Source: Comamonas aquatica NBRC 14918
GTDB taxonomy: Bacteria; Pseudomonadota; Gammaproteobacteria; Burkholderiales; Burkholderiaceae_C
DNA length: 64,000 nucleotides
Assembly: GCF_000739875.1 (NCBI RefSeq)
Contig: NZ_BBJR01000001.1
Span: 62,001-126,000, forward strand
Reading direction: 5' to 3'
The notes under the pieces were generated by a model. It was given only the letters and a program-made list of their open reading frames with translations, ran no database searches and had not been told where the DNA came from. The position numbers and the translations under genes are program-made. Of the stretch, positions 1-64,000 are shown piece by piece (the stretch's first letter is position 1; every line of letters begins with the position of its first letter).

Positions 1-396
1 GTGGGCCGCATAGCGCTGGAAGTACCACTGCGTGCGTTCACGGTCGTTGGGCGCCGGCAGCGCCACCACGCGGCACACGCGCGGGTTCAGGCGCTGGGTG
101 ATACGCTTGATCACGCCGCCCTTGCCGGCGGCATCGCGCCCCTCAAACAGGATCACGGCCTTTTGCTTGGTGGAGGCCACCTAGTCCTGCAGCTTGACCA
201 GCTCGCCCTGCAGGCGGAACAGCTCCTTGAAATACGCCACGCGCTGGGCATGGCTTTCGGGGGCCCCCTCTGCCATACCCGGCACGGCGCCCAGCACGCC
301 CGTGCGGTCCTCGATCTCCAGCTCTTCGTCCAGGCTGTCCAGCAGGTCGCTCTCGATACGGCGCACCAGTTCTTCTCGGTTGTCCCAATTCATCAC
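1..396 (-). pseudogene. ppk2: Polyphosphate kinase 2 (PPK2), partial, interrupted by an in-frame amber codon
   Basis: PPK2 enzymes transfer phosphate between polyphosphate and nucleotides in the cytoplasm. The reading frame opens at ATG 394-396 with the acidic N-terminus MNWDNREELVRRIESDLLDS and meets TAG at 181-183 after 71 codons. The same frame continues without further stops to the window edge and encodes the PPK2 core, including the Walker A segment [11 protein letters not shown] (about 123-150) and the following [10 protein letters not shown] stretch. The break falls directly after LQD, where family members that I recall have Trp (LQDW), so a single TGG to TAG change explains it. A GTG codon follows the TAG at once and could in principle allow restart. 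The remainder of the gene lies outside the window. It is either a real nonsense mutation or a sequencing error. Family assignment is secure; functional status is not. Confidence 0.8.
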
Positions 397-631
397 TCAC
401 CTTCGTGGTTGGCCGTTTGTGGCTTTGCCACACAGGCTACGCGCCGCCTGCGACGCTTTGATGACAACCGGGTACGCGCTGCGCACAGCGTCTGCGGGGC
501 GCCCCCATCGCCAGGCAAGCCCAGCCCGCACGCCACAACCGCGGGCGAGCGGCACACGGCCCGCAGCCCTTAGTCGTTTTGCGCGCAAGCACATCCATTT
601 TTGTTCGTTGGAGCGCCCGCCACCGGCTCGC

Positions 632-654
632 AAGATGGTGGCTATCGCCATCTT
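632..654. promoter_or_regulatory. Near-perfect palindrome upstream of the encapsulin operon (candidate operator)
   Basis: AAGATGG and CCATCTT form 7-bp inverted arms around a 9-nt centre, extendable by one G-U pair in RNA. The site ends about 30 bp before the rhodanese start codon at 686. It sits in the only sizeable gap upstream of the operon, so it could be an operator for the XRE regulator encoded within the operon or for a sulfur regulator. It could also be a 5'-UTR hairpin. Binding is inferred only. Confidence 0.4.
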
Positions 655-685
655 CCTGCGATGGATTGCACCGAAAGGCCACGCC

Positions 686-1198
686 ATGACACACGCTACC
701 ACCGACACCCTCACCGCAGCTGCGGTCGCCCCCCAGCAGCCCCCCGCACTGCCTGCCGTGCTGCAGCAGGCCCTGGCACAGGCCCAGGCACAAGGTCTGC
801 CCTACGCCGGCAGCGTGACCCCGCTCCAGGCCTGGCCCCTGGTGCAGCAAGGCCAGGCGCTGCTGGTGGATGTGCGCACCGCCGAGGAACGCAAGTTCGT
901 CGGCCAGGTGCCGGGCAGCGCCCATGTGGCCTGGGCCAGCGGCACGGCGCTGACCCGCAACCCGCGCTTTGCCCGCGAACTGGCCGCCCTGCACGCCAAA
1001 CAGCCCCAGCCGCTGCCCGTGCTGCTGCTGTGCCGCAGCGGCAAACGCTCAGCCCTGGCGGCCCAGGAAGCGGCCAAGGCCGGTCTGGCCCATGTCTTCA
1101 ATGTCAGCGAAGGCTTTGAGGGCGACCACGACGCGCTGCAGCAGCGCGGCCATTTGAATGGCTGGCGCTTTTACGGCCTGCCCTGGGTGCAGGACTAG
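686..1198 (+). CDS. Rhodanese-domain sulfurtransferase, first gene of the encapsulin operon
   Basis: This is a single-domain rhodanese of 170 residues that transfers sulfane sulfur through a cysteine persulfide. Residues 1-35 are Ala/Pro/Gln-rich. The rhodanese fold follows from about residue 45, with the LLVDVRTAEE motif near 60 and the active-site loop LLLCRSGKRS, whose nucleophile is Cys116. ATG 686 was chosen because upstream sequence in the same frame has no protein-like character. Forty bases separate it from the serine acetyltransferase gene. Rhodaneses recur beside Family 2A encapsulins, where they are thought to exchange sulfur with the encapsulated cysteine desulfurase. The sulfur donor and acceptor here are inferred from context. 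The family call is firm. Confidence 0.9.
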   Translation: MTHATTDTLTAAAVAPQQPPALPAVLQQALAQAQAQGLPYAGSVTPLQAWPLVQQGQALLVDVRTAEERKFVGQVPGSAHVAWASGTALTRNPRFARELAALHAKQPQPLPVLLLCRSGKRSALAAQEAAKAGLAHVFNVSEGFEGDHDALQQRGHLNGWRFYGLPWVQD

Positions 1199-1238
1199 GA
1201 CGAACGCCCCTCCTCCGCCCTTTCACCGGACTGTCCCC

Positions 1239-2213
1239 ATGAGCACCTTCGATATCAGCACCATCGTCCAGCAACTGCGCCAGGTCCGCGACCATTGGCG
1301 CGAGCAGCAGAACCGCACCGACCCCGGCCACCGCGAATTTCCCGCACGCGCCGCGATAGCCCAGGCCCTGGAGGGACTCAAAGGTGTGCTCTACCCGCTG
1401 CGCCTGGGCCCGCCCGACCTGCGCCACGCCAGCGAAGACTTCTACGTGGGCCACACGCTGGACACGGCACTGCAGGTTCTGCAGACCCAGGCCCAGATCG
1501 AGCTGCACTACCGCCACCGCAGCACGGGCGCGGCGGCCCAGGACCATTCCGCCCTGGCGCTGCAGACGGTGCAGGCCTTTGCACAGCAGCTGCCCCGCCT
1601 GCGCCAGTTGCTGGACACCGACGTGCTGGCCGCCTTCCACGGCGACCCGGCCGCGCGCAGCGTGGACGAGGTGGTGCTGAGCTACCCCGGCGTGCTGGCC
1701 CTCATCCACCACCGCATTGCCCACGCCTTCTACCGGCTGGACCTGCCGCTGCTGGCGCGCATCGTGGCCGAGCTGGCCCATGGGCAGACGGGCATCGACA
1801 TCCACCCCGGTGCGCAGATCGGCCCCGGCTGCTTCATCGACCACGGCACGGGCGTAGTGATCGGCGAGACCGCCGTCCTCGGTCAGAACGTGCGCATCTA
1901 CCAGGCCGTGACCCTGGGCGCCAAGCGCTTTCCCAAGGATGCCCAGGGCCACCTGCAAAAAGGCTGGGCACGCCACCCCATCGTCGAGGACGACGTGGTG
2001 ATCTACGCCGGCGCCACCATCCTGGGGCGGGTGACCATCGGCCAAGGTGCGGTCATCGGCGGCAATGTCTGGATCACCGAGGACGTGCCCGCCGGCGCCC
2101 ATGTCAGCCAGGCCAGCCTGCGCCAGGCCGTGGAACACAGTGGCGGCGCCGGTGCCACCGCACCGGTGGCCGCCGCCCCCCTCCCCGCCACCACCGCCCG
2201 TGTGGCCGCCTGA
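1239..2213 (+). CDS. Serine O-acetyltransferase (SrpH/EpsC type)
   Basis: The enzyme makes O-acetylserine from serine and acetyl-CoA, the committed step to cysteine. The protein has 324 residues: an N-terminal helical domain (1-180) and a left-handed beta-helix of hexapeptide repeats (about 185-290). The catalytic pair appears as Asp187 (DIHPGAQIG) and His202 (DHGTGVVIGET). The last 30 residues are an Ala/Pro tail and lack the C-terminal isoleucine that lets CysE bind cysteine synthase, which suggests a dedicated copy rather than the housekeeping enzyme. The next gene begins 2 nt after its stop. In Family 2A encapsulin loci this enzyme is a standard partner and would feed cysteine, the substrate of the encapsulated desulfurase. 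Confidence 0.93.
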   Translation: MSTFDISTIVQQLRQVRDHWREQQNRTDPGHREFPARAAIAQALEGLKGVLYPLRLGPPDLRHASEDFYVGHTLDTALQVLQTQAQIELHYRHRSTGAAAQDHSALALQTVQAFAQQLPRLRQLLDTDVLAAFHGDPAARSVDEVVLSYPGVLALIHHRIAHAFYRLDLPLLARIVAELAHGQTGIDIHPGAQIGPGCFIDHGTGVVIGETAVLGQNVRIYQAVTLGAKRFPKDAQGHLQKGWARHPIVEDDVVIYAGATILGRVTIGQGAVIGGNVWITEDVPAGAHVSQASLRQAVEHSGGAGATAPVAAAPLPATTARVAA

Positions 2214-2215
2214 AC

Positions 2216-2503
2216 ATGCCAGGGCCCCACGTGATCCAGGACTTCGGTCTGGCCGTGCGCCAGCTGCGCGAAGGGCGCGGCTGGTCGCAGGAGCAACTGG
2301 CGGCCCAGGCCGACCTGAACCGCTCCTATGTGGGCGAGGTCGAGCGCGGCCAGGTCGCCCCCTCGCTGCTCACGCTGCACAAGCTGGCCCAGGCGCTGCA
2401 GGTCAGCAGCACCACGCTGCTGGCGCATGCCGAGCGCATCTGCCAGCAGCGCGACCCCCAGCACCAGCGCCTGGCGGCCAGCTTGGTGGCGATAGCCGGT
2501 TGA
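2216..2503 (+). CDS. XRE-family helix-turn-helix transcriptional regulator
   Basis: This small protein (95 residues) is almost entirely a Cro/CI-type HTH. Residues 8-65 contain VRQLREGRGWSQEQLA, then DLNRSYVGEVERGQVAPSL, the recognition-helix region, and LLTLHKLAQALQV. No ligand-binding domain is visible. The start lies 2 nt after the acetyltransferase stop, so the two are probably translationally coupled. A likely role is control of the encapsulin operon in which it sits; the palindrome at 632-654 is a candidate site. This is inference from position. The HTH assignment is secure. Confidence 0.9.
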   Translation: MPGPHVIQDFGLAVRQLREGRGWSQEQLAAQADLNRSYVGEVERGQVAPSLLTLHKLAQALQVSSTTLLAHAERICQQRDPQHQRLAASLVAIAG

Positions 2504-2597
2504 AGCCGCACCGCCCCCGTTGAACACTGGCGCAGAGCTTGGTGCTCCGCCTGCACCCCGTTTTATTCCGACCCGCATCCACCAGGAGCCTTTTTCC

Positions 2598-3536
2598 ATG
2601 ACAGCAACCGTCGGCGGTACCACCGCCCTGGGCGACAACGCCGCCCGCCAGCTGGCCAATGCCACCAAGACCGCACCGCAGCTGGCCACCATCACGCCCC
2701 GCTGGCTGACCCATCTGCTGCAATGGGTGCCGGTGGAGGCCGGCATCTACCGCGTCAACCAGGTCAAGAACCCGGAGGACATCCAGGTCACCTGCACCGC
2801 CAAGCAGCACGAGAACCAGTTGCCGCGCACCTATGTGGACTACGACGCCCAGCCGCGCGAGTACTTCCTGAACGCCGTCTCCACCGTGCTGGATGTGCAC
2901 ACCCGCATCTCCGACCTGTACAGCAGCCCGCACGACCAGATCAAGGAACAGCTGCGCCTGACCATCGAGACCATCAAGGAGAACCAGGAAAGCGAGCTGA
3001 TCAACAACCCCGACTACGGCCTGCTGGCCCAGGTGACGGACGAGCAACGCATCTTCCCGCTGACCGGCGCGCCCACGCCCGATGACCTGGACGAACTGCT
3101 GACCAAGGTGTGGAAGGAACCCGCCTTCTTCCTGGCCCACCCGCTGACCATTGCCGCCTTCGGCCGTGAAGCCACGCGCCGTGGCACGCCCCCGCCCACG
3201 GTCAGCCTGTTCGGCAGCCAGTTCATCACCTGGCGCGGCGTGCCGCTGATTCCTTCGGACAAGGTGCCGGTGGCCGACGGCAAGAGCAAGATCCTGCTGC
3301 TGCGCGTGGGCGACCGCCGCCAGGGCGTGGTCGGCCTGTTCCAGCCCGGCCTGCCCGGCGAACAAAGCCCGGGCCTGTCGGTGCGTTTCATGGGCATCAA
3401 CAACCACGCGATTGCCAGCTACCTGATCTCGCTGTACTGCTCGCTGGCCGTGCTCACCCCCGATGCCGTGGCCGTGCTGGACGATGTGGAAATCCACAAG
3501 TACCACGACTACTCGGTGCTGGACACCTACAAGTAA
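2598..3536 (+). CDS. srpI: Family 2A encapsulin shell protein (SrpI-like, HK97 fold)
   Basis: Family 2A encapsulin subunits self-assemble into a closed icosahedral protein shell in the cytoplasm that encloses a cysteine desulfurase. The 312-residue protein matches the SrpI family along its whole length. Signature stretches include ARQLANATKT (near 17), TPRWLTHLLQWVPVEAGIYR (near 35-55), RISDLYSSPHDQ (about 105-115), SLFGSQFITWRGVPL (about 205-220) and GVVGLFQPGLPGEQ (about 240-255). There is no cyclic-nucleotide-binding insertion, which separates it from Family 2B. An AGGAG ribosome site lies 10 nt before ATG 2598. A 94-nt gap precedes it and a 109-nt gap with a hairpin follows, then its cargo gene. 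HK97-fold relatives are phage capsids, but no phage gene is nearby. Confidence 0.95.
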   Translation: MTATVGGTTALGDNAARQLANATKTAPQLATITPRWLTHLLQWVPVEAGIYRVNQVKNPEDIQVTCTAKQHENQLPRTYVDYDAQPREYFLNAVSTVLDVHTRISDLYSSPHDQIKEQLRLTIETIKENQESELINNPDYGLLAQVTDEQRIFPLTGAPTPDDLDELLTKVWKEPAFFLAHPLTIAAFGREATRRGTPPPTVSLFGSQFITWRGVPLIPSDKVPVADGKSKILLLRVGDRRQGVVGLFQPGLPGEQSPGLSVRFMGINNHAIASYLISLYCSLAVLTPDAVAVLDDVEIHKYHDYSVLDTYK

Positions 3537-3550
3537 GCCCCGCGCTGCGC

Positions 3551-3582
3551 GGAAGGTGGTTTGCGAGTCAAAACCACCTTCC
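3551..3582 (+). promoter_or_regulatory. Perfect 12-bp hairpin between shell and cargo genes
   Basis: GGAAGGTGGTTT and AAACCACCTTCC pair perfectly around an 8-nt loop, 14 nt after the encapsulin stop codon. No U tract follows, so it is a poor intrinsic terminator. It more likely protects the 3' end of the shell message or dampens read-through to the cargo gene. This would help set an excess of shell over cargo. The function is inferred. Confidence 0.5.
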
Positions 3583-3645
3583 ACGCATACTCAGAGCGCG
3601 CAAGCAGCTCACCTTCTCATATCGCGCACCACAGGAGATGCGGTT

Positions 3646-5685
3646 TTGAGCACCACCCCCGCGCACGCGCCCACGCTGGCGGCCGCCCAGGCTGCCCCGC
3701 TGACGCCCTCGCTGCCTTCACCCCCCGCCGCACCGTTGGACACTGGGGCCCTGGCCCAGCTGGCCACGGCCCTGTTCCGCAGCCTGCCCGGCAGCGCCAC
3801 GCCCCAGCCACCATCCACGGCCGCCTTCGGCGCCCAGCCGCCCACCACCTGGGCCCCGGGCGGTTCGCCCCTGGCCAGCCCGGCAGGCTTTTCCCCCAAT
3901 GTGCCTGGCACGCCCATTCCCACAGGGCAGATTCCGGGCACCAACCTGCTGCCCAGCGCCCCCGGCACCGTGCTGGCCCTGGGCCACCGCGCCGAAGCGC
4001 TGCGCCCCCACGCGGTGGCCGGCAACGGCGTGCCCGACCAGGCGTTTACCGCCTTGCCCGCCTATGAACCCCGCTTGGGCCATGTCACCGATGGCGTGCC
4101 ACAGGCCACCGCCGCCGACGCGGCCACGCTGCGCCCTGCGGCACCCGCGGCAGATGGCGCGGTGCCCCAGACCGGCTCGACCGCCGCGCCCCACGCCGGG
4201 CTGTATGCACTGAGCCAGCAGGCCGTGGCCGCCCTGGGCAACTCTGGGCCTGCCTCCGGCACGCCCTTCGTCCCCGGCATCCCTTCGGGCCTGCTGGCAA
4301 CGCCCGCCGCGCCTGCGGCCACGCTGCCCGGCAGCAGCCATGCCGCCGCCCCACAGTTCTACTTTGTCGATGCGGTGCAGCTGCCCAGCGGTTTTGTCAC
4401 CCCGGCCAAGGCCCATCCCCATGGGGAGCAAGCCAGCACGCCGCAGGCCCAGGCCGACCGCCACCCCGGCTTCGATGTCAACGCCGTGCGCCGCGACTTT
4501 CCCATCCTGCAAGAGCGCATCCACGGCAAGCCACTGGTCTGGCTGGACAACGCCGCCACCACGCACAAGCCACGCCAGGTGATTGAGCGCATTGCGCACT
4601 TCTACGCGCACGAGAATTCCAACATCCACCGCGCCGCCCACACGCTGGCGGCCCGCGCCACGGACGCCTACGAACACGCCCGGGAAGTGGTGCGCCGCTT
4701 CATCCACGCGCCCGAGGTGAACGAAGTCATCTTCGTACGCGGCACGACCGAAGCCATCAACCTGGTGGCCAAGGCCTGGGGCGGCCAGAACGTGGGTGAA
4801 GGCGACGAAATCATCGTCAGCCACCTGGAGCACCACGCCAACATCGTGCCTTGGCAGCAACTGGCCCAGGCCAAGGGCGCCAAGCTGCGCGTGATTCCGG
4901 TGGACGACCAGGGCCAGATTCGCCTGGACGCATACGACCAGCTGCTGAACGACCGCACCAAGATCATCGCCATCGGCCATGTGTCCAATGTGCTGGGCAC
5001 CGTGGTGCCGGTCAAGGAGGTGGTGGCGCGTGCCAAAGCGCGCGGCATCACCACGCTGGTGGATGGCGCGCAGTCCATCGCCCACACACCGGTCGATGTG
5101 CAGGACATCGGCGCCGACTTCTTTGTGTTCTCGGGCCACAAGATCTTTGCCCCCACCGGCATCGGCGTGCTCTGGGGCCGCCGCGCCGTGCTAGAAGCCA
5201 TGCCGCCCTGGCAGGGCGGCGGCAACATGATTGCGGACGTGACCTTCGAGAAAACCGTGTTCCAGCCCCTGCCCAACACCTTCGAGGCGGGCACCGGCAA
5301 CATCGCGGACGCCGTGGGCCTGGGCGCGGCGCTGGAGTATGTGGAGCGCATCGGCATCGCGGCCATCAGCCGCTACGAGCACGCCCTGGTGGACTACGGC
5401 ATGCAGCAGCTGGCCACCATCCCCGGCCTGCGCCTGATCGGCACCGTGCCGGGCAAGGCCAGCGTGCTGTCGTTCACGTTGGAAGGCTATACGACGGAGG
5501 AAGTCGGCAAGGCGCTGAATGCCGAAGGCATTGCCGTGCGCACCGGTCACCACTGCGCCCAGCCCATCCTGCGCCGCTTTGGGGTGGAAACGGCGGTGCG
5601 CCCCTCGCTGGCCTTCTACAACACCTTCGACGAGGTCGACCTGCTGGTGCGTGAGGTGCGCAAGCTGGCGGCCCAGCGCCGCTGA
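3646..5685 (+). CDS. Encapsulin-targeted cysteine desulfurase (SufS/CsdA type) with a 275-residue N-terminal cargo-loading domain
   Basis: This PLP enzyme converts cysteine to alanine and an enzyme-bound persulfide. It has 679 residues against about 400 for SufS. Residues 1-275 are Pro/Ala/Gly-rich and look disordered, with a few less degenerate patches (LAQLATALFRSLPG near 35, PQFYFVDAVQLPSG near 238) that may be shell-binding motifs. The class V fold begins at FDVNAVRRDFP (276). The PLP lysine is Lys499 in FSGHKIFAPTG and the catalytic cysteine is Cys637 in TGHHCAQPI. The start is TTG 3646, with AGGAG 8 nt upstream; the nearby ATG 3638 is out of frame. Long disordered N-termini are the known targeting feature of Family 2A cargo. 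Enzyme and cargo identity are well supported; the loading patches are a guess. Confidence 0.93.
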   Translation: MSTTPAHAPTLAAAQAAPLTPSLPSPPAAPLDTGALAQLATALFRSLPGSATPQPPSTAAFGAQPPTTWAPGGSPLASPAGFSPNVPGTPIPTGQIPGTNLLPSAPGTVLALGHRAEALRPHAVAGNGVPDQAFTALPAYEPRLGHVTDGVPQATAADAATLRPAAPAADGAVPQTGSTAAPHAGLYALSQQAVAALGNSGPASGTPFVPGIPSGLLATPAAPAATLPGSSHAAAPQFYFVDAVQLPSGFVTPAKAHPHGEQASTPQAQADRHPGFDVNAVRRDFPILQERIHGKPLVWLDNAATTHKPRQVIERIAHFYAHENSNIHRAAHTLAARATDAYEHAREVVRRFIHAPEVNEVIFVRGTTEAINLVAKAWGGQNVGEGDEIIVSHLEHHANIVPWQQLAQAKGAKLRVIPVDDQGQIRLDAYDQLLNDRTKIIAIGHVSNVLGTVVPVKEVVARAKARGITTLVDGAQSIAHTPVDVQDIGADFFVFSGHKIFAPTGIGVLWGRRAVLEAMPPWQGGGNMIADVTFEKTVFQPLPNTFEAGTGNIADAVGLGAALEYVERIGIAAISRYEHALVDYGMQQLATIPGLRLIGTVPGKASVLSFTLEGYTTEEVGKALNAEGIAVRTGHHCAQPILRRFGVETAVRPSLAFYNTFDEVDLLVREVRKLAAQRR

Positions 5686-5836
5686 AGCCGTGCACGCCCC
5701 TGTGGCGCTGCGCGCCTTCCCCTCGCGCTCGCCGTGCTGCGCACCACGGGCAAGGGGACGACACCTTCGCTGCGGGGCGGCCCTTGCTCGGCGTCTCTGG
5801 CATGGGCCACACCAGTTGCGCGCATCGCGCGGTACC

Positions 5837-5873
5837 AAGCCGCTGTGTGGAAAGTTCTGCACAGCGGCTTTTT
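5837..5873 (+). terminator. Intrinsic terminator of the encapsulin operon
   Basis: AAGCCGCTGTG and CACAGCGGCTT form a perfect 11-bp stem with a 12-nt loop, followed by TTT. It lies 150 nt after the desulfurase stop. Confidence 0.8.
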
Positions 5874-5912
5874 GACCGCTAGCGTTTACCCCAGGCGCAC
5901 AAGCAGCTATGT
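5874..5912 (-). repeat. Dispersed hairpin repeat, copy 1
   Basis: Read on the minus strand it contains ATAGCTGCTTGTGCGC, then CTGGGGTAAACGCTAGCGG. It belongs to the degenerate repeat family also seen near 9.55, 14.4, 28.65, 49.1, 51.25, 56.7, 60.37 and 63.05 kb. It lies directly downstream of purT. Confidence 0.55.
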
Positions 5913-5922
5913 ATTTTGAAGT

Positions 5923-7140
5923 TCAAGGCTTGCGCGGTTGGACCTTGCTGGCGGCCAGCTTGGCCGTCACGCGCGCCTGCTCCACGTCCGCCGCGCGCGC
6001 CAGGGCCACGCCCATGCGGCGCTTCACAAAGCTTTCGGGCTTGCCGAACAGGCGCAGGTCGGTGCCGGGCAGTGCCAGCGCTTCGTCCACGCCGTCGAAC
6101 ACCAGGCCTTCGGCATCCTGGCCGCCGTAGATCACGGCGCTGGCGCCGGGGTTGCGCAGGCTGGTGTCCACCGGCAGGCCCAGGATGGCACGGGCATGCA
6201 GCTCGAACTCGCTCTGCCACTGGGTGGTCAGCGTAACCAGGCCGGTGTCGTGCGGGCGCGGCGAGACTTCGCTGAACCACACCTGCTCGCCCTTGACGAA
6301 CAGTTCCACGCCGAACAGGCCCAGGCCGCCCAGGTTGTCGGTCACGGCCTGGGCAATCTGCTGCGACTTCGCCTGGGCCGTGGCGGACATGGGATGGGGC
6401 TGCCAGCTTTCCACGTAGTCGCCCGCCTGCTGGATGTGGCCCACCGGATCGCAGAAATGGGTCTGGATCTGACCATCCGCGCCCTTGGCGCGCACGGTCA
6501 GCTGGGTGATTTCGTAGTCGAAGTCGATGAAGCCTTCGACGATCACACGGCCCTTGGCCACACGGCCACCGGCCATGGCGTAGTCCCAGGCTTGCTGCAC
6601 ATCGGCCGGGCCGTCGATCTTGCTTTGGCCCTTGCCCGAGCTACTCATCACCGGCTTGACCACGCAGGGGTAACCGATCGCAGGCTGGCCGTCGCTGCCG
6701 TCGATAGCGGCCTGCAGCTCTTCCTGGGAATCGCAAAAGCGGTAGGGACTGGTGGGCAGGCCCAGGGTTTCGGCGGCCAGGCGGCGGATGCCTTCGCGGT
6801 CCATGGTCAAGCGCGTGGCGCGCGCCGTGGGGATGACGGTGACCACGCCAGCGGCTTCCAGTTCTTCCAGCATGGGCGTGGCAATCGCTTCGATCTCGGG
6901 CACGACCAGATCAGGCTTCTCGGCTTCGATCAAGGCCTTGAGCTGCGCCGGATCGCTCATGGTGATGGTGCGCGCATGGTGGGCCACCTGCTGGCCGGGG
7001 GCATGGTCATAGCGGTCGACCGCGATGGTCTCCACACCCAGGCGTTGCAGGGCGATCAGCACTTCCTTGCCCAGCTCGCCGCTGCCCAGCAGCATGACTT
7101 TGGTGGCGTGGGGGGTGAAAGGGGTTCCGAGGGTGGTCAT
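5923..7140 (-). CDS. purT: Formate-dependent phosphoribosylglycinamide formyltransferase (GAR transformylase 2)
   Basis: PurT makes formyl-GAR from GAR, formate and ATP in purine synthesis, without folate. The protein has 405 residues, close to the E. coli enzyme. It is an ATP-grasp protein: the N-terminal segment [21 protein letters not shown], then [10 protein letters not shown] near 80, the ATP-binding [14 protein letters not shown] near 160, the magnesium and substrate region [28 protein letters not shown], and the C-terminal [16 protein letters not shown]. The start at 7140 is preferred over upstream in-frame codons because homology begins there. The gene is single, divergent from the chemoreceptor gene across about 300 nt in which I see no recognisable regulatory site. 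Confidence 0.95.
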
Positions 7141-7443
7141 GGCAAGCTTCAAATCCAGAAAAAAGTGGGCATCCCGCACACCCCGGACAGCCCCCAGGGG
7201 CCCCGGCATGCGCACACTGCGCAGCATCATAAAGTTTTGCGCGCCCTCTCCCCCCAAGCGGCGTGCGTCGATCACGGCGCCCCCCCCTCAGGGCCATGCA
7301 GCCGTGCGGTACCCCGCAGTGAGCCCCGCTTAACCCCTGGTCCCCCTTGGCTAAGGCGGCTGCCCGAAGATGCGGGCCTGCGCGCGCCAGGGCTGCCTAC
7401 CGCTGCCCGCATGCGCCTGGTTCCGTCTGTTGCCCCCTCCCCT

Positions 7444-9009
7444 ATGAAGCTCCGTCTCCAACTGCCGCTGGTGATTGCCAGTGCCCTGCTGCTCATGCTG
7501 TGCGCAGCCCTGTTTGGCCTGCTGCGCCAGCAACAGGCCCTGTCGCTGTACCACGACGATGTGGCCCGCCACATGGCGCACGAACGGCTGACCAGCCTGA
7601 TGCTCAACGATTTCAAGCTGCAGGCCCAGGAATGGAAGAACATCCTGCTGCGCGGCCACCAGGACCAGGACCGCACCCGCTACTGGCAGGCCTTCGAAAG
7701 CCAGGAGCAGGCCATCCAGGCGCACAGCCAGCAATTGCTGGACCAGTTGCCGGCCGGCCCAGCCCGCCAGCAGGTCGAACAATTCCTGCAGGCCCACCGC
7801 CAGATGGGCAAGGCCTACCGCACCGGCCTGCAGGCCTTCATCGACAGCGGCCACGACCCGCGCGTGGGCGACGCCCAGGTCCGCGGCATCGACCGCCAGC
7901 CCGCCGCCCTGCTGGAGCAGGCCGCCCAGCAGATCGCCGCCGACAGCGCCGCCCTGTCCGAACAGGCCCAGGCCATGGCCGAGCGGGCCCGCTGGCTCAG
8001 CCTGGGTGTGTGCCTGCTGGTGTTTGCCGTGGGGCTGGCGACCAGCGTGGGCTACAGCCGCCACATCACCCGCCCGTTGGCCCAGGCTGTGGACGTGGCC
8101 CGGGGCATTGCCGCGGGCGATCTGCGCCAACCGATCACCATCGCAGGCCGCAATGAAATCACCGACCTGATGCAGGCCCTGCAGCACATGCAATCCAGCC
8201 TGTCCGAGCTGGTGCAGCAGGTGCGCGCCGACGCCGAGCAAGTGGCCACGGCCAGCCAGCAGATTGCCGGCGGCAACCACGACCTGTCACGCCGCACCGA
8301 AAGCCAGGCCAGCGCCCTGCAGCAAAGCAATGCCAGCATGGAGGCCCTGGCCGGCAACGTGCGCCACACCGCCGACAACGCCCAATCCGCGCTGGCGCTG
8401 GCGCGCCAGGCCAGCCAGGTGGCCACCGACGGCCGCGGCAGCATGTTGCAACTGGTGCAGACCATGCAGGACATCGAACACAGCAGCCAGCGCATTGCCG
8501 ACATCACCAGCCTGATCCACAGCATCGCCTTCCAGACCAACATCCTGGCGCTGAATGCGGCGGTGGAAGCCGCGCGCGCCGGCGAGCAAGGCCGCGGCTT
8601 TGCCGTGGTGGCCAGCGAGGTGCGTGCCCTGTCGCAGCGCACCACGGCAGCGGCCAAGGACATCAGCACGCTGATCGCGCGCAGCGCCGAGCGCGTGACC
8701 GCCGGCGTGCAGCAGGCCGGCGCCACCGGCAGCACCATGGACAGCATCGAAGCCACCATCCACCGCGTGACCGCACTGGTGCAGGACATTGCCCAGGCCA
8801 GCCAGGCGCAGAGCACGGGCGTGCTGCAGATGGGCGGTGCCCTGTCCGACATCGACAACAGCACCCAGCACAACGCCGCCCTGGTGGAAGAGATGGCCGC
8901 CGCGGCCAGCAGCCTACACAGCCAGTCCCAGGGCCTGCTGCGCAGTGCCAGCGCGTTCCAGACCGACGCGGGCACGCCTCGCTTGGCCGTCCCGGCCCTG
9001 CAGGCCTGA
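7444..9009 (+). CDS. Methyl-accepting chemotaxis protein, no C-terminal tether
   Basis: This transmembrane chemoreceptor has 521 residues. TM1 spans about 8-27, a periplasmic helical-bundle sensor of about 155 residues follows, TM2 is at 186-206 and a HAMP domain at 207-260. The cytoplasmic signalling coiled coil carries the hairpin tip [20 protein letters not shown], then [14 protein letters not shown]. The protein ends in LAVPALQA and lacks a C-terminal NWETF-like pentapeptide, so it cannot dock CheR/CheB itself. An in-frame ATG at 7411 is an alternative start, but TM1 begins directly after ATG 7444. The ligand cannot be read from the sequence. It is transcribed alone and ends 42 nt before the convergent unknown gene. 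Confidence 0.93.
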
Positions 9010-9051
9010 AGCCCCGCCGCCCGTGCCCCCGTTGGCGGCCCGGCGGGCAGC

Positions 9052-9534
9052 TCAGTGCGTGGTGGCCGGCCCGGCGGCGGCGCCACCACCGTCGCGGCGC
9101 GGGATGTGGCCCAGGGCAAAGTCCATGTCTTCGGTCCACACCACGCTGTCCCACAGCCAGGGGCTGCTGGCGGTCTCCAGGCTGAGCAGCTGCACACCGG
9201 CCGCATCCTGCAGACGGCCGCGCAGCCAGTCGATCTGGTCATCGCGCACGAACACCAGCAGGCCGATGCTCCAGTCACTGCCCGTCACCTGCAGGCGCTG
9301 CAACTGCTCCAGCAGCGGCGCATACCATTTCTCCACGCGCTGGTTCACCTTGTCCACCAGGCCCAGCGGGTAGCCGGAGGCCGAGACCTCGACCACCCAC
9401 ACCTGCTTCTTGGCCGGGCGCAGCGCCACCAGGCTGGGCCGCATCCAGCCGGCCGCCACGTCGTAGTGCGCCGCGATGAAGGTGTCCCCGTTCGCAGTCA
9501 TCAACTGCATCACCGCCTCTTCGTGCCGGTCCAT
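9052..9534 (-). CDS. Conserved-looking hypothetical protein
   Basis: I do not recognise the family of this 160-residue soluble protein. It has no signal peptide or membrane segment. Visible features are a central stretch that looks like a mixed alpha/beta fold (KKQVWVVEVSASGYPLGLV; RLQVTGSDWSIGLLVFVRDD) and a Trp-rich segment (SSPWLWDSVVWTEDMDFALG) near 125-145, followed by a low-complexity Gly/Ala tail. Base composition and codon use match its neighbours, and the frame is intact, so it is probably a real gene. It lies between two chemoreceptor genes, which may be a coincidence. Confidence 0.7.
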   Translation of the reverse strand: MDRHEEAVMQLMTANGDTFIAAHYDVAAGWMRPSLVALRPAKKQVWVVEVSASGYPLGLVDKVNQRVEKWYAPLLEQLQRLQVTGSDWSIGLLVFVRDDQIDWLRGRLQDAAGVQLLSLETASSPWLWDSVVWTEDMDFALGHIPRRDGGGAAAGPATTH

Positions 9535-9552
9535 GGCATTCCTTTAAAAATT

Positions 9553-9601
9553 TAATAGCTGTCTGCGCTGATGGAATCTGCGCCAAAGGCCTATTTTGCT
9601 C
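9553..9601 (+). repeat. Dispersed hairpin repeat, copy 2
   Basis: It reads AATAGCTGTCTGCGCTGATG, then GAATCTGCGCCAAAGGCCTA and TTTTGCTC. The order AATAGCTG, GCGC, a short loop, GCGC, AGGCC and TATTTTG is shared with the copy inside aroE at 60355-60405. It sits upstream of the unknown gene at 9052-9534. Confidence 0.6.
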
Positions 9602-9603
9602 AT

Positions 9604-9628
9604 AAAAAAAGGAGCCACAAGGCTCCTT
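9604..9628 (-). terminator. Intrinsic terminator of the second chemoreceptor gene
   Basis: On the minus strand GGAGCC, loop TTGT, GGCTCC is followed by seven T residues. It lies 22 nt past the chemoreceptor stop codon. Confidence 0.85.
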
Positions 9629-9649
9629 ACCGGTGCGCGACCGTCGGAC

Positions 9650-11443
9650 TCAGAAGGTTTCCCAGTCGTCGTCGTTGGGGGCCGTGGCCTTGCTGGACAG
9701 CGGCGCGGGCTTGAGCATCTGGGGCGCTGCGGCCGGCTTGGCCGCAGCGGGGGCCTTCTTGGCCGGGGCTGGTGCCACGGCGGCAGGCGGGGTCACGGCG
9801 GGCTGGGCGCTGGCCACACCCTGGGCGCCCCGCTGGGCCGGGGCCGCAGCGGTGCGCACAGCAGGCGCGGCCACGGTTGGCCGGGCCAGGGCCGCCACGG
9901 CCCCCTGCCCCACGTTGAACACGGCCACCACATCGGCCAGGCGCTGCGCCTGCTCGTTCATCGAGGTGGCTGCCGCGCTGGATTCCTCGACCAGGGCGGC
10001 GTTCTGCTGCGTCATCTGGTCCAGGTTGCTGACCGCCTGGTTGACCTGGCCGATGCCGTCGCGCTGCTCGGTGGCCGAGGCCGTGATCTCGCCAATCAAA
10101 TCCGTCACGCGGCGCACGCTGGCCACGATCTCCTGCATGCTCTCGCCGGCCTGCGCCACCTGGGCCGAACCGGTATCCACATTGCCCACGCTGGCGGTGA
10201 TCAGCTGCTTGATCTCCTTGGCCGCCTCAGCACTGCGCTGCGCCAGGCTGCGCACTTCACCCGCCACTACGGCAAAGCCGCGGCCCTGCTCGCCGGCCCG
10301 CGCCGCTTCCACCGCCGCGTTCAGCGCCAGGATGTTGGTCTGGAAAGCGATGCCATCGATCACACCAATGATGTCGCCGATCTTGCGGCTGGAGGTGTTG
10401 ATCTGCTCCATGCTGCGCACCACCTGGTTCACCACCTCGCCGCCGCGCTCGGCGGCCTGCACGGCGGTGGAAGCCAGCTGGTTGGCCTGGCGCGCGGTGT
10501 CGGCCGACTGGGTCACGGTGGCGGTCAGCTCCTCGATGCTGGCGGCGGTTTCTTCCAGGTTGGCAGCCGTCTGTTCGGTGCGGGCCGACAGGTCCTGGTT
10601 GCCCATGGCAATCTGGCTGGCAGCCGAAGAGACAGAATCCACACCGTTGCGCACCTCGCCCACCACGCTGCGCAGCTTCTGCGTCATGGCACTCAGGCTG
10701 CGCAGCAGCTCGCCCAGTTCGTCCTTGCGGTCGTCGTGCACGTCCTGTGTCAGGTTGCCGGCCGCAATCGCATGCGACAGCGCCACGGCCCGCGCCAGCG
10801 GGGCGGTCAACTGGCGCACCAGCCAGACGGCCAGCAGCAGGCCTAACACCACCACCACGGCCAGGGCCGCCAGCCCCAGGGCATAGCTGGTCGTGCGTTC
10901 ACGCTCGGCCTGCGCCAGGGTGCTAGCCAGCATCTGCTCCTGCAATTGCACCAGGGCGTTCAGGTCCGCGATGAAGCTCTCGACCGCCGGCACCAGGTCG
11001 GCACGCACCAGGCGCACCACGTCGCCGTCGTTGCGGCGCTCCAGGCCCACCTGCTCGGCCACGGTGTTGAGCTTGGCGCGCTTGTCCACGATTTGCTGGA
11101 ACAGGGCCCGGCCTTCGGCACTTCGCAGGCGCGATTCGGTCGACTGCATCAGCTCGGTCATGTGGGCCGCCGCCTGGCCAAACTTGCCCTCGAAGAACTG
11201 CATGGACTCGCTGTCCTGCGCCAGGTTGCCGGCGATCAGGTAGCCCGCCGCCGTCTCCACGCTGCCGCGCAGCTCCACCACCAGGCGGATGCGTTCTTCC
11301 ATGGTCTGGACTTCTTCGCGCAGGTGGCTTTCCAGCTGTTTCATGCTGGCGGTCATTCCCACGCCGGCCAGCAGCATGGCCGCCATCACCAGGAGCATCA
11401 ACAGCCAAATCTTCTTGGCAACGGACAAATTTTTGAACTGCAT
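9650..11443 (-). CDS. Methyl-accepting chemotaxis protein with C-terminal CheR/CheB-docking pentapeptide
   Basis: This chemoreceptor has 597 residues. TM1 is at about 11-33 ([19 protein letters not shown]), a periplasmic four-helix-bundle sensor covers about 34-185, TM2 about 186-208, then HAMP and a signalling coiled coil with the tip [21 protein letters not shown] long Ala/Pro/Lys linker (about 520-580) leads to the terminal DDDWETF. The last five residues, DWETF, match the xWxxF tether that recruits the methyltransferase CheR and the methylesterase CheB. ATG 11443 is preferred over an in-frame ATG at 11476 because it places TM1 near the N-terminus. The ligand is unknown. It may provide methylation assistance to tether-less receptors such as the neighbour at 7444-9009. 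Confidence 0.94.
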
Positions 11444-11585
11444 ACCGACTCTGAAAAGGAAAAGCCGCGAAGCCAACGCATCGCGGCACAGGGGCTACAA
11501 ACGGCAACAATTACACAGGGAATACCCGCAACCTCCAAATTTTTTTAACGTTTGCTGACATAAATCGCTGCGGATTGCGTGCAAC

Positions 11586-11610
11586 AAAAAAGCAGCCCGC
11601 AGGCTGCTTT
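11586..11610 (-). terminator. Intrinsic terminator after the phosphofructokinase gene
   Basis: On the minus strand AGCAGCC, TGCG, GGCTGCT is followed by a T run. It lies 26 nt beyond the phosphofructokinase stop. Confidence 0.85.
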
Positions 11611-11635
11611 GCTGTGTGATCGGCGCGAAAACCGC

Positions 11636-12700
11636 TCAATGCGCAGCTTCACCCAGGCAAATGCCAATATCGCGCGCCATGGTCAGCAAGGGGTGCGCCA
11701 GGTCGATCCTGCGTTGCGTATTGGCAACCTGGGCGATCTCCACGCTGCCGATCTGGCCCTGCTGCAGCGTGACCATGCGGCCAAAGCGGCCCGACAGCAC
11801 CAGCTGCGCGGCATGGTGGCCGAACTGCGTGGCCAGCACGCGGTCGAACGGCGTGGGATCGCCCCCGCGCTGCACGTGGCCCAGCACCGTGGTGCGGACT
11901 TCGCTGCGCAGGTGGGGCTGCAGGCGTTCGCGCAGCACATGGCCAATGCCGCCCAGGCGCACCGGGTCGGGGCTGTGGGCGATGGTCTCGCGCACCGTCA
12001 GGCTGTGGCCGCTTTCCTTGGCGCCCTCGCCGATGCAGATGATGGTGTAGCGCTGGCGCTGCTCGCGTGCCTGGCAGATGTCGACGATGGCCTGCAGGTC
12101 GTAATCGATCTCCGGCAGCAGGATGATGTCGGCCGCGCCGGCCACGCCCGCCTCCAGCGCCAGCCAGCCGGCGTTGCGGCCCATGGTCTCGACGATCATC
12201 ACGCGGTGGTGGCTGTTGGCCGTGCTTTCGATGCGGCGCAGCGCCTCGGTGGCCGTGGCCACCGCCGTGTCGAAGCCAAAGCTGCGCTCGCAGCTGGCAA
12301 TGTCGTTGTCGATGGTCTTGGGCACGCCCACACACTGCATGCCCACGGCATTCGCCAGGCCGTTGGCCAGGCTCATGGTGCCGTCGCCCCCGATGGCCAC
12401 CACCACGTCCAGGCCCAACGCCTGCACATTGCTTTTCACCTGGGTCAGCGTGGCCTCGCTTTTGAGCGGGTTGGCGCTGTTGCTGGTGCCCAGGATGGTG
12501 CCGCCGATGTGCAGGATGCCCGAGACCTCGTCCCAGGTCAGCGGCTTGACGCGGGGCGTGGCCCCCATCAGGCCCTCGAAACCGTCGGCAATGCCGATGA
12601 CCTCGCACTGGCCCTGGCTGATCAAGGATTTCGTGACCGCACGGATCACGGCATTCAGGCCGGGGCAATCGCCGCCGCCTGTCAATACGCCCACTTTCAT
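11636..12700 (-). CDS. 6-phosphofructokinase
   Basis: The enzyme phosphorylates fructose 6-phosphate to the 1,6-bisphosphate in glycolysis. The 354-residue protein shows the PfkA fold: VLTGGGDCPGLNAVIR at the N-terminus, VAIGGDGTMSLANGLA near 100, VPKTIDNDI near 125, VETMGRNAGWLAL near 170 and the substrate segment LGHVQRGGDPTPFDR near 290. The residue after GGD is Gly, typical of ATP users, whereas PPi enzymes carry Asp. However, PKTIDND, rather than PGTIDND, is typical of PPi and long or actinobacterial-type enzymes. I therefore expect ATP but hold it loosely. The start at 12700 is chosen over 12712. It follows nagZ by 17 nt and is probably cotranscribed. Confidence 0.9.
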   Translation of the reverse strand: MKVGVLTGGGDCPGLNAVIRAVTKSLISQGQCEVIGIADGFEGLMGATPRVKPLTWDEVSGILHIGGTILGTSNSANPLKSEATLTQVKSNVQALGLDVVVAIGGDGTMSLANGLANAVGMQCVGVPKTIDNDIASCERSFGFDTAVATATEALRRIESTANSHHRVMIVETMGRNAGWLALEAGVAGAADIILLPEIDYDLQAIVDICQAREQRQRYTIICIGEGAKESGHSLTVRETIAHSPDPVRLGGIGHVLRERLQPHLRSEVRTTVLGHVQRGGDPTPFDRVLATQFGHHAAQLVLSGRFGRMVTLQQGQIGSVEIAQVANTQRRIDLAHPLLTMARDIGICLGEAAH

Positions 12701-12717
12701 TGCTTGCTTCATTCCGT

Positions 12718-13812
12718 TCACTTCAACAAACCCAGGGCGTCGCGGTAGGCCGGCTGCAGCATCAGCTCGTCCCACGGCTGGGGCACGGTCTCGGGCAGCA
12801 GCGCCACGCGGCGCGATTCGGAGTCGGCATCGGGCACCCAGCGCCCGGTGCGCAGGGCATCGTCCATGCCGTCCAGCAGTTCATCCACGTGTGCGCCCAG
12901 GCCCAGGCTCTGGTTGCACAGCAGCACCATGTCGCAGCCGGCGGCCAGGGCGCGCAGCGCGGCCTCGGTGTAGCTGATGACCTGGCCGTCGATGCGGCGC
13001 GCCGCCTCCATGCTCAGGTCGTCGCTGAAGATGACGCCGTCGTAGCGCAGCTCGCCGCGCAGGACGTCCTGCAGCCAGACCTTGGAAAAGCCCGCGGGCA
13101 GGGCATCGACCTTGGGGTAGATCACATGCGCCGGCATGACGGCGGTGAGCACGCTGGACAGCCAGGGATAGGGGGCCGCGTCGTCGGCCAGGATCTTCTT
13201 AAGCTTGCGCTTGTCCACCGGCATGTCGACGTGCGAATCCAGCGTGACATGGCCGTGGCCGGGAAAATGCTTGCCGCAGTTGCCCATGCCGGCCTGCAGC
13301 AGGCCGTGCATCAGGCTCTTGGCCAAGGCGGCGACCACGCGCGGGTCGCGGTGGAAGCTGCGGTCGCCGATCACGCCGCTGGCGCCATGGTCCAGGTCCA
13401 GCACGGGCGTGAAGCTGAAATCCACGCCGCAGGCACGCAGCTCGCTGCCCAGCACATAGCCGGCCGCCGTGGCGGCGTTCATGGCGCGCATGGCGCCGTG
13501 GCCCTTGTGGCGCTTCTTGCCCTTGCCGTCGTCCATCCACATCTCGCCGAAGGCGCGCATGGGCGGCAGGTGGGTGAAGCCATCGGTCTTGAAGCGCTGC
13601 ACGCGGCCGCCTTCATGGTCCACGCAGATCAGCAGGTCGGGCTTGACAGCCTTGATGTCGGCGCACAGCTGCACCAGCTGGGCGCGGTCCTCCCAGTTGC
13701 GGGTGAACAGGATGATGCCGCCGACCAGCGGGTGCGCCAGGCGGTCACGGTCGGTATCGGTCAGGGCCTTGCCGGCGATGTCGATGATCAGGGGTGCGTG
13801 GAGTGCGGTCAT
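12718..13812 (-). CDS. nagZ: Beta-N-acetylhexosaminidase
   Basis: NagZ is a cytoplasmic glycoside hydrolase family 3 enzyme that removes GlcNAc from anhydromuropeptides during cell-wall recycling. The 364-residue sequence has LIIDIAGKALTDTDR at the start, DHEGGRVQRF near 65, the catalytic His loop CGKHFPGHGHVTLDSH near 180 and the nucleophile region VIFSDDLSMEAA near 250. It starts at 13812; an in-frame ATG at 13830 is a less likely alternative. It follows acpS and a 22-codon small ORF and precedes phosphofructokinase, on the same strand. The length matches beta-proteobacterial NagZ. Recycled muropeptides also signal beta-lactam stress, but nothing here shows an ampC link. Confidence 0.95.
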   Translation of the reverse strand: MTALHAPLIIDIAGKALTDTDRDRLAHPLVGGIILFTRNWEDRAQLVQLCADIKAVKPDLLICVDHEGGRVQRFKTDGFTHLPPMRAFGEMWMDDGKGKKRHKGHGAMRAMNAATAAGYVLGSELRACGVDFSFTPVLDLDHGASGVIGDRSFHRDPRVVAALAKSLMHGLLQAGMGNCGKHFPGHGHVTLDSHVDMPVDKRKLKKILADDAAPYPWLSSVLTAVMPAHVIYPKVDALPAGFSKVWLQDVLRGELRYDGVIFSDDLSMEAARRIDGQVISYTEAALRALAAGCDMVLLCNQSLGLGAHVDELLDGMDDALRTGRWVPDADSESRRVALLPETVPQPWDELMLQPAYRDALGLLK

Positions 13813-13918
13813 ACGGGCCTTCGGTGTCACAGGCGCGGCGGGGCGCCTGCCATGCCATAAAGCCTCCAGTATGACCGCGAAGCAGGCCCGTCGGAATCTG
13901 CTGCGGGGCGCCGGGGGT

Positions 13919-13987
13919 TCAGACGTTGAGGGACGTCAGCAGCACCCACACCAGGGCCAGGCCGGCGAGGGGAAACAACACGGGCAT
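13919..13987 (-). CDS. Possible 22-residue single-span membrane miniprotein
   Basis: A short frame encodes MPVLFPLAGLALVWVLLTSL plus two residues, almost exactly one transmembrane helix with no charged residue. Its ATG (13985-13987) lies 2 nt after the acpS stop, and GGAG is placed about 8 nt upstream, overlapping the end of acpS, so translational coupling is possible. Small hydrophobic proteins of this kind are often missed. It could equally be chance in GC-rich DNA. No family is recognised. Confidence 0.4.
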   Translation of the reverse strand: MPVLFPLAGLALVWVLLTSLNV

Positions 13988-13989
13988 GC

Positions 13990-14388
13990 TCAGGCTCCAG
14001 GGCGTTCGACCACGCAGAAGCTGGCGGCGTATTCGCTCTCGTCGGTCATGGTGATGTGGGCGGTCAGGCCGCGCGCCTCGAACCAGTCGCGCAGCGCGCC
14101 GTACAGCACGATGGTCGGCTGGCCGCTGGGCAGGTTGGTGATTTCGCAGCTGCGCCAGGTCATGGGCATGGTCATGCCCAGGCCCACGGCCTTGCTGAAG
14201 GCTTCCTTGGCCGAAAAGCGCGTGGCCAGGTACTTCACGCCGCGCTCGGGCCAGCGGCTGCTGCGCAGGCGCCAGACGGCCAGCTCGTTGGTGCTGAGGA
14301 CTTTCTCGGCAAAGCGATCGCCGTGGCGCTCCAGACTGGCGCGGATGCGGCGGATGTCGCAAATGTCGGTGCCGATACCGTAAATCAT
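13990..14388 (-). CDS. acpS: Holo-[acyl-carrier-protein] synthase
   Basis: AcpS transfers the 4'-phosphopantetheine arm of CoA to the serine of acyl carrier protein (acpP, 26584-26823), making it active for fatty-acid synthesis. The 132-residue protein is of usual size. It opens with [15 protein letters not shown], which carries the magnesium-binding Asp, and has the [15 protein letters not shown] motif with the second metal ligand Glu near residue 60. It follows pdxJ at a distance of 68 nt that contains a dispersed repeat. The pdxJ-acpS pairing is common in proteobacteria. Start at 14388: upstream in-frame codons add only non-homologous residues. Confidence 0.95.
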
Positions 14389-14409
14389 GATTACAAGCCA
14401 AATTGGCAT

Positions 14410-14443
14410 CCAGCGCTTACCCAGCAAGCGCTAGCAGCTCATC
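14410..14443 (-). repeat. Dispersed hairpin repeat, copy 3
   Basis: The minus strand reads GAGCTGCTAGCGCTTGCTGG, then GTAAGCGCTGG. AGCGCTT and AAGCGCT are inverted arms. It fills the gap between pdxJ and acpS and would form a hairpin in their shared transcript. Confidence 0.65.
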
Positions 14444-14456
14444 TTTTAGAAAAACC

Positions 14457-15230
14457 TCAAGGGCGTTGCGCCATGCCGGCGTCGATGCAGGCCTGGTAGG
14501 CCGCCACGGTCGCCGCATAGCCCAGCTCCAGCGCGTCGGCAATCAGGGCGTGGCCGATGGAGACCTCGGCCAGCCCCGGCACCTGGGCCACGAAGGCGGC
14601 CAGGTTGTCACGGTTCAGGTCGTGGCCAGCGTTGACCTCCAGCCCTGCGTCCAGCGCCGCCTGGGCCGCCTGGGCATAGAGTGCCAACTGCGCGTTTTGT
14701 TCCGCCGTGCCCCAGGCTGCGGCATAGGGCTCGGTGTACAGCTCGACACGGTCGGCGCCCACGGCCTTGGCGGCCGCCATCTGCACAGGCACGGGGTCCA
14801 TGAACAGGCTGACGCGCACGCCCAGGGCCCGGCATTCGGCGATCAGCGGCGCCAAGCGCTCGGCATCCTGCGGGAAGTTCCAGCCGTGGTCGCTGGTGAA
14901 CTGGTCCTCGCTGTCGGGCACGAAGGTGGCCTGGTGCGGGCGCACCTCGCGGATGAAGGCCATCAGGTTCTGCGTGGGATTGCCCTCGATGTTGAACTCG
15001 GCCTGCGGCCAGTCGCGCATCAGCGCGGCCAGCTCGAACACGTCGGTGCCGCGGATGTGGCGCTCGTCCGGGCGCGGGTGGATGGTGATGCCCTGCGCGC
15101 CCGCCGCCAGGCACAGCTGGGCCGCGCGCGTGACCGAGGGAATGCCCAGGTGGCGCGTGTTGCGCACCAGGGCGACCTTGTTGACATTCACGGACAGGGC
15201 CGTGCGGCGGGAGGGGGTCGAAGCGGTCAT
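14457..15230 (-). CDS. pdxJ: Pyridoxine 5'-phosphate synthase
   Basis: PdxJ condenses 1-deoxyxylulose 5-phosphate with 3-amino-2-oxopropyl phosphate to form the vitamin B6 ring. The 257-residue TIM-barrel protein has the expected [15 protein letters not shown] start, [13 protein letters not shown] with catalytic His near 50, FNIEGNPT near 77, [15 protein letters not shown] near 100, [10 protein letters not shown] near 155 and the C-terminal [12 protein letters not shown] and EVSIGHALI segments. Its ATG overlaps the recO stop by 4 nt (ATGA), so the two are coupled. PLP is also the cofactor of the encapsulated desulfurase, though no functional link beyond that is implied. Confidence 0.96.
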
Positions 15231-15991
15231 AGGGTTTGCAGGTCCATCATCAGCTGCCGCGTGCGCAACAGCGGGCTGCCGCAATGGTATTGCAGCAGGT
15301 GTCTCAACTGGGGCTTCAGGGCCGTGGCCACGGCGGCGCAGGCGCGCACGGTGGCCGGGTAGGCGCTCTCGCCCTGGGCCAGGGCCTGCTGCAGCAGGCC
15401 CCACTGGCGCCCGGTCAGCGCGGCGCGGTCGCTGTCCAGCGCCGGGCGCAGGCCCATCTCGGCCACCAGCACGTACTGGGCCTCGGGCTGCAGCGGCTGC
15501 AGCGTCAGGGTTTCCTCGTGCAGCGTGGGCAGCAGGCCCAGCTCGCGCAGCACGATCAGTTCGAAGGCGCGCAGCACCGGCTCGATCACCTCTTCGGGCT
15601 GGGTGGCCAGCAGCTTGACCACGGCGCCATAGACATCGAACAGGTAGGCGTACGGGTCGTCGCGCGCCAGCAGGCGCATCAGCAGCTCGTTCAGGTACAG
15701 GCCGGTGAGCAGGTTGTTGCCCATGGGCATGATGTGGCCGCCGGCCCATTCCGCGCCCTTGAGCACGTGGATGTCGGCCTGACCGTCGCCCGACAGGGTG
15801 TAGCTGACCTTGAGCGGCTGCAGCGCCAGCAGCACCGGCCGGAAGTTGGAGGTGTGCTTCTTGGCCCCCTTGGCGACCAGCGCCACGCGCCCGCGGTGGC
15901 GCGTGAACACCTCCAGGATCAGGCTGGATTCACTCCAGTCGTAGCGGTGCAGGATGAACGCGGGCTCTTCGCCCACCCGTTTGGCGGCCAT
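15227..15991 (-). CDS. recO: DNA repair protein RecO
   Basis: RecO works with RecR and RecF to load RecA on SSB-covered gaps. The 254-residue protein has the N-terminal OB-fold ([20 protein letters not shown] and [10 protein letters not shown]) and the helical C-terminal domain ([39 protein letters not shown]). No zinc-binding cysteine cluster is seen, as in other proteobacterial RecO. It follows era in the order seen in many beta-proteobacteria, but a hairpin with a T run lies between them. Start at 15991. Confidence 0.94.
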
Positions 15992-16007
15992 AGGTTTTCA
16001 CAAAGAC

Positions 16008-16031
16008 AAAAAGGCCTCGGAGAGACCTTTT
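16008..16031 (-). terminator. Terminator-like hairpin between era and recO
   Basis: On the minus strand AAGGTCTC, TCC, GAGGCCTT carries one mismatch and is followed by TTT. It lies 130 nt after the era stop and just before recO. It is probably a partial terminator, so recO may have its own promoter or depend on read-through. Confidence 0.5.
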
Positions 16032-16161
16032 GAACAAGCACAGTGCTGCAAGTGTCGCACAGCCGGGGGAGCCGGTGACCGCGGCGCGGGAGTGGCCCGC
16101 AGACCGCGGCAAGGCCACGGTCAGTGCAAGCCCGCGGCCTCGGCCACGCCAGGTCCTCGAT

Positions 16162-17292
16162 TTATTCGTAGCCGAAGGATTTGACGCGGGCCTCGTCGTC
16201 GGCCCAGCCGGAACGCACCTTGACCCACACCTCCAGGAACACCTTGGCGTCCAGCAGCTTTTCCAGCTCCTGGCGCGCTTCGGAGGAGATGCGCTTGAGG
16301 CGCTCGCCGCCCTGGCCGATGACCATGGCCTTGTGCCCATCGCGCTCGACCACGATGGTCGCGGCAATGCGCATGAAGCGCTTGTACATCTTGCTGGGCT
16401 CTTCCTCGAACTTGTCGATGACCACGGTCGAGGTGTAGGGCAGCTCGTCGCCGGTGAAGCGGAACAGCTTCTCGCGCACGGTTTCGGAGGCCAGGAACTT
16501 CTCGCTGCGGTCGGTCAGCTCGTCCTCGCCGTAGAACCAAGGCTGCTGCGGCAGGTACTTGCTGCAGATGCCGAACAGGCGCTCGATGTCGCCCTTGTTC
16601 TTGGCCGACATGGGCACGAACTCGGCGAAGGGGTGGCGCTCCTGCATGCTCTTGAGCCAGGGCGCGATCTCATGGCGGCGGCCCACGGCGTCCAGCTTGT
16701 TGGCGATCAGCAGGGTGGGAATACCGGGCTTGAACAGGCTCAGCACCTTGGCGTCGGCCAGGGTGAAGTTGCCGGCCTCGACCACGAACAGGATCAGGTC
16801 CACGTCGCCGATCACGCCCATCACGGCCTTGTTCAGCGACTTGTTCAGCGCCGTGGAGTGCTTGGTCTGGAAACCGGGCGTGTCCACGAAGATGAACTGG
16901 GTGGCTTCCTTGGTGCGGATGCCGGTGATGCGGTGGCGCGTGGTCTGCGACTTGCGCGAGGTGATGGAGATCTTCTGCCCCACCAGCGCGTTCATCAGCG
17001 TGGACTTGCCCACGTTGGGCTTGCCAACGATGGCGATCAGGCCGCAGTGCTGTTCTTCGGGCGCATAGATGTGCACGGACACTTCGGCTTCTGCCGCCTT
17101 CTCGGCCTCGATCTCGTGGGCACGGGCCACCAGCGAGGGCGTGGCACCGGGCTTGGCCGCCGCCAGCATGGCGTCCAGTTCGGCCATGCTCTGGCCGGCC
17201 GGCGTCACGTCGGGCAGGCTTTGGGTCTCTTTTTTGCCTTTGGCGCCCTTGGCGCCTGCGGTGCTAGCTACTTTTTTCGCAGCATCGTTCAT
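16162..17292 (-). CDS. era: GTPase Era with an N-terminal extension
   Basis: Era is an essential GTPase that binds 16S rRNA and checks 30S maturation. The protein has 376 residues, about 75 more than E. coli Era. The extra residues are an N-terminal Ala/Lys/Glu-rich extension (1-68) that looks disordered. G motifs: [11 protein letters not shown] (near 85), FVDTPG (near 132), IANKLDAVG (near 195). The C-terminal KH domain contains [20 protein letters not shown]. The gene overlaps rnc by 4 nt (ATGA), the conserved rnc-era arrangement linking rRNA processing and ribosome assembly. The start at 17292 is fixed by this overlap. Confidence 0.95.
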
Positions 17293-17972
17293 GGGTGTTT
17301 CGCTTTCAAAATTTCCAGCATGGCGGCCGCAGCGGCCTGCTCGCCGGCGCGGCGCGAGCCGCCTTGGCCCCGCGCGCCCAGGCGCAGTTCGGGAATCACG
17401 CATTCCACCTCAAAGGTCTGCTTGTGCGCAGCGCCTGTGATCTGGGACACACTGTATTGCGGCAGCTGCATGCGCCGCCCTTGCAGCCACTCCTGCAACG
17501 CGGTCTTGGGGTCCTTCTCGGCCGCGCGCATGTGGGGGTTGATCTCCACGCCCTCAAACAGGCGGTGCACCACCTGCTCGCCGGCGGCGTAGCCGGCATC
17601 CAGGTACACCGCGCCCAGGATGGCTTCCACGGCATCGGCCAGGATGGAGGGGCGCGCCTTGCCGCCGGACTTGGATTCGCCCTCGCCCAGGCGCAGCAGC
17701 TCGGGCAGGCCCAGCTGCAAGGCGATCTGGTGGAGCGTGCCTTCCTTGACGAGGTTGGAGCGCACGCGCGAGAGATCGCCCTCGGGCAGATCGTTCAGGC
17801 GCTGGTACAGCAGACTGGAGATGGCCAGGCTCAACACCGAGTCGCCCAAGAATTCCAGCCGTTCATTGTTATCTGCCGAAAAGCTGCGGTGCGTCAGTGC
17901 GCGCTGCAGCAAGGCAGGGTTTTGGAAAGAATGCTGCAGCTGGCGCTGCAGGTCGTGCAGGGTGATTGGCAC
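17289..17972 (-). CDS. rnc: Ribonuclease III
   Basis: RNase III cuts double-stranded RNA, including the 30S rRNA precursor. The 227-residue protein has the RNase III signature [14 protein letters not shown] near 37 with the catalytic acidic residues, the second acidic cluster [18 protein letters not shown] near 113, and a C-terminal dsRNA-binding domain ([20 protein letters not shown] to [12 protein letters not shown]). Its stop overlaps the era start, and its start abuts the stop of the DUF4845 gene. The order lepA-lepB-DUF4845-rnc-era is classic for beta-proteobacteria. Confidence 0.96.
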
Positions 17973-18329
17973 CTATTTGGTCTGGTAAGAAAAACGGTAA
18001 ACAAGGTAGGCCGGGCCTACCAGCGGGATGTCGCGCTCGTACTCGAAGCCCACCACCACGCGCTCATTGACTTTGCTGACGTCCAGGTCCTGACCACGCA
18101 GGCTCTTGATGTCGTCGATCTGCGCAGCCCGGTCGAAGATGTTGCGGACTTCGGGCACGGTGGTGCCTTCTCTGGCGGCCTTCTGGGATGCTTTCTTGGC
18201 GGCTTGGTATTCCAGCCACATGGGCAGCGATTGTCCGCCAATCGCAAAAACCGCGACGGCCAGCACAGCAATCAGCACAAATCCGATGAAGGACAGCCCC
18301 TTCTGGCTGTGACGTGGTGCACTACGCAT
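17973..18329 (-). CDS. DUF4845 pilin-like inner-membrane protein
   Basis: The family function is not established. The 118-residue protein starts MRSAPRHSQKGLSFIGFVLI: a short basic cytoplasmic head with a KG-L-S/F sequence, then a single hydrophobic helix (14-33). This resembles a type IV pilin or pseudopilin N-terminus but lacks the usual +5 Glu. The soluble part (35-118) is mixed alpha/beta (QKAAREGTTVPEVRNIFDRA; VVVGFEYERDIPLVG). It lies between lepB and rnc, as in related species. Start at 18329, where the family begins; a longer frame to 18371 adds unrelated residues. Confidence 0.88.
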   Translation of the reverse strand: MRSAPRHSQKGLSFIGFVLIAVLAVAVFAIGGQSLPMWLEYQAAKKASQKAAREGTTVPEVRNIFDRAAQIDDIKSLRGQDLDVSKVNERVVVGFEYERDIPLVGPAYLVYRFSYQTK

Positions 18330-18398
18330 GATCCCCCCTCCTCTAGTGAAAGTGGCCGCATCAGCGGCCACAGAATCTTTGGATGACGCCCCGGGCGT

Positions 18399-19373
18399 TC
18401 AGTTGAAACTGCCGATGCGTTTGAGATTACCGAAATTCATCCAAACGAAAAAGGCCTTTCCGACAATGTTCTCGTCCGGCACAAAGCCCCAGTAGCGCGA
18501 ATCCAGCGAATTGTCGCGGTTGTCGCCCATGGTGAAGTAGTGGCCTTCGGGCACCTTGCAGGTCACGCCTTCGACGGTGTAGGTGCAGTTCTCACGGAAA
18601 GGGAACTCGCTGGCGCCCTGGACAAAGGCTGGCATGCCCTTGGTGTTCAGCAGCCGGTGCGGCTTGTCGCCCAGTTGCTCCTCGAACTGCGCGAAGTAGC
18701 GCATGGCATCGGTGTCGAAGAAGTCGGGCAGGTCCTTGGTCGGCACTTCCTGGCCGTTGATGGTGAGGCGCTTGTTCAGGTAGGCCACGGTGTCCCCGGG
18801 CACCCCCACCACGCGCTTGATGTAGTCCAGCGTGGGCTGCGGGGGATAGCGGAACACCATCACATCGCCGCGCTGCGGGGCGTTGCCCTGCGTCACCTTG
18901 GTGTTGAGCACGGGCAGGCGGACGCCATAGGTGTACTTGTTCACCAGGATCAGGTCGCCCACCAGCAGGGTGGGGATCATGGAGCCGGATGGAATCTTGA
19001 ACGGCTCGAACAGGAACGAACGCAGCACGAAGACCACGAACAGCACGGGGAACAGGCCGGCCGTCCAGTCCAGCCACCAGGGCTGCTTGAGGATGCGGGT
19101 CTCGCCCTCCGTGGTGTCGACCATGTCATGGCGTAGGCCTTGGCGCTCCAACTCGGCACGGCGCGCGGCGGCCTCGGCATTCAGGCGCTCGGCCTCCTTC
19201 TTGCGCTGGGGCCAGAAGTAAAAGCGCTCGGCCAGCCAGTACAGGCCGGTGATGAAGGTGGCCAGGAACATCAGCAAGGCGAAGTTGCCTTCGATGGCAC
19301 CGGTGTACCAGGCACCGATGTAGCCCACAAAAGCGGCCAGGATGACCGCGGTGATCCACTGCATGGCTTGCAT
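18399..19373 (-). CDS. lepB: Signal peptidase I
   Basis: LepB removes signal peptides from secreted proteins at the outer face of the inner membrane. The 324-residue protein has two N-terminal membrane segments (about 5-25 and 31-48), a charged cytoplasmic loop, and a third segment (about 104-120) leading into the catalytic domain. Catalytic Ser131 lies in KIPSGSMIPTL and the general-base lysine is Lys186 in DYIKRVVGVPGD. The family signature GDNRDNSLDSRYWG is near 290. It lies 11 nt after lepA, the standard lepA-lepB operon. Confidence 0.97.
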   Translation of the reverse strand: MQAMQWITAVILAAFVGYIGAWYTGAIEGNFALLMFLATFITGLYWLAERFYFWPQRKKEAERLNAEAAARRAELERQGLRHDMVDTTEGETRILKQPWWLDWTAGLFPVLFVVFVLRSFLFEPFKIPSGSMIPTLLVGDLILVNKYTYGVRLPVLNTKVTQGNAPQRGDVMVFRYPPQPTLDYIKRVVGVPGDTVAYLNKRLTINGQEVPTKDLPDFFDTDAMRYFAQFEEQLGDKPHRLLNTKGMPAFVQGASEFPFRENCTYTVEGVTCKVPEGHYFTMGDNRDNSLDSRYWGFVPDENIVGKAFFVWMNFGNLKRIGSFN

Positions 19374-19384
19374 GAGTTTCCTTG

Positions 19385-21193
<1,809 letters not shown>

Positions 21194-21240
21194 CAACGAT
21201 AAGCGTCTGTAAATAAAGGGGAAAGCGGGCTCTTGGCAAG

Positions 21241-21272
21241 AAAAAAGGGCGCGTCTTCAAGCGACGCGCCCT
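21241..21272 (-). terminator. Strong intrinsic terminator upstream of lepA
   Basis: On the minus strand GGGCGCGTC, a 7-nt loop and GACGCGCCC form a perfect 9-bp stem, followed by CTTTTTTCTT via six A residues on the plus strand. It lies between mucD (stop 21611) and lepA (start 21193), about 340 nt past the mucD stop, so it ends mucD transcription or another RNA made in this gap. Confidence 0.75.
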
Positions 21273-21610
21273 GAACCAACAATCTCTGGCAACTGCGATT
21301 GGTTGGATGGCCGATTGTAGGCAAAACTGCCCAAAATCCAAGCATCCATTTCCGATGGCTGGGGCATAGCTGGATGCCTCAAAACCACTTATCTACAATT
21401 TATCCACAGCTCCGTTGATCACTCACAGGCGGGGAACCGGGCCCTTGTCTGCTTTCCGTTCACAGCAAGTGCTCGCTCGTGCATGGCCTGTAGCCGCGCT
21501 CATTACTCGGGCATTCTACCCAAGGCCCCGGGTAAAACCCGGGAGGCCCTCAGTAGGTCAGTCCTACACAAGGAATAGCCTCCCCTGTACAGGACCGACA
21601 GGGCAGCGCT
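21273..21610. other. Non-coding stretch between mucD and lepA
   Basis: No protein-like frame is present. The gap contains a GC-rich hairpin (GGCCCCGGGT, AAAA, ACCCGGG, near 21523-21547), a small stem GCATCCA/TGGATGC (21343-21377), and two DnaA-box-like 9-mers listed separately. A small RNA or the lepA promoter may lie here; I cannot define either. Confidence 0.45.
21389..21408 (+). promoter_or_regulatory. Paired DnaA-box-like sites
   Basis: TTATCTACA (21389-21397, one mismatch) and TTATCCACA (21400-21408, perfect consensus) lie in tandem, 2 nt apart and on the same strand. Two adjacent boxes are unlikely in 66% GC DNA. They could be a DnaA regulatory or titration site. There is no dnaA, dnaN or gidA gene nearby, so an origin is not claimed. 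Confidence 0.4.
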
Positions 21611-23125
21611 TTACTTGCCGTTGGGACGAATGAGAACGTACTGGGTCCACTCGCCACGGCGCACCAGCAGGCTCAGGGGCTTGCTCTTGTCCACCTTGGC
21701 CAGCACGGCCTCGAAGGCCTTGACGTTGCTCACTTCGCTGTTGGCGATCGCCAGCACCACATCGCCCTCGCGCAGGCCCGCACGGGCGGCCGCATCTGCG
21801 GCCGAGACGATGCGCACCCCGCCCTTGATGGCCAGCGACTTCTTCTGCGCCTCGGTCAGGTCGGCCACCACCAGGCCAATCTGCTTGGCCGTGGCCGTGG
21901 CCGTGGCCCCGGGGGAGGACTTGCCTTCGGCACGCGCCACCTGGGCCTCGTCCGGTTCCACCTCGGCCACGGTGATCGTCAGATCGCGCATCTGCCCGCG
22001 GCGGAACACGCTGATGCTGCTCTTGGTGCCAGGCTTGGTGTTGCCCACCAGGCGTGGCAGATCGGCGACCTTGTCGATGGACTTGCCATCGTATTTCACG
22101 ATGATGTCGCCGGCCTCGATGCCGGCCTTGGCCGCAGGCGAATCCGGCTCCACCGCCGACACCAGGGCGCCGCGCGCCGTGCCCAGGCCGATCGACTCGG
22201 CCACATCCTTGGTCACCTGGCCGATCTGCACGCCGATGCGCCCACGCGTGACCTTGCCGGTGGCGCGCAGCTGATCGCTGACCCGCACCGCCTCATCGAT
22301 CGGGATGGCGAACGAAATGCCCATGAAGCCGCCGGAACGCGAGTAGATCTGGCTGTTGATGCCCACCACCTCGCCGCGCATGTTCAGCAGGGGACCGCCC
22401 GAGTTGCCGGGGTTGATGGCCACGTCGGTCTGGATGAAGGGCAGGTAGTCGCCGGTGTCGCGCTGCTTGGCCGAGACGATGCCGGCCGTCACCGAGTTCT
22501 CCAGGCCGAAGGGCGAGCCGATCGCCATCACCCATTCGCCGACCTTCAGGCGGCCGACGTCGCCAATCTTCACCGCGGGCAGGCCCTTGGCGTCGATCTT
22601 GACCACGGCCACGTCGGTGCGCTTGTCCGAGCCAATGATCTTGGCCTTGAACTCGCGCTTGTCGGTCAGCGTCACGATCACCTCGCTGGCGCCTTCGACC
22701 ACGTGGGCATTCGTCATCACGTAGCCGTCAGGGCTGAGGATGAAGCCGGAGCCCACACCGCTGGGGCGCTCCTCGCCCTCGTCGGCATTGCCCCCGGGCG
22801 TGCCCTGGCGGGGCACGTTCGGCACAGGCAGGCCGAAGCGGCGGAAGAACTCGAGCATGTCCTCGTCCATGCCGCTCATCGAGGGCTGGGTGGAGATTTT
22901 TTCCGTGGTGCGGATATTGACCACGGCGGGGCCGACGGCGTCGACCAGTTGCGTGAAGTCGGGCAGGCCCGTCACCAGCGGCGCGGTGGCCGGCGCGGTC
23001 TGCGCGTGGGCCGGTGCGATCAGCTGGTGGTCCGAAGCGCCCCACCACGCACCGGTGGCGGCACCCGCAGCAATCGCCAGGGACAGCACCGCGGCATGGA
23101 TGGGCTTGGGTTGCATAGAAGGCAT
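21611..23125 (-). CDS. mucD: Periplasmic serine protease/chaperone, DegP/MucD family
   Basis: This enzyme degrades or refolds misfolded envelope proteins. The 504-residue protein has a signal peptide ending near residue 41 (IAPAHAQ), a trypsin-like domain with the triad His in MTNAHVV, Asp in RTDVAVVKID and Ser in NPGNSGGPLL, and two PDZ domains (about 285-375 and 405-500). The start at 23125 has AAAGG 9 nt upstream; other Met codons at 23134 and 23149 are poorly placed. A near-consensus sigma-E promoter lies 50 nt upstream. It follows rseA but is separated from it by a terminator. Confidence 0.95.
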   Translation of the reverse strand: MPSMQPKPIHAAVLSLAIAAGAATGAWWGASDHQLIAPAHAQTAPATAPLVTGLPDFTQLVDAVGPAVVNIRTTEKISTQPSMSGMDEDMLEFFRRFGLPVPNVPRQGTPGGNADEGEERPSGVGSGFILSPDGYVMTNAHVVEGASEVIVTLTDKREFKAKIIGSDKRTDVAVVKIDAKGLPAVKIGDVGRLKVGEWVMAIGSPFGLENSVTAGIVSAKQRDTGDYLPFIQTDVAINPGNSGGPLLNMRGEVVGINSQIYSRSGGFMGISFAIPIDEAVRVSDQLRATGKVTRGRIGVQIGQVTKDVAESIGLGTARGALVSAVEPDSPAAKAGIEAGDIIVKYDGKSIDKVADLPRLVGNTKPGTKSSISVFRRGQMRDLTITVAEVEPDEAQVARAEGKSSPGATATATAKQIGLVVADLTEAQKKSLAIKGGVRIVSAADAAARAGLREGDVVLAIANSEVSNVKAFEAVLAKVDKSKPLSLLVRRGEWTQYVLIRPNGK

Positions 23126-23175
23126 TGTGGTCATCCTTTCCAAAATCACAGCCTGCGCAGCGCGCAGTTACATCC

Positions 23176-23203
23176 TCAGAAAACCGCCACGCGATTTGGT
23201 TCC
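23176..23203 (-). promoter_or_regulatory. Candidate sigma-E promoter of mucD
   Basis: On the minus strand GGAACCA (-35), a 16-nt spacer and TCTGA (-10) match the RpoE consensus GGAACTT-N16-TCTRA in five of seven -35 positions and in full at -10. Transcription would start about 45 nt before mucD. The sigma factor itself is encoded 0.9 kb upstream. Confidence 0.7.
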
Positions 23204-23256
23204 CGCATCCTGCGGTTTTTGCACGTGACAGTGGTGCCTGCAAGGCAAGGTGTACA

Positions 23257-23288
23257 GCAAAAAAAAGAGCGCATTGCGTGCGCTCTTT
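23257..23288 (-). terminator. Intrinsic terminator after rseA
   Basis: On the minus strand AAGAGCGCA and TGCGCTCTT arms surround a short loop and are followed by eight T residues. It closes the rpoE-rseA transcript about 95 nt past the rseA stop and separates it from mucD. Confidence 0.85.
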
Positions 23289-23381
23289 CTTGATTTCATG
23301 GTGTTTTACCGCTGAAACGCTTGATATTCAAGCGCAACCAGCTCACTTTTTTGTCAGCCAGACGCTCAAATCGACCAACGG

Positions 23382-23999
23382 TCACTGGTTAGCGGCCTGC
23401 GTGCTGCGCGCCGCAAAGCTGGCGTTGCGCAGGAAATCGGCGGGCACCTGCAGGGCTGCACGGTACTGCTGGTGACTGGCCATCAGGGCGTCCAGGCGCG
23501 GATCGCGCAGCACTTCGCCGTTCTCGGTAGCCACCACCACAGGCGCAGCGCCCAATCCATTGCTGGCCAGCTGGGCCCCCTGGCCGCCGGCCGGGGTGGT
23601 GCTCACCAGGTTCCAGCCCAGTGCCGCCACGGCGGCGACGGTGGCAAAACTGGCCGCCACCTTCCAGCGGAAGACCGAGGTGTTGGCCGCCGGGTCGCGC
23701 AGAGCCACCACCGGGGTCTGCTGCGCCAGGCCGGCTGTGACCTGCTCCAGCTGCGCGGGCTGCAGGCGCAGCGCCGGCTCGGCCGCCAGCTGCTGGCGCA
23801 AGCCGGACAGCAGGTCGTGCTGGCTGTGGTGCGCCAGGTCGGGCGAGCGCAGCACATCGCCGACCAGGTGGTACAGCTCCCAGCTTGCGCAGCCGTCGGC
23901 ACTTTCCGCGCACGCCAAGGCCTGCTCCAGCTCATCGCCGTGGAGCTCGCCGTCCACCAGGGCGGACAGCAACTCCTTGTTCATCTCTTGTTCCATCAT
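23382..23999 (-). CDS. rseA: Anti-sigma-E factor RseA/MucA family
   Basis: RseA holds sigma-E at the inner membrane until proteolysis frees it under envelope stress. The 205-residue protein has the N-terminal sigma-binding domain (NKELLSALVDGELHGDELEQ; WELYHLVGDVLRSPDL), a single transmembrane helix at about 112-130 (VAASFATVAAVAALGWNLV), and a short periplasmic part of about 75 residues. AGGTGA precedes the paired ATG codons at 23999 and 23996. It follows rpoE by 41 nt. No rseB gene follows, unlike related operons that I recall. Confidence 0.92.
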   Translation of the reverse strand: MMEQEMNKELLSALVDGELHGDELEQALACAESADGCASWELYHLVGDVLRSPDLAHHSQHDLLSGLRQQLAAEPALRLQPAQLEQVTAGLAQQTPVVALRDPAANTSVFRWKVAASFATVAAVAALGWNLVSTTPAGGQGAQLASNGLGAAPVVVATENGEVLRDPRLDALMASHQQYRAALQVPADFLRNASFAARSTQAANQ

Positions 24000-24040
24000 G
24001 GGTTCACCTGCTCACTGGCTTTTGACCGATGTCGCTTCCA

Positions 24041-24670
24041 TCACCATCGCTTGCCCCCCTGCCGCTCCAGCAAGGGTTTGACACGTGCCGAGATGGCCTC
24101 GCGGGCCCGGAAGATGCGCGAACGCACCGTGCCGATGGGACAGTTCATGGCAGCCGCAATCTCTTCGTAGCTCAGGCCCTCGATTTCGCGCAGCGTCACA
24201 GCTTGGCGCAAATCTTCAGGCAGCGCTTCCATGGCCGCATTCACCGCGGCGGCAATCTCTTGCGCAGCCAAGACGGTCTCAGGCGTCTCGTCGGTGGTTG
24301 GTTCATGGCGAGGGCGGAAAGTTTCATCCTCGTCGTCGGAAATGTGTAACGCACTCTCCAGCACCACCGGGTCGCGCCGCATATCCACCAGGGCCTTCTT
24401 GGCCGTGTTGACGGCAATCCGGTACAGCCAGGTGTAGAACTGCGCTTCGCCGCGAAACTGGTGCAAGGCACGGTAGGCACGCAAAAAGGTTTCCTGCGCG
24501 ATGTCCTGCACCAGATCCGGGTCGCGCACCATGCGCGCAATCAGGCGCTCGATGCGCCGCTGGTACTTGATCACCAACAGCTCGTAGGCGCGCTGATCGC
24601 CGGCGACGGTGCGCTCGACCAGTTGCAGATCGCTGTCAGAGGAAGAAGAAGGCGCAGAGGCAGATGTCAT
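24041..24670 (-). CDS. rpoE: RNA polymerase sigma factor RpoE (sigma-E, ECF family)
   Basis: This extracytoplasmic-function sigma factor directs polymerase to envelope-stress promoters. The 209-residue protein has region 2 (AYELLVIKYQRRIERLIARM; DLVQDIAQETFLRAYRAL) and region 4 (ALPEDLRQAVTLREIEGLSY; EEIAAAMNCPIGTVRSRIFR). A Ser-rich stretch opens the protein. The start at 24670 (MTSASAPSSSS) is the first codon with protein-like sequence; a longer frame upstream is a shadow of the YgfX-like gene. It is followed by rseA, the usual pair, with mucD beyond. Its target site is seen upstream of mucD. Confidence 0.96.
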   Translation of the reverse strand: MTSASAPSSSSDSDLQLVERTVAGDQRAYELLVIKYQRRIERLIARMVRDPDLVQDIAQETFLRAYRALHQFRGEAQFYTWLYRIAVNTAKKALVDMRRDPVVLESALHISDDEDETFRPRHEPTTDETPETVLAAQEIAAAVNAAMEALPEDLRQAVTLREIEGLSYEEIAAAMNCPIGTVRSRIFRAREAISARVKPLLERQGGKRW

Positions 24671-24747
24671 GAATGCGAAGTCTCGCGAGAACGCCTGGCC
24701 GCAGTGCTGCATCCGGCGCCCTCCCGGGCTGGGAGCGTCGGCACATC

Positions 24748-25197
24748 TTACGGAGGACGGGCTGGTGAATATACCGCACGCCGCACATCGTCCCAGGCAT
24801 GCGGCGCCCAATCTCTCTGCAGCCAAAAGCGCTGGCCCCGCTGCGCGCTGCCGGGCCAGCGCAGCAACAGCAGCGACTGCCCGTCCAGCACCACCTGCAC
24901 GCTCCCCGCCAGCACGGACGACGCCCCGGGCCCCTGCCAGGTCCAGACACGGCCATCCCACTGCAGCACCCCCACCGGCATCGCACGCCAGGCCTGCCAG
25001 CCCCATACGGCACAGCCACCCCAGATGGCCACCGCCCCCGCCATGCGCAGCCATTGCCAGCGGCCATGGCCTGCACCCTCGACAGCCCACAGGGCCAGAA
25101 GCACGGCCTCCAGGATCAGCACCGCCCACAGGCCGTTGCGCAACAGCGGCGCAGCGCGCAAGGGGTAGGTGACGGCAGGACTGTGGCGCTCTGACAT
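24748..25197 (-). CDS. YgfX/CptA-like inner-membrane protein
   Basis: This 149-residue protein has two adjacent N-terminal membrane helices (about 20-38 and 47-64) followed by a soluble beta-rich tail. The tail contains WDGRVWTWQG, LLLLRWPG and RFWLQRDWAPHAWDDVRRA. The last segment resembles the YgfX ending in which a hydrophobic strand precedes acidic and W-D-RR residues. The YgfX assignment rests on architecture and this tail only. YgfX proteins are small membrane proteins of uncertain function in many bacteria. It lies between fabF, whose terminator precedes it, and rpoE, 77 nt downstream, and may be cotranscribed with rpoE. The start at 25197 is chosen over 25215. Confidence 0.65.
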   Translation of the reverse strand: MSERHSPAVTYPLRAAPLLRNGLWAVLILEAVLLALWAVEGAGHGRWQWLRMAGAVAIWGGCAVWGWQAWRAMPVGVLQWDGRVWTWQGPGASSVLAGSVQVVLDGQSLLLLRWPGSAQRGQRFWLQRDWAPHAWDDVRRAVYSPARPP

Positions 25198-25215
25198 GGC
25201 GGGCTCGCTAGCCAA

Positions 25216-25251
25216 GAAAAAACCCGCGGCTTGGCAGGCAAGCAGCGGGTT
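25216..25251 (-). terminator. Intrinsic terminator of the fab cluster after fabF
   Basis: On the minus strand AACCCGC-T-GCTTG pairs with CAAGC-C-GCGGGTT around CCTGC and is followed by TTTT. It lies 46 nt past the fabF stop. Confidence 0.85.
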
Positions 25252-25296
25252 GTAGGGAGGTCACAGAAGGCATGCGTGCCCTTGTGCCGTCGGGGT

Positions 25297-26541
25297 TCAG
25301 ATGCGCTTGAAGATCAGCGAACCGTTGGTGCCGCCGAAACCGAAGTTGTTCTTCAGCGCGACATCGATCTTGGCGTCCCGCGCCACATTCGCGCAGTAGT
25401 CCAGATCACAGTCGGGGTCCTGGTTCAGCAGGTTGATGGTCGGCGGAATCTTCTGGTCATGGAGGGCCATCACCGTGAACACGCTTTCCACGCCACCGGC
25501 ACCACCCAGCAGGTGGCCGGTCATGGACTTGGTGGAGCTGACCACGGTCTTGTAAGCGGCATCGCCCAGCGCAGCCTTGATGGCGTTGCTCTCGTTCTTG
25601 TCGCCCAAGGGGGTCGAGGTACCGTGCGCGTTCAGATAGTTGATCTGGTCCGGGTTCACACCGGCATTGCGCATGGCATTGATCATGGCGCGGCGGGGGC
25701 CGTCCATGTTGGGCGCTGTCATGTGGCCAGCATCGGCACTCATGCCGTAGCCACCCAGTTCGGCGTAGATCTTGGCACCACGTGCCTTGGCGTGCTCGTA
25801 CTCTTCCAGCACCAGCACACCTGCGCCTTCGCCCAGCACGAAACCATCGCGATCACGGTCCCAGGGGCGCGAGGCAGCCTGGGGATTGTCGTTGCGTGTG
25901 GAAAGGGCGCGCATGGACGCGAAGCCACCGATGCCCAGGGGGGACACAGTCGACTCAGCGCCACCGGCGACGACGATGTCGGCGTCGCCGTATTCAATCA
26001 TGCGCCCGGCTTCGCCGATGCAGTGCAGGCCGGTGGTACAGGCTGTCACCACCGACAGGTTCGGCCCCTTGAAGCCGAAGCGCATGGATACGTGACCGGC
26101 CACCATGTTGATGATGGAGGCAGGCACGAAAAATGGGGTGATGCGGCGGGGACCGCGATTGGACAGTTCGATCTGGGTGTTCTCGATCAGGGGCAAGCCC
26201 CCGATACCGGACCCGATCACGCAACCGATGCGGGTAGAAAGATCATCGGACAAGGCCTCGCCCGTGGGCAGACCTGCATCCCTGACCGCTTGCTCCGCTG
26301 CCGCAATGCCAAAGTGAATGAAGGTGTCCATGGTGCGCGCATCCTTGGCGCTCATGTACTCCTCCACGTTGAATCCCTTGACCTCGCCTGCAATCTGGCA
26401 GGAGAAGTTCGAGGCATCAAACTTGGTGATGCGGTCAATGCCGGACTTGCCGGCCAAAAGATTGGCCCAGGCATCGGCCACCGTGTTACCCACGGGGCTG
26501 ATACATCCCAGGCCGGTCACGACAACGCGACGACGGCTCAT
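25297..26541 (-). CDS. fabF: Beta-ketoacyl-ACP synthase II
   Basis: FabF elongates acyl-ACP by Claisen condensation with malonyl-ACP. The 414-residue thiolase-fold protein has nucleophile Cys168 in [10 protein letters not shown], His in [13 protein letters not shown] near 305 and His in [15 protein letters not shown] near 342. KS motifs [20 protein letters not shown] and [14 protein letters not shown] are intact. It is the last gene of the plsX-fabH-fabD-fabG-acpP-fabF run and lies 42 nt after acpP. Length and order are standard. Confidence 0.97.
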
Positions 26542-26583
26542 GCGTTCAAACCTTATTCTTATCGCTCGGTGCGTAAAGACCTA

Positions 26584-26859
<276 letters not shown>

Positions 26860-26928
26860 CTAGCCGCTTCGAGGAACTTGCCTCTGTTCGGCCTGCCGTC
26901 GCGAGGAAACGGCTTAACTTTCGTTAAT

Positions 26929-27666
26929 TTACATGTACATACCGCCATTGACATGCAATTCGTGGCCGGTGATGTAACCCGCGCCTTCGGAGGCCAAAAA
27001 GGCCACGGCATGTGCAATGTCGGAGGGCTTGCCCAGATCCCCCATGGGGATCTGAGAAGTCAGCGCCTTCTTCTGCTCTTCCGGCAGAACCGATGTCATA
27101 TCTGTAGCAATGAAGCCTGGCGCCACGCAGTTCACGGTGATACCGCGGCTGCCCAACTCGCGCGCCAGCGCACGGCTCATGCCGGCCACGCCGGCCTTGG
27201 CGGCCGCGTAGTTGGCCTGACCGGCATTGCCCATCGCGCCGACCACACTGGTCACGCTGATGATGCGCCCAAAGCGCTGTTTCATCATCGGGCGAATAGC
27301 CGCACGGCTGAGTCGGAAAACAGCTTGCAGGTTGGTGTCGATGACGGCGGACCAGTCGTCGTCCTTCATGCGCATGGCCAGGGTGTCGCGGGTGATGCCG
27401 GCATTGTTTACCAGCACATGCAGGCCGCCGTCGGTCTTAAGGATGTCGTCCAGCAGGGCGTCCACGCCGGCGGCGTCGTTCACGTTCAGGTTCACGCCGC
27501 GGCCGCCCTTGGCAGCCAGGGTTTCGCCGATGCGGGCCGCGCCAGCATCGGTCGTGGCCGTGCCGATCACGGTGTAGCCGCGCTCGGCCAGCTCCAGCGC
27601 AATCGCGGCACCAATGCCACGCGAGGCACCGGTCACCAGCGCCACTTGTTTCTTTTGTTCGGTCAT
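26929..27666 (-). CDS. fabG: 3-oxoacyl-ACP reductase
   Basis: FabG reduces beta-ketoacyl-ACP with NADPH. The 245-residue short-chain dehydrogenase has the dinucleotide motif VTGASRGIGAAIA near 11, NNAGITRD near 90, catalytic Ser in ISVTSVVGAMGN near 140 and the Tyr-Lys pair in YAAAKAGV near 153. The C-terminal TGHELHVNGGMYM is typical of FabG. Its start overlaps the fabD stop by 4 nt, so they are translated in coupled fashion. Confidence 0.97.
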   Translation of the reverse strand: MTEQKKQVALVTGASRGIGAAIALELAERGYTVIGTATTDAGAARIGETLAAKGGRGVNLNVNDAAGVDALLDDILKTDGGLHVLVNNAGITRDTLAMRMKDDDWSAVIDTNLQAVFRLSRAAIRPMMKQRFGRIISVTSVVGAMGNAGQANYAAAKAGVAGMSRALARELGSRGITVNCVAPGFIATDMTSVLPEEQKKALTSQIPMGDLGKPSDIAHAVAFLASEGAGYITGHELHVNGGMYM

Positions 27667-28607
27667 GCGAGCAATTCTTTCACTTCAGCCAGGGTGGCCG
27701 GGTCATACAGGGCCACGCCCACCAGGTCCGCGTCGATGCGCTTGGTCATGCCAGCCAACACCTTGCCAGGGCCGCACTCTACCAAATGCGTGATGCCACG
27801 GGCTTTCATGGCCTGCACGCATTCCACCCAACGCACGGGGCCAAAGGCTTGACGGTAGAGCGCATCGCGGATAGCAGCCGCTTCGGTTTGCACCGCCACA
27901 TCGATGTTGTTGACCACGGGGATCTGGGGCACACCCAGCTCCAGCGCCTCCAGCGCCAGCTTCAGCTTTTCGGCCGCAGGCTTCATCAGGCTGGAGTGGA
28001 AAGGGGCCGACACCGGCAGCGGCAGGGCACGCTTGGCACCCGCTTCCTTGACGGCCGCACTGGCCGCCTCGACCGCGGACTTGGAGCCAGCGATCACGGT
28101 CTGACCGGGGTCGTTGAAGTTCACGGCTTCCACCACTTCAGCACCACCCAGTTGCGCCGTCACGGCAGCGCAGACTTCGCGGACCTTATCGGCCGGCAGG
28201 CCCAGCACGGCGGCCATGGCCCCCGTGCCCACGGGCACGGCCTCCTGCATGGCGGCGGCACGCAGGCGCACCAGCGGCGCCGCCTGAGCCAGCGTCAGCA
28301 CGCCGGAGGCCACCAGGGCGGAATACTCACCCAGCGAATGGCCGGCCACCGCAGCAGGGGTCGCCCCGCCTTCAGCCTGCCACACACGCCATGCGGCGAC
28401 ACCAGCCACCAGCATCACGGGCTGGGTGTTGGTGGTCAACGCCAGGTCTTCCTTGGGGCCGTTCTTGATCAGCGCACCGATGTCTTCCCCCAGGGCGTCC
28501 GAGGCTTCCTGCAGGGTCTGGGCCACCACGGGGTGATCGCCCCAGGCATCCAGCATGCCCACCGATTGCGAGCCCTGGCCGGGAAAGACAAATACAAATT
28601 TGCTCAT
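27663..28607 (-). CDS. fabD: Malonyl-CoA:ACP transacylase
   Basis: FabD loads malonyl groups from malonyl-CoA (made by acetyl-CoA carboxylase, accBC at 45.7-47.6 kb) onto ACP. The 314-residue protein has FVFPGQGSQSVGM at the start, nucleophile Ser91 in VAGHSLGEYSAL, Arg in VRLRAAAMQEAVP and His in VSAPFHSSLM near 200. Start at 28607; in-frame codons further upstream lie in the dispersed repeat. It is in the fab operon between fabH and fabG. Confidence 0.97.
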   Translation of the reverse strand: MSKFVFVFPGQGSQSVGMLDAWGDHPVVAQTLQEASDALGEDIGALIKNGPKEDLALTTNTQPVMLVAGVAAWRVWQAEGGATPAAVAGHSLGEYSALVASGVLTLAQAAPLVRLRAAAMQEAVPVGTGAMAAVLGLPADKVREVCAAVTAQLGGAEVVEAVNFNDPGQTVIAGSKSAVEAASAAVKEAGAKRALPLPVSAPFHSSLMKPAAEKLKLALEALELGVPQIPVVNNIDVAVQTEAAAIRDALYRQAFGPVRWVECVQAMKARGITHLVECGPGKVLAGMTKRIDADLVGVALYDPATLAEVKELLA

Positions 28608-28636
28608 ATTGCGGTCTCTCATTCTTCGTAAAAACA

Positions 28637-28676
28637 GGCTTAAACGCTTGCACAGCAAGCGCTTACAGCTACATAT
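28637..28676 (-). repeat. Dispersed hairpin repeat, copy 4, overlapping the end of fabH
   Basis: The minus strand reads ATGTAGCTGTAAGCGCTTGC, then TGTGCAAGCGTTTAAGC. The arms GCGCTTGC and GCAAGCGT are inverted. The ATG and TAG at its start are the last fabH codon and stop, so the repeat forms the fabH-fabD junction of the operon mRNA. Confidence 0.65.
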
Positions 28677-29646
28677 TCAAAAGCACCGCACCCCAGGTGA
28701 AGCCCCCGCCCACCCCTTCCAGCAGCACGGTCTGACCGGGCTTGACCTGGCCGTTGCGCACGCCATGGTCCAGCGCCAGCGGGATCGAGGCCGCCGAGGT
28801 GTTGCCATGCTGGTCCACGGTGACGATCACCTTGTCCATGGGCAACTTGAGCTTGCGGGCCGTGCTCTGCATGATGCGGATGTTGGCCTGGTGGGGAATC
28901 AGCCAGTCGATGTCGGCATCGGTCTTGCCCGCTTTTTCCAGCGTGGCACGCGCCGCTTTTTCCAGCACGCCCACGGCCAGCTTGAACACCGCCTGACCGT
29001 CCATGGTCAGCAGGGGCGAGCCCAGCACCTGACCTCCCGAGACGTTGCCGGGCACGCACAGGATGCCGACGTGGCTGCCATCGGCGTGCAGGTCGCTGGC
29101 CAGGATGCCTGGCGCGTCGGAAGCCTCCAGCACCACGGCACCGGCGCCGTCACCAAACAGCACGCAGGTGGTGCGGTCGCTGAAATCCAGGATGCGGCTG
29201 AACACCTCGGCCCCGACCACCAGCGCACGGCGGGCCCCACCGGAGCGGATCATGGCGTCGGCCACGGTCAAGGCATAGACAAAACCGCTGCACACGGCCT
29301 GCACGTCAAAGGCTGCACAGCCGTTGGCACCCAGCTTGTTCTGCAAGATGCAGGCGGTGGAAGGGAACACCATGTCGGGCGTCGAGGTCGCGACGATGAT
29401 GAGGTCGATGTCCTGCGGCGCCAGGCCTGCGGCCTCCAGCGCCTTGCGCGAAGCCTCCAGCGCCAGATCGCTGCTGCTGGTGGCAGCATCGGCAAAGTGG
29501 CGCGCCTCGATGCCGGTGCGCTCCACGATCCATTCGTGCGAAGTCTCAATCCCACGTTCAGCCAGCTCGGCCGCCAAATCGTGGTTGGTCAGACGGCGCG
29601 GAGGCAGATAGCTGCCCGTGCCGGTAATGCGTGCGTAACGTGTCAT
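28669..29646 (-). CDS. fabH: Beta-ketoacyl-ACP synthase III
   Basis: FabH starts fatty-acid synthesis by condensing acetyl-CoA with malonyl-ACP. The 325-residue protein has the Cys-His-Asn triad: Cys119 in [13 protein letters not shown], His in [10 protein letters not shown] near 250 and Asn in [14 protein letters not shown] near 280. [16 protein letters not shown] marks the N-terminus and [13 protein letters not shown] the C-terminus. It follows plsX by 6 nt. The stop codon falls inside the dispersed repeat described at 28637-28676. Confidence 0.97.
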
Positions 29647-29652
29647 CTCGTC

Positions 29653-30705
29653 TCAATCTGCCGCAGCAGCAGGCGCGGAAGGGGTTCCCGACGCCGCCAA
29701 CAGCGTGGCCGCCTGGGCAATCCGACCTTGCACACGGTCTAGAAGGTTGTTGCGGGCTGCATCATAAGCGCGGTTGAGCGCATGCTCGTAAGCCGACTTG
29801 TCTGCGGAACCATGGCTCTTGAACACCAGGCCGCGCAGGCCCAGCAAGGCAGCGCCGTTGTAGCGGCGGTGATCCATGCGCTTCATCAGCGCTTTTAGCA
29901 CCGGATAGGCCACGATGGCCGCAAGTTTCGTCAAGATATTGCGCTTGAATTCGGTCTTCAAACCACCCACGATCATGGCGGCCACGCCTTCGGAGGCCTT
30001 CAACGCCACGTTGCCGACAAAACCGTCACACACGACGATGTCCACGTTGCCCTTGAAGATATCGTTGCCTTCCACATTGCCGATGAACTGGATGGCCTTG
30101 GCATCACCCGCCGCGCGCAGCAGTTCGCCCGTGCGCTTGATGACTTCGTTGCCCTTGATGGCTTCCTCACCGATGTTCAGCAAGCCCACCGAAGGTTCGG
30201 CATGGCCGGCGTCCAGCGCTGTCACCAGCGCCGAGCCCATGACGGCAAACTGCAACAGGTGCTCGGGCTGGCAATCCACATTGGCCCCCAGGTCCAGCAC
30301 CGTGGTGGCGCCACCCTGGTCGTTGGGCAGTTGCGTGGCAATCGCCGGGCGGTCGATGCCATCCATGGTCTTGAGCAGGTAGCGCGATACGGCCATCAAG
30401 GCGCCGGTGTTGCCGGCGGACACCGCCACCTGGGCCTTGCCATCCTTGACCAACTGGATGGTCACGCGCATCGAGGAATCCTTCTTGCGACGCAAGGCGA
30501 CCTCGACGGCGTCGTCCATGGTCACCACTTCCGAGGCATGCACGATCTCGGCGCGCTCATGCGCCTGCCACCCCGCAAACGCTTGCGGCAGGCCGACCAG
30601 CAGCAAGCGCACATCCGGGTGGGTGGTGAGAAATTGGCGGCACGCGGGGAACGTGACGCTGGGGCCGTGGTCGCCCCCCATGCAATCGACTGCCAGTGTG
30701 ATCAT
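29653..30705 (-). CDS. plsX: Phosphate acyltransferase PlsX
   Basis: PlsX converts acyl-ACP to acyl-phosphate for phospholipid synthesis. The 350-residue protein has [16 protein letters not shown] at the N-terminus, [20 protein letters not shown] near 100, [10 protein letters not shown] near 135, [16 protein letters not shown] near 175 and [14 protein letters not shown] near 235. A short Ala/Pro tail follows. The start is placed at 30705 because homology begins there; a longer frame runs to 30738. A terminator between rpmF and plsX suggests that plsX also has its own promoter. Confidence 0.96.
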
Positions 30706-30773
30706 GAATAGCATTACCCGTCTGCACGAGACCGGCAACCAGTGACTAATAAATAAGCGGCATTAAAAAGCAC

Positions 30774-30810
30774 AAAAGCCCGAGCTACAACAAAAGTAGC
30801 TGCGGGCCTT
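30774..30810 (-). terminator. Terminator-like hairpin after rpmF
   Basis: On the minus strand AAGGCCCGCAGCTAC pairs imperfectly with GTAGCTCGGGCTT around a 7-nt loop, followed by TTGTG. It lies 18 nt past the rpmF stop. The broken T run suggests partial read-through into plsX. Confidence 0.6.
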
Positions 30811-30827
30811 GGGTCAGCCGAGGCGAA

Positions 30828-31010
30828 TTAGGCTTCGGACTTGTTCTTCAGCACTTGACGGCCACGGTACACGCCGTTGGGGCTGATGTGGTGACGCAGG
30901 TGCACTTCACCGGTGGTGGTTTCCACAGCGATGCCGGGCACATTCAGAGCGTTGTGCGAACGGTGCATGCCGCGCTTGGAAGGGGACTTTTTGTTTTGCT
31001 GAACAGCCAT
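30828..31010 (-). CDS. rpmF: 50S ribosomal protein L32
   Basis: L32 is a small protein of the large ribosomal subunit. The 60-residue basic sequence begins [20 protein letters not shown] and ends in [15 protein letters not shown], the usual bacterial L32 pattern without zinc cysteines. It lies between yceD and plsX, the widely conserved yceD-rpmF-plsX-fab arrangement that links ribosome and lipid synthesis. Confidence 0.98.
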
Positions 31011-31262
31011 GATGGCTCCTGGTCTTGAAAGGGTTGGTGAAAAACGCGATCAGCCCATTAAAGACACGAGGGGGTTTCGCGCGAAGCCCCCGATTATAGC
31101 TCAAACCCTTGGAACAAAGCGAACCACCCCGCAACTTGGCAAGATGACCTCGGTACGCACCGGTTCACACCACGTGTCTTCCACAGCTTGGTCGCCGGGT
31201 TACCCACAGCACACCAACAGGAAACCGCCTTGCGGCGGCTTGCAACTGATCACCAAAAAACG

Positions 31263-31817
31263 TCAGTCTTGGCCGCCATTCTTGCGCAGCCCGGCCAACA
31301 CTGCAAACGGATTGGTCTTTTCCGTGACGGCCTGCTCAAAGTCTTCATCGCTGGAGGCCATGGGCACCACGGCCGGGCACACCTCGTGCATAGGCACCAG
31401 GGGCAGCTCCATCAGCAACTCATCCTCGATCAGCTCGCGCAGGTTAAAGTCCTTGCTGATAGCCAGCAGGTCTTCTTCCGCTTCGTCATCCAGAACTTCG
31501 GCCGTGGCCTCGTCCTTCACAAAGCGGAAGGAGCGCTCGGCATGCAGCGCAATCTCGGCCACTTCCAGGCAGCGCTGGCAGACCATGGGCACGCTGCAGT
31601 CGGCCTGCAGGTGCAGCCAGATGTGGCCCGCGCCACCCATTTCGGCCACATGCTCGCCTTCGGCACTCCAGGTGACGACCGCTGCATCCTGCACCGGAGC
31701 TTGCGCCTCCTGCTGCAGACGCTCATACATCGATAGCGGATCCTGACCTTCCAGCAGCGCGCCAGCCTTGGCAAACGCGGCCACATCAAGGTGATCCGGA
31801 GAAAAGTCCTTGCTCAT
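31263..31817 (-). CDS. yceD: YceD/DUF177 family protein
   Basis: Bacterial YceD (DUF177) proteins precede rpmF and, in plants, a relative affects 23S rRNA accumulation; the bacterial role is not settled. The 184-residue protein has the family's Cys pair in PMVCQRCLEV near 90 and the acidic DLLAISKDFNLRELIEDELL block near 133. PLVPMHEVC supplies a third cysteine. It is acidic and soluble. The gap of 252 nt before rpmF contains two GC-rich hairpins (31070-31091 and 31224-31243). The start at 31817 is 25 nt from the divergent maf gene. Confidence 0.92.
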   Translation of the reverse strand: MSKDFSPDHLDVAAFAKAGALLEGQDPLSMYERLQQEAQAPVQDAAVVTWSAEGEHVAEMGGAGHIWLHLQADCSVPMVCQRCLEVAEIALHAERSFRFVKDEATAEVLDDEAEEDLLAISKDFNLRELIEDELLMELPLVPMHEVCPAVVPMASSDEDFEQAVTEKTNPFAVLAGLRKNGGQD

Positions 31818-31842
31818 GGCGGCAGTGTAAGAGAATCCCAGC

Positions 31843-32445
31843 ATGTCTGAATCCCACACCCCACAGCGCCCCTTGATCCTGGGGTCCACCTCCCGCTACC
31901 GCCGCGAACTGGTGGAGCGCCTGAACCTGTCCTTCACCACCGTTTCGCCAGAAGTCGACGAAACCCCGCTGCCCGGCGAAGCCCCCGGCGCGCTGGCCCT
32001 GCGCCTGGCCCTGGCCAAGGCCCATGCCGTGGCCGCCCTGCACCCCGAAGCCATCGTGATCGGCTCCGACCAGGTCTCGGACCTGCACGGCCAGCCCATG
32101 GGCAAGCCCGGCACGCACGAGCGCGCGGTCGAGATGCTGCGCGCCATGCGCGGCCAGACGGTGATGTTCCACACGGCCGTGGCCGTGGTGTGCCAAGCCA
32201 CCGGATTTGCACAAAGCGATGTCGCCGTCATCCGGACCGTGTTCCGCAGCGACCTGAGCGACGACGCGATCGAGCGCTACCTGCGTGCCGAGCAGCCCTA
32301 CGACTGCGCCGGCAGCGCCAAGAGCGAAGGCCTGGGCATCAGCCTGCTGGACGCCATCCACAGCGACGACCCCACCGCCCTGATCGGCCTGCCCATGATC
32401 CGCACCTGCCGCATGGTGCGCGCCGCCGGGATTGCACTGCCATGA
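31843..32445 (+). CDS. yceF: Maf-like nucleotide pyrophosphatase (YceF type)
   Basis: Maf proteins hydrolyse non-canonical nucleoside triphosphates; the YceF group prefers 7-methyl-GTP. The 200-residue protein has ILGSTSRYRRELVERL at the start, the metal-site Glu in SPEVDETPLPGE near 40 and IVIGSDQVSDLHG near 68. The C-terminal SLLDAIHSDDPTALIGLPMI is typical of YceF. It is divergent from yceD across only 25 nt, so their promoters overlap. Its stop overlaps the start of the next gene by 4 nt. Confidence 0.94.
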   Translation: MSESHTPQRPLILGSTSRYRRELVERLNLSFTTVSPEVDETPLPGEAPGALALRLALAKAHAVAALHPEAIVIGSDQVSDLHGQPMGKPGTHERAVEMLRAMRGQTVMFHTAVAVVCQATGFAQSDVAVIRTVFRSDLSDDAIERYLRAEQPYDCAGSAKSEGLGISLLDAIHSDDPTALIGLPMIRTCRMVRAAGIALP

Positions 32446-33215
32446 GTACACCGGGCACGCTGTACCTGGTCCCCGCGCCGCTGGACTTTGGCTGCGCCAC
32501 GCAATCCCCCATCACCGATGTGCTGCCGGAGCTGACGCTGCGCACCGCCGCGCGCCTGCAGCACTGGGTGTGCGAGAACGCCAAGAGCACCCGCGCCTAC
32601 CTCAAGCGCGTGGGCGAGCACCACCCCCTGGCCGTGCCGCTGCAGCAGATGCAACTGCAGGAGCTGCCGCGCGAAGCCCATAAAAAAGGCGACCACGGTG
32701 GCCAGGGTGGCGCGGTGTTTGATGCCAAGGCCCTGCTGGCACCCGCCCTGGCGGGCCACGACATGGGCCTGGTCAGCGAAGCCGGCATGCCCGCCGTCGC
32801 CGACCCCGGCAGCTCCATCGTGCGCGCGGCGCACGATGCCGGCATCCCGGTGGTGCCACTGGTCGGCCCCGTGTCGCTGCTGATGACCCTGGCGGCCAGT
32901 GGCCTGAACGGCCAGAACTTCGCCTTTGTCGGCTACCTGCCCCAGGACGCCGCCCAGCGCGTGCAGCGCATCAAGGAACTGGAGCAGCTGGCCCAGCGCC
33001 ACAACCAGGCCCAGCTGTTCATCGAAACGCCCTACCGCAACCCGGCCCTGTGGCAGGCGCTGCTGGGCAGCCTGCAAGCCGGCACCCGACTGGCCCTGGC
33101 CAGCGGACTGACACTGGAAAGCGCGCGCATTGCCAGCCGCAGCGTGAAGGACTGGAAGCAGCTGGGCACCGAGCCGGACAACCGCACCCCGGTGGTGTTT
33201 GCCATCGGCCAATAG
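32442..33215 (+). CDS. SAM-dependent methyltransferase of the tetrapyrrole-methylase/RsmI superfamily
   Basis: This 257-residue protein resembles a compact RsmI-like rRNA methyltransferase. It starts GTLYLVPAPLDFG, has the LVSEAGMPAVADPGSSIVRA segment near 108 and VPLVGPVSLLMTLAASGLNG near 133, followed by GYLPQDAAQRVQRI and FIETPYRN. The SAM pocket pattern (SEAGMPAVADPG) matches RsmI, in which E. coli methylates C1402 of 16S rRNA. Residues typical of RsmI's extreme N-terminus (TPIGN-D) are replaced here by VPAPLD, so a different RNA target is possible. It overlaps maf by 4 nt and is probably cotranscribed. Confidence 0.85.
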   Translation: MSTPGTLYLVPAPLDFGCATQSPITDVLPELTLRTAARLQHWVCENAKSTRAYLKRVGEHHPLAVPLQQMQLQELPREAHKKGDHGGQGGAVFDAKALLAPALAGHDMGLVSEAGMPAVADPGSSIVRAAHDAGIPVVPLVGPVSLLMTLAASGLNGQNFAFVGYLPQDAAQRVQRIKELEQLAQRHNQAQLFIETPYRNPALWQALLGSLQAGTRLALASGLTLESARIASRSVKDWKQLGTEPDNRTPVVFAIGQ

Positions 33216-33230
33216 GCAGCCACCAAAACC

Positions 33231-33316
33231 AGAGCGCCTTGCGCTTGGTCTGCAAAGCTTTCAGGGTTAAAACCATCTGAAAACCACAGCAGACCAGCGC
33301 AAGGCGCTCTTTTTTT
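33231..33316 (+). terminator. Unusually long intrinsic terminator with a nested hairpin
   Basis: The arms 33231-33252 and 33290-33310 are complementary over 21 bp with one bulge. The 37-nt loop contains an inner stem (TTTCAG/CTGAAA). Six T residues follow on the plus strand. It ends the maf-methyltransferase operon and lies between convergent transcription units. Confidence 0.85.
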
Positions 33317-33353
33317 ATGCAGACCCGACGCCGCCGCAGCGGCGGGCTGACGA

Positions 33354-34394
33354 TCAGCGGATGGCGGGCAGCATGCCGTGCAGCGCATCCACCGCACCGC
33401 CGCCCACGGCAGCGCCAAAGCGCTTGGCAAAGCGCTCGGCAATGTTCTCGCTGCGCGTGTAGTCGATCACCTGCTCGGCCTGCACCACGTCGCGGGCCAC
33501 GCTGTCCAGGGTACCGTACTTGTCGGCCAGGCCCTGCTCAATCGCTTCCTGGCCCGTCCAGAACAGGCCGCTGAAGGTGTCATCGGTTTCCTTCAGGCGC
33601 TCGCCACGCCCCTGGCGCACCACGTCGATGAACTGCTGGTGGATCTGGTTCAGCATGGTCTGCGCATGGGCGCGCTGCCCAGGCTCCAACGGGCTGAAGG
33701 GGTCCAGCATGCCCTTGTTGCTGCCGGCGGTCAGCAGGCGGCGCTCCACGCCCAGCTTGTCCATGGCGCCGGTGAAGCCAAAGCCGTCCATCAGCACGCC
33801 AATGCTGCCGACGATGCTGGCCTTGTCGACAAAAATCTCGTCCGCGGCAGCGGCGATGTAGTAGGCCGCCGAGGCACAGGTCTCCCCGACCACAGCGTAA
33901 ATGGGTTTCTGGTGCTGGGCCTTCAGGCGGCGGATTTCGTCGTTGATCATGCCGGCCTGCACGGGGCTGCCGCCGGGCGAATTGATCATCAGCACCAGGG
34001 CGCGCGAGCCCTGGTCTTCCAGCGCGCTGCGCATGGCGGCGATGATGAATTCCGCATTCGCGTTCGCATCGCTGGCGATGGCGCCCTTGATCTCGACCAC
34101 CGCCGTGTGCGGCCCACTCATCGCCGCTGTGGCGCTGTCACGCCCCAGCCACCAGAACGCGGCCAGAAAGGCGCCCAGCCAGGCAAAGCGCCAGAAGATG
34201 CGCCAGCGCCGCGCGGCGCGCTGCTCGCGCACCGTGGCGAACACCAGGCGCTCCAGCACATCCCGCTCCCAGCCCGGAGCGGCAGGCGCCGCCGCCTGCG
34301 GGGCACCCGATGCGGCACGCGCCCACAGGTCCTGCCCCGGCTGCGGTTCAGACGATGGAAACCCCTCGCGATCGGGGGTGGATGGAGTGCTCAT
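33354..34394 (-). CDS. sppA: Signal peptide peptidase SppA, S49 family (short form)
   Basis: SppA is an inner-membrane serine protease that degrades cleaved signal peptides and other membrane peptides on the periplasmic side. The 346-residue protein has a Pro/Ala-rich cytoplasmic head, one membrane helix at about 66-83, then the S49 domain with NSPGGSPVQAG near 140, catalytic Ser in GETCASAAYYIA near 173 and the general-base Lys in FVDKASIVGSIG near 190. It is the short form of about 330 residues, not the 618-residue E. coli enzyme. It shares an upstream operon with a HAD phosphatase and rluC. Confidence 0.94.
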   Translation of the reverse strand: MSTPSTPDREGFPSSEPQPGQDLWARAASGAPQAAAPAAPGWERDVLERLVFATVREQRAARRWRIFWRFAWLGAFLAAFWWLGRDSATAAMSGPHTAVVEIKGAIASDANANAEFIIAAMRSALEDQGSRALVLMINSPGGSPVQAGMINDEIRRLKAQHQKPIYAVVGETCASAAYYIAAAADEIFVDKASIVGSIGVLMDGFGFTGAMDKLGVERRLLTAGSNKGMLDPFSPLEPGQRAHAQTMLNQIHQQFIDVVRQGRGERLKETDDTFSGLFWTGQEAIEQGLADKYGTLDSVARDVVQAEQVIDYTRSENIAERFAKRFGAAVGGGAVDALHGMLPAIR

Positions 34395-34472
34395 GGGTGC
34401 TCTATTCTCAAAATCAGGCCAGAACGGCAGTATGCCAGCGCGGCCGCGGGCAGCGGGGGCAAAGTGCGCCGC

Positions 34473-35132
34473 TCAGGCATTGCTGCGCAGCCACTGGTGC
34501 AAGTCTGCGACATCCGCCGCCACGTGCAGAGGCTGGCAGGCCTGCAGGTCCCGGGGGTCGTGCGCGCCATAGGCCACCGCCACGCTGGCGCAACCGGCGT
34601 TGCGCGCCATCTGCAGGTCGTGCGTGGTGTCGCCAATCATCAGCAGGCGCTCGGGCGGCACGTCCAGCTCGGCCATCAGCTCCTGCAGCATCAGCGGATG
34701 GGGTTTGCCGGCGGTCTCATCGGCCGTGCGCGAGCTGTCGAACATGCCGCGCAGGTCGGCATGCTGCAGCGCCTCGTTCAGCCCGCGGCGGCTCTTGCCC
34801 GTGGCCACGGCCAGCCAGTGCCCGCGCTCGCGCAGCGCTTCCAGCATGGGCAGCACGCCGGCAAACAGGGTGATCAGCTCCTGCTGCTTCAGATAGTGGT
34901 AGCGGTAGCGGTTGGCCAGGTCGTTGTACTTGTCCTGGGGCACGTCGGGCGCGGCATGGGCCAAGGCCGGCAGCAGCGCCATCCCGATCACGTACGAGGC
35001 CTGGGCGTCCGACGGCACCGTGCCGCCGACATCGGCCACCGCCAGCTGGATGCTGCGGGTGATCGCCGCGGTGGAGTCGAACAGGGTGCCGTCCCAATCG
35101 AAGGCGATCAAATCAAATTTACGAGCAGACAT
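34473..35132 (-). CDS. HAD-IA family phosphatase (phosphoglycolate-phosphatase-like)
   Basis: The 219-residue protein is a haloacid-dehalogenase phosphatase. Motif I is FDWDGTLFDST with nucleophile Asp12 and general acid Asp14. Motif II is VATGKS near 115, motif III the Lys in AGKPHP, and motif IV MIGDTTHDLQMA. A helical cap is inserted between motifs I and II. Phosphoglycolate phosphatases have this layout, but substrate cannot be read from sequence. It follows rluC by 28 nt and precedes sppA by 78 nt. The rluC-HAD-sppA order recurs in beta-proteobacteria. Confidence 0.9.
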   Translation of the reverse strand: MSARKFDLIAFDWDGTLFDSTAAITRSIQLAVADVGGTVPSDAQASYVIGMALLPALAHAAPDVPQDKYNDLANRYRYHYLKQQELITLFAGVLPMLEALRERGHWLAVATGKSRRGLNEALQHADLRGMFDSSRTADETAGKPHPLMLQELMAELDVPPERLLMIGDTTHDLQMARNAGCASVAVAYGAHDPRDLQACQPLHVAADVADLHQWLRSNA

Positions 35133-35160
35133 CGCAATACCGTTCTAGGTTGCTGGCCAA

Positions 35161-36165
35161 TCAGGCCACAAATTCCGCCAGCTCTGGCGGCAGCTCGGCC
35201 CGCAGCTCAATGCGCTCGTCCGTGGCCGGATGGTTGAACTGCAGGCGCCAGGCATGCAGGAACATGCGCTTCAGCCCCTGCTTGGGCAGGCGCTTGTTCA
35301 GGTCGAAATCACCATACTTGTCGTCTCCCGCAATCGCATGCCCTTGCGAGGCCAGGTGCACGCGGATCTGGTGGGTGCGACCGGTCTTGATGGTGACTTC
35401 CAGCAAACTCATCGCCGGCAGCCCCTGCAGCGGGCGCGGCGCATGCTGGCTGCGCACCTTCACCAGGGTCAGGGCCCGCATGGCATCGGGATCGTCGGCC
35501 GTGGTGGTGCGCACACGGCGCTCCCCGTCGGGCAGCAGGTATTTGTGCAGCGGGGTGTCGATCACCTTCTTGTTGGCCGGCCAGACGCCGGGCACCAGGG
35601 CCAGGTAGGTCTTGCCGGTTTCGCGCTCGCGGAACTGGTCCTGCAGCTTGGTCAGCGCCGAGCGCTTCTTGGCCACCAACAGGATGCCCGAAGTCTCGCG
35701 GTCCAGCCGGTGCACCAGCTCCAGGAACTTGGCCTGGGGCCGCGCCTGGCGCAGTTGCTCGATCACACCGAAGCTCACGCCGGAGCCGCCATGCACGGCC
35801 ACGCCGGCCGGCTTGTCCAGTGCGATCAGGTGGTCATCCTCAAACAGGATGGGAAACTCGCGCGCGGGCGCAGGACGCTCGGCCTTTTCCTGCACCCTGT
35901 CGGAAATGCGCACCGGCGGCACGCGCACCACATCCCCAGCTTCCACTCGGGTATCGGCGTGGCAGCGCCCCTTGTTGATGCGCACTTCGCCGCTGCGGAT
36001 GATGCGGTAGACATGGGTCTTGGGCACGCCTTTCAGGTGGCGCATCAGAAAGTTATCCAGGCGCTGGCCGGCACCATCTTCGTCCACCGCAATCAACCGT
36101 ACAGCGGAAGCTGCGGGGTTCTGGGTAGGTTCTGGGGGCTGTTTGCCCTCTATAATGTGTTTCAC
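35161..36165 (-). CDS. rluC: 23S rRNA pseudouridine synthase RluC
   Basis: RluC converts uridines at positions 955, 2504 and 2580 (E. coli numbering) of 23S rRNA. The 334-residue protein has an N-terminal S4 domain (GQRLDNFLMRHLKGVPKTHV to VRINKGRCHADTRVEAGDVV), the catalytic Asp in LVHRLDRETSGILLVAK near 165, and the C-terminal motif KTGRTHQIRVHLASQGHAIA. A GTG start at 36165 is proposed because it places the N-terminus near that of E. coli RluC. An ATG at 36222 in the same frame is an alternative. It is divergent from rne, as in E. coli, and the rne -10 box lies inside its 5' end. Confidence 0.92.
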   Translation of the reverse strand: MKHIIEGKQPPEPTQNPAASAVRLIAVDEDGAGQRLDNFLMRHLKGVPKTHVYRIIRSGEVRINKGRCHADTRVEAGDVVRVPPVRISDRVQEKAERPAPAREFPILFEDDHLIALDKPAGVAVHGGSGVSFGVIEQLRQARPQAKFLELVHRLDRETSGILLVAKKRSALTKLQDQFRERETGKTYLALVPGVWPANKKVIDTPLHKYLLPDGERRVRTTTADDPDAMRALTLVKVRSQHAPRPLQGLPAMSLLEVTIKTGRTHQIRVHLASQGHAIAGDDKYGDFDLNKRLPKQGLKRMFLHAWRLQFNHPATDERIELRAELPPELAEFVA

Positions 36166-36759
36166 CTGCGCGTTATATAGTGTAAGTGGTTGATTTTTCT
36201 GGATTTTAGTCCACACAGCCATTTCCCCGGCGCAGGCAGGTCGATGCCACGGATGCCGCGCCCATCAAAATCCACCCGATTGTCGGTGGTCTCGGGGCGG
36301 GATCTGGCTGGTTGACGCATTGAAACACTGAACGGAATCTTCACGTGGATGGTGGTGTTTGGAGCCGCTTGCTCCAAGCCATCCACGTCTTCGAAATCGG
36401 CGAGTATGTGGGTACTTCTTTCTTGGTTGCTTGGTATGACGCAGCGGCAGATGCCGGTGCTGCGTGCCCGCACGCCAGGCGCACGCCCTGTCCTTCGCGC
36501 TGCCACAGGCCATCACCGCACGGTGCGGGACCTGCGCACAGCGTCACTCGCCCCCTGTCCCCTGCCCTTGCCACCGTTGCTGACCTAAGCAACGCCATCG
36601 CAATCAGGCCCAGGTCGATTCCCTTTCTTTTCGTTTCAACGCGGCAACCCGGCATCTTCGGCTCCTACAGAGCCTGTCTTTGATGAAGAGTCAAAGGCGT
36701 GTCGGTACCGCAGCGCGTTGCTGCTGGCCGGCCGCCACACAACGAAAAGGATATGCATC
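36151..36759 (+). promoter_or_regulatory. Long structured leader and probable promoter of rne
   Basis: A perfect -10 box TATAAT lies at 36151-36156 and points to rne, but no good -35 is seen. The following 600 nt encode no protein-like frame. A strong nested hairpin is present: ACGTGGATGG (36343-36352) pairs with CCATCCACGT (36379-36388), enclosing GGAGC, CGCTT, GCTCC. In E. coli a long rne 5' UTR mediates autoregulation by RNase E; a similar role is inferred here. AAAAGG precedes the start by 10 nt. Confidence 0.65.
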
Positions 36760-39699
36760 ATGAAACGGATGCTGATTAACGCGACGCAGTCTGAAGAACG
36801 CCGCCTGGCCATCGTGGATGGCCAGAAGCTGCTGGACTACGAGATCGAAATCGAAGGTCGCGAACAACGCAAGGGCAACATCTACAAGGCGGTGGTCACC
36901 CGCGTGGAGCCCTCGCTGGAAGCCTGCTTCGTGGATTACGGCGAAGACCGCCACGGCTTCCTGCCCTTCAAGGAAATCTCCAAGCAGTACTTCACCGAAG
37001 GCGTGGCCCCCAGCCAGGCCCGCATCAACGATGTGATCCGCGAAGGCCAGGAGCTGATCGTCCAGGTCGAGAAGGAAGAACGTGGCAACAAGGGCGCGGC
37101 CCTGACCACTTTCATCTCCCTGGCGGGCCGCTATGTGGTGCTGATGCCCAACAACCCCCGTGGCGGTGGTGTCTCGCGCCGCATCGAGGGCGAAGAGCGT
37201 GCCGAACTCAAGGAGGCGATGGACCAGCTCGAGTACCCCAAGGGCATGTCCATCATCGCGCGCACGGCCGGGATCGGTCGCTCCGCCCCCGAACTGCAGT
37301 GGGACCTGAACTACCTGCTGCAACTGTGGACCGCCATAGACGGCGCAGCCAAGGGCGGCAAGGGCGCCTTCCTGATCTACCAGGAATCCAGCCTGGTGAT
37401 CCGCGCCATCCGCGACTACTTCAACAATGACATCGGTGACATCCTGATCGACACCGACGACATCTACGAACAGGCGCAGCAGTTCATGGCGCACGTCATG
37501 CCCGAGCATGCCGCCCGCGTGAAGCGCTACCGCGACGACGCCCCGCTGTTCAGCCGCTTCCAGATCGAACACCAGATCGAGTCGGCCTACTCCCGCGTGG
37601 TGCAGCTGCCCTCCGGCGGCGCCATCGTGATCGACCACACCGAAGCCCTGGTGTCGGTGGACGTGAACTCGGCCCGCGCCATCAAGGGCGGCGACATCGA
37701 GGAAACCGCCACCCGCACCAACCTGGAAGCCGCCGACGAAGTGGCCCGCCAGATGCGCCTGCGCGACCTGGGTGGTCTGATCGTGATCGACTTCATCGAC
37801 ATGGAAGAGTCGAAGAACCGCCGCGAAGTGGAAAACCGCCTGCGCGACGCCCTGCGCCAGGACCGTGCCCGCGTGCAGTTCGGCACCATCAGCAAGTTCG
37901 GCCTGATGGAAATGAGCCGCCAGCGCCTCAAGCCCGCGCTGAGCGAAGGCGCCCACATCAACTGCCCGCGCTGCGGCGGCTCTGGCCACATCCGCGACAC
38001 CGAGTCCTCGGCGCTGCAGATCCTGCGCATCATCCAGGAAGAGTCCATGAAGGACAACACGGCCGCCGTGCACTGCCAGGTGCCCGTGGAAGTGGCCTCC
38101 TTCCTGCTCAACGAGAAGCGCACCGAGATTGCCAAGATCGAGCTCAAGCAGCGCGTCTCCGTGCTGATGGTGCCCAACAAGTCGATGGAGACGCCGCACT
38201 ACAAGCTGGAGCGCCTCAAGCACGACGATCCACGCCTGGAAAACCTGGACGCCAGCTACAGGCTGGCCGAGGAAACGGAAGACGTGACCAAGGTCACCCG
38301 CCGCTCGCAGGAACCCACCAACAAGCAGACGCCAGTCATCAAGGGTGTGCTGCCCGATGCGCCGCCCGCGCCCGAAGCGCGCCCCCAGCCTGTCGCCCGC
38401 AGCGCCGACAAGCCCCGCACCGGTGGTGCCCAGCGCCCCCAAGCCGCCGCAGCGGCTGCGCCACGCACCGAAGTGCGCGAGCAAGGCTTCTTTGCCTGGC
38501 TCAAGAGCCTGTTCGGCTTCGGCGCCAAGCCGGCGGCGGAACCTGTGGCACCGGCCAAGGCCGAGACCCCGCGCGAAGGCCGCCAGGGCGAGCGCAATGG
38601 CCGCAACGGTGAGCGCAATGGCCGCAATGGCGAGCGCGGCAACCGCCGTGGCGAGCGCAGCGAACGCGGTGACAACAGCGAACGCGGTCCCCGCAACGAA
38701 GCCGGTGGCAGCGAACGTGGCCGCCGCGGCGAACCGCGCAACGACCGGAACGAGCGCGGCGAACGCAGCGAACAGCGTTCGGGCGACAGCAACCGCCCCC
38801 AGCGCGAGCCCCGCGGCCGTGAACGCCAGCCACGCAATGCCGAGGTGAGCGAGCAGCGCAACCTGCAAGCTGCGGCCCCTGGTGACGCCAGCCTGCAGGC
38901 CCCGGAGACCGAACGCGCCGAGCGCCAGCCACGCCGCGAGCGCGGCGAGCGCCGTGACCGCCGCCAGGGCGACGCACCGGCCCTGCCCGTGGTCGACACC
39001 AACGTGCAAGACGTGACCGGGAATCTCCAGGCCGTGGAAGGCCAGGACCCCAGCGCGACCAGCGCCGAGGACGCGCCCCGCAATGGCCGCCGCTCGCGTG
39101 ACCGCTACGGCCGCGATCGCCGCAACGGCCGCGACCGCAACGGTGCGCCCCGTGACGAGGACACCGTGAACGGCGAGGAAGACGCTGCCGTGGTGGCCCC
39201 TGCCGCCGTGGACGCCGACGCCGAGACCGTGGTGGACAGCACGCCGCGCCGCAGCTACTTCAGCCAGGTGACAGCCGCCGAAGAGGCCACCCCGGCCGCC
39301 GCAGACACCGCCGTGGCTGCACCGGTCGAAGCAGCCCCTGTCGCTGCGGCACCCGCCCCTGTGGTTGTGGCCGAAGTGGCAGCGGCCCCCGCAGCCCCTG
39401 CTGTGGCACCCGCCGCCCCGGCCGCTGCAGCCGCCATGCCCCGTGTGCAGGCCTATGCCCTGCCCGTGGGTGAGCTGGTGCAGCTGGCACGCGATGTAGG
39501 CCTGGAATGGGTCAACTCGGACGCCGACAAGGTGGCCGCCGTGCAGGCCGCGATTGCCGCGGAACCACAACCCGTGCGCATCCCGCGCGAACGTCCCCCC
39601 GTGGTGGTGATCGACGAAGGCCCGCTGGTCCTGGTCGAGACCCGCAAGGACCTGAGCGACATGGTCCTGCCGTTTGAGCAGACCAGCACCACAGCCTAA
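36760..39699 (+). CDS. rne: Ribonuclease E
   Basis: RNase E is the main endonuclease of mRNA decay and rRNA/tRNA processing. The 979-residue protein has the catalytic half in the first 500 residues: S1 domain ([34 protein letters not shown]), the 5' sensor, the DNase-I-like site with Asp residues in [13 protein letters not shown] and [13 protein letters not shown] (near 344), and the zinc link Cys402/Cys405 in NCPRCGG. The C-terminal half is low complexity: an Arg/Asn/Gly/Glu-rich block (about 605-770) and an Ala/Pro/Val-rich block (about 830-900). It ends in a conserved tail. It has a long regulatory leader and is monocistronic. Confidence 0.97.
38580..38800 (+). repeat. Imperfect tandem repeats coding the Arg/Asn/Gly-rich segment of RNase E
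   Basis: GAGCGCAATGGCCGCAA-like units of 18 nt recur, first near-perfectly (encoding [18 protein letters not shown]) and then degenerating. They lie in the RNA- and degradosome-binding half of RNase E. Length variation between strains is likely. Confidence 0.7.
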
Positions 39700-39712
39700 A
39701 ACGCTGACAGCT

Positions 39713-39739
39713 ACCGGGGGCCTAGGGCCCCCGGTGCTT
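39713..39739 (+). terminator. Intrinsic terminator of rne
   Basis: ACCGGGGGC and GCCCCCGGT form a perfect 9-bp stem around CTAGG, followed by GCTTTATT. It lies 13 nt past the rne stop. Confidence 0.75.
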
Positions 39740-39777
39740 TATTGACGCCCGCTGTTGCCGCCCTACCGACCGTGCCC

Positions 39778-40554
39778 ATGCTGTTGTTGCTCTCGCCCGC
39801 CAAATCCCTGGATTACGAACGTCCGCTGCCTGCCGGACTGCCCCACACCCTACCCCCTTTCATTGCGCAATCCGCCGAACTCATTGCCCGCTTGCGCCAG
39901 CTGCCGCCGCAGGAGGTGGCGGCGCTGATGTCGATCAGCGACAAGCTGGCCCAATTGAACACGGCGCGCTACGCCGCCTGGCAGCCAGAGTTCACGCCCG
40001 ACAACGCGCGCCAGGCGCTGTTTGCCTTCAACGGTGACGTGTACGAGGGGCTGGATGCCTATTCCCTGAGCTCCGACGACATCGCTTGGGCGCAGAACCA
40101 CGTGCTGATGCTCAGCGGCCTGTACGGCGCCCTGCGCCCGCTGGACTTGATGCAGCCCTACCGCCTGGAAATGGGCACACGCCTGGCCACGGACCACGGC
40201 AGCAACCTCTACCAGTTCTGGGGGACACGCATCGCCCAGCTGCTCAACGAACGCCAGGCCCGCAGCGCACAGCCGGTGGTGGTCAATCTGGCATCGCAGG
40301 AATACTTCAAGTCCGTCGATCTGAAGCACCTCCAGGCCCGCGTGGTGGAGTGCGTGTTCGAGGACTACAAGGGCGGCAAGTACAAGATCATCAGCTTCCA
40401 TGCCAAGCATGCCCGCGGGCTGATGGCACGCTATGCCATCCAGCACCGGCTGACCCGGCCCGAGCAGTTGATGCAGTTTGACGAAAAGGGCTACGCTTAC
40501 GCCCCAGAGGTCTCGTCCCCTGACCGCCTGGTCTTCCGGCGCAACGCCGACTGA
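39778..40554 (+). CDS. yaaA: Peroxide stress protein YaaA (UPF0246)
   Basis: YaaA lowers free iron and limits oxidative damage during peroxide stress; the biochemical mechanism is not fully known. The 258-residue protein has the family's MLLLLSPAKSLDYE start, ISDKLAQLNTARYA near 70, FNGDVYEGLDAYSLS near 95 and LSGLYGALRPLDLMQPYRLE near 122, with VVNLASQEYFKSV near 175. ATG 39778 is selected because a TTG 36 nt upstream adds no homologous residues. It lies after the rne terminator. No OxyR site is recognised. Confidence 0.94.
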   Translation: MLLLLSPAKSLDYERPLPAGLPHTLPPFIAQSAELIARLRQLPPQEVAALMSISDKLAQLNTARYAAWQPEFTPDNARQALFAFNGDVYEGLDAYSLSSDDIAWAQNHVLMLSGLYGALRPLDLMQPYRLEMGTRLATDHGSNLYQFWGTRIAQLLNERQARSAQPVVVNLASQEYFKSVDLKHLQARVVECVFEDYKGGKYKIISFHAKHARGLMARYAIQHRLTRPEQLMQFDEKGYAYAPEVSSPDRLVFRRNAD

Positions 40555-40608
40555 GCCCGCAGGCGGTCCCGCCCAGCCTGAGGACGCGCCCACGACAAGG
40601 AGATTGCC

Positions 40609-41469
40609 GTGCCCCAGTCTTTGGAACAGTTGTCGGCCCAGGTCCCCGGCAGCACCCCCGCCCTGCTGCAATGGGTGCAGACCCAGCTGGCCGCCGGCCA
40701 CAGCCCGGCCGCGCTGCAGCACAGCCTGGTCACCGCGGGCTGGTCGGCGCCCATTGCCCAGGCTGCCACCGACCTGCTGCTGCGCCCGACGGCTGCCGCA
40801 CCGAATGCATCCATGGAGATGCCGGACCTGCGCCTGCAGGACGGCTGCAACGCGCTGGACGCCGGCGACCGCCACGTCCAGGTGCTGCTGTCCATGCAGC
40901 GCCCGCGCCTGGTGCTGCTGGACCAGTTGCTGAGTCCCGAGGAATGCGCCCAGCTGATTGCCGAAGCCCGCCCGGCGATGGCCCGCTCCAGGACCGTGGC
41001 CAAAGAGGCCGGCGGCGAAGAGATCAACCCCGACCGCACCAGCGATGGCATGTTCTTCCAGCGCGGCCAGACCCCGACGGTGCGCGCCCTGGAGGCCCGC
41101 ATCGCCCACCTGCTGCAGTGGCCGGTGGAGCGCGGCGAAGGCCTGCAGGTGCTGAACTACCGGCCCGGCGCCCAGTACAAGCCGCACCACGACTACTTCA
41201 ACCCGCAGGACCCGGGCAGTGCGCCGGTGCTGCGCCGTGGCGGGCAGCGCGTCGCCACCCTGGTGATCTACCTCAACACGGTCAGCGCCGGCGGCTGCAC
41301 CTATTTCCCTGAAAGCCAGCTGCGCATTCACCCACGCCCGGGGCAGGCCGTGTTCTTCCGCTACCCTCGCCCCGACGCCCAGAGCCTGACCCTGCACGCT
41401 GGTGACCCGGTGCTGCAGGGCGAAAAATGGATCGCCACCAAATGGCTGCGCGAGCATGCCTTTACCTGA
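40609..41469 (+). CDS. 2OG-Fe(II) dioxygenase, prolyl-4-hydroxylase type
   Basis: Members hydroxylate prolyl or other residues using 2-oxoglutarate, O2 and Fe(II). The 286-residue protein has an N-terminal helical domain (1-85) and a P4Hc double-stranded beta-helix (100-286). Iron ligands are His193 and Asp195 in YKPHHDYF and His263 in LTLHAGDPV. Lys273 in GEKWIATKW is placed to bind 2-oxoglutarate. A GTG start at 40609 has AGGAG 6 nt upstream. The substrate is unknown; elongation factors and ribosomal proteins are substrates of some bacterial relatives. It is 54 nt after yaaA. Confidence 0.88.
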   Translation: MPQSLEQLSAQVPGSTPALLQWVQTQLAAGHSPAALQHSLVTAGWSAPIAQAATDLLLRPTAAAPNASMEMPDLRLQDGCNALDAGDRHVQVLLSMQRPRLVLLDQLLSPEECAQLIAEARPAMARSRTVAKEAGGEEINPDRTSDGMFFQRGQTPTVRALEARIAHLLQWPVERGEGLQVLNYRPGAQYKPHHDYFNPQDPGSAPVLRRGGQRVATLVIYLNTVSAGGCTYFPESQLRIHPRPGQAVFFRYPRPDAQSLTLHAGDPVLQGEKWIATKWLREHAFT

Positions 41470-41510
41470 TCCGTCGAAGTTTGACCCCAATCGCCCGCCA
41501 GCGCGCACCC

Positions 41511-41532
41511 AGCCTGCGCAGGCAGCTATGAA
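41511..41532 (+). repeat. 22-nt direct repeat, left of queF
   Basis: AGCCTGCGCAGGCAGCTATG plus AA. It matches 42385-42406 in 20 of 22 positions. The CAGCTAT end resembles one end of the dispersed hairpin repeat. It lies just before the queF start. Confidence 0.6.
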
Positions 41533-41537
41533 TATCT

Positions 41538-42386
41538 ATGAATACACCTGAACAATCGCAACTGGGCAAGTCCTCTGCCTATGCCGACCAGTACGACCCC
41601 AGCCTGCTGTTTCCCATTCCGCGCAGCGGCAAGCGTGAGGAAATCGGCATCACCGGGGCCCTGCCCTTCTTCGGCGCCGACCTGTGGACCGCGTTCGAGC
41701 TGTCGTGGCTGAATGCCCGCGGCAAGCCCCAGGTGGCGTTGGCGCACTTCACTATCCCCTGCGAGACCCCGCACATCATCGAGAGCAAGTCGTTCAAGCT
41801 GTACCTCAACAGCTTCAACAACAGCCGCTTCGACAGCCTGGAGGCCGTGCAGGAGCGCCTGCGCGAGGACGTCAACGAGGCCCTGTGGCGCGGCGCGGCC
41901 GTGCGCCAGTCGTCGGCCAGCGTGCGCGTCATCGCCCAGGATGCCTTCGAGCTACAGAAGGTGCAGGAGCTGCAGGGCCTGAACCTGGACCGCCTGGACA
42001 TCGAATGCAGCGACTACACGCCGCGCCCCGACCTGCTCAAGGCCGACCACGATAACCCGCCCGTGACCGAAACCCTGGTCAGCCACCTGCTCAAGAGCAA
42101 TTGCCTGGTCACCGGCCAGCCTGACTGGGGCAGCGTGCAGATCAGCTACACCGGCGCGGCCATCGACCAGGAAAGCCTGCTGCGCTACATCGTGAGCTTT
42201 CGCAACCACAACGAATTCCACGAGCAGTGCGTGGAACGCATCTTTATGGACATCACGCGCCAGTGCCAGCCTATGAAGCTCAGCGTCTATGCGCGCTATA
42301 CGCGCCGTGGCGGTCTGGACATCAACCCGCTGCGCACCAGCCACCCCATGGCTTTGCCTCCGAATGTGCGCACAGCCCGCCAGTAG
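41538..42386 (+). CDS. queF: NADPH-dependent 7-cyano-7-deazaguanine reductase
   Basis: QueF reduces preQ0 to preQ1 in queuosine synthesis for tRNA wobble positions. The 282-residue protein is of the long two-domain (YqcD-like) type: an N-terminal half with [13 protein letters not shown] near 82, which is the QueF signature, and a C-terminal half with nucleophile Cys189 in [15 protein letters not shown] and [13 protein letters not shown] near 234. It is flanked by 22-nt direct repeats. No preQ1 riboswitch is seen in the 68-nt gap upstream. Other queuosine genes are not in the window. Confidence 0.96.
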
Positions 42387-42406
42387 CCTACGCAGACAGC
42401 TATGAA
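42385..42406 (+). repeat. 22-nt direct repeat, right of queF
   Basis: AGCCTACGCAGACAGCTATG plus AA, the near-copy of 41511-41532. It begins within the queF stop codon and runs into the terminator. Confidence 0.6.
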
Positions 42407-42434
42407 AAAAAGGAACCCAAAGGTTCCTTTTTTT
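42404..42434. terminator. Bidirectional intrinsic terminator between queF and the PfkB kinase
   Basis: AAAAAAAGGAACC and GGTTCCTTTTTTT are perfect inverted arms around a short CAAA loop. T runs exist on both strands, so it serves both convergent genes. Confidence 0.88.
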
Positions 42435-42475
42435 CATGGACACGGCCCGCAGCCGGCCTGCGGGCCGGCATGGCC

Positions 42476-43384
42476 TCAGGCAGCAAAAGTAGCGGGATCG
42501 AAATCCAGCACATAGTTCTGCGGTCCCTTGGACGCCACCTTCAGTGCCCCCACGCGGTTGCCCAGCGCTGCGCAGCGTGCCAGGGACCAGCCCTGCTCCA
42601 GACCGAACAGCAGCGCACCACGCCAGGCATCGCCGCAGCCGGTGGGGTCGACCACCTCGGTGGGCGCCACCGGCGCCACCAGGGTTTTCACGCCCTGCTC
42701 CCAGACTTCGCAGCCCTGGGCGCCCAGGGTCACCACCAGGCCCTGCACCTTGTGGCTCAGCGCCGCCAGGTCCAGGCCGGTGCGGTCGCACAGCATCTTG
42801 GCCTCGTAGTCGTTCACGGCAATCCAGCTGGCCTGTTCGACAAAGGTCAACAGCTCCTGGCCATTGAACATGGGCAGGCCCTGGCCGGGATCGAACACAA
42901 ACGGAATGCCCGCGGCCTGGAACTGCGCGGCGTGCTGCTGTATGGCATCGCGGCCATCGGGTGAGACGATGCCCACGGCGGCGCCTTCGCTGCCATCGAT
43001 GACGTTGACATGGGCCTCGGTCATGGCACCGGGGTGGAAGGCCGTGATCTGGTTGTTGTCGCTGTCGGTCATGATCATGGCCTGGGCGGTGTAGGTGTCG
43101 TCCAGCTGACGCACATAGCGCGTTTCGATGCCCAGAGTGCGCATGCGGCCCAGGTAGCTGGCGCCATCCTCGCCCACGGTGGCCATGGGCAGGGGCTGGC
43201 CGCCCAGCAGCTTCAGGCTGTAGGCGATGTTGCCGGCGCAGCCGCCAAAATCGCGGCGCAGCGAAGGCACCAGGAACGACACGTTCAGGATGTGCAACTG
43301 CTCCGGCAGGATCTGATTGGCAAACTTGCCCTCAAAACTCATGATGGTGTCAAAGGCGAGGGAACCGCAAATCAGTGCAGCCAT
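42476..43384 (-). CDS. PfkB-family kinase, probably adenosine kinase
   Basis: This ribokinase-fold sugar kinase has 302 residues. The N-terminal substrate signature is FGGCAGNIAYSLKLLGGQP near 47, and the anion-hole and catalytic base motif is VVDPTGCGDAWRGALLFGLE near 255, with Asp in GCGDA. The beta-proteobacterial group containing DPTGCGDAWR and MAALICGSLAFD is usually annotated as adenosine kinase; substrate is not proven by sequence. The Cys in place of Ala in the GAGD motif is group-typical. It follows the zinc-ribbon gene by 29 nt and may be the end of the prmA transcript. Confidence 0.85.
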   Translation of the reverse strand: MAALICGSLAFDTIMSFEGKFANQILPEQLHILNVSFLVPSLRRDFGGCAGNIAYSLKLLGGQPLPMATVGEDGASYLGRMRTLGIETRYVRQLDDTYTAQAMIMTDSDNNQITAFHPGAMTEAHVNVIDGSEGAAVGIVSPDGRDAIQQHAAQFQAAGIPFVFDPGQGLPMFNGQELLTFVEQASWIAVNDYEAKMLCDRTGLDLAALSHKVQGLVVTLGAQGCEVWEQGVKTLVAPVAPTEVVDPTGCGDAWRGALLFGLEQGWSLARCAALGNRVGALKVASKGPQNYVLDFDPATFAA

Positions 43385-43413
43385 GGTCAAACTTTCGTGA
43401 TGGGAAAAAGAAA

Positions 43414-44661
<1,248 letters not shown>

Positions 44662-44754
44662 CGCGCGTGGATTGTAGAAGCTGGGGCACACGCCCCCTGG
44701 CAGGCAGAAGATGTCCGATGTTAATCAGCCACGCGCCAGGGCACGCGGCCAAGT

Positions 44755-45642
44755 TCAGGCGCGGTGCGCGGTCATCAGGATCCAGCCGTCCTCGCTGTCG
44801 GCCACCTCCAGTTGCAGGTAGGGCCAGTAGGCTTCCTTCAGCTCGTCGGCCTGGCGCTCCAGGATGCCGGCCAGCACCAGATGGCCGCCGGGCTGCACAT
44901 GCGCGCACAGCAGGGGGGCCAGGACCTTCAGCGGCGTGGCCAGGATGTTGGCCAGCACGGTCTGGTAGCTGCCCTGGGCCTTGTCCGGCAGACCGGCCTT
45001 GAGCGTGACCCCATTGGCCTGGGCATTCAGCTCGCACGACACCACGGCATCCTGGTCGATATCGACCGCATCGATGTCCTGTGCGCCGAACTTGGCCGCA
45101 CCGATCGCCAAAATGCCGGAGCCGCAGCCATAGTCCAGCGTGCGGCCCAACGAGCCTTGGGGCTGGCGTGCAATCCAGCGCAGGCACATGCGGGTCGTGG
45201 GGTGGGTGCCGGTGCCGAAGGCCAGGCCGGGGTCCAGGCGGATGCTGACCTTGGCGTCTGCTGGCAGTTCATGCCAGGTGGGCACGATCCAGAATTCAGG
45301 GGTGATGTCGACGGGCTGGAACTGGGACTGCGTCAGGCGCACCCAGTCCTGCTGCTCGACTTCCTGGATGCCCAGCACCTGGCAGCCGGCAAAGAAGTCC
45401 TGCAACTGCAGCAGCACCTGGGCCCGCTGGGCCGCGTCCTCGGTCGGGAACAGGGCCACGATGCGGCTGCGGTTCCAGCCTTCCTTGGGGGCCGGCATGC
45501 CGGGTTCGCCGAACAGGGGCTGCTCGGACTCGGTTTGCGCATCCATGTCTTCGACCGAAACGCTCAAGGCATCCAGGGCATCGAGCGCGTCGCTCACATC
45601 TTCGACCCGTTCTTCGGGGCACATCAGGCTGAGCTCAAACAT
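44755..45642 (-). CDS. prmA: Ribosomal protein L11 methyltransferase
   Basis: PrmA trimethylates lysines and the N-terminus of ribosomal protein L11. The 295-residue protein has an N-terminal substrate-recognition domain and the class I SAM fold: LDPGLAFGTGTHPTTRMCLR near 137, LDYGCGSGILAIGAAKFG near 168, VDIDQDAV near 193 and VLANILATPLKVLAPLL near 228 (the NIL catalytic motif). It follows accC at 85 nt, but a terminator lies between. Its position downstream of accBC is conserved in proteobacteria. Confidence 0.96.
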   Translation of the reverse strand: MFELSLMCPEERVEDVSDALDALDALSVSVEDMDAQTESEQPLFGEPGMPAPKEGWNRSRIVALFPTEDAAQRAQVLLQLQDFFAGCQVLGIQEVEQQDWVRLTQSQFQPVDITPEFWIVPTWHELPADAKVSIRLDPGLAFGTGTHPTTRMCLRWIARQPQGSLGRTLDYGCGSGILAIGAAKFGAQDIDAVDIDQDAVVSCELNAQANGVTLKAGLPDKAQGSYQTVLANILATPLKVLAPLLCAHVQPGGHLVLAGILERQADELKEAYWPYLQLEVADSEDGWILMTAHRA

Positions 45643-45666
45643 GAGGCAGCTCCTTCAAGCTTTATA

Positions 45667-45704
45667 AAAACGAAATGCTGACCCCCGTCGCCAGGGGCCA
45701 GCAT
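45667..45704 (-). terminator. Intrinsic terminator after accC
   Basis: On the minus strand ATGCTGGCCCC and GGGGTCAGCAT pair with one mismatch around an 8-9 nt loop, followed by TTCGTTTTT. It lies 24 nt past the accC stop. Confidence 0.75.
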
Positions 45705-45727
45705 GACTGGTCATCAATGACTGGGAA

Positions 45728-47086
45728 TTAGCGCTTTTTGCGCTGCTCCAGCCAGTGTTCCAGATAGTGAATATTCGTGCCACCTTCGGCGAATGCGGCA
45801 TCCACCATCAAGTCCTGGTGCAGGGGCACATTCGTCTTGATGCCTTCGACCACAACTTCCGACAAAGCGGTACGCATGCGGGCCAGGGCCTGCTCACGGG
45901 TGTCACCGTAGACGATCAGCTTGCCGATCATGGAGTCGTAGTTCGGTGGCACGAAGTAGTTGTTGTACACGTGGGAGTCCACACGCACGCCAGGACCACC
46001 CGGCATGTGCCACATGGTCACACGGCCGGGCGAGGGCATGAAGTTGTATGGATCTTCCGCGTTGATACGGCACTCGATCGCATGGCCACGCATTCGGTTG
46101 TTGATTTCACGCTGGGTGAAAGGCAACTTTTCGCCAGCGGCCACCATGATCTGGGTACGCACGATGTCCACGCCCGAGATCAGCTCGGTCACGGGGTGTT
46201 CCACCTGCACGCGGGTATTCATTTCGATGAAATAGAACTCCCCATTTTCATAGAGGAACTCGAACGTACCTGCACCACGGTAGCCGATCTTCTTGCAGGC
46301 GGCCACGCAGCGCTCGCCCACCTTCTCCACCAGACGGCGAGGAATGCCAGGTGCGGGCGCCTCTTCGATCACCTTCTGGTGGCGGCGCTGCATGGAGCAA
46401 TCGCGCTCGCCCAGGTACACGGCGTTCTTGTGCTGGTCGGCCAGCACCTGGATTTCGACGTGACGGGGATTCTGGAGGAACTTCTCCATGTACACCGCAG
46501 GATTGCCGAAGGCGGCACCGGCTTCGGCCTTGGTCATCTGCACAGCATTGACCAGGGCGGCCTCAGTGTGCACCACGCGCATGCCACGGCCACCACCGCC
46601 ACCGGCGGCCTTGATGATCACGGGATAGCCGATCGCCTTGGCAATGCGCTTGATCTGACCGGGGTCATCGGGCAGCTCGCCGTCCGAACCGGGCACGCAA
46701 GGCACGCCGGCCTTGATCATCGCCTGCTTGGCCGACACCTTGTCGCCCATGATGCGGATGGAATCGGCCGTGGGGCCGATGAACTGGAAACCGCTTTGCT
46801 CGACACGTTCGGCAAAGTCAGCGTTTTCGCTCAGGAAGCCATAGCCGGGGTGGATGGCTTCGGCATCCGTCACCTCGGCGGCCGAGATGATGGCCGGCAT
46901 GTTGAGGTAGCTCAGAGGCGATGCGGCGGGGCCAATGCACACCGCTTCGTCGGCCAGCTTGACGTATTTCGCGTCGCGGTCTGCCTCGGAGTAGACCATC
47001 ACGGCCTTGATGCCCATCTCGCGGCAAGCGCGCTGGATGCGCAGGGCAATCTCACCCCGGTTGGCAACCAAAATTTTCTTAAACAT
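45728..47086 (-). CDS. accC: Acetyl-CoA carboxylase, biotin carboxylase subunit
   Basis: AccC carboxylates the biotin on AccB with bicarbonate and ATP, the first half of malonyl-CoA synthesis. The 452-residue ATP-grasp protein has [16 protein letters not shown] at the start, [15 protein letters not shown] near 85, [15 protein letters not shown] near 160, the bicarbonate-site region [20 protein letters not shown], then VEHPVTE near 290, and ends in HWLEQRKKR. It lies 81 nt after accB, the standard accBC operon. Its product feeds FabD and FabF encoded in this window. Confidence 0.97.
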
Positions 47087-47167
47087 GGAAGTCCTCGTTG
47101 TTCACCGCCCCTCGCGGGGCGAATCGTGGAATCTGGCCAGTCCCACAGCGGGGGACTGCAACAGACC

Positions 47168-47629
47168 TCACTCGATCACGAACAGCGGTTGTCCGTATTC
47201 CACGGCTTGGCCATTGTCGACCAGGATGCGGGTCACGGTACCCGACTTGTCAGCCTCGATCTCGTTGAGGATCTTCATGGCTTCGATGATGCACAGGGTC
47301 TCGCCTTCCTTGACCTGGGCGCCGACTTCCACGAACGCTTTGGCGCCAGGGCTGGAAGCACGGTAGAAGGTACCCACCATGGGGGACTTGACCTGGTGGC
47401 CAGCCACGGCCGCAGGAGCGGCAGGTGCTTCGGCAGCAGCAGGGGCAGCGGCAACAGGGGCGGCGGCTTGCACGGGGGCGGCTTGCATGGGCGCGGCAAC
47501 GAACTGCTGCACCACGTTGCCACCGCTCTTGACGATGCGGACTTTGCCCTCTGCCTCGGTAATTTCCAGTTCCGAAACATTCGATTCGGACACCAAGTCG
47601 ATGAGGGTCTTGAGTTTACGCAGATCCAT
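47168..47629 (-). CDS. accB: Biotin carboxyl carrier protein of acetyl-CoA carboxylase
   Basis: AccB carries carboxyl groups on a covalently bound biotin between AccC and the AccAD transferase. The 153-residue protein has an N-terminal domain (1-40), a flexible Ala/Pro-rich linker (42-78) and the biotinyl domain (80-153) with the modified Lys119 in [13 protein letters not shown]. An imperfect inverted repeat lies 29-55 nt before the start and may be regulatory, since accBC is autoregulated in E. coli. Confidence 0.97.
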
Positions 47630-47657
47630 GGAAGCTCCAACGGCTAAAACTAAATAA

Positions 47658-47684
47658 GGGCGCGAATTTACCCTAAATCCGCCC
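47658..47684. promoter_or_regulatory. Imperfect inverted repeat upstream of accB
   Basis: GGGCGCGAATTTA and TAAATCCGCCC are arms around CCC, with one mismatch and a 2-nt bulge. It lies 29-55 nt before the accB start. It is a candidate operator or 5'-UTR stem; nothing identifies a binding protein. Confidence 0.35.
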
Positions 47685-47763
47685 TTCTGCGCGCTTTGTT
47701 AGATATTTTTCGCCATCGCCATTGAGGTTTTTTTGATGAAACCCGGCTGGATGGTCGTGACCA

Positions 47764-48318
47764 CTAGCTGAAAGTGGCCCATTGCTGCAGTTCTTTTTCT
47801 GAAAGTTCGCCGATTTTACGCGCTTGCACATGACCCTTGCCGTCCAACAAGATGGTGAACGGCAAGCCCCCATTGATATTGCCCAGGCTGCGTGTCAGCG
47901 TGACCCCGCCGGCACCGGCCAGGGCCACGGGAAAGCTCAGGGGTTGGCGCGCCAGCCATTTGTTCACGGCGGCCGCCTGGTCCACGGCAATGCCCAGCAC
48001 GCGCACGGCATGCGCCCCGCGCGCAGCCTGGGCCTGGGCAAACTGGTTGATCAAGGGCAGCTCGCGCACACAGGGGGGGCACCAGGTGGCCCAGAAATTC
48101 ACCAGCAAGGGCTGTCCGCGCAGGGAGGCCAGGGACAGTACGCCCCCCTCGGGCTGCTGCAGCTGCAATTGCCAGAACGCCTCCAGGGCGGCGTCGTTGC
48201 TGGTGGTGCTGCGGGTTTGCTCCCAGGCCAGCCAGGCGCCGCCTGCGGCCGCGGTCAGCGCCACCCCACCGGCCAACCAGCGCCGCCGCGCCACGGACAT
48301 GGGCGGGTGCGCGCTCAT
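47764..48318 (-). CDS. TlpA/ResA-type membrane-anchored thioredoxin
   Basis: TlpA-like proteins reduce disulfides on the periplasmic side, often in cytochrome c maturation. The 184-residue protein has an N-terminal anchor or Tat-like signal (RRRWLAGGVALTAAAGGAWL, about 11-30) and a thioredoxin fold with WCPPC active site at Cys80/Cys83 in VNFWATWCPPCVREL. GLPFTILLD near 154 contains the cis-Pro. It overlaps the unknown gene upstream by 4 nt, so the two are cotranscribed. The partner protein is unknown. Confidence 0.92.
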   Translation of the reverse strand: MSAHPPMSVARRRWLAGGVALTAAAGGAWLAWEQTRSTTSNDAALEAFWQLQLQQPEGGVLSLASLRGQPLLVNFWATWCPPCVRELPLINQFAQAQAARGAHAVRVLGIAVDQAAAVNKWLARQPLSFPVALAGAGGVTLTRSLGNINGGLPFTILLDGKGHVQARKIGELSEKELQQWATFS

Positions 48319-48914
48319 ACCGCCTCCTCGGCCAGCAGCTGGCGCACGGCCTCGGCGTCGCCACGCTGGCTGCGCCCTTGTGCATCGTTGCGGCGGGCCC
48401 CGCGCAGGTCGTCATAGTCGTACACCATCAGGTGCACGCCCACCACTTCGTTCAGGGGCTTGCACAGGCTGCTGATGCTCAGCGCATCCACCGCCTCGCC
48501 ATGGAAGCCTGCCACCTGGGTCACGTCGTACTGGACGTTGTTGTTGATCAGCGCAATCTCGGCCGACTTGGAGTCGTCGCAAAACAGCTGGATATAGATG
48601 TCGGAGTTGCGCGTGGCCGTGCCGCGCCACACGGCACCGGCCAGGTGGGGGCGGAACTCCTGCAGCCGGTCCATCCACACCAGGGCCAGCTCGCGCAGGG
48701 CCCGCAGCTCCTGCGGCTGGGTGTCGGCGCAAAAGATCTCGATGTATTCGCGCACGGCGGCTTCCAGCGCATCGTTGTCCGGCAAGGGGGTGCGCGGCGG
48801 CAACCCCAGTTGCTTGGCGGCGCGGCGTTTGGCGGGGCCCCATTCCAGCCCTTCTTCCACCACCATGCGGGCGGCAGTCTGGGCGATTTCGTGCAGGGCG
48901 GAAGATGAATGCAT
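48315..48914 (-). CDS. Conserved protein of unknown function
   Basis: I do not recognise a characterised family in this 199-residue soluble protein. The N-terminal part is helical (ALHEIAQTAARMVVEEGLEW; AKRRAAKQLGLPPRTPLPDN). The middle contains AVWRGTATRNSDIYIQLFCD and SAEIALINNNVQYDV, a pattern that recalls a nucleotidyltransferase-like sheet with acidic residues, but no GS-DxD signature is seen. The C-terminus includes LMVYDYDDLRGARRND. It overlaps the TlpA gene by 4 nt and is divergent from mpl over 418 nt. Start 48914 was chosen over 48932. Confidence 0.75.
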   Translation of the reverse strand: MHSSSALHEIAQTAARMVVEEGLEWGPAKRRAAKQLGLPPRTPLPDNDALEAAVREYIEIFCADTQPQELRALRELALVWMDRLQEFRPHLAGAVWRGTATRNSDIYIQLFCDDSKSAEIALINNNVQYDVTQVAGFHGEAVDALSISSLCKPLNEVVGVHLMVYDYDDLRGARRNDAQGRSQRGDAEAVRQLLAEEAV

Positions 48915-49332
48915 GCCGTGTTCTCTGGTCAACCATCAAAGCCCCGATTATGGGAAGCCAGCGGCCACCCGGGTGGCAGACAGCCCGTCGCCCCCAGGGG
49001 TTAAAGCCCGGCACTGCCCGATGGCCCCCATCCCTGGCGCCCCCCATGGCCGCCCGCTGCCCAGCCGCCCTGCATCGGACTGTGCCTGTATGCTATCTAA
49101 AACAAGAGCTGATTGCGCTGATAGAACGAGCATTTGCTGCCCATATCTATCTGAAGTGCTTGCTGATGCTGCGCAGATCGCTACTGTTTCCATGGATTGC
49201 GGCTGTTACCGCTGCTTGCACCGGCTGCCGCCAGACAGCCAGCGTGGCGGGCGAAGCCACCAGGGAACGCCACCGAGGCCGCCTGCCCCCGCCGATGGCA
49301 GCACAAGCATGAACACGCCCTAGAATCCGGGC
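48915..49332. other. Intergenic region between the unknown gene and mpl, with a dispersed-repeat relic
   Basis: There is no convincing coding frame. Positions 49100-49155 contain AACAAGAGCTGATTGCGCTG, then ATAGAACGAGCATTTGCTGC, a weak member of the dispersed repeat family, followed by more of the same AT-richer sequence to about 49200. The promoters of two divergent genes must lie here, but I cannot assign boxes. Confidence 0.5.
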
Positions 49333-50733
<1,401 letters not shown>

Positions 50734-50760
50734 CCGCACGCGCCTGGCAACTTAGCAATA

Positions 50761-50791
50761 AAAAAACCGACTGTCCCCAGTCGGTTTTTTT
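50761..50791. terminator. Bidirectional intrinsic terminator after mpl
   Basis: AAAAAACCGACT, GTCCCC, AGTCGGTTTTTTT: a perfect stem with T runs on both strands. It serves mpl and the convergent unknown gene. Confidence 0.9.
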
Positions 50792-50837
50792 GTGGCGGCC
50801 CGGCGCGCTGCAGCTGCAGCGGGCGGGTGGCGCGGAC

Positions 50838-51149
50838 TCAATAAGTCACGGTCATCCCGGCCACATCGACCTTGATCATCGGACGCGCCAGCACGGCATG
50901 GGCCGCGCGCGCATAGGTCTGAAACCAGGCCTCATCGCCCAGACGGCGGGCACCGGCCTCGCGCGCCACCACCAGCACCTTGTCAGCCAACAGCACCTTG
51001 CCGCTGGGCCGCAGGGGCTCGCAATCCAGGGCGGTAAACTGCTCATCCAGCCAGCGGCGCGCCTCTTCGTTGCCCATGGGTGCCAGGCGGTCCACATCGG
51101 CACGGAACTGCTGGTCGGCGCTGAGTTGCACAATGACTTCACTGATCAT
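50838..51149 (-). CDS. Small conserved-looking protein of unknown function
   Basis: The 103-residue protein has no membrane segment or signal. It begins MISEVIVQLSADQQFRADVD, has RRWLDEQFTALDCEPLRPSG and VLLADKVLVVAREAGARRLG in the middle and ends in MIKVDVAGMTVTY. GGAAAGG lies 7 nt before ATG 51149, which fixes the start within a longer open frame. Family and role are not recognised. It lies between mpl and aroG. Confidence 0.7.
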   Translation of the reverse strand: MISEVIVQLSADQQFRADVDRLAPMGNEEARRWLDEQFTALDCEPLRPSGKVLLADKVLVVAREAGARRLGDEAWFQTYARAAHAVLARPMIKVDVAGMTVTY

Positions 51150-51250
51150 GGGGAGCCTTTCCGAAAAGCGGTGTTCCTTGGCGCTGCAGCGGGCCCCGTA
51201 CGCCCCGGGGCGTGAAGAAGGGGTGCCCGCTGGACACCACGGAAACATAT

Positions 51251-51300
51251 AGAAAACAAGAGCTACCTACACAATACCAGCAAGCGTTTGCGGCAAAAGT
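51251..51300 (+). repeat. Dispersed hairpin repeat, degenerate copy
   Basis: AGAAAACAAGAGCTACCTAC, then a short loop and CCAGCAAGCGTTTGCGGC. AACAAGAGCT is shared with the copy at 49100. It lies between aroG and the unknown gene. Confidence 0.45.
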
Positions 51301-51363
51301 CACTGCAAAGACAATCCCCGCAGATCTTCACCACGCAGGGCCTGCCGGGCAGGCCCTGCACGC

Positions 51364-52524
51364 TCAGGCCGCCACGGCGGCAACGGCCTGGGGCTGCACC
51401 ACGCCGCGGCGTTTTTGCACGGCGCCCGACAGGCGATCCAACACCTCCAGCGTATCGTTCCAGCCGATGCAAGCATCGGTGATGCTCTGGCCATAGTGCA
51501 GGCCGCAGATCTGGTCCTTGCCGGGGGTGAACTTCTGCGCCCCTGCGACCAGGTGACTTTCCAGCATGACACCGAAGATGCTGCGCGAACCGGCTTCCAT
51601 CTGCGCCGCAATGTCGGCCACCACGTCCTTCTGGCGCTCGTGCTGCTTCAGGCTGTTGGCATGGCTGCAGTCCACCATCAGGCTGGCGGGCAGGCCGGCC
51701 TTGCCCAGGTCGGCACAGGCCGCCTGCACGCTAGCGTCGTCGTAATTCGGCGTCTTGCCGCCGCGCAGGATGACGTGGCAATCCTGGTTGCCGGCGGTGT
51801 GGACGATGGCCACCTGGCCGTTCTTGTGCACGGACAGGAAGTGGTGGCCATGGCTGGCGGACTGGATGGCATCGGTGGCGATGCGGATGTTGCCGTCCGT
51901 GCCGTTCTTGAAACCGATGGGCGCCGAGATGCCCGAAGCCAGTTCGCGGTGGATCTGGCTTTCGGTGGTGCGTGCACCGATGGCGCCCCAGCTGATCAGG
52001 TCACCGATGTACTGGGGCGAGATCACGTCCAGGAACTCGCTGGCCGCCGGCACGCCCAGACGGTTGATGTCGATCAGCAGCTGGCGGGCAATGCGCAGGC
52101 CCTCGTCGATGCGGTAGCTGCCGTCCAGGTAGGGGTCGTTGATCAAGCCCTTCCAGCCGACGGTGGTGCGGGGCTTTTCGAAGTACACGCGCATCACGAC
52201 TTCCAGCGTGTCCTTGTACTGCTCGCGCACATCGGCCAGACGGCGGGCGTAATCCAGCGCAGCCGCTGGGTCGTGGATGGAACAAGGTCCGACAATCACC
52301 AGCAGCCGGTCGTCGTTGCGCCCATGCATGATGTTGCGGATGGCGCGGCGCGTGTTGCTGACCAGCGACTCCACGGGTGTGCCTTGGATGGGGAAGAAGC
52401 GGATGAGGTGCTCGGGAGGGGGCAACACGGTAATGTCCTTGATACGTTCGTCGTCAGTCTGGCCAGTCTTTTGTACAGAGCTGCGATACCAAGCGTCGCC
52501 GGTGGAGTTGTTGTGAGCGTTCAT
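51364..52524 (-). CDS. aroG: 3-deoxy-7-phosphoheptulonate (DAHP) synthase, class I
   Basis: The enzyme condenses phosphoenolpyruvate and erythrose 4-phosphate, the first step to aromatic amino acids. The 386-residue protein has LLVIVGPCSIHDPAAALDYA near 74, EKPRTTVGWKGLINDPYLDG near 115, RTTESQIHRELASG near 183, VHTAGNQDCHVILRGGKTPN near 240 and LMVDCSHANSLKQ near 280 with metal-ligand residues. The C-terminal Ala/Val tail is variable. Which amino acid inhibits it cannot be read with confidence. Its leader encodes a Phe/Tyr/Trp-rich peptide followed by a terminator, so attenuation by aromatic amino acids is likely. Confidence 0.96.
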   Translation of the reverse strand: MNAHNNSTGDAWYRSSVQKTGQTDDERIKDITVLPPPEHLIRFFPIQGTPVESLVSNTRRAIRNIMHGRNDDRLLVIVGPCSIHDPAAALDYARRLADVREQYKDTLEVVMRVYFEKPRTTVGWKGLINDPYLDGSYRIDEGLRIARQLLIDINRLGVPAASEFLDVISPQYIGDLISWGAIGARTTESQIHRELASGISAPIGFKNGTDGNIRIATDAIQSASHGHHFLSVHKNGQVAIVHTAGNQDCHVILRGGKTPNYDDASVQAACADLGKAGLPASLMVDCSHANSLKQHERQKDVVADIAAQMEAGSRSIFGVMLESHLVAGAQKFTPGKDQICGLHYGQSITDACIGWNDTLEVLDRLSGAVQKRRGVVQPQAVAAVAA

Positions 52525-52565
52525 GTCTGCCTCGTGGTCCTGTGGAGTGTTGGAATAGATGGGTG

Positions 52566-52606
52566 AAAAAAAACCGCCGGGCTTTTCAGCTTCGGCGGTT
52601 TTTTGG
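52566..52606 (-). terminator. Attenuator terminator in the aroG leader
   Basis: On the minus strand AAAACCGCCG (52602-52593) and CGGCGGTTTT (52579-52570) form a perfect 10-bp stem with a 13-nt loop, ending in eight T residues. It lies 42 nt before the aroG ATG, not after a gene. GGCGG at 52645-52641, within the last codons of the leader peptide, can pair with the CCGCC of the first arm, giving a possible antiterminator. Confidence 0.85.
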
Positions 52607-52636
52607 AGGGTGTTCGTGTGTGCGAGCGCTTGCCTC

Positions 52637-52693
52637 TCATCCGCCTGGGACCGAGAACCAAAAGTAAAAATAGAAAGCGCTACGTACTTGCAT
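52637..52693 (-). CDS. aroG leader peptide, rich in aromatic residues
   Basis: The frame ATG 52693-52691 to TGA 52639-52637 encodes 18 residues: MQVRSAFYFYFWFSVPGG. Seven successive codons are aromatic (four Phe, two Tyr, one Trp). It is followed by a terminator hairpin and then aroG. This is the layout of ribosome-mediated attenuation: stalling at aromatic codons would leave downstream RNA free to form an antiterminator. AGCGCTT (52625-52631) and AAGCGCT (52675-52681) could form the competing 1:2 hairpin. No clear Shine-Dalgarno is seen. A possible TTGCAG-N17-TAAAGT promoter ends about 8 nt before the ATG, so the leader may be nearly leaderless. Confidence 0.85.
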   Translation of the reverse strand: MQVRSAFYFYFWFSVPGG

Positions 52694-52775
52694 GGCGAAA
52701 GACTTTAACACCAGGAATCGTGCACTGCAACACAACCCAGCACACACGATTCAGGAAAAAACCAAAAACACCTAT

Positions 52776-52811
52776 AAAAAAGGCTGATTCATCGAAACAA
52801 ATCAGCCTTTC
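52776..52811 (-). terminator. Intrinsic terminator after tldD
   Basis: On the minus strand AAAGGCTGATT and AATCAGCCTTT arms surround a 9-nt loop and are followed by TTTTTT. It closes the tldD transcript 38 nt past its stop, so the hairpin at 52566-52606 belongs to a separate aroG leader. Confidence 0.88.
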
Positions 52812-52848
52812 TAGCAATCAGCACAGGAATACTGCAAACAATTCCAAA

Positions 52849-54318
52849 TTAAGCCGTACCACCCACGGTCAACCCGTCGATGCGCATGGTCGGTTGCCCC
52901 ACCCCCACGGGCACGCTCTGGCCTTCCTTGCCGCAGGTACCTACGCCGCTGTCCAGACGCATGTCATTGCCGATCAGGCTGACCTTCTTCATGCACTCCG
53001 GACCGTTGCCGACCAGCGTGGCCCCCTTGACGGGATACTGGATCTTGCCGTTCTCCACCCAGTAAGCCTGGCTGGCCGAGAACACGAACTTGCCGCTGGT
53101 GATGTCCACCTGACCGCCGCCAAAGTTGGTGGCGTACAAGCCCTTCTTGATCGAAGCGATGATTTCCTGTGGATCCTTGTCACCACCCAGCATGTAGGTG
53201 TTGGTCATGCGTGGCATGGGCAGGTGGGCATAGCTTTCGCGACGACCATTGCCGGTGGGCTTGACGCCCATCAGGCGCGCATTCAATGCATCCTGGATGT
53301 AGCCTTTCAGGATGCCGTCCTCGATCAGGACATTCGCCTGCGAGGGACAGCCTTCGTCGTCCACGTTCAACGAGCCACGGCGATCGGCCAGCGTGCCGTC
53401 GTCCAGAATCGTCACGCCCTTGGCGGCCACACGCTGACCGATGCGGCCACTGAAGGCGCTGGATCCCTTGCGGTTGAAATCGCCTTCCAGGCCATGGCCC
53501 ACGGCTTCGTGCAACAGCACGCCGGGCCAGCCAGGGCCCAGCACCACGGTCATCTCGCCGGCAGGGGCGGGTCGGGATTCCAGATTGACCAAGGCCTGGT
53601 CGACCGCTTCGTTCACATACTCGGCAATCTGTGCATCGCTGAAATAGGCCAGGCCAAAGCGGCCGCCACCACCGGAAGAGCCCACTTCACGGCGCCCGCT
53701 CTGCTCTGCAATCACGGTCACCGACAGGCGCACCAGGGGACGCACATCAGCAGCCAGCGTACCATCCGCACGCGCCACCATCACCACGTCGTACTCGCTG
53801 GCCAGGCCGGCCATCACCTGCACGATGCGCGGATCCTTGCCGCGGGCCAGGGTTTCCACCTTGCCCAGCAAGGCCACCTTCTCGGTGCTGTCCATCGTGG
53901 CGATGGGGTCGAGGCCGGGATACAAGCTGCGCGAAGGCGCCACCTTGGCCTTGGGAATGCGCACCTTGCGCTCCTGGTGGTTGCCGGAGATGGCACGCAC
54001 AGCATGGGCTGCATCCAGCAAGGAGGCCAGCGAAATGTCGTCGGAATAGGCAAACGCGGTCTTCTCGCCACTGACGGCGCGCACCCCGACACCCTGGTCG
54101 ATGGAGAAGGAGCCGGTCTTGACGATGCCTTCCTCCAGGCTCCACCCCTCGGCACGGGTGTACTGAAAGTACAGATCTGCATCGTCCACCTGGTGAGCGC
54201 GGATTTCCGCCAGCGCACGCGACAGGTGGGTTTCATCCAGGCCGAAAGGCTCTAGCAACAGTTGCCGGGCCGTGGCCAGGCGCTCGATGGTGGGTTCGCG
54301 AGAGATCATGGTTGCCAT
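52849..54318 (-). CDS. tldD: Metalloprotease TldD
   Basis: TldD acts with TldE (PmbA) as a zinc protease; in E. coli it matures the microcin B17 precursor and cleaves the CcdA antitoxin. The 489-residue protein has the metal-binding segment [20 protein letters not shown] near 262 (HExxxH), [20 protein letters not shown] near 212 and the C-terminal [20 protein letters not shown]. Its partner tldE is not in the window. It follows the YegP-like gene. The start at 54318 is the longest; 54309 is possible. Confidence 0.95.
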
Positions 54319-54371
54319 TGTAGGCAGGCTGCCATGCCCTCACCACGCAGTGGTTGGCATATGGGGCCTGC

Positions 54372-54716
54372 CTATGCGGCCGCTGCGCTCTGGTCGTCCA
54401 GCGCAGCGTCCGCCGCATTCTTCATGACGGAGGCAATGCCGTTGTCACGTGCCACTCTGGAGGAATACATCTCGCTGCGGCCAATCACCTGACCATTCGT
54501 GGCCTTGAGCGTAAAGTAGGATGAGCCATCCTTGCCGTCGAGCTTGTCAAAGCGTGCCTCCAGAGGCCCATTCTTGCGCACCGACTCCACACCGTTCAAG
54601 GCGCTGGCCTTGGCCTCATACATCTCGCTGCTCAGAATGATCTGGCCGTTGACGGCATGGAGATTGAAAAAGAATTTTCCGTTCTTGGATTGCTTCAGCA
54701 CGTACTTGGCAACCAC
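54372..54716 (-). CDS. YegP family protein (two DUF1508 repeats)
   Basis: The 114-residue protein has two tandem units of about 48 residues, each ending in a shared motif: NGQIILSSEMY and NGQVIGRSEMY. Each unit is an antiparallel beta sheet plus helix in known structures. An Ala-rich tail of about 12 residues follows. The family function is not established. It is a single small gene between rodA and tldD on the same strand. Confidence 0.92.
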   Translation of the reverse strand: MVAKYVLKQSKNGKFFFNLHAVNGQIILSSEMYEAKASALNGVESVRKNGPLEARFDKLDGKDGSSYFTLKATNGQVIGRSEMYSSRVARDNGIASVMKNAADAALDDQSAAAA

Positions 54717-54828
54717 GGCTCAGGTCCTTTCAAGAAAGAAAGGCTGGCACAGACATTGGCCAGCCCTGGAGGCTTTGTACGCGAACTTGGCGCAAGAGCC
54801 CAGCCGCAGAGCCCTGGCAACCGCGGAT

Positions 54829-56001
54829 TTACAACGTGTGTTTCGGCTCCGCCATGGACAGCCGCTGCGCGCGGGCGACCGACATCAGCACCCCCAGGGC
54901 CAGCCCCAGGGTCACCATGGCCGTGCCGCCATAGCTGATGAACGGCAGGGGCACGCCGACCACGGGCAAGATGCCGCTGACCATGCCCATGTTCACGAAG
55001 GCGTAGGTGAAGAAGATCATCGCCACGGCCGAAGCCATCAGGCGGCCGAACAGGTTCTGCGCCTTGACGGCGATGGCCAGGCCACGCCAGACCAGCAGCA
55101 AAAAGCCCAGCAGCAGGCACAGGTTGCCGATCAGGCCGAACTCCTCGGAGAACGCCGCGAAGATGAAGTCGGTGGTGCGTTCGGGGATGAATTCCAGGTG
55201 GGTCTGCGTGCCGGCCATGAAACCCTTGCCCCAGACGCCGCCAGAGCCGATGGCAATCATGCCCTGGATGATGTGGAAGCCCCGGCCCAGCGGGTCGCGC
55301 ATCGGGTCCAGCAGGGTGCACACCCGGGTGCGCTGGTAGTCGTGCAGGAAGTACCAGCTCATGCCGTCCTGGCACAGCCAGGGCTCGTTCCAGATCAGCC
55401 AGGCGATGCCCACGGCCCCCAGCACCACGGGCGGCACCACCAGTTTCCACGGCAGGCCGGCAAAAAAGATCACCGACAGGCCCGCTGCCATCACCAGCAG
55501 GGCCGTACCCAGGTCCGGCTGCTTCATGATCAGGGCCACAGGTACCATCAGCAGCACAAAGGCGACCACGAAGTCGATGGCCCGCAGCACGCCCTCCCGC
55601 TGGTGGAACCACCAGGCCAGCATCAGCGGGCCGGCGATCTTCAAAATCTCGGAGGGCTGGATCACCACGCCCACGTTCACCCAGCGCTGCGCCCCTTTGC
55701 GCGTGATGCCGAACAGCAACACCGCCACCAGTAGCACCACCCCCAGGGTGTACAAGGGCACGGCCACGGCCATCAGCTTGTGCGGGGGGATCTGGGCCAC
55801 CACGAACAGGATGGCCGCCGCCAGCAGCATGTTGCGCCCATGGTCGACAAAGCGCGTGCCATGGTCGTAGCCGGCCGAATACATGGCCAGCAGGCCCAGG
55901 GACGCCATGCCGGCGATGATCAGCAGCAAAAGCGGATCAAAGCCACGAAACAGCGGCAAGATGCGTTGGAGAATGTTGGGCTTGTCAAATTCGGCGGCCA
56001 T
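54829..56001 (-). CDS. rodA: Rod shape-determining protein RodA (SEDS glycosyltransferase)
   Basis: RodA polymerises lipid II into glycan strands with PBP2 during cell elongation. The 390-residue protein has about ten membrane helices. SEDS hallmarks are visible: AQRWVNVGVVIQPSEILKIA near 105, MKQPDLGTALLVMAAGLSVI near 165, FIPERTTDFIFAAFSEEFG near 290 and GVPLPFISYGGTAMVTLGLA near 355. Cell wall genes mpl, nagZ and mtgA also lie in this window, but mrdA (PBP2), often beside rodA, is not immediately downstream here. It lies upstream of the YegP-like gene by 112 nt with no signal seen. Confidence 0.96.
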   Translation of the reverse strand: MAAEFDKPNILQRILPLFRGFDPLLLLIIAGMASLGLLAMYSAGYDHGTRFVDHGRNMLLAAAILFVVAQIPPHKLMAVAVPLYTLGVVLLVAVLLFGITRKGAQRWVNVGVVIQPSEILKIAGPLMLAWWFHQREGVLRAIDFVVAFVLLMVPVALIMKQPDLGTALLVMAAGLSVIFFAGLPWKLVVPPVVLGAVGIAWLIWNEPWLCQDGMSWYFLHDYQRTRVCTLLDPMRDPLGRGFHIIQGMIAIGSGGVWGKGFMAGTQTHLEFIPERTTDFIFAAFSEEFGLIGNLCLLLGFLLLVWRGLAIAVKAQNLFGRLMASAVAMIFFTYAFVNMGMVSGILPVVGVPLPFISYGGTAMVTLGLALGVLMSVARAQRLSMAEPKHTL

Positions 56002-56091
56002 AGTCCACCATTATCTGCTGCCCGCTTTGCCCCTGGAACGTGTGGACGCTCACCAGCGGCGCAGCACCCGCCCATCCACAGACACCTGCCC

Positions 56092-56676
56092 ATGCCCACC
56101 ACCCACCTGCTGTACCTGCACGGTTTTCGCTCCTCGCCCCAGTCCACCAAGGCCCGCACCATGGCCGAGTACGTACAGCGCCGGCACCCGCAGGTGAGCT
56201 GGTACTGCCCGCAGCTGCCGCCCTCGCCGCGCGCCGCGATGGAGCTGGTGATGGCGCAGGTGCGCGACTGGCCCGGCGAGCGCATGGCGGTGATCGGCTC
56301 TTCGCTGGGTGGCTACTACGCCACCTGGGTGGCGCACCAGAAGCACTGCAAGGCCGTGCTGCTCAACCCCGCCGTCTGGCCGGACCACTCGCTGGAGCAG
56401 TACATCGGCCAGCAGACCAGTTGGCACCACCCCGAGGAAGCCTTCTTCTTCCGCCCCGAATACATTCAGGAGCTGCGCGACCTGGCCCTGCACGAACAGG
56501 CCGCCACCGCCCCGCAGTTGGGCGTGTTTGCCAAGGGCGACGAGGTGCTGGACTGGCGCCAGATGGTGGCGCGCTACCCCGAGGCCGAGCAGCTCATCCT
56601 GGAAGGCGGCGACCACGCCCTCAGCGACTTTGACAGCCACCTCTCGCGCATCCTGGACTTCCTGGACCTGGCCTGA
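56092..56676 (+). CDS. YqiA/YcfP-family alpha/beta hydrolase
   Basis: This 194-residue esterase-like protein has LLYLHGFRSSPQSTKARTMA at the start (oxyanion region), the nucleophile Ser in VIGSSLGGYYATW near 71, Asp in GDEVLDW near 148 and His in EGGDHALSDFD near 176. It is the usual length of YqiA. The natural substrate is unknown. It is divergent from rodA across 90 nt. Confidence 0.92.
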   Translation: MPTTHLLYLHGFRSSPQSTKARTMAEYVQRRHPQVSWYCPQLPPSPRAAMELVMAQVRDWPGERMAVIGSSLGGYYATWVAHQKHCKAVLLNPAVWPDHSLEQYIGQQTSWHHPEEAFFFRPEYIQELRDLALHEQAATAPQLGVFAKGDEVLDWRQMVARYPEAEQLILEGGDHALSDFDSHLSRILDFLDLA

Positions 56677-56684
56677 AGCCAAAA

Positions 56685-56738
56685 ACATAGCGGATGGCGC
56701 ACGTTGCACAAGCACTTCAGGCTGAAAATGCTTTGAAA
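56685..56738 (+). repeat. Dispersed hairpin repeat, degenerate copy
   Basis: AACATAGCGGATGGCGCACG, then TTGCACAAGCACTTCAGGCT and GAAAATGCTTTG. It resembles the family only at ATAGC and the CAAGCAC/GCTTTG arms. It lies before the RNB ribonuclease gene. Confidence 0.4.
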
Positions 56739-56847
56739 CGACCGTTGCACCTGCGCAGCCCACTTTGCTTTGGATAGCTTGCCGCTGGCACCGCCGCCGC
56801 GGGCAAGCGCCCTCCGGGGGAAATTCGCGGCGTGGGACAATCGCGGC

Positions 56848-58923
56848 ATGCACGCATTGTTTGAAGATGCCGGTAAGTTTTTGGCCGGCCGTATCCTGTC
56901 CGAGGCCGATGCCTCCTCCCAAATCGAGCTGGCCTCTGGCAAGCGCGTCAAGGTCAAGGCCGCCAACGTCCTGCTCAAGTTCGAGAAACCCGAGCCCGCC
57001 GAGCTGATGGCCAAGGCCGAGGCCATCGCCGCCAGCGTCGAGCTGGACCTGGCCTGGGAATTCGCCCCCGAAGAAGAGTTCGGCTTTGCCGACATTGCGC
57101 GCGACTATTTCTCCGAGTCCGCCCCGCTGAGCGAGCAGGCCGGCATGCTGTTTGCGCTGTACGGCGCGCCGCACTACTTCCGCCGCGCCGGCAAGGGCCG
57201 CTTCAAGAAGGCGCCCGCCGAAATCCTGCAGCAGGCCCTGGCCGCCATCGAAAAGAAAAAGCAGCTGCAGGCGCAGATCGACGCCTGGGCGCAGGAGCTG
57301 GTCGCCGGCACCTGCCCACCCGCCATCCGCGAGCAGCTGTACAAAATCCTGTTCAAGCCCGACAAGAACGCGCCCGAGTACAAGGCCGTGGTCGAGGCCA
57401 GCCGCAGCGCGCAGAAGGCCCCGCTGGAGCTGCTGCAGGCCGCCGGCGCCATCGACTCGGCCTACCAGTTCCACTGGAAGCGCTTCCTGTTCGAGAACTT
57501 CCCCAAGGGCACGGCCTTCCCCGCCGTCACCGCGCCCCAGCCCCCGGCCGACCTGCCGCTGGCCGCCGTGCAGGCCTACTCCATCGACGATTCCATGACC
57601 ACGGAAATCGACGATGCCCTGTCCGTACAGGGACTGGGCACCGGCACCGTCACCGTGGGCATCCACATTGCCGCGCCCGGCCTGGCGATCACGCCCGGCT
57701 CGGACCTGGACAAGCTGGGCCGCGCCCGCCTGTCCACCGTCTACATGCCCGGCTACAAGATCACCATGCTGCCCGACGAGGTGGTGCAGATCTACACCCT
57801 GGACGAAGGCCGCGCCAACCCCGCCGTGTCGCTGTACGTGACCTATGACGAGGCCACGCTGGAGGTCAAGGACAAGGTCACCAAGCTGGAGCGCGTGCCC
57901 GTGGCCGTCAACTTCCGCCACGACAAGCTGGACCACATCGTCACCGAAGCCTGGCTGCAAGACCCCAGCATTCAGGTCGAAAACACGCCCCAGCCCTTGC
58001 TGGACAAGCGTGAAGAGCTATCGTTCCTGCACCGTCTGGCCCAACACCTGAAGGCCGGTCGCGAACAGGTGCGCGGCAAGCCCGAGAACTTCTCGCGCCC
58101 CGACTACACCTTCCGCCTGGACGGCAATGGCGACAACGAGCCCCAGGGCCACGAAACCGTCAGCATCACCGTGCGCAAGCGCGGCGCGCCGCTGGACCTG
58201 ATCGTGGCCGAGGCCGCCATCGTGGCCAACAGCACCTGGGGCCTGATGCTGGCCGAATACGGCGTGCCCGGCATCTACCGCAGCCAGGCCAGCCTGGCCC
58301 CCGGCGTCAAGGTGCGCATGTCCACCAAGGCCCTGCCCCACGCCGGCATCGGCGTGAAAGCCTATTCCTGGGCCACCTCGCCGCTGCGCCGCTACACCGA
58401 TCTGGTCAACCAGTGGCAGATCATTGCCTGCGCCCGCCACGGCGCCACGGCCGCCCTGGCGGCACCGTTCAAGCCCAAGGATGCCGAGCTGTTCGGCATC
58501 ATCAGCAGCTTCGACGGTGCCTACAGCGCCTACAACGGCTACCAGGCCGGCATGGAGCGCTTCTGGACGCTGAAGTACGTGGAGCAGAACGCCATCACCG
58601 AGCTGGACGGCGCCGTGATCAAGGACAACGGCCCCAACGGCGTGCTGGTGCGCGCCGACAGCCTGCCGCTGGTCATCAGCGTGGCCGGCGCCCAGGCCCT
58701 GCCGCGCGGCGCCCGCGTGCGCGTGAAGCTGGGCGAGATCGACGAGATCACCCTGGACATCCACGGCACCGTGACCGAGCGACTGGACGACCCGCAAGAT
58801 CCCAGCGATGATGCGCCCCTGGACGACAGCGCCGACGACGAAGAGGACGTGGCCGGCCCCATCGCGATTGCGGTGGACGTCAACGAGTCCGACAGCCCCA
58901 GCGCCGATAATTCCAACCCGTGA
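56848..58923 (+). CDS. RNB-domain exoribonuclease (RNase II/R family)
   Basis: RNB enzymes degrade single-stranded RNA 3' to 5'. The 691-residue protein has a non-standard N-terminal region in place of clear cold-shock domains (1-240), then the RNB catalytic domain with YSIDDSMTTEIDDALSV near 248 (metal-binding aspartates), RLSTVYMPGYKITMLPDEVV near 295 and YSWATSPLRRYTDLVNQWQI near 508. A C-terminal OB domain is followed by an acidic Asp/Ser tail. Related proteins are found in beta-proteobacteria. It differs from E. coli RNase II enough that I give no symbol. Its stop overlaps the GTG start of the next gene. Confidence 0.9.
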   Translation: MHALFEDAGKFLAGRILSEADASSQIELASGKRVKVKAANVLLKFEKPEPAELMAKAEAIAASVELDLAWEFAPEEEFGFADIARDYFSESAPLSEQAGMLFALYGAPHYFRRAGKGRFKKAPAEILQQALAAIEKKKQLQAQIDAWAQELVAGTCPPAIREQLYKILFKPDKNAPEYKAVVEASRSAQKAPLELLQAAGAIDSAYQFHWKRFLFENFPKGTAFPAVTAPQPPADLPLAAVQAYSIDDSMTTEIDDALSVQGLGTGTVTVGIHIAAPGLAITPGSDLDKLGRARLSTVYMPGYKITMLPDEVVQIYTLDEGRANPAVSLYVTYDEATLEVKDKVTKLERVPVAVNFRHDKLDHIVTEAWLQDPSIQVENTPQPLLDKREELSFLHRLAQHLKAGREQVRGKPENFSRPDYTFRLDGNGDNEPQGHETVSITVRKRGAPLDLIVAEAAIVANSTWGLMLAEYGVPGIYRSQASLAPGVKVRMSTKALPHAGIGVKAYSWATSPLRRYTDLVNQWQIIACARHGATAALAAPFKPKDAELFGIISSFDGAYSAYNGYQAGMERFWTLKYVEQNAITELDGAVIKDNGPNGVLVRADSLPLVISVAGAQALPRGARVRVKLGEIDEITLDIHGTVTERLDDPQDPSDDAPLDDSADDEEDVAGPIAIAVDVNESDSPSADNSNP

Positions 58924-59780
58924 AACTGCCCGCCGCGCTCCGCTCCATGTCCACACTCAGCCTGACGCTGGGGGTGTCGATCGCCATTCACGCAGCTCTG
59001 CTGACGGTGCGCTTTGTCGCCCCCGAGCAGTTCAACCGGGTGTTCCAGGACACGCCGCTGGAAGTGATCCTGGTGAACGCGCAGACGCAGGAGCGGCCGG
59101 AAAAGGCCCAGGCCATCGCCCAGGCGGCCCTGGCCGGCGGCGGCGATGCCGCCCGGGGCCGGGCCACCAGCCCGCTGCCCTACTCGGCCCTGACCGCTAT
59201 CGGCGACGACTTCGAGGAGCGCCAGAAGAAGCTGGACGCCATGCAGGAGCAGCAGACCGTGATGCTGACCCAGCTGCGCAAGCAGCTGTCGTCGATGCCA
59301 CAGTTCGACCCGCGCGAGCAGTCCCAGCAGCAGGACCGCGAGCAGCAGGAGCAAAAGCGCAAGCAGCTGATCAAGCTGCTGGCCGAGATTGAAAAGCGCA
59401 TCAACGAAGAGAACGCCCGCCCCAAGAAACGCTACATCAGCCCCGCCACGCGCGAGGAGGTGTATGCCGTCTACTACGACGGCCTGCGCCGCAAGGTGGA
59501 AGACAAGGGCACGGAGAACTTCCCCGAGCACAAGGGCAAGAAGCTGTATGGCGAGCTGGTCATGGTGCTGACCGTGAACCACGACGGCCGCGTGCTGGAC
59601 ACCGAGATCGTGCAGGGCTCCGGCATCCCGCAGCTGGACACCCGGGCCCAGGCGATTGCCCGCGCCGCAGGGCCGTTCGGCCACTTCGGCCCGGCCATGC
59701 GCGCCAAGGCCGACCAGATTGCCGTGGTCTCGCGCTTCAAGTTCACGCGCGAGCAGACGCTGGAAACCAATGTCCGCTGA
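58920..59780 (+). CDS. TonB-like envelope protein with coiled coil
   Basis: The 286-residue protein has one membrane anchor (about 12-30), a Gln/Glu/Lys-rich coiled coil (about 100-165), and a C-terminal TonB-like domain (about 175-286; LRRKVEDKGTENFP, GELVMVLTVNHDGRVLDTEI, VVSRFKFTRE). The layout is that of TonB/TolA proteins, which couple inner-membrane energy to the outer membrane. ExbB/ExbD or TolQR partners are not present here. A GTG start at 58920 overlaps the ribonuclease stop (GTGA); ATG 58947 is an alternative. The exact partner is unknown. Confidence 0.85.
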   Translation: MKLPAALRSMSTLSLTLGVSIAIHAALLTVRFVAPEQFNRVFQDTPLEVILVNAQTQERPEKAQAIAQAALAGGGDAARGRATSPLPYSALTAIGDDFEERQKKLDAMQEQQTVMLTQLRKQLSSMPQFDPREQSQQQDREQQEQKRKQLIKLLAEIEKRINEENARPKKRYISPATREEVYAVYYDGLRRKVEDKGTENFPEHKGKKLYGELVMVLTVNHDGRVLDTEIVQGSGIPQLDTRAQAIARAAGPFGHFGPAMRAKADQIAVVSRFKFTREQTLETNVR

Positions 59781-59831
59781 CGGTGCCTGCGCGCGCGTCC
59801 GTCCCTGTCCGTTTTTTTGCCGTTGCACCGA

Positions 59832-60698
59832 ATGACCACCACCGATCTGTACTGCGTTGTGGGCCACCCCGTGGCGCACAGCCGCTCGCCCTGGATCCAC
59901 ACGCGCTTTGCCCAGCTGACCGGCCAGGCCTTGCGCTATGAGCGCCGCCTGGCGCCGCTGGAGGGCTTTGCCGCCGACCTGCAGGCCTTCATCCAGGCCG
60001 GCGGGCGGGGTTGCAACATCACCGTCCCCTTCAAGCTGGACGCCGCCCAGGCCGCGCACAGCCACAGCCCGCGCGTGGCACTGGCCGGCGCCGCCAACAC
60101 CCTGGTGATTGCAACCGATGGCCGCATCCACGCAGACAACACCGACGGCCTGGGCCTGGTGGCCGACATCACGCGCAATGCCGGCATCCCCATCACCGGG
60201 CGTGATGTGCTGCTGCTGGGCGCCGGCGGCGCGGCCGCTGGCGTACTGGGCCCGCTGCTGGAGCAAAAGCCCCGCCGCCTCGTCGTGGTCAACCGCACGC
60301 ATACCAAAGCCCAAACGCTGGTCCAGCAGCACGCGGCCATTGCCACACTACATAAAGTAGAGCTGGTAGCACTTGAAAGACAAGTGCTTGAGACCGATTT
60401 GACCCAAAATTTTGACATCATCATCAATGCCACAGCCAGCAGTTTGGCTGGGGATGATGTGCCCGCGCCCGCCAGCGTGCTGCACGCACGCAGTCTGGCC
60501 TACGACATGATGTACGGCCCCGCCGCTCAGAATTTTCTGAATTGGGCCAGCAGCCACGGTGCACTCGCACGCGACGGCCTGGGCATGCTGGTGGAGCAGG
60601 CCGCCGAATCGTTTGCGCTGTGGCGCGGCGTGCGCCCGCCTTCGACCCAGGTGCTGGACGAGCTGCGCGACCTCCTCGCGCACGAAGCCGCCGCATGA
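59832..60698 (+). CDS. aroE: Shikimate dehydrogenase
   Basis: AroE reduces 3-dehydroshikimate with NADPH in aromatic amino acid synthesis. The 288-residue protein has VVGHPVAHSRSPWIHTRFAQ at the start with the substrate Ser, NITVPFKLDAAQAA with catalytic Lys near 72, NTDGLGLVADI near 104, the dinucleotide loop LLLGAGGAAAGVLGPLLEQK near 130, VVNRTHTKAQ and MMYGP. Residues about 175-192 (TLHKVELVALERQVLETD) fall in an AT-rich patch that matches the dispersed repeat and may be an in-frame insertion. It overlaps mtgA by 4 nt. The pathway's first enzyme, AroG, is also in the window. Confidence 0.95.
   Translation: MTTTDLYCVVGHPVAHSRSPWIHTRFAQLTGQALRYERRLAPLEGFAADLQAFIQAGGRGCNITVPFKLDAAQAAHSHSPRVALAGAANTLVIATDGRIHADNTDGLGLVADITRNAGIPITGRDVLLLGAGGAAAGVLGPLLEQKPRRLVVVNRTHTKAQTLVQQHAAIATLHKVELVALERQVLETDLTQNFDIIINATASSLAGDDVPAPASVLHARSLAYDMMYGPAAQNFLNWASSHGALARDGLGMLVEQAAESFALWRGVRPPSTQVLDELRDLLAHEAAA
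60355..60405 (+). repeat. Dispersed hairpin repeat inside the aroE coding region
   Basis: AGCACTTG, AAAGA, CAAGTGCT (60368-60388) form a perfect 8-bp inverted repeat, flanked by AGAGCTGGT and GAGACCGATTTGACC as in other copies. It is in frame with aroE and AT-richer than its surroundings. Confidence 0.65.
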
Positions 60699-61420
60699 AG
60701 GCCCTGGGCCGCTGGCTGGCCGTGCTGCTGTGCGCAGCCCTGGCGCTGCAGCTGTTCTTCATCGCCCGGATTGCGCTGGCCGCCTGGTGGGATCCGCAGT
60801 CCACCAGCTTCCAGCGCTCGGAGATGTGGCGCATCTGGCAACAGTCGGCCCAGCAGCGCCACTGGCAGCAGCAGTGGGTGGATTACCCGCGCATCTCCCC
60901 CCACCTCAAGCGCGCCGTGCTGACCGCCGAGGACGATGGCTTTGTCGACCATGACGGCGTGCAGTGGGACGCCATCGAACGCGCCTGGGAGCGCAACCAG
61001 CAGGCGCTGGAGCGTGCCCAGCGCAGCCAGCGCCTGAGCGCCAAGCCGGTGCCGATCTACGGCGGCTCCACCATCACCCAGCAACTGGCCAAGAACCTGC
61101 TGCTGTCGGGCGAGCGCAGCTTCTTGCGCAAAGGCCAGGAGCTGGTGCTGGCGCATGCGCTGGAGCTGTTCCTGAGCAAGGAACGCATCCTGGAGATCTA
61201 CCTGAACAACGTGGAATGGGGCCAGGGTATTTTTGGTGCCGAAGCTGCCGCGCGCCACTACTTCCGCAAGAGCGCCCAGCAGCTCAGCGCGGCCGAAAGC
61301 GCGCGCCTGGCCGTGATGCTGCCGCGCCCCCGCTATTACGAGCAGAACCCGCAGTCGCGCTACCTGCAGTCGCGCACCAGCGCCATCCTGCGCCGCATGG
61401 CGGCCACGCCGCTGCCCTAG
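60695..61420 (+). CDS. mtgA: Monofunctional biosynthetic peptidoglycan transglycosylase
   Basis: MtgA polymerises lipid II into glycan strands without cross-linking. The 241-residue protein has an N-terminal membrane anchor (about 7-29) and a GT51 domain: catalytic Glu79 in [38 protein letters not shown] near 118, [20 protein letters not shown] near 140 and [20 protein letters not shown] near 162. It overlaps aroE by 4 nt. The aroE-mtgA pairing is conserved in beta-proteobacteria. Confidence 0.96.
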
Positions 61421-61523
61421 CGCCACAACCACGCCCGGCAACGGGCCGTCCAACCGAAGGCTGCCCGCGGCACGCCAGCACCACCACGCGGCCGCTCACC
61501 GGCGCCAGGGCGGGCAACGGCGC

Positions 61524-62303
61524 TCAGCCGCCCATCTCGCCATACAGCAACAGCACCTGCAGCGCGGTCAGCGTTTCTTCGTGCAGCGCCGTCAGGGCAG
61601 CCACCCGAACCGGGTCCAGGATGGGCCTGTCCTGCCCGTCCACCGCAAAAGGCCGGCCCAGAATTTCGGCCATGTCGATGGTGTAGTAGGACCGGTCGCC
61701 ATACGGGCGCTTTCCGTCAATGGCGTGCATGGGCCACAGCGGTGCAGCCTCGGTGCTCTCGGCCAGCCATTCCTGCAAGGCCTCGCTTTCCACCTCGCGC
61801 CACATGGCGGCACGCAGCAGGGCCAGGTGCTCGGCCCGCAGCTGGAACTGGCCGTGCTGCACACCGGGCAGCCAGGCAGCCATGTCGGCCGGCACGGCAT
61901 AGCGCCCCGGCGCCAGGTGGGCCTGGGTCACAAACGGCCGCACCCAGTGCGCCACTTCGGCCAGCCGCTGCGTGGCCAGGGTGGCGTCGTCGGTGGCCAG
62001 CAATTGCTGGGCGCGCTGCACGGCGGGGGGCTCACCGCGCAGCGGCTGGCCGGGGTCGACCCCGGGCGCACCGGATTCGACCGGCAGCCACCACACCCGC
62101 AGCGCGCGCACCAGTTGCAGATGCTGCGGGGTGAACACCGGCAGGGGGGCCGCGCGGAACACCTGCTGCACCATCTCGGCATGGCGCGGGGTGGAGGCTG
62201 TGGCCAGCACCACGATGCGCCAGCCCACCAGCACCAGCACGGCCGCCCCCAGGCCCAGCAGCAGGCGCAACAACACACGGAACAGGCGACGAAGGATAGG
62301 CAT
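61524..62303 (-). CDS. Membrane-anchored protein of unknown function
   Basis: The 259-residue protein begins with an Arg-rich head and one membrane helix (about 8-33, [19 protein letters not shown]). A soluble part follows with [40 protein letters not shown] and the segment [20 protein letters not shown], near 210, that resembles the C-terminal metal-free fold of small cytoplasmic or periplasmic proteins I cannot name. It is convergent with mtgA and divergent from ruvC. No known family is recognised. The frame is intact and codon use is normal. Confidence 0.75.
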
Positions 62304-62441
62304 GGGCAGACACGGCAAGGGACACACAAGGGGCGCAGTGTACCCAGGGCAGTGCCAGTTCCACGGCGGCCATGCGGGCATGCGGCACAATCGCAAGCAA
62401 GCGCAGCCTGCGCCGCCCTCCCCTTGTTCCCAGCACTTTCC

Positions 62442-62999
62442 ATGCGAATCCTTGGCATTGACCCCGGCCTGCAGACCACCGGCTTTGGCGTGATCGAACG
62501 CGACGGCCACCAGCTGCGCTATGTGGCCAGCGGCACCATCCGCACTACGCGCACCGAAGGCGTGGCGCTGGGCGATCTGCCGGGGCGCCTGAAGATCCTG
62601 TTCGAGGGCGTGAGCGAGGTGGTGGCGCGCTACCAGCCCGACACGGCGGCCATCGAGATCGTGTTCGTCAACGTGAACCCGCAATCCACCCTGCTGCTGG
62701 GCCAGGCGCGCGGTGCAGCGCTGACCGCCCTGGTGACCCAGGACCTGCCCGTGGCCGAGTACACGGCGCTGCAGATGAAGAAGGCCATCACCGGCCATGG
62801 CCGGGCGGCCAAGGGGCAGATCCAGGAAATGGTCAAGCGCATGCTGCAGCTGCCCGGCCTGCCCGGCACCGATGCGGCCGACGCGCTGGGACTGGCCATC
62901 ACCCACGCCCACGCCGGCGCCATGCTGGACAAGCTGGCCCAGGACTCCGGCCTGCAGCGCCGGCAGCACGCCATGCTCAAGGCCGGCCGCGCCTACTGA
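62442..62999 (+). CDS. ruvC: Holliday junction endonuclease RuvC
   Basis: RuvC cuts Holliday junctions made by recombination, with RuvAB. The 185-residue protein has catalytic Asp7 in [17 protein letters not shown], Glu in [20 protein letters not shown] near 68, [20 protein letters not shown] near 104 and the C-terminal Asp pair in [16 protein letters not shown] near 145. RuvA and RuvB do not appear in the window. Start at ATG 62442. Confidence 0.96.
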
Positions 63000-63189
63000 A
63001 CCGCTGTCGCCTGGCTGTGCCGAAAGGCCACACGCCAAAATCGCCCGTAGCGCTTACCCCGTCAGCGCAGAGTGCTCTGCTTTTGATGCAATCGACCATG
63101 GCCTGCCACTGGGCACAGCAGGCCATGGCAAAGGGCCATCACGGCGGGGCGCCCCATGCACAGCGCTGCGCCCCGGCGCCAAGCGCCCC
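63000..63189. other. Convergent intergenic region with a repeat relic
   Basis: No gene is seen. Positions 63045-63100 read CGCCCGTAGCGCTTACCCCG, then GCGCAGAGTGCTCTGC, a weak relative of the dispersed repeat. No clear terminator is found for ruvC. Confidence 0.4.
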
Positions 63190-63630
63190 TCAATACATGC
63201 TGTGGATGATGAGCTGCGAGATCACGCCGGTCGCAATCGCCACCAGCATGTAGTCACCGCCGTAACGCACCCAGTGGTAGCCGCGGGGCGGCTGGTGCAG
63301 GCGGTGGCCACGCCAATCGTGCACCACGTAGCGTGTGGCACGGTACTGCGGCGGCAGGCGCGTGCCCTTGACCCAGTTGTGCTGCGGGCCCGCGCCGCGG
63401 TAGTAGCGGTGGCCCGGAGGCGGTGGTCGGTGGCCGGGGTGCGCCTGCGGACCATGTGGCCCACGGTCACGGTGCCAGCCGGCAGAAGGCCCGGGCTTGT
63501 GGCGGTGCTGCTGGGCGTAGGGTGCGTCATGGTGGCGGCCGCCGTGCGGCTGTGCCTGGGCCACGGCGCTCACCCCCAGGGTCAGGGCCACAGCGGTGGC
63601 GATCGAAGCAGTGAAACGTTGCAGTTGCAT
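63190..63630 (-). CDS. RcnB-like periplasmic protein
   Basis: RcnB proteins affect nickel and cobalt efflux in E. coli. The 146-residue protein has a signal peptide cleaved near residue 26 (SAVAQAQP), a His/Gly/Pro-rich central part (about 27-85) able to bind metals, and the RcnB-type C-terminus: YRATRYVVHDWRGHRLHQPP, RGYHWVRYGGDYMLVAIATG. Start at 63630; an in-frame ATG at 63678 would precede the signal. No metal efflux gene is in the window. The family call is moderately strong, function uncertain. Confidence 0.82.
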   Translation of the reverse strand: MQLQRFTASIATAVALTLGVSAVAQAQPHGGRHHDAPYAQQHRHKPGPSAGWHRDRGPHGPQAHPGHRPPPPGHRYYRGAGPQHNWVKGTRLPPQYRATRYVVHDWRGHRLHQPPRGYHWVRYGGDYMLVAIATGVISQLIIHSMY

Positions 63631-63815
63631 GGTGCGTCCTTTCCGAGGCAGAAAGCAAGCAGCCGGAGCGGCTGCCACAACGCCATCATGCGAGAAAAAA
63701 CGGACCGCCCCGGCCGGTGCAGCCCAGCTTTACGGAACTTTGCCCCTGCCCCGCACCGCTTTGCACAGACTTTACAGATGCAAGCAAGTGCACAGCCCTG
63801 CACGGGCCCGTGCGC

Positions 63816-63998
63816 TCAGATCAGCAGGAAGCGCGACAGGCCGAGCACGGCAAAAAAGGCCAGCCCGGCGATCACGGCCCACTTCAGAATCACCAGCCCC
63901 CAGCGGCGATAGTGCGGCCGGCCCGTGCCCAGGTAGAAGACAAAGCACAGGGCCGAGGTGATCAACAAAGCAAAAAGCAGCCAGCGAAAAATCAGCAT
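63816..63998 (-). CDS. Small two-helix membrane protein of unknown function
   Basis: The 60-residue protein has helices at about 4-24 (FRWLLFALLITSALCFVFYL) and 36-57 (VILKWAVIAGLAFFAVLGLS), with a short basic loop (GRPHYRRWG) between them. It is likely an inner-membrane protein. No function is known to me. The start at 63998 lies at the window's end, and upstream sequence is not visible. Confidence 0.75.
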   Translation of the reverse strand: MLIFRWLLFALLITSALCFVFYLGTGRPHYRRWGLVILKWAVIAGLAFFAVLGLSRFLLI

Positions 63999-64000
63999 GG

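Follow-up and report, generated by a model that had tools for sequence, protein, structure and literature searches.

The aroG gene of the window (by which we mean the whole stretch of 64,000 nucleotides analysed here) is very probably controlled by a ribosome-mediated transcription attenuator. The DNA in front of it holds the parts of such a device: a small leader ORF rich in aromatic control codons, an intrinsic terminator, an antiterminator computed to exclude this terminator and a protector helix (1:2). These parts are established by sequence analysis and computation, as are their conservation, their pairing and covariation, the placement of a -10-like motif and the association with AroG.

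Organization of the aroG leader

A preliminary description of this DNA had reported, on the minus strand, an 18-residue peptide with seven successive aromatic codons, followed by a perfect 10-bp hairpin with eight T. The peptide is encoded at 52693-52637 (Table 1), and the hairpin is formed by AAAACCGCCG (52602-52593) and CGGCGGTTTT (52579-52570) through 6 G-C and 4 A-U pairs, with the eight T at 52573-52566. This run ends 41 nt ahead of the aroG ATG at 52524. The hairpin lies downstream of the leader stop codon as described, at a distance that we count as 34 nt and not 31. Two alternative pairings had also been pointed out, GGCGG (52645-52641) with CCGCC (52598-52594) and AGCGCTT (52681-52675) with AAGCGCT (52631-52625); both can be read directly in the minus strand and are conserved or covarying among relatives.

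The upstream neighbour, which we take to be tldD in line with the preliminary description, had been credited with a terminator of its own. Inspection by eye does reveal a terminator-like hairpin behind this gene (52808-52800 with 52789-52781, six-T run at 52781-52776). Neither this hairpin nor that of the aroG leader was reported by the terminator scan of the window; both may have been missed because of its loop limit of 3-8. On the far side of tldD, a small minus-strand ORF with an internal duplication (54372-54716) presumably encodes a protein resembling YegP/DUF1508.

Table 1. Features of the aroG locus, in positions of the window
Feature	Position	Strand	Remarks
Leader ORF	52637..52693	minus	ATG to TGA, peptide MQVRSAFYFYFWFSVPGG, read directly; probably leaderless
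Seven control codons, TTC TAT TTT TAC TTT TGG TTC	52655..52675	minus	within the leader ORF
Putative -35, TTGCAG	52725..52730	minus	17-nt spacer; read from sequence
Extended -10, TGTTAAAGT	52702..52710	minus	8 nt ahead of the leader ATG
Region 1, AGCGCTT	52675..52681	minus	1:2 pairing test
Region 2, GGCGGATGAGAGGCAAGCGCT	52625..52645	minus	partner of region 1 or region 3
Region 3, CCCTCC...CCGCCG	52593..52610	minus	antiterminator partner and 5′ arm of the terminator
Region 4, CGGCGG and run of eight T	52566..52579	minus	3′ arm and tail of the terminator
aroG	51364..52524	minus	class I DAHP synthase, 386 aa, controlled gene; PF00793, E 6.4e-91
tldD	52849..54318	minus	upstream neighbour; own terminator-like hairpin at 52808-52776

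Conservation of the leader peptide

As relatives we used the best 80 of the 585 loci that matched the AroG protein in a scan of contigs. By title they belong mostly to Comamonas, Acidovorax, Variovorax, Limnohabitans and other Comamonadaceae; with the window they make up 81 leaders (the window plus L004-L083), handled as one family set even though a few come from assemblies titled just 'Burkholderiales', 'Proteobacteria' or similar. Lack of conservation of the peptide codons had been named as evidence against attenuation. An aromatic small ORF, with 5-8 aromatic residues per eight, precedes aroG in 80/80 of these best relatives. The 81 leaders encode 55 different peptides, and ahead of GGCGG all of them contain Phe and Tyr codons and 80/81 contain Trp codons. 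In the 33 leaders of 18 amino acids within this set (window and best 80 of 585), the aromatic class is constant while residue and codon vary: position 10 is W in 22 and Y in 11, position 12 is W in 15, F in 11 and Y in 7, and position 13 is F in 18, I in 14 and V in 1. S14, G17 and G18 are invariant (33/33).

The aromatic run by itself is unusual yet possible, since a same-strand small ORF with seven aromatic codons out of seven arose in 1 of 5000 dinucleotide shuffles of the 324-nt gap between tldD and aroG. It is the retention of the leader in 80/80 relatives (best 80 of 585), not the run alone, that rules out a chance origin, which we set aside. Within its own genome the run has one exact match; two more, at 3 mismatches, are at the level of the reversed control.

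The last aromatic codon begins 11-18 nt ahead of GGCGG in 73/81 leaders (window and best 80 of 585), and the remaining eight carry an extra aromatic codon just before (2) or after (6) the start of GGCGG. The reading frame of the GGCGG..GAGAGG stretch changes with the genus, giving PGG-stop, PAEER, PAAER or QADER, or GGREASA. Therefore, this stretch is kept as RNA. In 71/80 relatives (best 80 of 585) the upstream flank contains a tldD gene in the same orientation, at 27-1794 nt from the leader ATG and at 27-53 nt in eight of them.

Putative promoter and translation start of the leader

A -10-like motif, TGnTAnA[GT]T and mostly TGCTACATT, stands 6-8 nt ahead of an in-frame leader ATG in 81/81 leaders (window and best 80 of 585); in four of the 81 there is a further in-frame ATG, at a distance of 12 or 14 nt. 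A Shine-Dalgarno 4-mer precedes the leader ATG in 0/81 cases vs 68/81 for aroG itself in the same set. Because the extended -10 is so close to the ATG and a Shine-Dalgarno 4-mer is absent, the mRNA that carries the leader ORF is probably leaderless, and its 5′ end would fall at about the ATG given that the -10 ends 6-8 nt upstream. This predicted -10, present at the leader ATG in 81/81 (window and best 80 of 585), argues against a transcript beginning 3′ of the hairpin, which the preliminary description had named as evidence against attenuation. The -35 is weakly conserved across the 81 aligned upstream regions, and a consensus promoter scan of the window returned no sigma-70 site.

Three alternative helices

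Pairing was examined in two alignments: A1, with 57 of the 81 leaders (window and best 80 of 585), and A2, with 58 rows made of 34 of the 81 plus all 24 leaders from other families described below. RNAalifold on the 57 leaders predicted the terminator alone, with zero covarying pairs, because the core is nearly invariant; the set was therefore widened to the other families, from whose leaders the covariation signal mostly derives. Removal of duplicates reduced 105 rows to 73 for the core pairing and to 90 for the second helix, and 81 leaders to 70 for the 1:2 test.

The GGCGG-T terminator occurs in 81/81 leaders (window and best 80 of 585). On A2, its six pairs are standard in 348/348 cells, which 0/500 shuffles match. 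One pair is G-C in 43 and A-U in 15 of the 58 rows; two-sided change is limited to this single pair, and 496/500 shuffles do as much. The antiterminator (2:3) joins GGCGG to CCGCC together with three flanking pairs. On A2, 85.3% of its 464 cells are paired and its covariation score is 0.125, neither of which is reached by any of 500 shuffles. Two-sided changes affect four pairs (13/500 shuffles reach this) and 22 cells (1/500), and there are 11 further pair types (22/500). Slid versions of the helix have at most 53.7% of cells paired; the version slid by +1 scores 0.098 vs 0.125 for covariation and equals the native helix in pair types. The last core pair is absent in 4/73 unique rows, and in leader L078 both sides are altered, GACGG facing CCGTC.

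There seems to be a further part of the antiterminator, absent from the preliminary description, in which GAGAGG can pair with a CCTC-type sequence before CCGCC. Over 90 unique leaders this predicted helix has only a modest advantage over shuffled loops (mean z -0.98, with 86% of values below zero), and it is no better than them in L078, L097, L106 and L112. Median energies are -19.0 kcal/mol for 2:3 vs -17.9 kcal/mol for 3:4.

For the protector helix, the 1:2 duplex averages -14.4 kcal/mol in native combinations vs -12.8 kcal/mol when partners are swapped, a difference reached in 0/5000 permutations (70 unique of the 81 leaders, kinship uncorrected); 36% of the individual swaps are as good as the native partner or better. 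We then modelled the ribosome with an assumed footprint of 12 nt past the A-site base, on RNA ending before region 4. In the window, the computed probability of 2:3 is 0.85 for a ribosome placed on the first aromatic codon, 0.80 for one on the last, 0.01 with no ribosome and 0.00 for one on the stop codon. For 60 of the 81 leaders (window and best 80 of 585) it is above 0.5 when the first aromatic codon is occupied and for 70 when the last is, leaving 21 and 11, respectively, at or below this value; the counts above 0.5 are 8/81 without a ribosome and 0/81 at the stop codon. When the full leader is folded at equilibrium, the terminator is favoured whatever the state of the ribosome in 80/81, so the switch must be kinetic and decided during transcription. 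Known attenuators likewise choose their fold during transcription. Taken as predictions, these data support three mutually exclusive helices: the 1:2 protector, the 2:3 antiterminator and the 3:4 terminator.

Proposed mechanism and alternatives

From the sequence and the computations we infer the transcription start, the stalling, the read-through and a sensing of all three end products, Phe, Tyr and Trp. Transcription would begin at the leader ATG or no more than about two bases from it, whereupon the leaderless ORF would be entered by a ribosome. When Phe-, Tyr- or Trp-tRNA is scarce, the ribosome would stall at the aromatic run and keep region 1 covered; region 2 (GGCGG..GAGAGG) could then join region 3 (..CCTC..CCGCC) ahead of the synthesis of region 4, and the polymerase would continue into aroG. 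When charged tRNAs are ample, the ribosome would reach the stop codon in or just past region 2, region 3 would join region 4, and transcription would end at the T run. If the leader is not translated at all, region 1 would sequester region 2 and termination would again be favoured. With a ribosome on the aromatic run, region 2 would remain free; with one on the stop codon, it would be covered.

Other explanations of the same elements have to be weighed. The ribosome might be arrested by the nascent peptide acting with a cofactor, for instance free Trp or Phe, as happens with TnaC, instead of by a lack of charged tRNA. A short hydrophobic peptide with S14, G17 and G18 fixed in 33/33 of the 18-aa leaders (window and best 80 of 585) would suit such a model. 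However, these C-terminal residues seem to be a side effect of the conserved RNA, given that in other genera GGCGG..GAGAGG is translated in a different frame (SSPAEER, PPAAER, SQADER) or the ORF continues past it (GGREASA). In addition, an arrest motif should tolerate neither the interchange of aromatic residues nor the small residues that break the run (YFFAYFWF). We consider peptide arrest very unlikely.

Slightly less probable still is that the hairpin merely terminates read-through from upstream, or forms the 3′ end of a small RNA, the aromatic ORF being incidental. The same-strand tldD at 71/80 loci (best 80 of 585), eight of them only 27-53 nt away, and the occurrence elsewhere of GGCGG terminators of similar type lacking a leader agree with this idea; yet in the window tldD already has its terminator-like hairpin, and leader, -10-like motif and terminator occur together in 81/81 (window and best 80 of 585) at any distance from tldD. 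We give equally little weight to a general sensor of translation, in which the 1:2 helix would tie termination to translation of the leader and the aromatic codons would only set the pace. The strong 1:2 pairing and the computed sequestration of region 2 would fit this, and so would the fact that leaderless translation is unlike SD-led translation. Against this model stand the Phe and Tyr codons before region 2 in 81/81 leaders (window and best 80 of 585), ahead of the first enzyme of the aromatic pathway. Attenuation by stalling at scarce aromatic tRNAs is thus the reading that we prefer.

Relation to known attenuators

The enteric attenuators pheL-pheA, pheST and trpL-trpE combine control codons with the 1:2/2:3/3:4 alternatives, sense one amino acid and have an SD-led leader. 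The aroG leader shares their logic, with control codons and three alternative helices, and differs in that each of them responds to a single amino acid, is SD-led and controls other genes. These enteric systems are named in PMC11802643.

The preliminary description knew of no attenuated DAHP synthase gene in Comamonadaceae. We found none either in the open literature searched; the principle of an attenuated DAHP synthase gene is, however, already known from aroR/aroF of Corynebacterium glutamicum (Neshat et al., 2014, cited in PMC11802643), where the attenuator had also been predicted (PMC4046766). There, transcription from the Phe-Tyr-Phe leader rises under Phe limitation and Tyr is reported to be without effect (PMC11802643). 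Like aroG here, this gene has a leader peptide with aromatic codons ahead of a DAHP synthase; unlike it, the host is an actinobacterium and the aromatic run is shorter and lacks Trp; the two are likened here by design. The trpL leader of Sinorhizobium meliloti (rnTrpL/peTrpL), whose RNA begins at the ATG of the leader ORF (PMC7298713), is a leaderless attenuator, as that of aroG probably is; in contrast to aroG, it precedes trpE(G) and encodes a Trp leader. Its leader RNA and peptide also act in trans. Ahead of aroF in Acholeplasma, uORFC-13-1 is a motif in which a terminator accompanies a predicted uORF that has one Phe codon or more (PMC8632094). It resembles the aroG leader in placing a uORF and a terminator before a DAHP synthase gene, whereas it belongs to another lineage, has an RBS, counts 24 examples and is a prediction only. 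The ilvB uORF motif of Corynebacterium, rich in Ile, Leu and Val codons (PMC11109978), also sets codons for several related amino acids before an enzyme of their shared pathway, here the branched-chain pathway, and the likeness drawn is again one of design. Attenuation of E. coli aroF has been hypothesised (according to PMC8632094), Shewanella aroF is listed as having an 'attenuator sensing tyr-tRNA' (PMC2659441), and putative attenuators precede a DAHP synthase-tyrA operon in Vibrio (PMC1173090). Other literature considered comprises PMC2864571, PMC1262725, PMC2965389 and PMC12125101.

The open literature that we searched gave no recognisable description of an aroG leader in this order; an earlier prediction of one is possible. 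A search of window positions 52000-53500 against Rfam 15 gave two matches to unrelated families (E 1.8 and 4.6), far under the gathering scores, and membership of an Rfam leader or T-box family was rejected, these being chance-level matches only. While this kind of mechanism is textbook, the aroG family is undescribed in the open literature searched; it would be an attenuator family without an Rfam 15 match, with mixed Phe/Tyr/Trp codons and a leaderless leader. It would offer a testable account of how entry into aromatic synthesis is controlled in numerous bacteria of a large order. The replacement of one aromatic residue by another between species amounts to a natural experiment on the tRNAs sensed, and the fixed spacing from -10 to ATG would suit the leader well to studies of leaderless translation coupled to transcription.

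Distribution of the leader

AroG relatives at E<=1e-60 are found in 224/300 genomes of the order. Outside the family of the window we inspected 40 regions, taken from a ranked listing, best first and then spread, and hence not at random. An aromatic leader is present in 24/40, in eight families (f3, f8, f10, f11, f12, f13, f32 and f40), and in the other 16 upstream regions a convincing leader was not found; two TTG-start ORFs with five aromatic residues each (L118, L119) were left out of the count. The element reaches beyond Comamonadaceae. Within the first 16 residues, all 24 leaders have F, 21 have Y and 11 have W, and Trp codons are therefore not universal.

A covariance model spanning region 2 to the terminator (R1), built from A2, matches 132/300 genomes of the order at E<=0.01. 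At E<=1e-6, 62/63 matches are directly upstream of a same-strand AroG gene, as established by coordinates for 51 and by tblastn in fetched DNA for 11. Since R1 derives from A2, 24 of these 62 (the window genome and 23 others) are recovered by construction; the other 38 are not themselves A2 rows, although up to eight of them, in the family of the window, could belong to species already represented by named rows. Leader candidates are weak at the AroG-linked L173 and L178, and also at L174 (1, 3 and 4 aromatic residues in 8, by automatic search).

Several weaker R1 matches are plain terminators. Seven of them, L166 and L167 (G268), L180 (G265), L182 (G095), L183 (G013), L185 (G253) and L188 (G342), were rejected, with no AroG in the fetched stretch and nearby ORFs of at most 3 aromatic residues in 8 (L188 by eye). 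L166, in the genome of the window itself (C103:182111-182202), is a GGCGG-type terminator like that of aroG, with leader and AroG absent, and seemingly an ordinary terminator; the match in G342 lies after what is presumably a chaperonin gene.

In genus g38 (L091, L092, L093 and L142; three genomes of 1.7-2.1 Mb) no leader was found before AroG, and the attenuator has apparently been lost there, to judge from these upstream regions. At L142 the end of tldD is about 64 nt from the AroG match. Among 274 genomes of the class, R1 gives 6 matches at E<=1e-5: three in the window's family, two in f63 and one false. The f63 loci (L186 and L187) are outside the order and have the aromatic leaders ARASFYFWYYFPKP and ARFYRWYYFPKP, with AroG behind. 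L186 has a -10-like TGTTATCAAT shortly upstream of a start codon.

DAHP synthases behind the leader

In the genome of the window, PF00793 matches two proteins besides aroG: one is a paralogue, on C52, and the other, a 298-aa frame on C63, is presumably the related KDO8P synthase. No aromatic leader was found at the paralogue, a second class I DAHP synthase (L001, C52:32785-33654), or at trpE (L144) and pheA (L145); small ORFs near these genes have at most 4 aromatic residues in 7.

In a midpoint-rooted tree of 27 AroG proteins, with 12/24 inner branches unresolved, the AroG of the window falls in a fully supported group of 13 rows, two of which lack the leader; 8 leader-bearing rows fall outside this group. 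Leaders are seen before distinct DAHP synthase clades in different families (L132, L133, L134, L138, L147, L148). With the second AroG type, the leader still follows tldD in some cases (L134, L138). Genome G158 carries both types, with a leader at the second type only. Leaders on both AroG types, together with the pattern in G158, suggest that the enzyme may have been exchanged behind a standing leader, or that an old duplication took place. A wider reading, which we find conceivable and on balance slightly doubtful, is that the leaderless ORF works as a three-input OR switch, in which a lack of Phe-tRNA, of Tyr-tRNA or of Trp-tRNA would each suffice to open aroG. A single RNA switch older than the family would then set the entry into the shikimate pathway in Comamonadaceae, and would have been retained before distinct DAHP synthase clades.
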